42,627 nucleotides of DNA from Pirellulales bacterium (GCA_019745975.1 JAIESQ010000023.1:1-42627); one strand, 5' to 3'; shown: positions 1 to 42,627, numbered from the stretch's first letter. The notes: generated by a model not told the origin, from the sequence alone. Translations and numbers: made by a program.

Positions 1-17
1 ACACGCCTGCGGCGGTC

Positions 18-40
18 GGTGCCGGCCAGCCGTGGCACCC
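18..40. repeat. Short inverted repeat, GGTGCC/GGCACC family
   Basis: GGTGCC (18-23) pairs with GGCACC (34-39). The right side, GCCAGCCGTGGCACCC (25-40), matches 19788-19803 at 15 of 16 bases, so this looks like one arm of a dispersed repeat whose other copy lies in the 5' part of a DUF1501 gene. It may continue or be cut off beyond the window edge. Confidence 0.5.
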
Positions 41-191
41 AAGGACTTAGGGCGTCACACAAAGATCATATAAATGAACATAATAATGGTTGACAAATAG
101 CCACCGCTTGCTAACATCAGATTTGCCCCACGGCCGCGGGATCGCGGTACGCCCGGGCGCCATGTCCGAACACGAAGCGGCCAATCTGTAG

Positions 192-243
192 CCGGGGTCT
201 GTGACCCCGGACGTGCAGACCCCGGTCCGGCCTCACAGAGGCC
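192..243. repeat. Two adjacent hairpins
   Basis: CCGGGGTC (192-199) and GACCCCGG (203-210) form a perfect 8-bp stem with loop TGT. GGCCTC (229-234) and GAGGCC (238-243) form a 6-bp stem with loop ACA. Neither is followed by a T-run, so they are not convincing intrinsic terminators. They fit REP-like intergenic hairpins. Confidence 0.5.
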
Positions 244-410
244 AGCCACAGTAAAGCAACTTCCTTCCAAGAAACAGGAGAAACCTGGCGCGCCAGCCTG
301 CGCGCCGAAACGACACCGACCAGCCACGCATCTCCTCCAGGGACTTCGCGATTCAACGAATCGTTTGTCAGAGTCGGACCCGAGAGCTGCGTCCGCCCTG
401 CGCGCCGAAC

Positions 411-505
411 CGTTAGCCGCGGAGCTTGCTCCGCGAGCTTGTGCGCTCGACGCGAAATTGGAACCTCACGCAAGCTAGCGCGCGGGACGAATCCCGCGGC
501 TAACG
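411..505. repeat. Nested inverted repeat with two tetraloop hairpins
   Basis: An outer 12-bp perfect inverted repeat, CGTTAGCCGCGG (411-422) and CCGCGGCTAACG (494-505), encloses two inner hairpins. These are CGCGGAG-CTTG-CTCCGCG at 418-435 and CGCGGGA-CGAA-TCCCGCG at 481-498. The inner hairpins sit at opposite ends and share the outer-arm bases, so the element could fold as one long stem or as two separate hairpins. This symmetrical layout resembles paired REP elements. Confidence 0.6.
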
Positions 506-510
506 AGTTC

Positions 511-638
511 TTGGACGCAAAACTCCCCTTGGACGCAAGTTGGACGCACGCGATCGGCGACTTGCGTCCAAGAATTACTCGATGTGGAGAAACGACTTAA
601 CTGCTTGTAACAGCCCCTTTGGACGGTTTGGACGCAAA
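511..638. repeat. TTGGACGCAA repeat cluster
   Basis: The word TTGGACGCAA occurs at 511-520, 529-538 and 628-637, and its complement lies inside 560-572. The copy at 528-540 (CTTGGACGCAAGT) and the one at 560-572 (ACTTGCGTCCAAG) form a 13-bp perfect inverted repeat with a 19-base loop. Spacing between copies is irregular, so this is not a CRISPR array. No protein-coding use is visible. Confidence 0.55.
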
Positions 639-733
639 TCCCCGGAACATTTTATTTTAGGGGACCCCCAGGTGGAGTACGGAGGTCGTCACGTGCAGCC
701 CAGCGCCGACGACCCGTGGGCGATCTCGGCAAT

Positions 734-1471
734 TCACTCTGGTCGCTCGATCGCACGCTTGGCTTCAGCTTCGATCTCCGCCTCGAAATCGCCGTTGAGC
801 GTCGCGGCGGCTGCATCGCGATCGACCATCAGCGATTCGAACAGGCCCTCGAGCGGATAGACCTCGCGGAACTTGTTGACGATCGCTTCGTAGGGGAGGT
901 CGGCGGCCGGGCCGTAGTCGTCGACATATTCCATGTGCCGGTTGCCGGCCACGTCGAAGGGATGATAGAGCGAGTCGGTGGCGCCGTCCCAATCGAGCGG
1001 CTTCAAGCCCGCCTTTTTGCACAAGCTGGCGTTGAACGCCACGGTGGCCTTGATCCAGCGTCCGCCGAGATAGAACTCGTTGTAACCGTGGTAGTAGAAG
1101 AGGTCGGTTCCCATTGCGGCCAGCAGTTTTTTGGTCGCCAGGTGATTGCGCACGGTGGCGTATCCCAGCCGGCACGCGATGCCCTGCGAGCGCGCCGCTG
1201 CCGCCAGCAGGCACGACTTAGTGACGCACCAGCCGCGACCCAGCGCAAGTGTATTGCTCGCGCGGAAACTCGCCCGATCCATGCGGATGCCGTACGCCGT
1301 GTAGCGAAGGCCATCGCGCACGGCATAAAACAGCCGCAGCGCCCGGGCGGTTTCGTCGCGCTCGTCGCCAACCGCTTGTCGCGCGAACTCGACAATCGAC
1401 GGATGGTCGGAATCGATGAACCAGGTAGGGCGCAAGTAGGGCGCGAACTCGGCGGCGGCACGGTCAATCAT
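734..1471 (-). CDS. Transglutaminase-like (papain-fold) domain protein
   Basis: The 245-residue product matches the bacterial transglutaminase-core superfamily. Cys82 lies in G-W-C-V-T-K-S, at the start of a helix, and His128 lies in Y-Y-H-G-Y-N-E-F-Y, followed by the G-G-R-W strand typical of the fold. By eye, the position of the usual third residue (Asp) carries Thr143, with Asn147 shortly after. The triad is therefore atypical, and protease or amidase activity is uncertain. There is no signal peptide, so it is probably cytoplasmic. I chose the ATG at 1469-1471 because an AGGAG (complement of 1482-1486) lies 10 bases upstream; a longer reading would begin with a Cys/Arg-rich stretch that does not look like protein. 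It is divergent from the AHSA1 gene across about 135 bases. Confidence 0.8.
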   Translation of the reverse strand: MIDRAAAEFAPYLRPTWFIDSDHPSIVEFARQAVGDERDETARALRLFYAVRDGLRYTAYGIRMDRASFRASNTLALGRGWCVTKSCLLAAAARSQGIACRLGYATVRNHLATKKLLAAMGTDLFYYHGYNEFYLGGRWIKATVAFNASLCKKAGLKPLDWDGATDSLYHPFDVAGNRHMEYVDDYGPAADLPYEAIVNKFREVYPLEGLFESLMVDRDAAAATLNGDFEAEIEAEAKRAIERPE

Positions 1472-1606
1472 CGAAACGTGGCTCCTGTCGCAGGCACCGT
1501 GGCAGTGAGTTGCCATTGAAACACGGCAACTCGGCCGGCGACAATAGGGGAGCTCGTTTCGCTTGTCGCGCGAGACCACCCGAATGGACTGTTGAGCATC
1601 GTAGCC

Positions 1607-2053
1607 ATGACTTCGTCTTCACCGATCCTGGTCGAGGTGTCGCGCCGCTTTGACGTCGCGGCCGAGCGCGTGTACGACGCCTGGCTTGATCCGGAGTTGT
1701 TGGGCCGGTGGATGTTTGGGCCGCGGCTTCGTGAGGAGCAGGTGCTGCACCTGAATGTCGACGCCCGCGTTGGCGGTGCGTTCTCATTTCTGGTGCGCCG
1801 CCCAGGGGGGGAGGTCGACCACATCGGCACCTATCGCGAGCTCGAACGGCCTCACCGGCTCGCCTTTACGTGGGGAGTTGCCGGTCAGTCGACAGACGAT
1901 AGCGTGGTCTCGATCGACATCCAGCCGCGCGACGCCGGCTGCGAACTGGCGCTCACGCACGCCATGGACCCGAAGTGGGCCGACTACGCCGAGCGTACCA
2001 GGTCTGCCTGGATCAGGATGGTCGACATGCTGGCTGACGTGCTTGCCGGCTGA
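1607..2053 (+). CDS. SRPBCC / AHSA1-like domain protein
   Basis: This 148-residue protein has the START-like fold signature of the AHSA1 (Aha1 C-terminal-like) family. It opens with a strand and then F-D-V-A-A-E-R-V-Y-D-A-W-L-D-P, continues with the W-M-F-G-P and D-A-R-V-G-G segments, and ends in a long helix (Y-A-E-R-T-R-S-A-W to L-A-D-V-L-A). Such small ligand-binding proteins often lie beside ArsR regulators, but none is present here, so no specific role can be assigned. An in-frame TTG at 1592 would add five residues; the ATG at 1607 gives the usual family start. The gene ends 25 bases before the convergent sigma-54 activator. Confidence 0.8.
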   Translation: MTSSSPILVEVSRRFDVAAERVYDAWLDPELLGRWMFGPRLREEQVLHLNVDARVGGAFSFLVRRPGGEVDHIGTYRELERPHRLAFTWGVAGQSTDDSVVSIDIQPRDAGCELALTHAMDPKWADYAERTRSAWIRMVDMLADVLAG

Positions 2054-2078
2054 AGCAGCACCTTGCCGCGCGATCGGC

Positions 2079-3626
2079 TCAGCCCGCCTGCAGCCGCGCG
2101 ACCAGCGCCGCGTCGATCTTGGCCCGCACCGTGCGCCGATCGAGCTTCAGCCTGCGGGCGGTCGCCTCGTAGCTCCCGGTTTCGGCGAACACCAGCGCGC
2201 AGTAGCGGCGCAGCAAGTCGTCGGCCGTGAGTTGCCCGCCGAGCATGGCTGTCACGAGCTCGTCGCGCGCGGTCACGGGCGCCGCCGCTGGCGCAGTGGC
2301 GGGCGGCACATACGACCTGCGGATCAGCACGTTTCGCAGGCATTGTTCCAGCTCGCGAATGTTCCCGGGCCAGGCATAGTCAAGCCCCAAGTGTTCTTCG
2401 ATCCAGCGCATGACCTCGTCGGCGAGCGCCTCGCCGTCGGGGCCGATCGCTCGTTGAGCCAGGTGCGCGATGAGGTGTCGCAATTCGGCCGGATTGTCCT
2501 GCACGCGCGCCCAGAGCGCTGGCACTTCGATCATGTCGGAACAAAGGCGGTAATAAAAATCCTCGCGGAAGCGGCCAGCGCGCATTTCGGCCGCCAAGTC
2601 GCGATTCGTGGCGGCGATGATCTTGCCACGGAACTCGCGCGACTGGGTCTCGCCAATTCGATTGAATTCGCGCGACTGCAACACCCGCAGCAGTTTGACC
2701 TGGATGCTGGCGTCGAGCTCGCCGATTTCGTCAAGAAACACCGTTCCCAGTGGTGGGCAGACTTCGAGCCAGCCTTGCCGATCGTCGATCGCGCCGGTGA
2801 ACGCCCCGCGCTTGTGCCCGAACAGCTCGCTTTCGATCAGCGTGGCGCTCAAGGCCGAAAGATTAATGGCGTGGAATGAGCCGGCGAAGTCCTCATGGAA
2901 ACGGCCGGCCGCCGCGTCGAAGGGAATATAGCGCGACAGCCCGATCGCTTGCGCCACAAGCTCCTTGCCGGTGCCCGAGGGCCCGGTGACCAGTGTGGTG
3001 TAGTCGGCCATGCGGGCGAAGAGCGTGCGTCGGTAGCGGCGCATGTCGTGCGTGAAGATCGATTCCCACACCTGGGCGCGCAACCGCACGGCAGGGCGCG
3101 AGACGCCGAGGATCAGTCGAAAGATGTTGCCAAACGCGCGGCGAATCTGAAAGAACCCGGCAAACAAATGCGGGAGTTGCTCGGCAAGCGTGCTGCGACC
3201 GGCCAGCGGCGCGAGCATGCGCTCGGCATCGCCGGCCAGCGCGCGATAAAGCTTGCCTGCCTGGCTCACTGCCTGGCGCCCCGAGGTGGCGATCAATTCG
3301 TCGAAACCAAAGCGATGCCGGTGATAGAGGACTGCCAGCAGAAAGTCCTCGTACAGCGGCGCCTCGCTGGCGTGCGCATCGGGATGACGCGCAAGTCGCT
3401 CGCGAGCGTGCTCGAGCGTCGCTTCACCGCGCGCCAAGAGCCGTTGCAAATTGGGGTGGTCGTGTTCGTCCTCGTAGCGCACGTTCCAATCGGACAAGTG
3501 CGAGTCGAATTCGGCGCCTAGGGCCGTCTGCTCACAAGCGATCCGCTCGGGCAGAAAGGGATTCGTATGAGCAAGGCGCACGACCGCTTCGACGAACTTG
3601 CGATCGGCGGGCGTGAAGAGCGCCAT
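2079..3626 (-). CDS. Sigma-54-dependent transcriptional activator with unrecognised sensor domain
   Basis: This 515-residue bacterial enhancer-binding protein would remodel sigma-54 RNA polymerase using ATP. The central AAA+ domain carries Walker A G-P-S-G-T-G-K-E (about residue 215), the sigma-54 contact loop G-A-F-T-G-A (about 275), Walker B V-F-L-D-E-I-G and the sensor motif A-T-N-R-D-L. A Fis-type helix-turn-helix lies at the C-terminus (S-Y-E-A-T-A-R-R-L-K-L-D-R-R-T-V). The N-terminal 190 or so residues are helical and are not a response-regulator receiver, PAS or GAF domain that I recognise, so the input signal is unknown. The ATG at 3624-3626 is preceded by GAGGTG at 7 bases; a longer reading adds 14 residues without a better site. 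It is monocistronic. A TGTACAT palindrome at 3688-3704 may be an operator. Confidence 0.9.
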   Translation of the reverse strand: MALFTPADRKFVEAVVRLAHTNPFLPERIACEQTALGAEFDSHLSDWNVRYEDEHDHPNLQRLLARGEATLEHARERLARHPDAHASEAPLYEDFLLAVLYHRHRFGFDELIATSGRQAVSQAGKLYRALAGDAERMLAPLAGRSTLAEQLPHLFAGFFQIRRAFGNIFRLILGVSRPAVRLRAQVWESIFTHDMRRYRRTLFARMADYTTLVTGPSGTGKELVAQAIGLSRYIPFDAAAGRFHEDFAGSFHAINLSALSATLIESELFGHKRGAFTGAIDDRQGWLEVCPPLGTVFLDEIGELDASIQVKLLRVLQSREFNRIGETQSREFRGKIIAATNRDLAAEMRAGRFREDFYYRLCSDMIEVPALWARVQDNPAELRHLIAHLAQRAIGPDGEALADEVMRWIEEHLGLDYAWPGNIRELEQCLRNVLIRRSYVPPATAPAAAPVTARDELVTAMLGGQLTADDLLRRYCALVFAETGSYEATARRLKLDRRTVRAKIDAALVARLQAG

Positions 3627-3687
3627 GTCGGGGCACCTCGAGGTGTCGTGTTGCGATGCCGTCGTCAACTAGATGGACTGCTCAAAC

Positions 3688-3704
3688 TGTACATCCAATG
3701 TACA
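3688..3704. promoter_or_regulatory. Palindrome TGTACAT-CCA-ATGTACA, candidate operator
   Basis: A perfect 7-bp inverted repeat with a 3-base centre lies 62 bases upstream of the sigma-54 activator start, in the 263-base region between divergent genes. A further half-like TGTAC follows near 3719. The symmetry suggests a dimeric DNA-binding protein, possibly the activator itself or a regulator of the divergent VIT/vWFA gene. The binding protein is not identifiable from sequence. Confidence 0.4.
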
Positions 3705-3889
3705 TCGACCGTCATGCAGTGTACGAATCGGCCTGGACAATCGGGTATCACTCGGCGATTCATGATTACTGTAAGTATCTTTCAACAAGCTACTTGCGAC
3801 AACAAAAGGACGAGCGGCACGGGATGTGATCTATCGCACGGTAGCCCGACAGTTGAGATCGGGCGGCGACTCGTTCAAGGAGCCTTGTG

Positions 3890-6115
3890 ATGTCACGCGA
3901 AACGTACCACTCGAAACCTACAAGACCCCGGCGTTGGTCGCATCGTCTGCTCGCCGGCGCGGCCGCTCTGGCCGTGATTCTCTGGGGAGGCACGGGCGCG
4001 CCACACTGCCGCGCGGCTGGTTTGTTGATCGCCGACGGCGGGCTGGGCGGCGTACTGGAAATCCAAGAGCAGGACGTTCGCGTCACGATCAACAACGGCA
4101 TCGCCGTGACCGAAGTCGAGCAAGTATTCAAGAATACCGAGCAGCGCGTCGTCGAGGCGCTCTACACGTTCCCGGTGCCGAAGCGGGCCTCGGTCGCCGA
4201 CTTCAGCATGTGGATTGGCGGTCGCGAGATGGTCGGCGAAGTCGTCGAGAAGGAACGTGCCCGGCAGATCTACGAAAGCTACAAAGTGCAGAAGCGCGAT
4301 CCCGGCCTGCTCGAGCAAGTCGACTACAAGCGCTTCGAGATGCGCATTTGTCCGATTGCGGCAGGCGCCGAGCAGAAGGTGCGCGTCGTCTACTACCAGG
4401 AGCTGGAGTTCGACCACGATCGCGCCAGCTACACCTATCCGCTGGCCACGAACACCACGACGGCGGCAAACGCCGCGGCCAAGGGGCGTTTCTCCTTCGC
4501 GCTCGACGTGAAAAGCGCCGTGCCGATTAGCGAGCTGAAGAGTCCATCGCACGTCGGACAGTTCGTCGTCGTGCGGCACACCGATCCGCACTACTGGCAG
4601 GCGAGCCTGGAGACGAGTGGCGGCGACCTGTCACGCGACGTGGTCATCAACTATGCCGTCGAAAAACCCCACACGGGGGTCGATCTCGTGACCTCGAAGC
4701 CCGCCGGCGAAGACGGCTACTTCCAGTTGACGATTACCGCCGGTCAGGAGCTCGAAAGCAAGCTCAAGGGGAGCGACTACATCTTCGTCATCGATGTTTC
4801 GGGGAGCATGATGAACGACGGCAAGCTGGCCGTCTCGCGCGACGCCGTGGCTGCTTTCGTCGAATCGTTGGGCGAAGATGATCGCTTCGAGCTGATCACT
4901 TTCAATATCGCCGCCAATCCGCTGTTCCGTGCCAGCACGCCAGTGACGACCGACAGCAAAGCGCGGGCGATCGAGTTTCTGCGATCGCAGCAGGCGGTCG
5001 GCGGCACCGTGTTGCGGCCGGCGATCGAAGCGGCTTATCGCTACTACGACAACGATCGGCAGTTGAACGTCGTCGTGCTCTCCGACGGCATGACGCAGCA
5101 AGGGGAGCAGCGCGAACTCTTGGCGCTGATCGGCCAGCGTCCCGCGGGGGCTAGCGTCTTCTGCGTGGGCGTGGGGAACGAAGTCAATCGACCGCTCTTG
5201 GATCAGCTCGCCACGGAAACGGGTGGGTTGGCGGCCTTCATGTCGGCGGGCGACGATTTCGCCGGGGCGGCCCAAGCGTTTCGCCGCAAGCTCACCCGCC
5301 CCGCCGCGCGAAACGTGAAACTCAGTTTCGCGGGGGGCGAAGTGTACGACGTCGAACCGCAAACGCTGCCGAACCTGTTCCACGGCCAGCCCATCCGGCT
5401 GTATGGCCGCTACAAGCAAAGCGGGCCGGCCAAGCTGCAGCTCTCGGCCGAAGTGCTCGGGGCGCCGCTGGAGCAAACGGTCGACGTCACGCTGCCGCCG
5501 CAAGACGACAGCAACCCCGAGATCGAGCGGATGTGGGCCTTGTATCGCGTCGAGCGCTTGATGGGACAGGATCGCCGCACGGGTTCGCGCGGCTCGTTCG
5601 ACGAGATCGTGCGACTCTGCGAGGGGTATTCGATCGCCGGCGAATACGCATCGTTCATCGTGCTGGAGAACGACGCGGAATACCAGCGTTGGAAGATCGA
5701 GCGCCGCAACGTCACGCGAGTCGGGCGCGATCGTCGGGCGCAAGCCGAGGTCCGCGAGCAACTGGCCCAGTTGCGCGAGCAGACAGCTCAACAAGTTGGG
5801 CCCGCGCCGGCCGACAAATTGGCCAACAAACCGCTCGACTCGCAGCCACCGGCCGCGACGCCGACCGAGTTGGCGCAGGCCAACCCGACGACGCCCGACG
5901 CCACGCCGCCAAACATGTCGGCGCCTGAGCAGCAGCGATGGACTTCGGGGCCGACGATTGTCGACGAGTCGTCGCAAGGATCGTCTCGCGGCCGATCGGG
6001 CGGGGGCGGAGCGATCGATCCCGTCACAGCTTTGACCGCCGCCGGCATGGGGCTGGCGGGTTGTTGGGGCGCGCGGCGACGACGCCGTCGCCCGAAGTCC
6101 TCGCAAGTGAACTAG
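3890..6115 (+). CDS. Secreted VIT + von Willebrand factor A protein with C-terminal sorting-type tail
   Basis: The 741-residue product has a basic N-terminus and hydrophobic signal segment (about residues 15-43). A VIT (inter-alpha-trypsin) domain follows at about 45-175. Next comes a vWFA domain with an intact MIDAS start D-V-S-G-S-M at residues 302-307, so it is probably a metal-dependent adhesion or binding protein outside the cytoplasm. A Pro/Ala/Thr/Gln-rich linker leads to the tail: S-G-G-G-G (about 703-707), a roughly 20-residue hydrophobic segment containing one Cys (about 725), and six consecutive Arg. This matches the general plan of GlyGly-CTERM-like sorting signals, and a rhombosortase-like gene follows directly. 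There is no LPXTG motif. AGGAG at 3878-3882 selects the ATG at 3890 over the GTG at 3887. The VIT plus vWFA layout recalls the family called marine proteobacterial sortase targets. Confidence 0.9.
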   Translation: MSRETYHSKPTRPRRWSHRLLAGAAALAVILWGGTGAPHCRAAGLLIADGGLGGVLEIQEQDVRVTINNGIAVTEVEQVFKNTEQRVVEALYTFPVPKRASVADFSMWIGGREMVGEVVEKERARQIYESYKVQKRDPGLLEQVDYKRFEMRICPIAAGAEQKVRVVYYQELEFDHDRASYTYPLATNTTTAANAAAKGRFSFALDVKSAVPISELKSPSHVGQFVVVRHTDPHYWQASLETSGGDLSRDVVINYAVEKPHTGVDLVTSKPAGEDGYFQLTITAGQELESKLKGSDYIFVIDVSGSMMNDGKLAVSRDAVAAFVESLGEDDRFELITFNIAANPLFRASTPVTTDSKARAIEFLRSQQAVGGTVLRPAIEAAYRYYDNDRQLNVVVLSDGMTQQGEQRELLALIGQRPAGASVFCVGVGNEVNRPLLDQLATETGGLAAFMSAGDDFAGAAQAFRRKLTRPAARNVKLSFAGGEVYDVEPQTLPNLFHGQPIRLYGRYKQSGPAKLQLSAEVLGAPLEQTVDVTLPPQDDSNPEIERMWALYRVERLMGQDRRTGSRGSFDEIVRLCEGYSIAGEYASFIVLENDAEYQRWKIERRNVTRVGRDRRAQAEVREQLAQLREQTAQQVGPAPADKLANKPLDSQPPAATPTELAQANPTTPDATPPNMSAPEQQRWTSGPTIVDESSQGSSRGRSGGGGAIDPVTALTAAGMGLAGCWGARRRRRRPKSSQVN

Positions 6116-6211
6116 GTTGTGGGCGGGGCGCCGCCGTGGGCTGCTTGGGAGCTGCGTACCCTCTCAGTGCAGCTCACGGCTTTTCTTGATTCGCAAACAG
6201 GAGATGGGCCA

Positions 6212-6889
6212 ATGACCGCCAACTTTAGCGACGCCGACCGTGGCCGGCCGCTCGCGACTTACCGGCCGATGGCCGCCGTCGGATGTGCGATTTTGGCGGT
6301 AGCAATCTGGCTTGTGCCGGGAGCGGCCGAGTGGCTGCAATTCGATCGCGGAGCGATTGCCGCGGGAGAAATCTGGCGCATCGTCAGCGGTCACTTGACG
6401 CATTGGAACGGCGATCACTTATTGTGGGACGTGCTGATGTTCGCCGTGCTTGGTGCGCTGGTGGAACGGACCAGCCGCGCCAGTTTTCTGGCAACGACGG
6501 TGCTGTCGGCGCTGGCGATCTCCGCGGCGCTATGGTTCTTGCAGCCGGCCCAAGTTCTATATCGCGGCTTGAGCGGAATCGATTCGGCCTTGTTCGTGTT
6601 TCAGGCTATCTGGCTGGCGCGCGAGGCGCTGAGCGAAAAACGATTCGCGGCCAGCGTGCTGCCGATGGTGGCGCTCGCCGGTTTCGTCGGCAAGGTGGGC
6701 TACGAATACGCCAGCGGCTGCACGTTGTTCGTCGATTCGGCGGCGGCCGGCTTCGCGCCGCTGCCCCTGGCGCACGTGATCGGCGGCCTGGTCGGCGCAG
6801 CGGTCTTAGCGGCCCGTGAAGCGGCTACTTGCTTAACGAGAGTTGACGAAGGGCCGTGGCGCCAGTGGTCGGCGAGGCTGTCTCGATGA
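6212..6889 (+). CDS. Rhombosortase-like rhomboid intramembrane serine protease
   Basis: The 225-residue polytopic membrane protein has about six hydrophobic segments. The order of motifs is H-L-T-H-W-N-G-D-H (61-69) after the first helix, Y-R-G-L-S-G-I-D-S (117-125) with presumed nucleophile Ser121, and L-P-L-A-H-V-I-G-G with presumed catalytic His188. This layout, including the short length, fits the rhombosortase (RrtA) branch of rhomboids, which cleaves GlyGly-CTERM proteins in the membrane; the membership call is from memory of the motifs. The ATG at 6212 has AGGAG in the bases just upstream; a GTG at 6119 would add a non-protein-like leader. The gene lies 96 bases after the vWFA gene on the same strand, which makes that protein the obvious substrate. 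Its 3' end overlaps the convergent efflux gene by 65 bases. Confidence 0.75.
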   Translation: MTANFSDADRGRPLATYRPMAAVGCAILAVAIWLVPGAAEWLQFDRGAIAAGEIWRIVSGHLTHWNGDHLLWDVLMFAVLGALVERTSRASFLATTVLSALAISAALWFLQPAQVLYRGLSGIDSALFVFQAIWLAREALSEKRFAASVLPMVALAGFVGKVGYEYASGCTLFVDSAAAGFAPLPLAHVIGGLVGAAVLAAREAATCLTRVDEGPWRQWSARLSR

Positions 6890-8003
6890 AGACATCGAGC
6901 TGCTGGCCGACGTACACGCGCCGCGTGTCGCGCGGCAGGGCGTACAACACCTCGAGCACGCGGGTGTCGACGCGTTCGGCGCCGTCGCCGCTGAGCGCGT
7001 GCTTCGCCTGCACGTACGGCTCAACGCGAACAAACTGCAAATCGAGCGGCACTTCTGCGTCGCCGCGCACGAAACCTTTGCCCGGCTGGCCCGGCTGGAA
7101 TCGCGGCAAGTCCTGCTCGTCGATGGTGACGCGCACATTCAACTGCTGGAGATCACCCAGGACGACGAGGGTGCTGCCGGCCGGAGTGCCAACGTATTCG
7201 CCTGGATGGACGTCCACCTTGAGCACATCGGCGGCGATCGGCGCCCGCACTTCGAGCCGGGCGAGCTCGGTGCGGGTCTGCGCGACGAGCATCTCGGCCT
7301 GCGCGACTTGGGCGCGGGCGACGATCTTGTCGTGTTCCCAGGAGCCGGCCAAGAGCAGTTCGTGCTCCGACGTGGCCTGCGCCAGCGCTTCGCGCGCGAC
7401 GGCGACCGCCTGGCGCGCGGAGATCAGTTCCTCTTCGGAGATCATGCGGCTGGCGCTCAGCTTCTGCCGCCGGTTGAAGGCGTCAACTTCGGCCGTGAGG
7501 GACGCTTCGGCGCGGCGCACCTTGGCCAGGCTCGGAGGAATTTCCTCAGGGCGCGGGCGACTTTCGACACGGGCCAGGTTCGAGTTGGCCGCTTCCAGAT
7601 CGGCCAAGCGCACCGCAAGCTGTGCTTGCAGTTCGCGATCGTCGAGCCGGAAGAGGAGATCGCCGGCCGCGATCCGTTGTCCTTCACGGACTGGCACCTC
7701 GGCAACCACTCCCGGCAGCGGCGAGCCGACCGAAATGCTCTCGCTATGTGGTTCAACCATGCCGGAGGCGGCCACCAGGTTGGCGTACGGGGCGCGGGCG
7801 GGCGCGACCGCCGGTTCTAGATTGGGGAGATCGCGGTTGGTGAAGAACAAGTGATTGAGCATGAAGCCGGCGCAACCGAGCGCCAGCACGGGCAAAGTCC
7901 ATCGTCGCAGCATGGCCGCACCCGAACGTTCTATCGAGGCCTGGGGTGGAATTTCGTCCTGGCTAGTCGAGTACGGAATACGGATCTGGCGCTCGGCGCG
8001 CAC
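6825..8003 (-). CDS. HlyD/DevB-family periplasmic adaptor (membrane fusion protein) of ABC exporter
   Basis: The protein has an N-terminal membrane anchor (L-R-R-W-T-L-P-V-L-A-L-G), a split biotinyl-lipoyl-like domain (G-S-P-L-P-G-V-V-A-E-V-P-V-R-E-G-Q), a long alpha-hairpin of about 140 residues, and beta-barrel and membrane-proximal regions ending G-Q-Q-L-D-V-F-I. This is the RND/HlyD adaptor fold, and the position beside an ABC permease and ATPase points to the DevB branch. It would bridge the inner-membrane transporter to an outer-membrane partner, which is not encoded here. The start is uncertain: the GTG at 8003 (392 residues) overlaps the ATPase gene by 41 bases, whereas the ATG at 7913 (362 residues) begins just before the anchor. 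It is the last gene of the exporter operon. Confidence 0.88.
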   Translation of the reverse strand: MRAERQIRIPYSTSQDEIPPQASIERSGAAMLRRWTLPVLALGCAGFMLNHLFFTNRDLPNLEPAVAPARAPYANLVAASGMVEPHSESISVGSPLPGVVAEVPVREGQRIAAGDLLFRLDDRELQAQLAVRLADLEAANSNLARVESRPRPEEIPPSLAKVRRAEASLTAEVDAFNRRQKLSASRMISEEELISARQAVAVAREALAQATSEHELLLAGSWEHDKIVARAQVAQAEMLVAQTRTELARLEVRAPIAADVLKVDVHPGEYVGTPAGSTLVVLGDLQQLNVRVTIDEQDLPRFQPGQPGKGFVRGDAEVPLDLQFVRVEPYVQAKHALSGDGAERVDTRVLEVLYALPRDTRRVYVGQQLDVFIETASPTTGATALRQLSLSK

Positions 8004-8739
8004 CGGCCGCGTTGGTCCTTACTTCTTGGATGCGCCCGTCGGCCATCTCCATGATCCGATTGCCGTAGCCGAAAATGCGATTGTCGTGCGTGACCACGAT
8101 CACGGCACGCTCGGGATGCACGGCCACGCGGCAGAGCAGCTCGAGCACCGTTTGCCCCGAGTGCGCGTCGAGCGCGGCGGTTGGTTCGTCGCAGACCAAC
8201 AAGCGCGGCTCGTGGACCAGGGCGCGGGCGATCGCCACACGCTGTTGCTGCCCACCCGAGAGCTGCGCCGGAAAGACGTCGAACTTGTCGGCCAGGCCGA
8301 CCTGGCTCAACAGCTCGCGGGCGCGGGCGAAGGCGGCCTTGCGTTCGACGCGCGCGATCAATAGCGGAATCGCCACGTTGGCCGTGGCCGTGAGCGCGGG
8401 AAGCAGGTTGTATTGCTGGAAGACGAAACCGATATTCGCCGCGCGGTACTCGATCAGTTGCCGGTTGGTGAGCGACGAGCGCGGCGTGCCGAACAGCGTC
8501 ACGTCGCCGGCGGTCGGCTCGAGCAGGCCGGCGATGATCGAAATCAATGTCGTCTTGCCGCAACCGCTGGGACCGACCAACAACGACAACTCGCCGGTCG
8601 GTACTTCGAGGTCGACCTCGTGCAGGACGCGCAGCCGAGTTTCCCCTTCGCCGAATTCCTTGACCACCGCATCGCAGCGCACGGCAACACCCGTTGATGC
8701 GAGAGCAACAACACGCTGGTCGATCGTGGTGGCGATCAT
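7963..8739 (-). CDS. ABC transporter ATPase, LolD/MacB/DevA type
   Basis: This 258-residue nucleotide-binding subunit has all canonical motifs. They are Walker A G-P-S-G-C-G-K-T-T, the Q-loop F-Q-Q-Y-N-L-L-P-A, signature L-S-G-G-Q-Q-Q-R-V-A, Walker B L-L-V-C-D-E-P-T-A-A-L-D, and the switch histidine V-T-H-D-N-R. The Q-loop sequence is typical of the LolD/MacB/DevA group, which powers export of lipids, lipoproteins or glycolipids rather than import. The ATG at 8739 shares its A with the TGA of the permease (TGATG overlap), which implies translational coupling. An in-frame GTG at 8742 is an alternative. The substrate is unknown. Confidence 0.93.
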   Translation of the reverse strand: MIATTIDQRVVALASTGVAVRCDAVVKEFGEGETRLRVLHEVDLEVPTGELSLLVGPSGCGKTTLISIIAGLLEPTAGDVTLFGTPRSSLTNRQLIEYRAANIGFVFQQYNLLPALTATANVAIPLLIARVERKAAFARARELLSQVGLADKFDVFPAQLSGGQQQRVAIARALVHEPRLLVCDEPTAALDAHSGQTVLELLCRVAVHPERAVIVVTHDNRIFGYGNRIMEMADGRIQEVRTNAAGARRAPDPYSVLD

Positions 8740-9881
8740 CACGCGCCCCGAAAGACAATGGCCGGCTCGAGCACCAACACCTTGCGCACGCTCACCAGGC
8801 TGGCCAGCACGACGATCAACGCCACGGCCGCCGCGGTTCCGCAGGCGACCTGCCAGGGAAGAAAGAACCCGGCGAGGTGCGCGATGCTCTTGGTCGATTC
8901 AAAGAACGCCGCCGTCACGCCCATCCCCAAGCCGAAACCGACGCTGCCCACAATGCCTGCTTGCAGCAGGATCATCAGCACGAGCCGCCCATTGGTGAGC
9001 CCCATCGCCTTGAGGGCCCCGAACTGCCGAAGATTCTCGAGCGTGAACAAGTAAAAGGTCTGTCCGGCGATCGCCGTGCCGACAATGAATCCCAGCGCAA
9101 TCGTGATGCCGAAATTGACCGGGATGCCCGTCGACTTGAGGTAGTAGCCGATCGTTCGCCAAAAGAAGTCCTCACGCGACAGGGCCAGCAAGCCGGTGCG
9201 GGCGGCGATCGCCTGGCAAACAGTGGCGTTGTCGTAACCGGTTGCCGGCCGCGCCAGCACGAACGACAAGCGATTGCGCTCCGGCGGTGCGTATTCGAGC
9301 GCGCGGGCGTAACGCGTGAAGACCAGCGGAAAAGTCTGGAAGGGCGCCCCCGCTTTGCAGATGCCGACAACCACGGCGCGGCGATCGTTCATTTCGAGCT
9401 CTTGCCCGAGATGTGGCTCGACGCCGGGCCAAAGGTATTCGAAGCCGGAGCGATCGACGATGATGCCATCGGGGCGGGCCAGGTCGGCCAGCGAGCCGAG
9501 CACCATCTCGACCGGCGCGCCGATCATGGTCGTTTCGTCCAGGCCCATCAGCATCACCTGGCGGAAGCGGCCATCGGAGACTTTGGCGCGGGCGAGCCCC
9601 TTGTAGTAGCGCACCGCCCAAGAGACCCCTTTGACGCCGCGCACGCGATAAACATCGGTTTCAGAAAGCGGGCGGATCTCGTCGGTGTTTTGCACTTCGG
9701 GGTCCATAACCCAGATCGTCGCTTCGCGCACGCCTTCGATCTGACTGGCGGTGCGTCGCATGAGGCCGACGAACAAGGCGGTCTGCTGCGAGATCAAGAG
9801 CGTGCCAAAAGCAATGCCGAAGATCGTGCCCAAATATTTAGCGCGATCGCCGGTGAGCATTTGCCAGGCAACCCAGTTCAT
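8739..9881 (-). CDS. ABC exporter permease, FtsX/MacB/DevC type
   Basis: The 380-residue protein has one N-terminal transmembrane helix (about residues 15-35, with G-T-I-F-G-I-A-F-G), a periplasmic domain of about 220 residues, and three C-terminal helices. These include G-Q-T-F-Y-L-F-T-L-E-N-L-R-Q-F-G-A-L-K-A-M-G, the characteristic FtsX-family core. The L-R-Q-F-G-A-L-K-A-M-G segment is strongly reminiscent of cyanobacterial DevC. With the ATPase and adaptor it forms a DevBCA-like exporter. The ATG at 9879-9881 is preceded by GGAG at 9-10 bases; the longer reading runs back into the TetR gene and is rejected. The TetR stop lies 26 bases upstream, so regulator and exporter are probably co-transcribed. 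Confidence 0.9.
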   Translation of the reverse strand: MNWVAWQMLTGDRAKYLGTIFGIAFGTLLISQQTALFVGLMRRTASQIEGVREATIWVMDPEVQNTDEIRPLSETDVYRVRGVKGVSWAVRYYKGLARAKVSDGRFRQVMLMGLDETTMIGAPVEMVLGSLADLARPDGIIVDRSGFEYLWPGVEPHLGQELEMNDRRAVVVGICKAGAPFQTFPLVFTRYARALEYAPPERNRLSFVLARPATGYDNATVCQAIAARTGLLALSREDFFWRTIGYYLKSTGIPVNFGITIALGFIVGTAIAGQTFYLFTLENLRQFGALKAMGLTNGRLVLMILLQAGIVGSVGFGLGMGVTAAFFESTKSIAHLAGFFLPWQVACGTAAAVALIVVLASLVSVRKVLVLEPAIVFRGA

Positions 9882-9907
9882 GAAGGTGACTCCCCGCGAA
9901 CCTCGCG

Positions 9908-10564
9908 TTAGCGCGAGGCAACTTGAGCGGCACGCGAAGGCTTGGCCAATGGTTCGACGTAGCCCAGGGCCGCCAGCGAAAACCGCGTGATGTGTGCCAC
10001 GAGCCGATCGATCGTCAAGCGGTTGTATTCCTCGGTCCCCATCAATCGCGAAGCGATCGGCTGATTGACGTGGTAGAACAGGCACTGCGACACGATGCTG
10101 AAGCCGACGAGAAAGCCATCGACTTCGCTCGTACCTTCTGGCAGCAGCTCTTCGATGATCCCCTTGAGCACCATCGACATGGGGCGGATATAGTCCTCGA
10201 CGACATGGGCGCAGGCCTCGGTGGGGGAGGCCATTTCGCGCAGCATCAATTGGCGATGCCAGGCGGGGCGCTCGTCCTCCAAGAGCCGGCGTAGGAGCGT
10301 CCGCACGAAATCGGCCAGACGCTCGGTGGCCGGGGTATCAGGCTGCCATTGCGGCATGGGGATAGCCCCCTCACGCGCGCATTGGGCCTCGACGCAAGCG
10401 GCCAGGTAGAGGCTTTGCTTGTCGCCGAAGTAGTAGTTAACGGCGGCGATATTTGCCCCCGCTCCATCGCAAATCTCGCGGACGGTAGCCGATTCGTAAC
10501 CTTTTTCTGCAAATGTCTTTCCGGCAGATTCCAGGACTCGCTGCTTGGTGACATCGCCATCCAT
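9908..10564 (-). CDS. TetR-family regulator, CecR/DUF1956-like
   Basis: The 218-residue product has an N-terminal TetR helix-turn-helix (residues about 10-55: K-T-F-A-E-K-G-Y-E-S-A-T-V-R-E-I-C then N-I-A-A-V-N-Y-Y-F-G-D-K). The C-terminal region, with W-H-R-Q-L-M-L-R-E-M-A-S-P-T and P-M-S-M-V-L-K-G-I-I, resembles the DUF1956 domain seen in E. coli CecR (YbiH) and its relatives, which control efflux systems. It precedes the exporter in the same direction and presumably represses it until a ligand binds. The ATG at 10562-10564 is chosen; a GTG three codons upstream is possible. Palindromes upstream (10615-10653) are candidate operators, giving autoregulation. Confidence 0.88.
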   Translation of the reverse strand: MDGDVTKQRVLESAGKTFAEKGYESATVREICDGAGANIAAVNYYFGDKQSLYLAACVEAQCAREGAIPMPQWQPDTPATERLADFVRTLLRRLLEDERPAWHRQLMLREMASPTEACAHVVEDYIRPMSMVLKGIIEELLPEGTSEVDGFLVGFSIVSQCLFYHVNQPIASRLMGTEEYNRLTIDRLVAHITRFSLAALGYVEPLAKPSRAAQVASR

Positions 10565-10614
10565 CGGTTGCACCCGCCTGTGCTAAGGACATCCATTAAA
10601 ACTATCGATTGAAA

Positions 10615-10653
10615 CAAGCGCTTGAATGAAGCATATTCAAACGTTTGTTTGAA
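10615..10653. promoter_or_regulatory. Candidate TetR operator cluster
   Basis: Two perfect 10-bp palindromes lie 23 bases apart: CAAGCGCTTG (10615-10624) and CAAACGTTTG (10638-10647). The second is nested in a wider symmetry, TTCAAAC (10636-10642) with GTTTGAA (10647-10653). Flanking TTGAA-type half-sites recur on both sides. The cluster starts 51 bases upstream of the TetR-family gene, the normal place for an autoregulatory operator of this family. Assignment to this regulator is inference. Confidence 0.6.
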
Positions 10654-10819
10654 GTCAAGCGTTTCTCTTAATTCTCAGGTTCGAGGCAGGGCTGGCGACC
10701 GCCCAATGGCTGTCAGCCGCTGTACGTTCCTGGAGCTGAAAATCCTCGCGAAAGATCAACTTTGTCAGTCATAAAGGGAGAGCCGCAGACGCGAAAAAAA
10801 GGATTAACGGAAATACCCC

Positions 10820-10833
10820 CGACAGAACTGTCG
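10820..10833. promoter_or_regulatory. Palindrome CGACAG-AA-CTGTCG
   Basis: A perfect 6-bp inverted repeat with an AA centre lies 58 bases upstream of the giant beta-helix gene. The position would suit an operator overlapping its promoter. It could equally be chance, and no cognate regulator is suggested. Confidence 0.25.
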
Positions 10834-10891
10834 AGTCGCCGCGCACCGCTTGGTAAAGTGAAGTTGCGGGGTGTCAGTCTAGGGAGGTGGA

Positions 10892-13800
10892 ATGACGGTC
10901 AAGCGAGGCGCGAGAGAGTCCCTGCGCGCGCTGCGTTGCGAGGCTCTCGAAGCGCGTCATCTGTTAGCAGTCGTCGCGGACCCGACCTGGGCAATCTCGT
11001 CTGCCGACCAGTTAATCGATCTTGCGCTGTTATCGCCGGCAGCGACTCTCGACGCTGCGCCAGCCTCGACCCAAGGGCAGACCTTCGCTGCGCAAACTGT
11101 GGCGGCGGCGCTACCGGACCCGAGCTCGGCCTCGGTTTTTGATGTGCGCGACTACGGCGCGGTCGGCGACGGCGTCACCGATGATTCGGCGGCCATCATC
11201 GCCGCCTTGAACGCGGCAAACGCGGCCGGGGGCGGAGCCGTTTACTTTTCCGCCGGTACCTACCTCGTTAATCAGACCTTGCCGCTGTTTCCGAACGTGT
11301 ATCACCACGGCGACGGGATCGGCGTTTCGATCATCCAGCAGGGGGAGGCTGCTACGGGCAGCTTGTTCCGATCCGCCGCGATTTCCATCTTCAATTTCGG
11401 TGGTTTTAACGATCTCACGTTACGCGGCGAATCGGACCACGAGTTCATCGGCATTGATCTGTCGTTGGTTACGCAGTATTTGGGGGCCTATCAGATCGAC
11501 TCGATCGAAGTCGACGGTTTTGGCACCGGTTACTACGGCGCGCCGTTCGAATATCAGAACATGATGACGCGCTCGGTTTTCAAGAACAACACGAACGCCG
11601 GCGCCGTCGTCTTCGAAAACCCCTACATCTACGACAGCAGTTTTATCAACAACGAGGTCGGGCTGACGGGCCGCCTCATCGATGCCTTTCTGATGAACAA
11701 CGTCTTCATGGGGAACGACGTCGGCCTGGCCGCCAGCAGCGGACAGAAGATCGCTCAAAGCACGATTTCCAGCAACATTTTCAGCGGCAATCTGGCGATC
11801 GGGATGGTGATCGACGACCAGAACACCGTCAACAACAATTGGATCGACAGCGGCACGTTGAGCACGCCGGCCCAGATCGGCATCTATGTGCGCGACGACT
11901 TGAATTCGTTCGCGAACAACAGGTTCGGTCGGTCAGGCCCTTCGCCCCTCCAGGATTTCTCCACCGCCGCGATCTACTTCAGCGACCTCGATCGATTCGG
12001 CAACCCGCACTCGCTCGGCCTCTTTGGTTACAACACGATCATTGCCCAGAACACCTTTATCGCCGAGGCCGGGCCCGCGGTGCTCGCGGCATCGGGCATG
12101 ACTTTGACCGGCGTCTCCGTGCTCAACAATTCGTTTGAACTGCACGGTCAGCCTGCGATTGTTTTCAACGCCAATGAACTCAATTGGGTACGCGGCAATC
12201 TCATCAGCAATAACGCGATCGTGCTGGCGGCGAACATGACGGCGCCGGCGATCCAGATCGCCAGGTCGTACTACGGCAACTCGCTTGAGCACAACGTCTT
12301 TACCGTCAACACGGGCGTTGTTTCCAATGGGCTGATCAGCCTGGATGGACGAGGCACGCTCTTTCTCGGTAATACCGCGACCGGCGTCACCGTGGGGGAT
12401 CAGCCCTGGCAATTCAACGCCGTCGATAGCCAGACCACGCTGCGCGATAATCAGGCCTTCGACGCCAATACCCAAGCGATCGGTTTGTTCGGCGATAGCG
12501 GGACGGTGACCGTCGGCGCCGCGGCCAGTGCCGTGTACGTCCCGTTTTCGAGCCAGTTCGCGCTGGTACCGAGTGTGAGCAGCTTTCGGGTGAGCATCGT
12601 CGGCGATCCGCGCAACACCGACGCGTTGTGGGTCAGCAGCATCTCCGCCAACGGCTTTGTATTGAATCTGAATCAAGCGCCCGGCACGGGGAGCATTCAA
12701 GTTTCCTGGTCGGTGGTCGAACAGACCTATACGGCCGTGGCCCCGCAGTCGGCGGCCCAACCTCCAGTCGACGTCCCTGCCGCGGCCCTGCTCCCGCCGC
12801 TGCCGATTCCCGATTTGAGCGCATTGAGCATATTCAACGTGAAGGATTTCGGCGCCTGGGGAACCGGCAACCGCGACGATTCCGCCGAAATAATCGCCGC
12901 GATCAATGCCGCCCATGCCGCTGGTGGCGGCATTGTCTACTTCCCGGCGGGCAAGTATCTGGTGAATTCGACCTTGCCGCTGTTGGAGGGAGTCTATTTT
13001 CAGGGCGATGGCGCCAACGTCAGTTCGATCAGCCAGGGGGCTGATGGCGCCGCGACGATGTTCCAGGCCGCCGCTGGCAGCACGTTTAACCGCGGCGGCT
13101 TCCTCGACCTCTCGATCACCGGCAAGGCGTCGCGCACCACCAATGGCATCGACTTCAGACTGATCACCGGGCCGGTCACCAACATCTTCTTCAATCGCGT
13201 CGCGGTTTTCAGCTTTCAAGTCGCGTATTGGGGCGCCCCCAACGAACAGCAGACACTGATGATCAATTCGCTGTTTGGGGGCACGACTAGCGCAGCCGTC
13301 ATCGTCAATGGCGACCCGCTTATCGTCAATTGCCGCTTCAATGGCGCGGCCGTCGGCTTGAGCGGCGACATGAACGGCGCCTCGATTATCAGCAACTATT
13401 TTTCCAGCGACGGCATTGCGATTGCGCCGCTGGAAGGTCAGCGTATTCGACAAAGCTCAATCGTGGGCAACGTCTTTACCGGAAACGCAACGGGCGGTCT
13501 GATTATCGACGATACCAACGCAATCTTTGGCAACATCATCAACGGCTCGACGGCTGCCGTGCCGGCCTTGTTCGGCCTCGTGATCCGCGGCAATAACAAC
13601 TGGGTTTCGAGCAACAATTTCGGGCTCGAAAGCGGTGCGCCGGGCGTCATTACCTTCGATTTCTCGATCGGCAACATCGCCTTCAGCGATACCGATTGGA
13701 CCGGCAATCCACCGGCAGGCGGCGTGGTCGGCACCGGCACCGTCATCCAACACAACAACTTCACCGCGCAAAGCGGGCCGGCAATTGTCGGCCCTGCCCA

Positions 13801-15601
13801 GTCCACGCTGTCCGGCGTGTCGATCCTTGGCAACAGCTTCGGATTGATTGGCCATGCGGGCATTGTGCTCAACACCGATCCCGGCTATTCGGTCGACGGC
13901 AACACCATCGCCGACAACAGCTTCGTGTTGAAGTATCACCTGACCGAACCCGTGCTGCAGATCTCCAATACGCAGTTTGGCAATCAGATTACGGGCAATC
14001 TGTTCCGCGCGGGGGGGGGCGTCAACTCGACCCAAATGGTGGCAATCGACGCGGTTGGGACGACGTTTGTCGGCAACCGCGCCACGAACGTGACTGTCGG
14101 ACAGCAACCCTGGAACATTACCGCCATCGACACGGGCACGACCATCGCGGCCAACCTGGCCGTCGATACGGCCGACAGCGAGGTCGGACTGACCGAGTCG
14201 TCGGGTCTGAAGACGGTGACGGCTGGCCAAACGTCCGTGGCAGTGGCATTCGCGAAACCGTTTGCCCTCGCACCCACCGCCGCCGATCTGCATTTCACCT
14301 TCGCCACGTCGCCTGGCAACGCGACGACAGCGTGGGCCACGAACGTAAGCTCCACGGGCTTCACGCTCAACCTCGACCAGGCGCCAGGCATTACCACTGT
14401 CGTGGCCTGGTCGGCGTTTGGCACCGAATTCGTTGTCTCCAACCCCGTCACCGCCGAAGTGCAGGGGCCAGTATCGGCGCTGCGCGACGTGCAGCAAACG
14501 TTTACGTTGCTCGCCTCCGATGGCGCCTCAACGTCGTTTACGTTCACCGTTGACTGGGGCGACGGTTCCGCTCTGCAAACATTGACTGGTCCCTCGGGGA
14601 CACAGGTCACACACACGTTTACAACGGTCGGTCCGCGTACGGTGAGCGTCGTGGCCGCATCGGGCTCTGGCGCCGTCAGCCCGCCGGCCACGCTAAACCT
14701 GAATGTCACGGCCGTGCGGCTGGTGCCCAACGCCCAGAATTCTGAACTGAGCGACCTCGTTTGGGACGGCACGGCCGGCGCGGATCAGGTCGCTTTTGAA
14801 CAGGTTACTGCGACCACGATTCGCGTCGTGACGTCCCAGGAAAACGGACTGGCCACGAATGTTAGCGAAACGATCAACGGGGTCACGGGACGTGTGATCG
14901 GCAGCGGTGTCGCCGGTAACGACAACCTGTCGGCCGCGGCGCTGACGACTACACAAGCCACGCTCGATGGCGGCGCCGGCAACAACACGCTCTACGGCGG
15001 CGCCGCGGGCGACTTACTGATCGGCGGTTTCAACGGTGCCGAAGGGCAACAAGGCAACAACGTCATCATCGCCGGCAACGGCAGCAACACCATTTACGGT
15101 AATGGCGTCGTCGGCATCAAAGGGGCCACCGGCGGAAACAACCTCATCGTCGGCGGCTCGGGGGCCGACACCATCTATGGCGCGTTCGGCTCTGTGTCGC
15201 CGAGCGACGGCGGCGAAGGTGGTCGGAATCTGATTGTCAGCGGCGGGGGCGCCGACGTCGTCTACGCCTCGCAGCAAACCGATGGCGCTGAAGGCGGACA
15301 CGGCAGCATTCTTGTCTCCGGCACGACCAATCTCGGCCAGGCGGCCTTGCTCGCCGTGCTCAGCGAGTGGACTTCTGAACGCGACTACTTAACCCGCGTC
15401 ACGAATATCCTCGGCATTGGGACGGGTCCGCGAAACAATGGAAGCAACTTCTTGCTGCCAGGCGTTACTGTGTACGGCGATGCCGTGGTCGACCAGCTCT
15501 TCGGCGACACTCAGGGCCAATTTAACTGGTTCCTGCTCTCGGTGCCGGCGGATCAATTCGAGCGCTACAAGTCCGGGGAAGTTATCATCGGCCTTCCGTA
15601 G
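10892..15601 (+). CDS. Giant secreted protein: duplicated beta-helix, PKD domain and Ca2+-binding repeats
   Basis: The 1569-residue product begins with R-A-L-R-C-E-A-L-E-A-R-H-L-L-A, an LEPR-XLL-like N-terminal motif common on large planctomycete surface proteins. It then holds two copies of a pectate-lyase-3-type right-handed beta-helix, starting near residue 84 (V-F-D-V-R-D-Y-G-A-V-G-D-G) and near 647 (I-F-N-V-K-D-F-G-A-W-G). Each copy ends in a similar strand-rich module with N-G-F-V-L-N-L-N-Q-A-P-G or T-G-F-T-L-N-L-D-Q-A-P-G. A PKD domain (V-D-W-G-D-G) follows at about 1190-1275, and then RTX-like N-x-L-Y-G-G and G-x-G-x-N-x-I-Y-G repeats at about 1355-1440. The end, with D-Q-L-F-G-D and F-N-W-F, is typical of such proteins. 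GGAGG lies just before the ATG. It is presumably exported and calcium-bound; a lyase activity is not shown. Confidence 0.9.
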   Translation: MTVKRGARESLRALRCEALEARHLLAVVADPTWAISSADQLIDLALLSPAATLDAAPASTQGQTFAAQTVAAALPDPSSASVFDVRDYGAVGDGVTDDSAAIIAALNAANAAGGGAVYFSAGTYLVNQTLPLFPNVYHHGDGIGVSIIQQGEAATGSLFRSAAISIFNFGGFNDLTLRGESDHEFIGIDLSLVTQYLGAYQIDSIEVDGFGTGYYGAPFEYQNMMTRSVFKNNTNAGAVVFENPYIYDSSFINNEVGLTGRLIDAFLMNNVFMGNDVGLAASSGQKIAQSTISSNIFSGNLAIGMVIDDQNTVNNNWIDSGTLSTPAQIGIYVRDDLNSFANNRFGRSGPSPLQDFSTAAIYFSDLDRFGNPHSLGLFGYNTIIAQNTFIAEAGPAVLAASGMTLTGVSVLNNSFELHGQPAIVFNANELNWVRGNLISNNAIVLAANMTAPAIQIARSYYGNSLEHNVFTVNTGVVSNGLISLDGRGTLFLGNTATGVTVGDQPWQFNAVDSQTTLRDNQAFDANTQAIGLFGDSGTVTVGAAASAVYVPFSSQFALVPSVSSFRVSIVGDPRNTDALWVSSISANGFVLNLNQAPGTGSIQVSWSVVEQTYTAVAPQSAAQPPVDVPAAALLPPLPIPDLSALSIFNVKDFGAWGTGNRDDSAEIIAAINAAHAAGGGIVYFPAGKYLVNSTLPLLEGVYFQGDGANVSSISQGADGAATMFQAAAGSTFNRGGFLDLSITGKASRTTNGIDFRLITGPVTNIFFNRVAVFSFQVAYWGAPNEQQTLMINSLFGGTTSAAVIVNGDPLIVNCRFNGAAVGLSGDMNGASIISNYFSSDGIAIAPLEGQRIRQSSIVGNVFTGNATGGLIIDDTNAIFGNIINGSTAAVPALFGLVIRGNNNWVSSNNFGLESGAPGVITFDFSIGNIAFSDTDWTGNPPAGGVVGTGTVIQHNNFTAQSGPAIVGPAQSTLSGVSILGNSFGLIGHAGIVLNTDPGYSVDGNTIADNSFVLKYHLTEPVLQISNTQFGNQITGNLFRAGGGVNSTQMVAIDAVGTTFVGNRATNVTVGQQPWNITAIDTGTTIAANLAVDTADSEVGLTESSGLKTVTAGQTSVAVAFAKPFALAPTAADLHFTFATSPGNATTAWATNVSSTGFTLNLDQAPGITTVVAWSAFGTEFVVSNPVTAEVQGPVSALRDVQQTFTLLASDGASTSFTFTVDWGDGSALQTLTGPSGTQVTHTFTTVGPRTVSVVAASGSGAVSPPATLNLNVTAVRLVPNAQNSELSDLVWDGTAGADQVAFEQVTATTIRVVTSQENGLATNVSETINGVTGRVIGSGVAGNDNLSAAALTTTQATLDGGAGNNTLYGGAAGDLLIGGFNGAEGQQGNNVIIAGNGSNTIYGNGVVGIKGATGGNNLIVGGSGADTIYGAFGSVSPSDGGEGGRNLIVSGGGADVVYASQQTDGAEGGHGSILVSGTTNLGQAALLAVLSEWTSERDYLTRVTNILGIGTGPRNNGSNFLLPGVTVYGDAVVDQLFGDTQGQFNWFLLSVPADQFERYKSGEVIIGLP

Positions 15602-15649
15602 TAGTTGCCTCATCGACGGTGGGCCGCGTTTGTGCTAGACCGGGGCCTT

Positions 15650-16501
15650 ATGACCCCGCCATTCGATCGATCGCGCGTGACAGTGCTCACCGGAGCTGCC
15701 AGCGGCATCGGCCGGCATCTCTCCGGACGGCTGGCCCGCTTGGGCGATCGATTGCTGGCCACCGACGTGGACCTCGCATCACTCGAGTGGGCCGCAACTC
15801 AAGACGCGTGGCCTACCGACCGTGTGCAGTTGGCCGCGCTCGATGTCCGCGACCCCGTGGCCTGGAAGCAAACGATCGATCACGCGGTGGCCGATTGGGG
15901 TCGGCTCGACGTGCTGGCAAACGTCGCGGGAGTCATCGTGCCTGGTCTGGTACACGAACAAACTCCGCAAGACGTTGATCTGCACTTGGACATCAACGCC
16001 AAAGGCGTGATTTACGGCAGCCAGGCGGCCGCGGCCGTCATGGTTGCCCAGCGCAGCGGCCAGATCGTGAACGTCGGCTCGATGGCGGCCTTGGCCGCGG
16101 TGCCGGGTCTTGGGCTCTACACCGCGTCGAAATGGGCAGTGCGGGGATTCTCGTTAGCGGTCGCCCAAGAGCTGGCGCCCCACGGCGTGCGCGTAAGCCT
16201 CATTTGCCCTGACGCCGTCGCCACGCCGATGCTCGACAAACAGCTCGACTACCAAGAGGCCGCGCTCACGTTTTCGGGTCGGCGCTTTCTCAGCGTCGAG
16301 GAGGTGGGGCGTGCCATCGTCGAACAGGCGATCGAGCGCGGTCGCCTCGAAGTCACGATTCCCTGGAGCCGCGCTTTTCTTTCCAAGCTCACCAGTTGTT
16401 TTCCGGCGCTGGCCGCCAAGGCGCTGCCGGCGCTCACCGCCAAGGGGTTACGCCAGCAGCGTGCCGCGCGCGAGCGGCTGCGACCGCACGAGCCGACGTG
16501 A
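15650..16501 (+). CDS. Short-chain dehydrogenase/reductase (SDR)
   Basis: The 283-residue protein has the classical SDR layout. A Rossmann start T-G-A-A-S-G-I-G binds NAD(P), Asp39 follows the second strand, D-V-R-D contacts the adenine, and N-V-A-G marks the fourth strand. Ser (in V-N-V-G-S-M) lies 13 residues before the Y-T-A-S-K catalytic Tyr/Lys, so the active site is complete. The C-terminal 60 residues are Arg/Ala-rich, as in the longer SDRs that act on lipids or steroids, but the substrate is not readable. The ATG at 15650 is preferred to the TTG at 15605, whose extension is not conserved-looking. It follows the beta-helix gene by 48 bases and could share its transcript. Confidence 0.88.
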   Translation: MTPPFDRSRVTVLTGAASGIGRHLSGRLARLGDRLLATDVDLASLEWAATQDAWPTDRVQLAALDVRDPVAWKQTIDHAVADWGRLDVLANVAGVIVPGLVHEQTPQDVDLHLDINAKGVIYGSQAAAAVMVAQRSGQIVNVGSMAALAAVPGLGLYTASKWAVRGFSLAVAQELAPHGVRVSLICPDAVATPMLDKQLDYQEAALTFSGRRFLSVEEVGRAIVEQAIERGRLEVTIPWSRAFLSKLTSCFPALAAKALPALTAKGLRQQRAARERLRPHEPT

Positions 16502-16667
16502 TGTCGCCCTGCTCGTGCGAACCACGCGGCTCGGACTGGGCTGCCCGATCCAATCAAACCGCTTGGCAAAGCCGCGGCTTGATCGGGGCAGGCCCGGGCT
16601 CGACAAGGTAGAATGAACCCGTGCTCGATGACTCGTCGGTTGTGCCGGGTAGAGAAGCAAGCGATCG

Positions 16668-19600
16668 ATGCCGCTCCACAATCTAATCTGCGTTCGATCG
16701 GGCCTCGTCGTGGTATCGATCTGGCTGCTTGGAGGCATGCACCACGATGCGAGCGCGGACGATTGGGACGCCGCGCGCTTCGACCGCCAAATGGCCCCCT
16801 TGCTGGCCAGGAATTGCCTCGAATGCCATAATCCCGCCGACAAAAAGGGCGAGCTTGATTTAACCTCGCGTGCCGCCGCCCTGGCTGGTGGTGAATCGAG
16901 CCCGGCACTCGCGCCAGGCGACACGGCCGGCAGCTACCTTTGGCAACGTGTGGCCGATGGCGAAATGCCCCCGCGCGGCCCATTGCCCGAGGCCGGCAAG
17001 CAACTCTTGCGCGAGTGGATCGAAGCCGGTGCCCCCTGGGGCACCGACCCGATCGATCGCTTCCGCTACACGACCGATCGCCGCGCCGGCTACGACTGGT
17101 GGTCGCTGCAACCGATCGCTTCGCACGCGTTACCCGCCGTCACCGACGTTCAATGGCCCCTCAATGCCATCGATCATTTCGTGCTCGCGCGGCTCGAACG
17201 AGCGGGGCTCACTCCATCACCGCCGGCGTCGCGCGCCGTGCTGCTCCGTCGGCTCTACTTCGATCTAGTCGGTTTGCCACCGTCGCCCGAGGAAATCGCC
17301 GCCTTTGAGGCCGATACCGATCCGGCCGCCTACAACAATCTCGTCTCGCGACTGTTGGATTCGCCGCGCTATGGCGAGCGCTGGGCGCGGCACTGGCTCG
17401 ATGTGGTCCGCTTCGCCGAATCCAACGGCTTTGAGTACGACGAGCCACGCCGCGACGCCTGGCCTTACCGCGATTGGGTGATCGACGCCCTGAACGACGA
17501 TCTTCCGTTCGACGAATTCGGCCGATTGCAAATCGCCGGCGACGTGCTCCAACCCGAGAGTCCGGCGGCTATCACCGCGGCCGCTTTTCTCGTCGCCGGA
17601 CCGTACGACACGCCCGGTCAGAAGCAGCAGAGCGCCGCCATGCGGGCGATCGTGCGGCAAGACGAGATGGAAGACCTGGTCGGCACCGTAGCGCAATCGT
17701 TTCTCGGCCTGACGCTCAACTGCGCCCGCTGCCACGACCACAAGTTCGATCCGCTCCGGCAGCAGGAGTACTACCGCTTCGTGTCGGCGCTCTCGGGCGT
17801 CAGGCACGGACAGCGCGATATCACTTCTGCGGCCGAACGCACCCGCCGTGGCGAGCAAGTTGCCGCTGCCCGAGCCGATGTCGAGCGATTGCTGGCCGAC
17901 ATCGAAGCGATCGACGCGCCGGTCCGCCGGCAACTTGCCGGTGACAAGAAGCAGGCCCGCGACGAGCGCCCCCGGCCGATTGCTCGCTGGGACTTCGACG
18001 ACCAGACCGATGCGTTGGGCGGCCTGGCGATCAAGACGCATGGCGCGGCCCAACTGTGCGACGGGGCGCTGGTGCTCGACGGTCAAACCGGTTACGCCGC
18101 GACCGTGCCGCTCGCGCGCGACCTGTGCGCAAAAACGCTACAAGCGTGGGTGCGCCTGGCCGATCTCGAGCAGCGCGGCGGCGCGGCCATCAGTATTCAA
18201 TCGCTCGATGGTCAGACGTTCGATGCCCTGGTCTTCGCCGAACAGCAGCCCGGCGAATGGCTGGCCGGCAGCAACAATTTTGTCCGCACGCAGAGTTTTG
18301 CCGGCGCCGCCGAAACCGCTGCTGGCAACCGCGCCGTGCGGATCACGATCACCTACGCCGCCGACGGCACCATCACAGCCTATCGCGACGGTCAGCCGTA
18401 TGGCCGCGCGTATCGCGCCGCCGAGCCGGTGACGTTCGCGGCCGGGCAGGCACAAGTCGTCCTTGGTCTACGGCATTCGCCTGCCGGGGGCAACCGCCTG
18501 CTTAAAGGCGAAATCCTCCAAGCCGAACTCTACGACCGCGCGCTATCGGCAGCCGAAGTCGCCACAGCAGGCGAAGAGGTTTCCGCAGCCGCCATCCTCG
18601 CGCAACTCGACGTTGAAACTGCCAAGCGTCGGACACGCCTCGTCGAACAACTGGCAGTCGCGCGCCGAAAACTCGAATTGCCCGCTCCAAGCATGCTCTA
18701 CGCCTGCACGCCCGAACAACCGGAAGTCACGCATCTCTTGCGGCGCGGCGATACGCGACTGCCAGCCGAAGCCGTTAGCGCCGGCGGGGTCGCCGCGGTC
18801 CCTGGACCCGCCAGCGATTTCGGCCTGCCCCCCGACGCTCCCGAGGCCGCGCGCCGCGTGGCGCTGGCCCGCTGGATTACGCATCGCGACAACCCGCTCT
18901 TCGCGCGGGTAGTCGTTAATCGAATCTGGCACCATCACTTCGGTGTTGGCCTGGTCGATACCCCGAACGACTTTGGCTTCAACGGCGGCCGCCCCTCGCA
19001 CGCCGAACTGCTCGACTGGCTGGCGGTGGAAATCGCCAATCGCGGTTTCCGCTTGAAGGAGTTGCACCGCTTGCTGGTCACCAGCGCCACGTATCGCCAG
19101 GCCTCGATGTCGCGCGCCGACGCCGTGGCCATCGATCGCGAAAACCGCCTGCTCTGGCGGCGCACTCCGCAGCGGCTCGAAGCCGAAGCCTTGCGCGACG
19201 CCATGCTCGCGGCCGCCGGGCGCCTGCAACACACCGGCGGCGGTCCTGGCTTTACCGACTACCAGGAGCTCAATCGCTCCGGCACGTGGTCCTATCTACC
19301 GGCGGACCGCGCAGGCCCCGAGTTCGAGCGCCGCACCATCTATCGCACCAGCACGCGCGGTGGTCGCGGCGGATTGCTCGACGCCTTCGATTGCCCCGAT
19401 CCATCGACCACGACGCCGCGGCGCGCGGTGACCACCACGCCGCTGCAAGCGCTGGCGCTATTGAACAATGCGTTCGTGCTGCGGATGAGCGAAGCGTTGG
19501 CCGAGCGCGTCGAGCGCGAGGCCGGCGCCGAGACCGCGACGCAAGTTGCTCGCGCGATGGAGCTCGTCTACGGTCGGGTCCCGCGCGCCGACGAAGCACA

Positions 19601-19677
19601 TCTCGCCTGCGAACTGGTCGAGCGCGAAGGACTCGCCACCCTGGCCCGCGTGCTCTTTAACAGCAACGAGTTTCTGT

Positions 19678-19688
<11 letters not shown>
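16668..19688 (+). CDS. PSCyt1-DUF1549-LamG-DUF1553 secreted protein
   Basis: This 1006-residue protein has the domain chain peculiar to Planctomycetes and Verrucomicrobia. A signal segment is followed by a planctomycete cytochrome C motif, C-L-E-C-H at residues 50-54, with P-A-D-K-K-G-E-L-D-L. DUF1549 (about 145-360) contains Y-G-E-R-W-A-R-H-W-L-D-V-V-R-F-A-E-S. A jelly-roll LamG/concanavalin insert lies at about 435-635 (W-D-F-D-D-Q to L-Y-D-R-A-L-S). DUF1553 (about 720-1000) contains N-R-I-W-H-H-H-F-G and T-P-L-Q-A-L-A-L-L-N-N. The family is exported and almost always paired with a DUF1501 gene, as here, where the downstream ATG overlaps by 11 bases. The biochemical role is unproven; redox-linked carbohydrate breakdown is commonly suspected. 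The insert suggests glycan binding. Confidence 0.93.
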
Positions 19689-21246
<1,558 letters not shown>

Positions 21247-21252
21247 AAGCTG

Positions 21253-22305
21253 ATGCACGAAACCTCGACATCATCACCGCCTAATCGCACACTGCTCGTT
21301 GGTTCCGGCCAATTCACGTACGCGCCAGATGCCGCATGGTGTCGCCTGCCCGCCGGTCAATCGTGGTTGGAAGTGGTTGGGGTGGCGACCGATTCGCGCG
21401 ATCGCGTGTTTGTCTTCAGCCGCTCTGTGCAACCCGTGAGCGTCTTCGATTCCGAAGGGACGTACCTCTTTGGCTGGGGCCAGGGGGAGTTTGTTCGCCC
21501 GCACGGCATCACGATCGGCCGCGACGACGCGGTCTACTGCACCGACGACACCGACCACACAGTGCGCAAGTACACGCCCGAGGGCCGGCTCCTCTGGGCG
21601 TTGGGCACCAGTGGCCAGCCATCGAACACCGGCGCCACGAGTGTCGACTATCGCGAGATTCGCCGCGCCGCCGGGCCGTTCAATTACCCTACGAATCTCG
21701 CCCTGGCCGCCGACGGCTCGCTCTACATTACTGACGGATACGGCAACGCCCGCGTGCATCATTTTTCGTCCGATGGCCGGCTGCTGAAATCCTGGGGCCA
21801 GCCGGGAGCGGGGCCGGGGCAGTTCCATGTGCCGCACGGCATCGCGATCGATGCCGCCGGTATCATCTACGTTGCCGATCGCGAGAACAGCCGCCTGCAG
21901 CGCTTCACGCCGGCTGGCGAGTTTGTCGACGAGTGGACCGACGTCGCCCGGCCGAGCGAAGTGTTCATCGACCCGGCCGGCCGCGTGTTCGTCGCCGAGT
22001 TGGGCTTTCGCGCCGGCATGTTCCCTGGCAACCAACCGCCTACGCCCAATCCCGTCGGCGGCCGGGTGAGCATTTTTTCGTCTTCCGGTCAGTTGCTTTC
22101 GCGCTGGGGCGGGGGGGACAATCCGTGCTCGCCGGGGGATTTCTTCGCGCCGCACGATATCTGGATCGACCGCCGCGGCGATCTGTACGTGAGCGAAGTG
22201 ACTTACACGGCCGGCATCGCCCGTGGCGCGATTGGTCCCGATTGCCACACGTTGCAGAAGTTCAGCCGCGCTGCGAAGGGGACGGAAGTCGTTTCTGGAC
22301 CGTGA
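21253..22305 (+). CDS. NHL-repeat beta-propeller protein
   Basis: The 350-residue protein consists of consecutive NHL-type blades: P-H-G-I-T-I-G-R-D-D-A-V-Y-C-T-D, P-T-N-L-A-L-A-A-D-G-S-L-Y-I-T-D, P-H-G-I-A-I-D-A-A-G-I-I-Y-V-A-D-R-E-N and P-H-D-I-W-I-D-R-R-G-D-L-Y-V-S-E. The pattern, with R-V-H-H-F and R-L-Q-R-F-T, resembles the peptidyl-alpha-hydroxyglycine amidating-lyase-like propellers, but no activity can be claimed. No signal peptide is visible, which is unusual between exported partners. It starts 6 bases after the DUF1501 stop, so it belongs to the same operon. The last codons (G-T-E-V-V-S-G-P) are written by the left arm of the inverted repeat at 22278-22350. Confidence 0.85.
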   Translation: MHETSTSSPPNRTLLVGSGQFTYAPDAAWCRLPAGQSWLEVVGVATDSRDRVFVFSRSVQPVSVFDSEGTYLFGWGQGEFVRPHGITIGRDDAVYCTDDTDHTVRKYTPEGRLLWALGTSGQPSNTGATSVDYREIRRAAGPFNYPTNLALAADGSLYITDGYGNARVHHFSSDGRLLKSWGQPGAGPGQFHVPHGIAIDAAGIIYVADRENSRLQRFTPAGEFVDEWTDVARPSEVFIDPAGRVFVAELGFRAGMFPGNQPPTPNPVGGRVSIFSSSGQLLSRWGGGDNPCSPGDFFAPHDIWIDRRGDLYVSEVTYTAGIARGAIGPDCHTLQKFSRAAKGTEVVSGP

Positions 22306-22350
22306 TGACAAGTCCATGCGAATCGAGGCCCAGAAACGACTCCCGTCCCC
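22278..22350. repeat. 21-bp inverted repeat at the 3' end of the NHL gene
   Basis: Left arm 22278-22298 and right arm 22330-22350 (CCAGAAACGACTCCCGTCCCC is 21 bases, so only CGACTCCCGTCCCC at 22337-22350 is quoted as the core) are complementary with a single mismatch around a 31-base loop. The core 14-mer recurs exactly at 40987-41000. There is no T-run, but such a strong stem between two genes could weaken read-through or stabilise the upstream mRNA. It lies in the only sizeable gap (72 bases) of the 16668-30816 gene block. Confidence 0.8.
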
Positions 22351-22377
22351 CTCAGTGCGAGCCCAGAGACACCGCCA

Positions 22378-23469
22378 ATGAAGGCCTGGCGCTTCTACGC
22401 ATTTAACGACTTGCGGCTCGACGACGTGCCGGTGCCCACCTGCCTCGCAGGACACGTCGTGGTCGAACCGCTCGTCGTGCAACCGAGCGTCACCGAGGCG
22501 CAACTGGCCTGCGGTATTCCCACCTTGGCTTACGACCGCATCAAGCGTCGCCTGGAAACCGAAGCGCCGCTGCAACTCTTCGGCCACGAGTTCTGCGCGC
22601 GGATCGTCGAGACGGGCTCCGGCGTCAATCGATTTCGCGTGGGCGACCGCGTCGCCGCCCGGGCCAAGTTACCGTGCCAGCACTGTGCCTTGTGCGAATC
22701 GGGGCGCAGCGCGCTCTGCCGGCGCGGCCCGGTGATCGGCTTCGATTTGCCCGGCTGCTTCTCCGAGCTGGCGCTCCTGCCCGAGATCGCGCTGGTGAAA
22801 GTCGACGACTCGATCTCGGATAGCGAAGCCGCCTGCCTGCAATCGTTGAGCGATAGCGTGGCCGCGGTCGAAACGGCCGACATCCAGATCGGCGACACCG
22901 TGGCGATTTTCGGCCAGGGGAGCATGGGGCTCGAATGCCTGCAGATCGCTCGCGTGAGCGGAGCGGGCCGCGTGATCACCGTCGATGTGCGCGACGAAGC
23001 GTGCGCCATGTCGAAGCAACTGGGCGCCGATCACGCGCTGAACGCCAACACGTGCGACGCCGTGGCCACGATCCGCGACTTGACCGAAGATATCGGCGCC
23101 GACGTCGTCTTCGAATGTGCCGGCGGCAGCGTCAAACAGGGCCTGGCCGGCAGCCGCACGCTGACGCAAGCGATCGACGCCGTGCGCTCCGGCGGCAAGG
23201 TCATCGGCGTCTCCTGGTTTGGCGGACCGTTGGAAGTCCACATCGACACGTTGCGCGAGCGCAGCCTGCGCTACCTGTTCCCCGATATCAGCACGCCGCA
23301 ACATCTCGAACACACGGTACGACTGGTCGCGTCGGGACGGGTTTCGCTGGCCCCGACAATCACGCATGTCCTGCCGGGTATCGAGTCGGTCCCCAAGGCA
23401 TTTGAAATCACGGCCAACAAGGGGCGCTACCAGGCCATCAACCCGGCGCAGGTCAAGATGCGCGGATAA
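22378..23469 (+). CDS. Medium-chain zinc-type alcohol/polyol dehydrogenase
   Basis: This 363-residue protein is an MDR-superfamily dehydrogenase, likely oxidising a secondary alcohol of a sugar or polyol with NAD(P). It has the G-H-E zinc-region motif at residues 69-71, V-G-D-R-V-A-A-R, and the structural zinc cluster C-Q-H-C-A-L-C-E-S-G-R-S-A-L-C (Cys100, 103, 106, 114). The Rossmann motif G-Q-G-S-M-G is present. By alignment, the first catalytic zinc ligand, normally Cys in C-G-T-D, is Ser37 in P-S-V-T-E. Catalysis may differ from classical members. It begins a tightly spaced run with the MFS transporter, SDR and sugar dehydrogenase, which suggests a common substrate pathway. Confidence 0.88.
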   Translation: MKAWRFYAFNDLRLDDVPVPTCLAGHVVVEPLVVQPSVTEAQLACGIPTLAYDRIKRRLETEAPLQLFGHEFCARIVETGSGVNRFRVGDRVAARAKLPCQHCALCESGRSALCRRGPVIGFDLPGCFSELALLPEIALVKVDDSISDSEAACLQSLSDSVAAVETADIQIGDTVAIFGQGSMGLECLQIARVSGAGRVITVDVRDEACAMSKQLGADHALNANTCDAVATIRDLTEDIGADVVFECAGGSVKQGLAGSRTLTQAIDAVRSGGKVIGVSWFGGPLEVHIDTLRERSLRYLFPDISTPQHLEHTVRLVASGRVSLAPTITHVLPGIESVPKAFEITANKGRYQAINPAQVKMRG

Positions 23470-23481
23470 GAAGGTATCGAC

Positions 23482-24804
23482 ATGTCGGTCTCCGAGCTAC
23501 CTCCCGCCGAGCCGAACATCACAGCCCCGCCCAGGGTCGACCAATCCGCGCGGCTGCGCGATCTCACCGCGACGCAGTGGAAGTCGGGCGCGGCCGCCTG
23601 GCTCGGTTGGTTGTTCGACGGACTCGACATGCACCTCTATACGCTGGTGGCCACGCCGTTCGTCGCCGAGCTCTTGGCCGTCGATCGTAAAGACCCGGCT
23701 GTCGGCGAGCACGCCAGTTGGATTCAAGCGGCGTTTCTCGTCGGTTGGGCGCTCGGCGGTGGGTTCTTCGGACGCTTGGGCGATCGCCTGGGACGCAGCC
23801 GGGCGCTGGTGCTCACGATCCTCACTTACGCGCTGTTCACCGGGCTATCGTACTTCGCCGGGGCCTGGTGGCACCTGCTGATCTTCCGCTTCTTGGCGGC
23901 GCTGGGGATCGGCGGCGAATGGGCCGTCGGCGCAGCGCTCTTGTCAGAAACCTGGCCGCACAACTGGCGACCTTGGCTGGCCGCCGTGCTGCAGTCGGCC
24001 GTCAATGTCGGCGTGATGCTGGCGAGCCTTTCGGTCTTAGTGCTGGCCGGCTTTCCACCGCGCACCGTGTTCTTGATCGGCGTATTGCCGGCGCTCATGG
24101 TCGTGTGGATTCGCCGGCACGTTCCCGAGACCGAAGGGTGGCACGCCGCCAGATCGAATTCGCGCGACATTCATCCCGGCATCCTCGACTTGTTCCGCGG
24201 TAGCGTGCGCCGCATCACCTGGTTGACGCTCTTGGTCTGTTCCTTCTCGTTGGCTGGGCATTGGGCCTTCATGTTCTGGTGCCTGCAACATCTGCGCAAC
24301 CTGCCCGACGTGCTGAGCTGGACCGATGCCGAGCGCAGCCGCCTCGTCAGCCAGGCGATGATCCTCTTGATGGTGGCGTCGATCGCCGGCAACTTTCTAG
24401 CGGCCTGGGTCGCGCGCCGATTGGGATACCGCTTCTCGATCGTGCTGTTGTGCATCGGCTACTTTTTCGCCTTGTTGATCACCTTTGGCACGCCGCGCGA
24501 CTTGGCCAGCACGCTCGCCTGGATGGCGGTCGTCGGCGCCTGTTCCGGCGTGTTCGCCCTGTTCACGATGTATATGCCCCCCTTGTTCCCCACCCTGCTG
24601 CGCACCACGGGGGCCGGCTTCTGTTACAACATTGGGCGATTGGCCGCAGCCGCGGGCACCGTGTTCTTCGGACTGTTTTCGCAAGTCGGCGATTACCGCC
24701 AGGCCATGTTGTACGCTGGGTTTCTATTCCTCCCGGCGGCAGCCTTGGGCATGCTTCTGCCCGAGCACAATCAGGGCGAGCTCGGCGCGGAAGTGGCCGA
24801 TTGA
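23482..24804 (+). CDS. MFS transporter
   Basis: The 440-residue integral membrane protein has about 12 hydrophobic segments in two halves. The conserved loop 2-3 motif of the major facilitator superfamily reads G-R-L-G-D-R-L-G-R-S-R-A-L. The first helix region (W-L-F-D-G-L-D-M-H-L-Y) carries acidic residues similar to those of the aromatic-acid or metabolite:H+ symporter branches. It is probably an importer bringing the product of periplasmic oxidation, or the parent compound, into the cytoplasm. AAGG precedes the ATG, which lies 12 bases after the dehydrogenase stop. The exact substrate class is not decided by sequence. Confidence 0.9.
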   Translation: MSVSELPPAEPNITAPPRVDQSARLRDLTATQWKSGAAAWLGWLFDGLDMHLYTLVATPFVAELLAVDRKDPAVGEHASWIQAAFLVGWALGGGFFGRLGDRLGRSRALVLTILTYALFTGLSYFAGAWWHLLIFRFLAALGIGGEWAVGAALLSETWPHNWRPWLAAVLQSAVNVGVMLASLSVLVLAGFPPRTVFLIGVLPALMVVWIRRHVPETEGWHAARSNSRDIHPGILDLFRGSVRRITWLTLLVCSFSLAGHWAFMFWCLQHLRNLPDVLSWTDAERSRLVSQAMILLMVASIAGNFLAAWVARRLGYRFSIVLLCIGYFFALLITFGTPRDLASTLAWMAVVGACSGVFALFTMYMPPLFPTLLRTTGAGFCYNIGRLAAAAGTVFFGLFSQVGDYRQAMLYAGFLFLPAAALGMLLPEHNQGELGAEVAD

Positions 24805-24834
24805 CGACGGTCGCTCGAAATGAGGTGACGTACG

Positions 24835-25638
24835 ATGCTTCTCCAGGACAACGTGGTGATCGTCACCGGCGCTGGCGGCGGCCTGGGAAAGGGGATCGCC
24901 GAAGTGTGCCATCGCGAGGCGGCCAAGGTCGTCATCGCCGACATCCGTGGCCCGGCGGCAATAAGTGTCGCCAAATCTCTCGGCGACCGCGCACTGGGCC
25001 TCGGCTGCGATGTCCGCAGTGACGACGAGCTGGCCGCACTTGTCGCCGCCACGGTCAAACACTTCGGCCGCCTCGATGGCCTGGTGAACAACGCCGGCGT
25101 CAACTGCGTCAAGCCGGCCCTCGACACCACATCGGCCGACTGGCAGCAAGTGCTCTCCATTGATCTGCGCGCGTCGTTCGTTCTTTCACAGATCGCTTGC
25201 CGGCAGATGCTGGCTCAAACGCCCATCGGCGGCAGTATCGTGAACATCGCCACCGTGCACACGCACGGCGCGCTGCCTGCCTCGGTCGCGTACGACGCCG
25301 CCAAGTGGGGCATGATCGGCATGACCAAAAGCATGGCGATCGAACTAGCGCCGCAAGGAATCCGCATCAACGCGGTCTCGCCGGGCCTGGTGGCCACGCA
25401 AATCTGGGAAGACGTGAAAGCGGCCGCCCCCGACCCGCGACAATGCGAAGATTACTTCTACGCGAACATCCCCATCGGTCGGCCGATCGAGCCGGCGGAG
25501 ATCGGCGAAGTCGTCGCCTTTCTGCTGAGCGATCGCAGCCGCGCGATGGTGGGCGCTAATGTGTTTGCCGACGGCGGAATGTCGAGCCAGCTTTTGAGCC
25601 AGGCCCCCTTCGAGTTCAAGCCGATCGGCGGAAACTGA
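24835..25638 (+). CDS. SDR oxidoreductase with Thr at the catalytic Ser position
   Basis: This 267-residue classical SDR has T-G-A-G-G-G-L-G for cofactor, D-I after the second strand, C-D-V-R, N-N-A-G-V and Y-D-A-A-K (Tyr/Lys). The C-terminus reads G-R-P-I-E-P-A-E-I-G-E-V-V-A-F-L-L-S-D and F-A-D-G-G, as in glucose-1-dehydrogenase-like enzymes. The residue 13 before the Tyr, normally Ser, is Thr (in N-I-A-T-V). Thr keeps a hydroxyl, so activity is likely but may be altered. GAGGTGA precedes the ATG. Its TGA overlaps the ATG of the next gene by one base (TGATG), indicating coupled translation with the sugar dehydrogenase. Confidence 0.9.
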   Translation: MLLQDNVVIVTGAGGGLGKGIAEVCHREAAKVVIADIRGPAAISVAKSLGDRALGLGCDVRSDDELAALVAATVKHFGRLDGLVNNAGVNCVKPALDTTSADWQQVLSIDLRASFVLSQIACRQMLAQTPIGGSIVNIATVHTHGALPASVAYDAAKWGMIGMTKSMAIELAPQGIRINAVSPGLVATQIWEDVKAAAPDPRQCEDYFYANIPIGRPIEPAEIGEVVAFLLSDRSRAMVGANVFADGGMSSQLLSQAPFEFKPIGGN

Positions 25639-28379
25639 TGCGTCGAGCCAGCGTGCCGATTTCGTCGCCATCATGCGTACGCCGCGAGCCGTGGCTGGGA
25701 GCCTGCTTATTGCTTGGCGCATTGACGATCGACGCGGCCCGCGGCGAAGAGCGCCCGTTTGGCCTCGACCATCGCCTCCCCTGGACCACCTCGAAGTTGA
25801 TCGGTTCGCCCGAGCCGCCGCTGGAATTCACCGTCGAGCGCGTCTATCAGAATCTCGCGCTCACGTCGCCGATCTACGTCATCGAGGAACCCACGAGCGA
25901 CCACCTGCTCATCGTTTTGACATCGGTCGATGGCCAGCAGGCGTCGCGCATCGTGCGCGTGTCGAGCTACTTCGCGACCGACAAGTTCGAGACGTACTTC
26001 GAGCTCCCCGGTCGGCTGCTCTACTCGCTGGTGTTTCATCCCGATTTCGCCAGCAATGGTTTCGTCTATCTATTCAGCAACGGACCGACCGGCGCGGCGG
26101 AACGAACCAATCGCGTCGCGCGCTACTCCGTCCCCTCGGGCGAGCATCGCCTCGCGCCCGACAGCGAGCAGATCATTGTCGAGTGGCGCTCGATGGGACA
26201 CGACGGCGGCGACCTGGTGTTTGGCACCGACGGTATGCTCTATATCACCACCGGCGACGGCACCAGCGACTCCGACACTTGGGACTCGGGCCAGACCATC
26301 GACGACTTGTTGGGGAGCGTGCTGCGGATCGACGTCGATCATCCCGGCGCCGCGGCACCGTACACCGTGCCGGCCGACAATCCGTTCGTCAACGCGCCCG
26401 GTGCCCGCGGCGAGATCTGGGCCTACGGGCTGCGCAATCCTTGGCGGATGTGCGTCGATCGCCAGACTGGTCACTTGTGGGTCGGTAACAACGGTCAAGA
26501 CCTGTGGGAAACGGCCCACCTGGTGCGCCGAGGCGACAACTTCGGCTGGAGTGTCTACGAAGGCAATCACCCATTTTATTTTGGTCGCCGCCGCGGGCCG
26601 ACGCCGCTGGTGCCGCCCACCATCGAGCATCATCACGCCGAGTTCCGTTCACTCACCGGTGGCGACGTTTACTATGGCGAGCAGTTCCCCGAACTGGCCG
26701 GCGCCTACCTCTATGGCGACTACTCCAGCGGCCGCATCTGGGGCATGAAGCACGACGGCCAGCGCATCGTCTGGCATCGCGAGCTGGCCGACACCCAACT
26801 GGCGATCGCCGCATTTCGCACGACGCGTTCGGGCGAAATGCTGATCGTCGATCACACGGGGGGCGCGCTCTATCGGCTGGTGCGAAACGAGACTGTCGCG
26901 CCGCCGGCGCCGTTCCCGCAGCGACTGAGCGAGACCGGCTTGTTCGCGTCGACCGCCGAGCATCGCGCCGCCGCTGGCGCAATTCCCTATTCGATCAACG
27001 CGCCCGGCTGGCACGACGGGGCAACGGCAGAACGTTTTCTGGCGGTGCCCGGCGACGCGCAGGTCGGCTACACCTCGGGGCCAAGCTGGAACTTTCCCGA
27101 TGGCACCGCGCTGGTGCAAACGCTTTCGATCGCGCTGCCGACTTCAGGCCACGGGGCGGCCGCCACAGATGCAACGGCCCGACGCATCGAAACCCGCGTT
27201 CTGCTGCGGCAACAAGGCGAGTGGGCCGGCTATAGCTACCGTTGGAACGAAGCACAAAGCGACGCCCTGCTCGTGCCGCGCGCAGGAGCCGACGCGACAC
27301 TCCCCTCAAGCGATCCGTCCCAACCGCGCGCCTGGCGCTTCCCCAGCCGCGCCGAGTGCCTGGCCTGCCACAGCCGCGCCGCGAATTTTGTGCTCGGGCT
27401 GACCGAAGCCCAACTGAACCGCGATCACGCGTATCCCGCGAGCACCGACAATCAGCTTCGCGCGCTGGAGCACATCGGACTGTTCAGCGGCCCGCTTCCC
27501 AAACCGCCGGCCGAGCTCGCCCGACTGACCGATCCGCGCGACTCGTCGCACACCCTGGAGGAACGTGCTCGCGCCTATTTGCACGTCAATTGCTCGGTCT
27601 GCCACGTGGCGGCCGGCGGCGGCAATGCCCGCATGGAGCTGGGGTTGGCCACACCGACTGCCGACATGAAGCTCATCGGGGCCCGGCCGCAGCACGACAC
27701 CTTCGGCATCGACAATGCCATGCTCGTGGCGCCCGGTCAGCCCGATCGCTCGGTGCTGGTGCGTCGGCTGTCGCAGCGGGGCGCGGGGCAGATGCCTCCC
27801 CTCGTGTCACGCCAGGTCGACGTGGCGGCGGTCGAGCTCTTGCGCGCCTGGATCAGTCAGCTTCAGCCGGCACGCGCCTTCATTCGCGATTGGCAGCTTG
27901 AAGATCTGGCGCCGGCTTTGGACCGCGTCGCCACGGGACGCTCGTTCAAGTCCGGTCAAACGCTATTTCGCGAAATCGGCTGCACCGAGTGCCATCGCTT
28001 TGGCAGCGAAGGTGGCTCGGTCGGGCCGAACCTCGCCGGCATCGGCCGGCGGCTCACCCCGCGCGACCTGCTCGAGTCGCTGCTCTCGCCGGCCAAAACC
28101 ATCGCCGACGAATACGCCGTGTTCGTGGTGGCCACCGAGCAGGGTGGGGTCTATTCGGGCCGCGTCGAGCGCCAGGACGCGCAAACGCTCGTCTTGCGCG
28201 CGACGGCTGCCGACGAAGCGCCGATCGAGATCGCCACCAGCGAGATTGCCGAACGGCATAAATCCAACATCTCGAACATGCCGGCCGGCACGCTCAACGT
28301 GCTCAAGGAGGACGAGATCCTCGATCTGTTGGGCTACCTGCTCAGCGATGCCAACGCCGACGATCCCCGTTTTCGCTAA
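25638..28379 (+). CDS. PQQ-type glucose/sorbosone dehydrogenase fused to c-type cytochrome domains
   Basis: The 913-residue exported protein has a signal segment (about residues 18-36) and then a six-bladed GSDH-type propeller at about 55-430, with G-H-D-G-G-D-L-V-F-G, G-L-R-N-P-W-R and D-N-F-G-W. This fold oxidises sugars with PQQ. Three c-type heme motifs follow: C-L-A-C-H (574), C-S-V-C-H (652) and C-T-E-C-H (782). The last lies in the Pirellula/Verrucomicrobium heme-binding domain, with G-P-N-L-A-G-I-G and a closing D-L-L-G-Y-L-L-S. Electrons could pass from the propeller through its own hemes to the respiratory chain. It is coupled to the SDR gene by a 1-base overlap. PQQ synthesis genes are not in the window. 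Confidence 0.92.
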   Translation: MRRASVPISSPSCVRREPWLGACLLLGALTIDAARGEERPFGLDHRLPWTTSKLIGSPEPPLEFTVERVYQNLALTSPIYVIEEPTSDHLLIVLTSVDGQQASRIVRVSSYFATDKFETYFELPGRLLYSLVFHPDFASNGFVYLFSNGPTGAAERTNRVARYSVPSGEHRLAPDSEQIIVEWRSMGHDGGDLVFGTDGMLYITTGDGTSDSDTWDSGQTIDDLLGSVLRIDVDHPGAAAPYTVPADNPFVNAPGARGEIWAYGLRNPWRMCVDRQTGHLWVGNNGQDLWETAHLVRRGDNFGWSVYEGNHPFYFGRRRGPTPLVPPTIEHHHAEFRSLTGGDVYYGEQFPELAGAYLYGDYSSGRIWGMKHDGQRIVWHRELADTQLAIAAFRTTRSGEMLIVDHTGGALYRLVRNETVAPPAPFPQRLSETGLFASTAEHRAAAGAIPYSINAPGWHDGATAERFLAVPGDAQVGYTSGPSWNFPDGTALVQTLSIALPTSGHGAAATDATARRIETRVLLRQQGEWAGYSYRWNEAQSDALLVPRAGADATLPSSDPSQPRAWRFPSRAECLACHSRAANFVLGLTEAQLNRDHAYPASTDNQLRALEHIGLFSGPLPKPPAELARLTDPRDSSHTLEERARAYLHVNCSVCHVAAGGGNARMELGLATPTADMKLIGARPQHDTFGIDNAMLVAPGQPDRSVLVRRLSQRGAGQMPPLVSRQVDVAAVELLRAWISQLQPARAFIRDWQLEDLAPALDRVATGRSFKSGQTLFREIGCTECHRFGSEGGSVGPNLAGIGRRLTPRDLLESLLSPAKTIADEYAVFVVATEQGGVYSGRVERQDAQTLVLRATAADEAPIEIATSEIAERHKSNISNMPAGTLNVLKEDEILDLLGYLLSDANADDPRFR

Positions 28380-28434
28380 ACAGATCCGCGCGAGAACTTC
28401 CGCCTACGTTTACATCAACTCGCGGAGCTCACCG

Positions 28435-29214
28435 ATGAGACAAATCGCAACGATCGGACTGCTGGCCGTGCTGTGCGCCTTGTCCGCCAGCGAACCAATC
28501 CTGGCTGCCGACCCCGCGCCCGACGCTGCACGCGCCGACCAACCCGCAGCGCCGCGGGCCTATGGCCAATGGCGCATCCAGATCAAGCCCGACCAGCTCG
28601 ACGAGTACGCCAAACTGATCGAAACCAAGGGCTTGCCATTGTTCCGCGTCGCCGGGGGCCGCGTGGTCGGCTGGTGGAGGACCATGGTCGGCGACCTCTA
28701 CGAGCACGTCACGATCTGGGAATACGACAACCTGGCCGCCTTCGAACAGGCCGGGCAGAAGCTCGGTGGCGACCAGCGCTTTGCCGAGTTCGCGAAACTC
28801 CGCGATCCGCTGTTGGCCGGCGAACAGAGTTGCTTTCTGCACCTCGCCGAGTTCGCCGATCGGCCGGCGCTCCCCGAGCAGGCCAAGATCGTAGTCCACG
28901 AAGTGCATCGCGTCACCGATTCACAGCGCGACGCCTATCTGCTCTTCATGCAAAACAAAGGCTTGCCAATGCTCAAAAGCCACGGCTTTCGTCCGGTCGG
29001 CCCGTGGCTGACCGGAATCGGCAACCGCGGCGAAGTCACGTACTTGTTTCTCTACGACAGCCTGGCCGAGCGCGACCGGCTATTGGCGGCGTTTGCCCGC
29101 GGCGAGGACGCCCGCGCCTACGAAACGAAACTCAGCGAGCTGATCGACGAGGCGACCACGCGCGTGCTCGTGCCTGCCGACTTCGCGCACCGCGCGGCCG
29201 AGAAGAAGCCATAA
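28435..29214 (+). CDS. Secreted protein with two NIPSNAP-like domains
   Basis: The 259-residue product starts with a clear signal peptide ending near A-S-E-P-I-L-A-A-D. Two similar ferredoxin-like alpha+beta modules follow. The first (about 42-140) contains W-R-I-Q-I-K-P-D-Q-L-D-E-Y and L-Y-E-H-V-T-I-W-E-Y-D; the second (about 150-250) contains V-H-E-V-H-R-V-T-D-S-Q-R-D-A-Y and V-T-Y-L-F-L-Y-D-S. This is the tandem dimeric alpha-beta barrel arrangement of NIPSNAP. Its role is unknown; such proteins are common in planctomycete catabolic clusters. GGAG precedes the ATG by 8 bases. An earlier in-frame start would read backwards into the dehydrogenase gene and is rejected. Confidence 0.85.
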   Translation: MRQIATIGLLAVLCALSASEPILAADPAPDAARADQPAAPRAYGQWRIQIKPDQLDEYAKLIETKGLPLFRVAGGRVVGWWRTMVGDLYEHVTIWEYDNLAAFEQAGQKLGGDQRFAEFAKLRDPLLAGEQSCFLHLAEFADRPALPEQAKIVVHEVHRVTDSQRDAYLLFMQNKGLPMLKSHGFRPVGPWLTGIGNRGEVTYLFLYDSLAERDRLLAAFARGEDARAYETKLSELIDEATTRVLVPADFAHRAAEKKP

Positions 29215-29229
29215 ACGAGGTCCACGATC

Positions 29230-30816
29230 ATGAAGCCGACTCTCCCGCTCATTCTCGCGCTATTCATCGGCAACGTTCCGGCATTGGGCGCCGACTCGCC
29301 CCTGCCGCACCGCCAGACATTGGCGCCTGGTATCGAAGTCTGCGGCTTCGCCGACCAGTTTCGCTCGGCCAATTGCGGCTGGGTGGCGACCGCCGCCGGC
29401 ACGCTCTTGGTCGACTTGCCGCGGGGGATCGCTGCCGGTGACTATCTGAAGATCATCCAGCGCGCCACAGGCAAACCAGCCGCTACGCTCGTGCTGACTC
29501 ATGCCACGACCGCCGACGCCGGCGTGGTCGACGATTTGCGCCGCCTCGGCGTCAAACGCGTGGTGCTCTCGCCGGCCACCTATAAGGCGCTTATGCCGCC
29601 GACCGACAAGGCATCCGCCAGTGTGGCTCCCACCAAGGGCTTTGAACTGCTCGTCAAGCCGACCAACTTGGGGAACGAGCAAAACAAGATCATCGTCCGC
29701 CCGCTCGACGACTGCTTCACACAGGGAGGAGCCTTCGTTTACTTGGCCAGCGCCAAGATTCTCTTCGCTGGTCCGCTCGTGTTTCATGGACCGCGGGCGC
29801 CGCTCGTGGAGACCGATACCGCGGCCTGGTCCGCCGCGCTACGCGACGCGGCGACCTTGAGCGCCACGCAAGTCGTTCCGGCTTTTGGCTCCTGGGGCGA
29901 CGGCGCGCTCGTCGATCGGCAGTTGCGGTTTCTCACCGAGCTAAGGCGGCAGGTCGGTTACTTCATCGCCCAAGGACGCCCGCACGACGATCTGCAGCGG
30001 ATGGTTTCGCTGGCGCCCGATTACCTGGTGTGGATGCCATACGACACGCCGCTAGCCGAGGACATCGAGCATGTCTACACGGAGCTCACGGTGCCGCTGG
30101 CTCCGTTCGGCGGCCGGCCTCCCGCGCCAGACGACGCCACGCCCCACGCCTTGGTGCTGATCGGCGACCAGCCGCACGAACCCGCCCACGTCGAAGCCGG
30201 CTTGCGGCCGGTGTTCGCAGCGACCGGCGTAGCGCCGCACTTTGCCGTCGATGTCCGCGCGCTGTCGGCCGAGAACCTCGCCCGCGTGAAGCTGCTCGTG
30301 ATCCTCCGCGACGGTTTGCAGCGCCCGCAAGCCGCCGGGCAGGAAGACTACATCTGGATGACGCCCGAGCAAGAGCAGGCCGTCGTCGAGTTCGTCGAGC
30401 GCGGCGGCAGCTTCCTCAACCTGCACAACTCGATGGGGCTCTATCCCGACGACGGTCCGTACTTGAAGCTCGTCGGCGGGCGCTACATCGGGCATGGACC
30501 GCTGGAGCGCTTTCGCGTGGAAGTGGTCGACCGCCAGCATCCGATCACCCGCGGTGTCGAGGATTTCTCCGTGGCCGACGAACAGCACACGCCCCCTTGC
30601 GACGAGACCAAGGTGTACGTGCTGTTGCGCAACCGCTCGGACACGGGCCAGACGGCGGCGGCCGGCTGGGCGTACGAGCCAGGTCAAGGGCGCCTTTGTC
30701 ATTTGGCCAACGGGCACACGCGCGAGTCGCTCGCCCACCCGATGTACCAGCGGTTGATGCGCAACGCCGTGCTTTGGTGCCTGCGCCGCGAGGCCGCGGA
30801 CGCTGGCGGGCAATGA
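29230..30816 (+). CDS. Degenerate metallo-beta-lactamase domain fused to a ThuA domain
   Basis: The 528-residue product has a signal peptide (to about residue 20). A metallo-beta-lactamase-like half follows (about 30-230), with N-C-G-W-V-A-T-A-A-G-T-L-L-V-D. The usual T-H-x-H-x-D-H metal motif reads T-H-A-T-T-A-D-A-G (His91), so at most one ligand remains. The C-terminal half (about 300-520) is ThuA-like, with G-G-S-F-L-N-L-H-N-S-M-G and R-F-R-V-E-V-V-D-R-Q-H-P-I-T-R-G, a class-I-glutamine-amidotransferase-like fold linked elsewhere to trehalose/keto-sugar use. GAGGT precedes the ATG. It is the last gene of the co-directional block, 16 bases from the convergent glycosyltransferase. Confidence 0.82.
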   Translation: MKPTLPLILALFIGNVPALGADSPLPHRQTLAPGIEVCGFADQFRSANCGWVATAAGTLLVDLPRGIAAGDYLKIIQRATGKPAATLVLTHATTADAGVVDDLRRLGVKRVVLSPATYKALMPPTDKASASVAPTKGFELLVKPTNLGNEQNKIIVRPLDDCFTQGGAFVYLASAKILFAGPLVFHGPRAPLVETDTAAWSAALRDAATLSATQVVPAFGSWGDGALVDRQLRFLTELRRQVGYFIAQGRPHDDLQRMVSLAPDYLVWMPYDTPLAEDIEHVYTELTVPLAPFGGRPPAPDDATPHALVLIGDQPHEPAHVEAGLRPVFAATGVAPHFAVDVRALSAENLARVKLLVILRDGLQRPQAAGQEDYIWMTPEQEQAVVEFVERGGSFLNLHNSMGLYPDDGPYLKLVGGRYIGHGPLERFRVEVVDRQHPITRGVEDFSVADEQHTPPCDETKVYVLLRNRSDTGQTAAAGWAYEPGQGRLCHLANGHTRESLAHPMYQRLMRNAVLWCLRREAADAGGQ

Positions 30817-30832
30817 ACCACCCAGCGCCGCG

Positions 30833-32062
30833 CTACGCCGCCAAGACATCCTCGCCCGGATGGTCCAAGCACAACAGCAGCGAGAGGTAGTCGCGCAAGT
30901 GGCGCGTGAGCAGAAAATTCTCGCGCACGAACTCGTGACCGGTTTGCCCCATCCGCTGGCGCTTCTCGTCGTAGCGCAACAGATAGCGGATGCGGTACGC
31001 CGCTCCGGCGGGCGAGTGGACGAGAAACCCGGTCTGATAGTCGTGGACCTGCAGCGTGATGCCGCCGCAGGCGCCGCCGATCACGGGCTTGCTCTTCCAC
31101 AGTGCCTCGGTCACGGTCAGCCCGAAGCCTTCCTTGAGCGATTTCTGCAACACGATGACCGCCGATCGCTGCAAAGCGTTGATGTCGCGGTGCGAGTCGG
31201 GAGGAAGCATGAGGACCTTGAGATCGGGGTCGTTGCCGGCGCTTTCCATCGCCTCGCTGAGGACCTCGGCCCCTTCGGGGTCGTCGTCGGCCGGGCCACC
31301 GACGAGCACCAGTTGCAGCTCAGGGTGCGATGGCTTGACGAGGCGGTACGCCTGAATGACGCCCAGCGGATCTTTGAAGCGATCGAAGCGCGAGACCTGC
31401 AAGATCATCGGCCGCTCGGGATCGATCCCCAGCCGCGCGAGCGTCGCTAGACGCTCGTTCTCCGTCAGGTGACGATTCTTATCTGACAGCGGATCGATCG
31501 ACGGCGGGCAGAGAAAAATCGGCTTTTCCAACGGTCGCGTGAAGGCTGGCATCGAGAAGATCGCGCCATCGTACGACGGCATCGCGCCGGCCAGGTGCTT
31601 CCAGACCCCGCGATCGGGGCGCGACGCGTCGACATGGCAGCGCCACACCCAGCGCCCAACGCGACCCGGCGGGGTGAACTTCGGCAGATAGATCGGCTGC
31701 GGATCGTGCACGAAGACGTAGTCGGCTTCGAGATTCAGTTGTTGTGCGTTCGACTCATTGACCGCCAGGTGCAGCTCATAGTCTTTGGGTCGCAGGTTCA
31801 CCGGCAAGCCTTGCAAACCGTTGTGAAACGACTTGGTGACGCGATAGAAGTCGGCATTCCCCTGGATGGTCTCCCAGCGCGCGTCGATGCCTAGCTCGTT
31901 CATCAAGGGGACCATCCACTCGAGGATTTCGGCGACGCCACCCCCTTTGCGCGTCGAGTTGATGTGGATCATGCGCCTGCCGGCCAAGCGCTCGCCGAGC
32001 CGGCGCAAGCGATCGATCTCGTGGTGGCCGACGACTTCTTCGTAGCGTTCGAGCATCGTCAT
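30833..32062 (-). CDS. GT4 glycosyltransferase, TreT-like trehalose synthase family
   Basis: The 409-residue retaining GT-B enzyme resembles trehalose glycosyltransferring synthase (TreT; NDP-glucose + glucose to trehalose). The N-terminal part has H-I-N-S-T-R-K-G-G-G-V-A-E-I-L and V-H-D-P-Q-P. The C-terminal part has L-Q-V-S-R-F-D-R-F-K-D-P and the E-x7-E donor motif E-G-F-G-L-T-V-T-E. The N-S-T-x-x-G-G-G-V-A-E-I motif is typical of the TreT/trehalose phosphorylase subgroup, so a sugar disaccharide product is likely, although the exact acceptor is inferred. The ATG at 32062 overlaps the stop of the DUF5752-like gene (ATGA) and has GGAG about 8 bases upstream. Translation of the pair is coupled. 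Confidence 0.85.
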   Translation of the reverse strand: MTMLERYEEVVGHHEIDRLRRLGERLAGRRMIHINSTRKGGGVAEILEWMVPLMNELGIDARWETIQGNADFYRVTKSFHNGLQGLPVNLRPKDYELHLAVNESNAQQLNLEADYVFVHDPQPIYLPKFTPPGRVGRWVWRCHVDASRPDRGVWKHLAGAMPSYDGAIFSMPAFTRPLEKPIFLCPPSIDPLSDKNRHLTENERLATLARLGIDPERPMILQVSRFDRFKDPLGVIQAYRLVKPSHPELQLVLVGGPADDDPEGAEVLSEAMESAGNDPDLKVLMLPPDSHRDINALQRSAVIVLQKSLKEGFGLTVTEALWKSKPVIGGACGGITLQVHDYQTGFLVHSPAGAAYRIRYLLRYDEKRQRMGQTGHEFVRENFLLTRHLRDYLSLLLCLDHPGEDVLAA

Positions 32063-32727
32063 CGCACTGCTCCCAGCACGGCCTGCGGTTCGCTCAGGTG
32101 GGCGCAAAACGCATCGAAGAGCTGGCGCCGCAGTTGATTCAGATTGAGAAAGTAAAAGTCGATGCCGCGGATCCGCTCGACGAGTGTCGGTGGTCCGTCC
32201 ACACGCTCCAGCCAGGCCGAAAAATCGTCGACGCCCCGCCGGGCGTGCGCTTCGTGCACGTGAAAGAAGAGCGACCGCCGCGAGAAGCGCGGAAACGCCT
32301 CGGCCAGCGATGCCAGCGTCGCGAACCGCTCGCGCGTGTCAAACGCGATCAACCGCGACTCCAGCAAGTGCAATTCAAAGCCCGGCCGGCACCACGGCAC
32401 CCGCTCGAGCGCCCACAGGCGATCCTCGAGCTTGTTGACGAGCGCCGTGCGCAGCTCCCTGATGCCCGAGACGTACGGATTCACCAGTGCGAGCTCTTCG
32501 GCCAGTTGCCGCTCGCCCAGCGCGTCCCAGCACCACCGCGCCAAGTCGTTGGGGAACTCGTTCAGCTCGAAATGGTCTTCGAGCGGACAGCGCAGCAAGT
32601 GATGTTCGAGCACGCTCAAAGGCGCCGTGCGGAGCGTTTCGAGCAGCTCACGTAAATTGGTGCACGAGCGACCGGTGGCCAACCGCACCAAACTGCAATC
32701 GAACAGCGCAAAGCTGGTATCCGCCAT
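32059..32727 (-). CDS. DUF5752-like protein coupled to the glycosyltransferase
   Basis: This 222-residue soluble protein has no signal. It shows F-A-L-F-D-C-S-L-V-R-L-A-T-G-R-S-C-T-N-L-R-E-L-L, H-H-L-L-R-C-P-L-E-D-H-F-E-L-N-E-F-P-N-D-L-A-R-W and a long helical C-terminal half. From memory it fits the DUF5752 family, found next to TreT-like glycosyltransferases. The family's biochemical role is not known to me. The 4-base overlap with the glycosyltransferase gene argues for a shared job, perhaps a partner or regulator in disaccharide synthesis. An ATG 29 codons upstream is possible but gives a Pro/Ala/Arg leader without conservation signs. Confidence 0.65.
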   Translation of the reverse strand: MADTSFALFDCSLVRLATGRSCTNLRELLETLRTAPLSVLEHHLLRCPLEDHFELNEFPNDLARWCWDALGERQLAEELALVNPYVSGIRELRTALVNKLEDRLWALERVPWCRPGFELHLLESRLIAFDTRERFATLASLAEAFPRFSRRSLFFHVHEAHARRGVDDFSAWLERVDGPPTLVERIRGIDFYFLNLNQLRRQLFDAFCAHLSEPQAVLGAVR

Positions 32728-32886
32728 GATGGTTGGGGCCTCCGCAGAGGGGGAAAGCGGAATCTGCACGCCGACGTCGTCTCGCCGCGGCGCGGCTGCA
32801 ATCGGCCGGGGCATTTCCGACCGTGCCGAACGTGGCCAGCGACGGTCCGCCGAACCAAAGGGATTCGCCGGCTCGATATTGTAAAA

Positions 32887-33507
32887 CTACGAGCCGAGTC
32901 CGGTGAAGGTCGGTGTCAGCTCGTATTTGCTGCGGCGCGAGGCGTACTTGGGCATGAACTCGGCCTTAGGATCGAAGACGTATTGTTCCTCCTTGCCTTC
33001 CTCGGTCAGCCGCGCCAGTGATCCGCGCGAGACCATCTGGACAAAAGCCAGCCACTGCCGGTCGGGTTTGAGCCCGAACAACAGCGGATCCTCCGGCCGA
33101 AAACCACCCCACAGAAAATTGCGCGCCAGCGGAGCCGTGTGCAACGTGGTGGCAGCAAATGCCATGCCGACGTAGGCCACGGCCAGCGCCAGCAGATAGC
33201 CGCCCACCATTTCGACCGGCGGCTTGAAACGCACTCGAATGCGCGACACCTGATCGGTGATGGCCCGCAACGCGCCGAGCGTGGCCGCGAACAAACCCCA
33301 CAAGGCAACCAGGTCCCAGAACATCGTCCCCGAGGGGAGTTGCTTGGTGAGCAAGTTGGCCACCGGCTCGAAGAATGTCATCGCCACGAGCCCTGCCGTG
33401 ACGACGTTGACGAGCATCAACAGATTGCTCCACAGTCCATCGCGCATCAAGGCAGCAAAGATCGCGATCATTACCACGACAAGGAGAATTGGCAGCATGA
33501 CGGTCAT
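32887..33507 (-). CDS. CvpA-like integral membrane protein
   Basis: The 206-residue protein has four hydrophobic segments: about residues 4-20, 28-48, 64-82 and 100-122. A polar C-terminal tail (D-R-Q-W-L-A-F-V-Q-M-V-S-R-G-S-L) follows. The spacing of helices and the F-E-P-V-A-N-L-L region resemble the CvpA family, though the match is by shape rather than a strict motif. It lies 54 bases downstream of the GspE-like gene on the same strand and may belong to that operon, where it could act at the membrane base of an export or motility apparatus. An ATG three codons later also exists. Confidence 0.6.
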   Translation of the reverse strand: MTVMLPILLVVVMIAIFAALMRDGLWSNLLMLVNVVTAGLVAMTFFEPVANLLTKQLPSGTMFWDLVALWGLFAATLGALRAITDQVSRIRVRFKPPVEMVGGYLLALAVAYVGMAFAATTLHTAPLARNFLWGGFRPEDPLLFGLKPDRQWLAFVQMVSRGSLARLTEEGKEEQYVFDPKAEFMPKYASRRSKYELTPTFTGLGS

Positions 33508-33561
33508 AGCGCGACGACCTCGGCGGCGAGTGGCCGCAGGCTTGGTTCCGATGGGCGGATA

Positions 33562-35331
33562 TCAGGCGTTTTGTTTCTTCGGTTCCTCGAGCGTGCGGCG
33601 CAGCTCTTCCAGCGATGTGACTCCTTTGGCCACCAGCAGAATCCCCTCCTCCTGCAAGCCGCGGAAACCCTGCTTGCGGGCTTCCTGCCGCAACAAGTCG
33701 AGTCGCGGGGTCTTGGCGAGCACTTCGCGCAAGGCGTCGTTCATCGACAAAACCTCGAAGATGCCCGTGCGCCCCACGTAGCCGACGCCACCGCAGACTT
33801 GGCAAACCTTCTCCGGCTGCTGCGGCGGGCGATAGAAGTTCTCGACCTTGCCGGCTGGGATGCGCAACCGCTGCAGCAATTGCGGCGGCGGGGCGTACGG
33901 CTCGCGACAGGCCTCGCACAGTTTGCGCACCAGGCGCATGTTGATTACGGTCGTCAGCACGGACGCGAACTTGGCTGGCGATGCCTTGAGCTGCAACACG
34001 CGCAGCGGCGCCTCGACGGCATCTTTCGCGCGGACGGTGCTGATGATCATCCGCTGCTGCTGAACCTGATCGCAGAGATAGTGCACGACGTCAGCATTCA
34101 CGAAATCGCGCACCACAAGCACGTCGGGATACTGCCGCACCAGCGCGGGCAGAACCGTCAGCGGAGTCTCGCCGGCGGCGGCGTTGTAAGTCGTAACCGT
34201 GATGTTCTCGACCGGCGGCTCTGGCTTGGCCACGTCGTCGACCGACACAAACACGCGCACAAAGCGATCGCACGAGCCGAGTGTGGCGCTGGTCAAAGCC
34301 GACAACCCGCCGCGCGGCGGCGCCGACAAGAGCACGATGCCCGCCGGCTGGCTGAGTTGCGTGCGCACCTCTTCGACGAGTTTTTCGCGCATACCGAGAT
34401 CGGGGAGCTTCTTGTATTTGGCGCCCCCCTCGTCGAATTGCACGAGGACGCGCTCGCCCGTCTGCGTGCCTTGCGCGGTCATCGAGACGGTGAACTTGCG
34501 CTTCTTGATCTCGACGCCGAACTTGCCTTGCTGCCGTGCTCGGCGCTCGCCGGGATTGAGCGCCGCGATCGTCTTGAGCACCACCAACAGGGCGTCTCCC
34601 TGCTCGCGCTCGCGCGCGTCGCCATTCTGCCAGAGGCCGTCGATCTCGTAGCGGAGCGAAACGCCTTGCGCGGTGTAGTCGAGCATCATGGCATCGGAAC
34701 GGCGCACGAGCGCGTCGTTCAACAGCTCGACGGCCGGGACGAAGCCCGGCGACTGGCGGGCGCGGAGCAAGTTTGCGCTATTATCGCGCTCGGTCGGCGC
34801 GCCTTGTGGAATCAGCTTAAGCGAGATCTCGTCCTGCGGCCGGCGGCGCTCGGCGGCAATCTTGATCCCTAGCGGCGCCAATCGCTCCGAAGCTAGAAAC
34901 CGCAGATGAGCCGCGGTGAGCACTTTCTGGTGCATCTCGACGCGCAGGTTGCGGTAACGGACATACGCGAACAACGGCACCAGATGCGCCACTGCCATGA
35001 GCAACAGCCCGATCGCGTAGAACGGAATCCACCAGGCGACAACGAATGCCGCGGCAAAGGGGAACACGCACAGCGAGTTCCACAACGCGTAGTTGAACCG
35101 ATGTCGCTGGCAGTCGATGTTCACCCAGTCGCTGGTGGTGGCCCAGATCAAGAACCACAGCCAGGAGACGACGATCTTGACCCAACTCAGGTACCAGCCG
35201 GGGCCGCGCGGCATCTTGTCGATGCCGCCGTCGTACCAGTCATCCCAGCGCGGATTGGCCGCCGACGCGACCGCCGGCGCAAGCGCCAACACCACGATGG
35301 CGACCAACAGCAACCAGGCGGCACGCCGCAT
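33562..35331 (-). CDS. Membrane-anchored GspE/PilB-like protein with degenerate ATPase motifs
   Basis: The 589-residue protein has an N-terminal signal-like segment and two further hydrophobic stretches within the first 130 residues. A GspE/PilB-type core follows. Its Walker A position (about 335-345) reads S-A-P-P-R-G-G-L-S-A instead of G-x-T-G-S-G-K-T, and the Walker B region (about 400-411) reads P-D-V-L-V-V-R-D-F-V-N, lacking the usual G-E-x-R-D. ATP hydrolysis is therefore unlikely. The Cys4 zinc site is kept (C-E-A-C near 470, C-Q-V-C near 508), as is the G-R-T-G-I-F-E-V strand that follows it in real GspE. The ATG at 35331 shares its A with the PilT-like stop (TGATG). It may be a structural partner or regulator of the intact PilT-like ATPase. 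Confidence 0.85.
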   Translation of the reverse strand: MRRAAWLLLVAIVVLALAPAVASAANPRWDDWYDGGIDKMPRGPGWYLSWVKIVVSWLWFLIWATTSDWVNIDCQRHRFNYALWNSLCVFPFAAAFVVAWWIPFYAIGLLLMAVAHLVPLFAYVRYRNLRVEMHQKVLTAAHLRFLASERLAPLGIKIAAERRRPQDEISLKLIPQGAPTERDNSANLLRARQSPGFVPAVELLNDALVRRSDAMMLDYTAQGVSLRYEIDGLWQNGDAREREQGDALLVVLKTIAALNPGERRARQQGKFGVEIKKRKFTVSMTAQGTQTGERVLVQFDEGGAKYKKLPDLGMREKLVEEVRTQLSQPAGIVLLSAPPRGGLSALTSATLGSCDRFVRVFVSVDDVAKPEPPVENITVTTYNAAAGETPLTVLPALVRQYPDVLVVRDFVNADVVHYLCDQVQQQRMIISTVRAKDAVEAPLRVLQLKASPAKFASVLTTVINMRLVRKLCEACREPYAPPPQLLQRLRIPAGKVENFYRPPQQPEKVCQVCGGVGYVGRTGIFEVLSMNDALREVLAKTPRLDLLRQEARKQGFRGLQEEGILLVAKGVTSLEELRRTLEEPKKQNA

Positions 35332-36539
35332 CAAAGGATTCCTGGCGCCGCGACCGAAATGCCCTTGAGCGCCATCTTCAGCGCTTCGACATTCGGCGCG
35401 ACCTCGAAGGCCGTGGCTCTATCAATCAGTTCTGTCTCGACCAGGCTATGGAGGCTCATGGTGAAATCCTGCATGCCTTCGCTGGCACACATGCGAATGG
35501 CGTCGGCCAGTTTCTCGTCGTGTTCTTCGAGCACGAGCTTGCGCACCGTGGGGTTGAACGTCATGATCTCGACCGTGGGCACGCGGCCGACCCCTTCCTT
35601 GATGCTGGGGAGCAGCTTCTGGCCGACGATTGCCTTCATGTTCATGGCGATCGCGCTGCGCAGCGCCGTGTGCATGTCCTGGGGAAACAAGTCAAGAATG
35701 CGGCCGATTGTCGACGGCGCGCCCGAGGCGTGGATCGTGCCGAACACCAGGTGCCCCGTCTCGGCGGCGTGGATGGCCGTGAGAAACGTTTCCTTGTCGC
35801 GCATTTCGCCGACGAGCATCACGTCGGGATCTTCGCGGACCGCGTGCTTCATGCCGATCTCGAAATCGCGGACGTCGCTGCCGATCTCGCGCTGATTGAT
35901 CAGGCACTTATCCTCGGTGAAGACGACTTCGATTGGGTCTTCGAGCGTGAGAATGTGCTTGCGGTAGTTGTGGTTGACGTAGTTGAGCATCGAGGCGATG
36001 GTCGTCGTCTTGCCCGAGCCCGTCACGCCGGCCAACAGCACCATTCCCTGGTCGAACTTACAGAGGTCCTCCATGATCGGCGGCAGGTTCAACCCGGCGA
36101 AGTCGGGGATCCAGTTGTTCACGCGCCGCGCGACTAGCCCCACGTGCCCGAGCTGCTGCAGCACGTTGACGCGAAACCGCCAGCTCGTGCCGTCGACATC
36201 GACGACGTGGGCAAAGTCGGCGCCGCCGTTCTCCTCGAAAATCCGCCGATTGCGGTCGTCCATCAGCGGGAAGATCAGCCGCACCATCTCTTCGTCGCTG
36301 ATCGGCTCGCGATTGAGCGGCCGCAACGTGCCGTTGATCCGCATGTACGGCGGCTTGCCGACTTTCAGATGCAGGTCGCTCCCCTTGAGCTTAACGGCAC
36401 TGCGAAACAGCTTGTCGATCTCGAATTCCTGGTGGACGTGCGCGAAGCGCGCCAGCGTCGCGTCGACGGGCTGGGCTGCCGCCGCGCGCGGCTTCTTCTC
36501 TCCTTTTTCGTGTTTATCCTGCTGTTTCGTGGCAGTCAT
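35331..36539 (-). CDS. PilT-like type IV pilus/secretion ATPase
   Basis: The 402-residue hexameric ATPase family member is complete. Walker A is G-V-T-G-S-G-K-T-T-T, the Asp box is T-L-E-D-P-I-E, Walker B is P-D-V-M-L-V-G-E-M-R-D, and the His box is T-G-H-L-V-F-G-T-I-H-A-S. The N-terminal module (D-L-H-L-K-V-G-K-P-P-Y-M-R-I-N-G) is the PilT/GspE N2 type. It probably powers pilus retraction or a related secretion machine. A Lys/Gln-rich tail of about 25 residues precedes the core. The ATG at 36539 has GGAG at about 9 bases; a TTG further up is weaker. It is translationally coupled to the downstream GspE-like gene. No pilin genes lie in the window. Confidence 0.93.
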   Translation of the reverse strand: MTATKQQDKHEKGEKKPRAAAAQPVDATLARFAHVHQEFEIDKLFRSAVKLKGSDLHLKVGKPPYMRINGTLRPLNREPISDEEMVRLIFPLMDDRNRRIFEENGGADFAHVVDVDGTSWRFRVNVLQQLGHVGLVARRVNNWIPDFAGLNLPPIMEDLCKFDQGMVLLAGVTGSGKTTTIASMLNYVNHNYRKHILTLEDPIEVVFTEDKCLINQREIGSDVRDFEIGMKHAVREDPDVMLVGEMRDKETFLTAIHAAETGHLVFGTIHASGAPSTIGRILDLFPQDMHTALRSAIAMNMKAIVGQKLLPSIKEGVGRVPTVEIMTFNPTVRKLVLEEHDEKLADAIRMCASEGMQDFTMSLHSLVETELIDRATAFEVAPNVEALKMALKGISVAAPGIL

Positions 36540-36603
36540 CCGTGTCGACTCCGCTCTCGCCTGTTCCGCTAGTCGTAACAAAACGCCCCCGCACCCCGCT
36601 TGA

Positions 36604-37386
36604 TCACGCCGCGGCTGCCACCAATCTGACTGGGATGCCGCGGCTGGCCATGATACGCTTGGTTTCGTCGATGGTGAACTCGCCGTAGTGGAAGATGCTG
36701 GCCGCCAGCGCCGCGTCGGCCAGGCCGAGTTGGATGGCGTCGGCCAGGTGTTCGGGGCGGCCGGCGCCGCCGCTAGCCACCACGGGAATCGATACCGCTC
36801 GTGCGACGGCGGCCGTCATCTCCAGGTCGTAGCCCCGTTTGGTGCCGTCGGCGTCCATCGAAGTGAGGACAATTTCACCTGCTCCCAACCGCTCGACCTC
36901 GTGGGCCCAAGCCACGGCTTCCAGCCCGGTGCTCACACGGCCGCCGTTGATGTGTACTTCCCACACTTCGCGGCCGTCGCGCTCGACCCGCTTGGGGTCG
37001 ATATTGACGACGATGCACTGGCTGCCGAAGCGCCGGGCGGCCTGGCGGACAAAGTCGGGGTTCTGGGGCGCGGCCGAATTGATCGAGACCTTATCGCAGC
37101 CGGCGTTGAGCAATTGGCGGATGTGTTCGAGCGTGCGAATCCCGCCCCCCACCGTGAGCGGCATAAAGACCACTTCGGCGGTGCGGCGGACCACGTCGAG
37201 CATAATGTCGCGCCCTTCGTGGCTGGCAGTGATATCGAGAAACACCAGCTCGTCGGCCCCCTCGCGCTCGTAACGCGCCGCGACCTCGACGGGATCGCCC
37301 GCGTCGCGCAACTGGACGAAGTTCGTCCCTTTGACGACTCGTCCGCGATCGACATCAAGGCAAGGGATTACACGCTTGGCGAGCAC
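36604..37386 (-). CDS. hisF: Imidazole glycerol phosphate synthase cyclase subunit HisF
   Basis: The 260-residue (beta/alpha)8 barrel makes imidazole glycerol phosphate and AICAR from PRFAR and ammonia supplied by HisH, in histidine synthesis. It starts [14 protein letters not shown], with catalytic Asp11, and has Asp130 in V-N-I-D-P-K-R. The phosphate sites are T-V-G-G-G-I and A-S-G-G-A-G. Full family length supports the GTG start at 37384-37386; a TTG at 37428 would add 14 atypical residues. HisH and the other histidine genes are not adjacent, so the pathway is dispersed. The PilT-like gene follows after 64 bases on the same strand. Confidence 0.96.
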
Positions 37387-37857
37387 CGGCAACTCGTCAG
37401 GCACCAGGCCTGTGGGAATGAAAATCAATCCGCCTGCGCAGCCTTGGCTGCTGACCGACGCAGCGCCGTCCGAACCGACGCGCGTCTTGCGGACCGCTTG
37501 GTGGCGGGGTAGGTCTGTTCCGATTCTCCAGCCGCCGATAGCTCCAACAGCGCCGGCACTGGGTAATTCCTTACTGTAAATAGGGTTGGGTCGCCGGTCA
37601 ATCGCCGCAGGAGGAGAACTGCGAAGTCGGGGACTGGTACATTTTTCGGCACTCCAAAGTTGAACCTTGCCAACCGTCGCCGGCCGAAAACATGTATCTG
37701 TCCCGTACCTGTCCCCCTCGCATCCTGGCTTTGCAGTTCACCTGCTAGGACGTTGGCTTGGTACGAAGGAAACATCAGCCCCTTGGGCTTCGCGCGGCGC
37801 GTTGTCTAAACTGGCCGCCAGTAGTTTCCAATCGATGCGTTACAAGGATGCCTTGCC
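37387..37857. other. Intergenic region between divergent hisF and metallophosphoesterase genes
   Basis: The 471 bases contain no protein-like reading frame. Both strands have only short, Arg/Ala-rich frames. It holds one decayed inverted repeat (37629-37716) and the divergent promoters, which I cannot locate precisely. A purine-rich AGGAGG near 37609-37616 is not followed by a start codon at a useful distance. Confidence 0.6.
37629..37716. repeat. Imperfect inverted repeat GGGGACTGGTAC / GTACCTGTCCCC
   Basis: GGGGACTGGTAC (37629-37640) and GTACCTGTCCCC (37705-37716) pair over 12 bases with one mismatch around a 64-base loop. The right side continues as C-C-C-G-T-A-C-C-T-G-T-C-C-C-C-C. The long, mismatched form suggests an old copy of a dispersed repeat. 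Confidence 0.5.
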
Positions 37858-38865
37858 ATGCAGCGCCGCGACTTTCTGCGAAACACCGCCGCCACCGGGA
37901 TCGCCCTGAGCCTGAGGAGCGCCGGCAATTTCAGCGGCGCTGCCGAGCCCCAGGAAACGACGCCGCCTGTGGCCGTCAGTTCGGTCTTGAGCATCGAGCG
38001 CCTCGACACCGACCACTTTCGCCTCGTCTTTCGGCCGGCCGAGCCCCGCAGCTTGCGGATTCTCCAGATCACCGACACGCACTTCGGCAATCCAGAAGCT
38101 GAGCACCAAGAGCGCGACGCGCGCACCTTCGAACTGCTGCGCCGACTGCTGGCCGCCGAACGGCCCGACCTCATCGCCCACACCGGCGATTTCATCAACA
38201 ACGACCGTGGCGACAAGATCAGCTTCGCCGCGGTCGAGGTGCTCGACAGCTTGGGCGTTCCCTGGACGCACGCGCTGGGGAACCACGACGTCGGGCACGT
38301 GCCGACGGATGAATACTACAAATTGCCGCGACAAGCATTGCTCGGCTACTTCGATCGCGGCGGCCAGCGGCAACGCGCGGCGCGCTATGACGTGGTGGCC
38401 GGCAATGAGCACCCTGCATTCACGCTCTACGCATTCGACTCGGGTTTCGAAATGCCGCGCAAGCACGTCGGCCCGCCGCAGCTTGAGTGGTTCGCCGAGC
38501 AGCTCGCACGCGATCGCAAGGCTGAGCTCGACTGCCCGCAGATCGCCCTGGTGCACATTCCGGTACGCGAGTTCGAACAACTCCGCGCCAGCGAGCAGTT
38601 CTCTGGCATCTTCGGCGAGCAGGTCTGCTTCGAGAGCGACGAGGGTGTCGCCTTCGACGCTTTCCGACGCTGCGGCCGGTTGCGGGCGGTCTTCAGCGGC
38701 CACGATCACGAGAACGACTATTGCGGCCTGCGCGACGGCGTCGAACTGGTCTATGGTCGCGTCACCGGCTACTCGGGTTATGGCGATCTGCCGCGCGGCG
38801 CCCGCTTGATCGAGCTCGACCCGGCCACGGGCAGCTACTCGCATCGGTTGGTGTTTGGAGTCTAG
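37858..38865 (+). CDS. Exported calcineurin-like metallophosphoesterase
   Basis: This 335-residue protein has a Tat-type signal (Q-R-R-D-F-L-R-N). The full metallophosphoesterase motif set follows: D-T-H (in Q-I-T-D-T-H-F-G), H-T-G-D-F, G-N-H-D, a histidine in L-V-H-I-P and G-H-D-H. A binuclear metal site for phosphomono- or diesters outside the cytoplasm is expected, as in the PhoD/Icc-like group. AAGGA lies about 9 bases before the ATG. The stop codon lies inside a repeat arm (38864-38879). A second metallophosphoesterase of another subfamily follows after 103 bases. Confidence 0.9.
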   Translation: MQRRDFLRNTAATGIALSLRSAGNFSGAAEPQETTPPVAVSSVLSIERLDTDHFRLVFRPAEPRSLRILQITDTHFGNPEAEHQERDARTFELLRRLLAAERPDLIAHTGDFINNDRGDKISFAAVEVLDSLGVPWTHALGNHDVGHVPTDEYYKLPRQALLGYFDRGGQRQRAARYDVVAGNEHPAFTLYAFDSGFEMPRKHVGPPQLEWFAEQLARDRKAELDCPQIALVHIPVREFEQLRASEQFSGIFGEQVCFESDEGVAFDAFRRCGRLRAVFSGHDHENDYCGLRDGVELVYGRVTGYSGYGDLPRGARLIELDPATGSYSHRLVFGV

Positions 38866-38956
38866 TTTTCAGTGTCCAGTGTTCAGTGTTCGGAAATCAC
38901 GGTTGAGCGCCTGCATCGCTGCCTGTGCTTCTTACTGAAAACTGAACACTGAAAAC
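38864..38956. repeat. TTCAGTG-type dispersed inverted repeat between two metallophosphoesterase genes
   Basis: GTTTTCAGTGTCCAG (38865-38879) is 14/15 complementary to CTGAACACTGAAAAC (38942-38956). Both sides also repeat a T-T-C-A-G-T-G word in tandem (to 38893 on the left, from 38934 on the right). The left arm overlaps the TAG of the first gene, and the right one ends 12 bases before the ATG of the second. The sequence is much more AT-rich than its surroundings. Confidence 0.75.
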
Positions 38957-38968
38957 CGAACACTTCTC

Positions 38969-39790
38969 ATGAAGCTCTACGCCATCAGCGACCTGCACCT
39001 GGGCTACGAAATCAATCGCCAGGGGCTGGCCGAGCTGCCCGCGCACCCAGGCGATTGGTTGATTCTGGCCGGCGACGTGGGGGACACGCCGCCGCAACTG
39101 GAGTGGGCTCTCGAAGCGCTCGTGCCCAAGTTCGAGCGTTTGATTTGGGTTCCCGGCAATCACGAGCTGTGGACATTGCCGCTCAAGCTGCCGCAGCCGC
39201 GCGGCGTCGAATTGTACGAGTCGTTGGTGGCAATCTGCCGCCGCTATGACGTGCTCACGCCCGAAGACCCCTTTGCGGTGCTCAAAGGGGCCGGTCCCGA
39301 GTGCGTGATCGCTCCCTTGTTCTTGTTGTACGACTACACGTTTCGGCCGCCGCACGTTTCCGCCGAGCGGGCGGTCGATTGGGCGCTGGAGACCGACGTG
39401 CTCTGCGCCGACGAAAGCTACTTGCTCCCCGATCCGTATCCGACGCGCCAAGCGTGGTGCCACGCGCGCTGCGACGAAGCCGAGCGGCGCCTGGCCGAAA
39501 TCCCGCCGCACTACGCCGTGGTGCTGGTGAATCACTTTCCGCTGCGCTACGACCTGGTATGGCTGCCGCGCGTGCCGCGGTTCTCGATCTGGTGCGGCAC
39601 GCGTCGCACCGAAGCCTGGCATCGCAAGTACCGCGCGACCGTGGTCGTGTCGGGGCATTTGCACATCCGTTCGACACAGTATCGCGACGGCGTGCGCTTC
39701 GAGGAGGTGTCGTTGGGCTATCCGCATCAATGGCGTCCGAAGCGCGGCGTCGAGTCGTACCTGCGCGAGATCTTGCCCGGCCCGGAGTGA
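38969..39790 (+). CDS. Cytoplasmic metallophosphoesterase
   Basis: The 273-residue protein lacks a signal peptide. It carries the phosphoesterase motifs D-L-H-L-G (residues 8-12), A-G-D-V, P-G-N-H-E, V-N-H-F-P and G-H-L-H in order. Length and motif spacing fit the YfcE/Icc-like and UDP-diacylglucosamine hydrolase-like groups, but the substrate is not clear. A gap of about 90 residues between G-N-H-E and N-H-F-P is longer than in the simplest members and includes a Trp/Tyr-rich cap (L-L-Y-D-Y-T-F-R-P-P). No good ribosome binding site is seen: the ATG directly follows the repeat, which may have displaced it. Confidence 0.88.
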   Translation: MKLYAISDLHLGYEINRQGLAELPAHPGDWLILAGDVGDTPPQLEWALEALVPKFERLIWVPGNHELWTLPLKLPQPRGVELYESLVAICRRYDVLTPEDPFAVLKGAGPECVIAPLFLLYDYTFRPPHVSAERAVDWALETDVLCADESYLLPDPYPTRQAWCHARCDEAERRLAEIPPHYAVVLVNHFPLRYDLVWLPRVPRFSIWCGTRRTEAWHRKYRATVVVSGHLHIRSTQYRDGVRFEEVSLGYPHQWRPKRGVESYLREILPGPE

Positions 39791-39878
39791 TCCTTGCGGA
39801 TCGGCGCCGCGCGCCGCACAATCTGCCGTGGGCGAATTGCAGGCTGGTACGCGCAAACACAGTGAAAGGGGCAATTCC

Positions 39879-40904
39879 GTGACGACTGACGAAAAACCCA
39901 TCCACCCCTCGGCCGACGACTCGTGCCAGCGAGCGGCCATTTCCCGCCGCGGCGCATTCGTGGCGTTGTCCGTCACGCTGGTCCTGCTGGCGCTGCCGAC
40001 GGGCGTCGCCCGCGCGGCTGAGCCCGCCCCCCTGCGCGTCAAGTTCACCAAGGGGCAAACGCTGCGCTACGTGATGACGATCAACACGAGCTTGAACGTC
40101 ACCAAAGATGGCAATGAGCTCAATCAATCGATGGCCAACGATACGGTATTCACGTGGAAGGTTTTGGACGTTGCCCAGGACGGCCTGGCCACGATCGAGC
40201 AAGCCAACGAGCGCTCACGGCTGGCGATGAAGAACCCCGGCCTGGAGATCGACCTCGACACTGCGAATCCCGCTGACGACAAGGAGCGCAAATTGCCCGC
40301 CGAATTGCAGGCAGCGACCCGTGGCCTGCGCAACATGGTGGACAAGCCGATCGAGTTAACCGTCAACCCGCGCGGGGAGATCGAGAAGATCAAGTTCTCC
40401 AAGGAGTTGCTGGACGCGGTTGGCATGACTCAGGAGTTCATGCAATTCGGCTTCAAACGCGACAAGCCGCTGAAGCGGCTCGGCGAATTGGGGCTGATCG
40501 CCTTGCCCGCAAAGCCGTTGGCCGTCGGCGAAGCGGAGGAAGAAACGAAGTCGGTCGACAGTCTGATTGCGGGCGGAGCCGTCAAGTACCGGTTCAAGTA
40601 CACCCGGCGACCCGACGAGCGTATCGCGGGTCGAGCGTTGGCGAAAGTCGACTACGCGCTCGACTTCGATCCCGCCAGCGTCAAGGCACTCGGTGGCACC
40701 AAGTACGAAGTCAGCGGTTCGATTCATGTTGACCCGTCACAAGGCGTCATCACCGGCATCGATTTCAGGCAGGTACTCGGTTTGAACCTTGGCCAGGCAA
40801 CGGGAGGGCTGGTCGAGAATGGCAAGAACGAGCAAGTGCTGACGCGCACCACGCGCCTGCTGGCGGAGGGCGAAGATCCGTTCGCGGAGAAGCCGGGCGA
40901 GTAG
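39879..40904 (+). CDS. Secreted DUF6263-like protein
   Basis: The 341-residue product has a twin-Arg-like N-terminus (I-S-R-R-G-A-F-V-A-L) and a long hydrophobic stretch ending A-R-A-A. A beta-rich domain follows, beginning L-R-V-K-F-T-K-G-Q-T-L-R-Y-V-M-T-I-N, with P-I-E-L-T-V-N-P-R-G-E-I, and is tentatively DUF6263. Its function is unknown. The GTG at 39879 is preferred because AGGGG lies about 7 bases upstream; a GTG at 39828 adds 17 residues with no support. It follows the metallophosphoesterase by 88 bases and could be co-transcribed. Confidence 0.75.
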   Translation: MTTDEKPIHPSADDSCQRAAISRRGAFVALSVTLVLLALPTGVARAAEPAPLRVKFTKGQTLRYVMTINTSLNVTKDGNELNQSMANDTVFTWKVLDVAQDGLATIEQANERSRLAMKNPGLEIDLDTANPADDKERKLPAELQAATRGLRNMVDKPIELTVNPRGEIEKIKFSKELLDAVGMTQEFMQFGFKRDKPLKRLGELGLIALPAKPLAVGEAEEETKSVDSLIAGGAVKYRFKYTRRPDERIAGRALAKVDYALDFDPASVKALGGTKYEVSGSIHVDPSQGVITGIDFRQVLGLNLGQATGGLVENGKNEQVLTRTTRLLAEGEDPFAEKPGE

Positions 40905-40926
40905 ATCGCTCGCGCAGCAATCCCAA

Positions 40927-41000
40927 GAGGATGGGAGTTGTTTCCGGCCAGCGGTTTTTGGGCTCGACGAAGTCGTCGCCCGGTGGCGACTCCCGTCCCC
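40927..41000. repeat. Second copy of the CGACTCCCGTCCCC inverted-repeat family
   Basis: Bases 40987-41000 are identical to 22337-22350 (14 bases). Bases 40927-40947 match the complement of 22330-22350 at 17 of 21 positions. The two sides are inverted relative to each other, as in the first copy, but more diverged. This is the main content of the 171-base gap before the second DUF1501 gene. Confidence 0.7.
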
Positions 41001-41075
41001 GTCGGCGCGGTGCCTCGTGTACAATGTCGGCGATTGAGAGACCACACCGCAAACCTCCCTGCGCTGCCTGATTCC

Positions 41076-42536
41076 ATGCCCTCGCACGCGAACCACCGCC
41101 GCCGCACGCACTTGCCCGCCATCTCGCGGCGCGATGCCCTGCGCGCCGGTTCGCTCGGTTTGCTCGGGCTGTCGCTGCCTGAACTGTTGGCCGGCCGCAC
41201 GCGCCGCGCCACGGCCGCCGATCAGGCAAACGCAACCGACAGCGAACCAACAATCACCAGCGCCGCGTCGTTCGGCCGCGCCAAAAGCTGCATTCTCCTC
41301 TTCATGTGGGGTGGACCCGCACAGCAAGACACCTGGGACTTGAAGCCGCAGGCGCCGGCAGAAATCCGCGGCGAGTTTCAGCCGATCGCCACGCGCGTGC
41401 CGGGCATCCAGATTTGCGAGCACTTCCCCAAGCTCGCCCAGCGGACCGACAAGCTGGCGATCGTGCGCTCGATGACGCACACGAACGTCGATCACACGGC
41501 GGCCACGCACTTTCTGCTGACCGGGCAGGCCCCGCCGCCGTCGAACATTCTGGAAGACGACTGGCCGCACATCGGCTCGGTGTTGGCCCGGCTGGGGCGC
41601 GGTCGCGATCCGCTGCCGCCCTTCGTGTCGATGCGGCCGAAGCTCGAGAACGACGTGCCACGGTTCGTCGAGCAGAGCCATGGCCAATTCGCCGGCTGGC
41701 TCGAGCCGAGCTTCGGCCCGCTGACGATCGACGCCGACCCAGCGAAGCCTGGCTACCGCATCGGCGATTTCGATCGCCCCGCCGAGGTGCCGGCCGAGCG
41801 CCTCAGCGAACGCTCGCGGCTGCTGACCGAGCTCGACGCGGCCCGTAGTTGGCGCGGGCGGGGCCAGCCGATCGACCTGGCGGCCCGACATTACCAACGG
41901 GCGTTCGAGTTGTTGGATTCGGCGGTCGGTCAGCGAGCGTTTCAACTGGATGAAGAACCGGCGGCCCTGCGCGAGCGGTACGGCTTGAATGCCCACGGGC
42001 AGTCGGTTCTGCAGGCCCGCCGGCTGGTGGAGCGCGGCGTTCCCTTGGTGACCGTCTTCTGGCCCAACGACGGCATCAAGAATGTGAGTGTCTACTGGGA
42101 CACGCACAGCCGGAACTTCGTCGATCTCAAGGAACGGCTGATGCCGGTCACCGACGAAACGTTCAGCACGTTGCTCGATAACCTGGAGGAGCGCGGCTTG
42201 CTCGACGAAACGCTGGTCGTCTGGACGGGGGAGTTCGGCCGCACGCCGCGCGTCGGCCAGCGCAACAGCGACGCGGGCGCGGGAAAAGACGGACGCGATC
42301 ACTGGCCCGGCTGCTTCACCACGGTGCTGGCCGGCGGGGGCATCCGCGGCGGACAAGTGTACGGCGCTTCGGATCGACACGCGGCTTACCCGGCCGACAA
42401 CCCGGTGGCCCCGGTCGATCTGGTGTCGACGATCTATCACCTGCTGGGAGTGCCAGTCGATCAAACGCTCGAAGACCGCTCGGGCCGGCCGCACACGGTA
42501 TGCCCTGGCACGCCGATTAGCGCGCTGTGGAGTTGA
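41076..42536 (+). CDS. DUF1501 family protein with Tat-type signal (second copy)
   Basis: The 486-residue protein opens with A-I-S-R-R-D-A-L-R-A-G-S-L-G-L-L-G-L-S, a clear Tat export signal. The DUF1501 fold follows, with L-L-F-M-W-G-G-P-A-Q-Q-D-T-W-D, V-R-S-M-T-H-T-N-V-D-H-T-A-A-T, W-T-G-E-F-G-R-T-P and G-R-D-H-W-P-G-C-F-T-T-V-L-A-G-G. It differs from the first DUF1501 protein in keeping a fuller set of the His/Asp motifs typical of this phosphatase-like superfamily. No DUF1549/DUF1553 partner lies upstream in the window; it may follow beyond the right edge. The ATG at 41076 is used; the 40938 extension would be read through the repeat. Confidence 0.92.
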   Translation: MPSHANHRRRTHLPAISRRDALRAGSLGLLGLSLPELLAGRTRRATAADQANATDSEPTITSAASFGRAKSCILLFMWGGPAQQDTWDLKPQAPAEIRGEFQPIATRVPGIQICEHFPKLAQRTDKLAIVRSMTHTNVDHTAATHFLLTGQAPPPSNILEDDWPHIGSVLARLGRGRDPLPPFVSMRPKLENDVPRFVEQSHGQFAGWLEPSFGPLTIDADPAKPGYRIGDFDRPAEVPAERLSERSRLLTELDAARSWRGRGQPIDLAARHYQRAFELLDSAVGQRAFQLDEEPAALRERYGLNAHGQSVLQARRLVERGVPLVTVFWPNDGIKNVSVYWDTHSRNFVDLKERLMPVTDETFSTLLDNLEERGLLDETLVVWTGEFGRTPRVGQRNSDAGAGKDGRDHWPGCFTTVLAGGGIRGGQVYGASDRHAAYPADNPVAPVDLVSTIYHLLGVPVDQTLEDRSGRPHTVCPGTPISALWS

Positions 42537-42559
42537 GCGGCCGGGCTGGCCCTCTTCGT

Positions 42560-42627
42560 AGGGTGCGTGCAACGCACCGGCGACTGGCGAGTCGCAATCT
42601 CGAAAAGTGGTGTGCTGCGCACACCCT
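42560..42627. repeat. Hairpin pair at the right edge (AGGG ... CCCT)
   Basis: GGTGCGT-GCA-ACGCACC (42562-42578) and GTGTGC-TGC-GCACAC (42610-42624) are perfect hairpins. AGGG at 42560-42563 pairs with CCCT at 42624-42627, so the element may be one unit with two inner hairpins, like 411-505. It is cut by the window end. Confidence 0.55.

Follow-up and report, generated by a model that had tools for sequence, protein, structure and literature searches.

A probable dedicated rhombosortase sorting pair with a variant enzyme and a divergent sigma-54 activator in a Pirellulales bacterium

The DNA analysed here as a whole, referred to as the window, is a stretch of 42,627 nucleotides from a Pirellulales bacterium (GCA_019745975.1 JAIESQ010000023.1:1-42627), and it quite probably encodes a dedicated rhombosortase sorting pair, whose VIT/VWA cargo would be cut, anchored and displayed at the surface, probably under the switch of a sigma-54 activator. 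This reading builds on what the sequence comparisons establish, i.e., the family membership of the enzyme, the one-to-one adjacency of the two genes, their joint presence and absence, and a conserved activator neighbour with its palindrome. The pair itself is ordinary and already described, and what merits further attention is the branch to which the enzyme belongs, together with the activator and its palindrome; neither the altered surroundings of the active site nor the activator with its palindrome, both unusual features, had been listed in an earlier note on this DNA. The features concerned are the following:

2079..3668, minus strand: gene of a sigma-54-dependent activator of 529 aa, divergent from the cargo gene (PF00158, 160.5 bits)
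3688..3704, no strand: palindrome TGTACATCCAATGTACA, exact over 17 bp (arms TGTACAT and ATGTACA around CCA), predicted activator site
3815..3830, plus strand: weak sigma-54 -24/-12-like sequence CGGCACGGGATGTGAT, the -12 GC missing
3890..6115, plus strand: VIT/VWA cargo gene, 741 aa, candidate substrate of the rhombosortase, with Pfam matches
3890..4018, plus strand: signal-peptide-like segment of the cargo (basic n-region, hydrophobic core, ...CRA-AG), read from the translation
5999..6022, plus strand: tail signature motif GGGGAIDP, conserved in relatives as GGGA-[ILF]-DP
6023..6073, plus strand: tail hydrophobic segment VTALTAAGMGLAGCWGA, with a Cys codon at 6062-6064 (Cys not conserved)
6074..6091, plus strand: hexa-arginine cluster, predicted cytoplasmic, read from the translation
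6212..6889, plus strand: rhombosortase gene, 225 aa
6572-6574 (Ser121 codon) and 6773-6775 (His188 codon), plus strand: predicted catalytic pair of the rhombosortase, from residue alignment
Asp124-Ser125 and Asp73 of the same product, plus strand: variant positions, from residue alignment

The earlier note had described the product of 3890-6115 as a secreted vWFA protein ending in Gly-rich, hydrophobic (with one Cys) and hexa-Arg segments, and both the reading frame and the segments were found as described. In the Pfam search the protein carries a VIT domain at residues 58-168 (PF08487, E 3.6e-31) and a VWA domain at residues 298-450 (PF13768, VWA_3, E 9.2e-19; PF00092, E 2e-14), in which the sequence reads as an intact MIDAS-type metal-site motif, DVSGS, and a Pro/Thr/Ala-rich linker of low complexity joins the VWA domain to the C-terminal tail. 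The C-terminus is laid out as SGGGGAIDP, VTALTAAGMGLAGCWGA and RRRRRRPKSSQVN, with the hexa-Arg RRRRRR directly after the helix, and this tripartite tail ends only a few residues further on. Against TIGR03788, the model of a marine sortase target, the cargo scores 233.2 bits and does not reach the cut-off of 551.65.

By its sequence, the 6212-6889 product is a rhombosortase, as a variant member of the family. It obtains 115.5 bits with TIGR03902 (116.5 in the genome scan; cut-off 84), and so scores as more than the generic rhomboid that would have spoken against the earlier proposal, and about 30 bits with the GlpG models, the cut-offs of which are 250-335. The short rhomboid with R-G-L-S-G and L-A-H motifs that had been noticed is recovered, with GLSG (Ser121), LAH (His188) and a length of 225 aa without a long N-terminal domain, and it is the sole copy over the TIGR03902 cut-off in the 7-Mb genome. 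Since canonical rhombosortases of Shewanella and Aeromonas reach 164-177 bits with the same model, the enzyme of the window is genuine, yet not a core member of TIGR03902; moreover, membership is claimed as a variant because the signature His is a reported hallmark outside the curated cut-off definition.

The tail fits the GlyGly-CTERM plan, with a Gly motif that is free of Cys, a helix and a basic cluster at the extreme C-terminus, and the tails of the main group hardly deviate from GGGA-[ILF]-DP. When scored against the curated CTERM models, as the earlier note had proposed, the tail of the window passed none of them (MYXO 14.1 against a cut-off of 20, PEP 12.9 against 16, MprA_tail or TIGR03867 8.2 against 19.7, TIGR03501 unlisted). 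Two sibling tails, at loci L013 (22.7 bits) and L023 (29.9 bits), are over the TIGR03867 cut-off of 19.7, and as this model describes a Ralstonia-type GlyGly-CTERM variant, the form of the tail is that of a known variant. The hydrophobic part of the planctomycete tails consists of A 29%, G 18% and L 18%, as compared with L 34%, G 13% and A 10% in the published canonical GlyGly-CTERM helix (PMC3237569). A tail restricted to planctomycetes was rejected, given the siblings that pass TIGR03867 and the tail GAGSMDPFTW found beside a rhombosortase in Cupriavidus metallidurans; the bearer of the latter tail, on a megaplasmid (L072 1224-3887, plus strand), is an ExeM/NucH-type nuclease, and its neighbour, a rhombosortase of the Tyr type (GFSGVNYG), does not follow the His-type rule.

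The Cys within the helix, which had been proposed to mark a variant, is real but incidental, as it occurs in 8 of 58 helices only and lies at the cytoplasmic end, and its low frequency also led us to reject it as a lipidation site. A Cys-based system resembling MYXO-CTERM, with the helix Cys lipidated, is accordingly extremely improbable: the single helix Cys and the rank of MYXO-CTERM as the best-scoring sub-threshold tail model would fit it, but the Cys of MYXO-CTERM belongs to the signature motif (PMC3237569, PMC11980579), where it is invariant in TIGR03901 and absent from GGGGAIDP, and the paired enzyme is a rhomboid, whereas myxosortase is one of the CPBP/CAAX proteases, an unrelated family.

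In its own genome the tail profile finds one place (E 1.8e-13), the next match having an E of 0.03; the remaining matches were rejected as further substrates, being PEP-CTERM tails (VPEPST...) or chance frames. At least 10 PEP-CTERM tails of the PEPST type are present in this genome (e.g., L045-L050, L052, L053, L056 and L060), so that an exosortase system probably operates there in parallel.

Across genomes, samples of the phylum (26 of 391 genomes) and of the class (29 of 397), together with the close relatives, yielded 53 distinct planctomycete loci over the cut-off; 50 of them were readable for the neighbour count, from which the contig-edge loci L131, L140 and L147 were left out. A tail is found next door in 46 of the 50, and in 45 of these 46 it belongs to a VWA relative of the window cargo, the last one (L024) being cut by the contig end; VIT and VWA are both present in three full-length neighbour proteins according to Pfam. 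The loci that have no tailed VIT/VWA neighbour are L033, L036, L026 and L027, of which the last two have another neighbour with a GGGGVGG tail. At L026/L160 and L027 this neighbour of the rhombosortase is a protein of about 320 aa with no Pfam match, a possible new cargo. Two genomes (G693 and G664) hold two rhombosortases each, and every copy stands beside its own VWA/GG-tail gene.

A real tail match (E up to 2.7e-5) occurs in 20 of the 391 planctomycete genomes, one in each among the candidates scored per genome, and in 20/20 the enzyme lies beside the tail; tail-bearing genomes lacking the protease, which the earlier note had named as evidence against its proposal, were therefore not seen. 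Six weaker matches miss the first part of the profile, and five of these are confined to its helix and Arg half. As the profile was built from tails beside rhombosortases, the positives are partly circular, and the informative part is the absence of extra tails: among the candidates scored per genome, none was found elsewhere, be it in the tail-bearing genomes or in the others of the 391.

The same holds at closer range, where the enzyme is over the cut-off in 4 of 30 close relatives, the own genome included, and a close cargo orthologue is present in all four of these and in 0/26 of the relatives without enzyme. The four orthologues are the cargo of the window and three proteins at 862-954 bits and 61-67% identity; the pairless relatives mostly hold a distant VIT/VWA paralogue (about 155-225 bits, 27-31%) without such a tail, and a distant tail-less paralogue is present in the own genome as well. 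Six other genomes of the same family contain no enzyme-cargo pair (0/6), which suggests that genomes acquire or lose the two genes together. The divergence of the enzyme correlates with that of the cargo (Mantel rho 0.40, 0/500 permutations), a correlation confounded with species relatedness. Overall, an arrangement that recurs in dozens of planctomycete genomes is more than chance, and the suggestion that the neighbour is a dedicated single substrate gains support from the uniqueness of the tail in the own genome, the repeated adjacency and the joint presence and absence. Two observations concern the composition of the locus in other genomes. In a Verrucomicrobia MAG (L041) the enzyme and the activator are 55% and 58% identical to those of the window and the cargo only about 32%, suggesting that the cargo body may have been exchanged; and at L166 (2910-3509, plus strand) and L041 (5398-5928, plus strand) cargo and rhombosortase are separated by an additional small open frame for which Pfam gives no match.

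The active site was compared in the 53 planctomycete rhombosortases over the cut-off, with residue positions numbered as in GlpG. Both catalytic residues, a Ser in TM4 (GxSG) and a His in TM6 (AHxxG), are found in 53/53, together with a Lys (51/53) and a Glu (53/53) that are common to Shewanella- and Aeromonas-type rhombosortases, a pair absent from ten generic rhomboids. The surroundings depart from the canonical form. In virtually all rhombosortases the position of GlpG Tyr205 is reported to be occupied by His, and no other feature is said to predict the system as strongly (PMC3237569), whereas in the planctomycete enzymes it is Ser (25), Thr (22), Cys (2), His (2) or Tyr (2), and in the enzyme of the window it is Ser125. 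The residue preceding it is Asp in 42/53, and Asp also stands at the GlpG Asn154 position in 46/53. The replacement of the signature His by Ser suggests that the chemistry or the specificity of window-type enzymes may differ. An apparent co-variation between the Asp of the enzyme (SGxD) and that of the tail (A-x-D-P) was rejected, since L128 and L135 combine the enzyme motif SGIDT with GGGPIGP tails and the tail of L130 reads GGGAIGP, and an AlphaFold model of the enzyme derived from three sequences was discarded (mean pLDDT 51).

In a maximum-likelihood tree, a branch with support 99/96 separates 60 planctomycete-type sequences, including that of the window and a verrucomicrobial one, from the His-type enzymes (the planctomycete L021, L032 and L037 among them) and the generic rhomboids. 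As the canonical side is thinly sampled, with three proteobacterial sequences, this split is good evidence that the planctomycete-type rhombosortases form a distinct branch and says little of the branch's origin. The tree also bears on the notion of a tail that serves simply as a C-terminal membrane anchor, with a generic rhomboid adjacent by accident. The failure of the own tail to pass any CTERM model would agree with it, but TIGR03902 is passed with 31 bits to spare, the adjacency is repeated across many families with joint presence and absence, and the generic rhomboids of the same genomes fall into a clade of their own apart from the rhombosortases, all of which makes such an accident very unlikely.

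As for the working of the pair, the VIT/VWA cargo would be exported by Sec and remain in the inner membrane through its C-terminal helix, with the Arg cluster on the cytoplasmic side, and the neighbouring rhombosortase would cut it near the Gly-rich motif. By analogy with VesB and RssP of Vibrio cholerae, for which measurements showed that the helix is lost and that the newly formed C-terminal Gly carries ethanolamine or glycerophosphoethanolamine (PMC6219818), the new C-terminus would probably be transferred to an aminophospholipid, and the trimmed, anchored cargo would then be moved to the outer surface; it is by this analogy that we infer cleavage, its site, lipid attachment and surface location. 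Two parts assumed by a V. cholerae-like route exist in the own genome, namely a GspD secretin over the cut-off and a PS decarboxylase, with which PE can be made.

A rhomboid that merely releases the VIT/VWA protein as a sheddase, with no lipid attached, is a rather unlikely alternative. Most rhomboid proteases release their substrates, and the active-site surroundings differ from those of canonical rhombosortases, so that transfer activity cannot be assumed; in addition, some V. cholerae GlyGly-CTERM proteins are finally released by a second cut (PMC13393428). By contrast, the tripartite tail with few residues past the Arg cluster, the one-to-one pairing and the TIGR03902 membership match a sorting system, which is the reading we retain.

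This sorting system shares much with known ones. In genomes with a single target, the target and the rhombosortase are usually adjacent, with the planctomycete Rhodopirellula baltica SH 1, whose pair is GI 32476015/32476016, listed in 2011, and VIT/vWFA proteins with GlyGly-CTERM, PEP-CTERM or LPXTG tails were shown in the same paper (Haft and Varghese, PMC3237569). The novelty that had been claimed for a planctomycete single-substrate pair and for an adhesion-type cargo is not supported, each of the two having been published in 2011 (PMC3237569). With the dedicated rhombosortase/GlyGly-CTERM form (TIGR03902 with TIGR03501 or TIGR03867, e.g., in R. baltica, Opitutus and Ralstonia; PMC3237569) the window has in common an over-cut-off enzyme, one tripartite Gly-motif target, adjacent genes, a sporadic distribution and VIT/vWFA proteins among the targets. 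In a comparison that leaves the R. baltica pair outside, the clade of the window differs from the canonical rhombosortase system in Ser/Thr/Cys for the signature His, Asp at Asn154, the Ala-rich helix and the linked sigma-54 activator with its palindrome. In the case of RssP and VesB of V. cholerae (PMC6219818), too, the substrate of the rhombosortase ends in a Gly motif, a helix and a basic cluster but, unlike in the window, there are several targets per genome, the cargo is a protease and no dedicated target lies next door. The marine proteobacterial sortase with its VIT/vWFA target (TIGR03788 with TIGR03784) has a homologous cargo and a dedicated enzyme next door, but that enzyme belongs to the cysteine sortases, which act on LPXTG and have no relation to rhomboids. 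Finally, PEP-CTERM/exosortase with PrsK/PrsR (PMC1569441, PMC9850573) is also a sorting system with target genes under sigma-54 activators, whereas its enzyme and tail are others and PrsR is a response regulator (TIGR02915), unlike the activator of the window, which scores 167 bits with this model and does not reach the cut-off of 502.6. Adjacent pairs and VIT/vWFA tails are thus published, while none of the papers searched combines rhombosortase with sigma-54; what sets the window apart as a variant of this known kind is the enzyme branch and the activator with its palindrome. Single-target pairs avoid the many-to-one problem of rhombosortase biology, with one enzyme facing one adjacent substrate, and dozens of natural planctomycete pairs with altered residues beside the catalytic Ser allow a direct test of whether this region determines the specificity of rhombosortases, as has been claimed in the literature.

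The divergent activator consists of an AAA+ domain with a GAFTGA loop, a DNA-binding-like C-terminus and about 200 N-terminal aa without an assigned domain. Of the 42 pair loci examined, 17 have an orthologue in this divergent arrangement, a verrucomicrobial locus among them; among the relatives it is present in 4/4 pair genomes and in 4/26 pairless ones, there beside other genes, so that the linkage is frequent and an activator exclusive to the pair is ruled out. About 186 bases separate the palindrome from the cargo start, and even when up to 3 mismatches are allowed it is the single match in the whole window (chance expectation 0.15). Allowing the same number of mismatches, it recurs in 11 of the 17 activator-bearing pair loci, and its core TGTACA is the top enriched 6-mer when all 6-mers are counted, found in 12 of 16 activator-cargo intergenic regions (expected 0.7), as compared with 3 of 25 pair loci without an adjacent activator (expected 0.8). 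A strict sigma-54 -24/-12 sequence precedes the cargo in 15 of 42 loci (expected 2.8), in both the activator-bearing and the activator-less groups; in the window, a motif search found none.

These data are consistent with a divergent activator that would bind the TGTACAT palindrome and probably switch the expression of the cargo; direct regulation is a prediction from the sequences, and regulation of the pair is likewise inferred. The activator and its palindrome offer a handle on the timing of surface-protein display in planctomycetes and parallel the known sigma-54 control of PEP-CTERM proteins, and further TGTACATNNNATGTACA sites in planctomycete genomes would define the activator regulon. 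A more far-reaching idea, which we hold only tentatively, is that the branch with changed active-site surroundings (SGxD-S/T/C, Asn154-to-Asp) may follow another transfer chemistry or substrate rule and, together with a single VWA surface protein switched by its own sigma-54 activator via the TGTACAT palindrome, might form a self-contained, regulated surface-display cassette of planctomycetes and some relatives. In two pairless genomes the same activator is divergent beside a large protein (L250 1593-4184 and L252 3042-5945, both minus strand; frames of 864-968 aa), and these proteins have no Pfam match and end in GGG[AS]FF followed by hydrophobic and basic residues.
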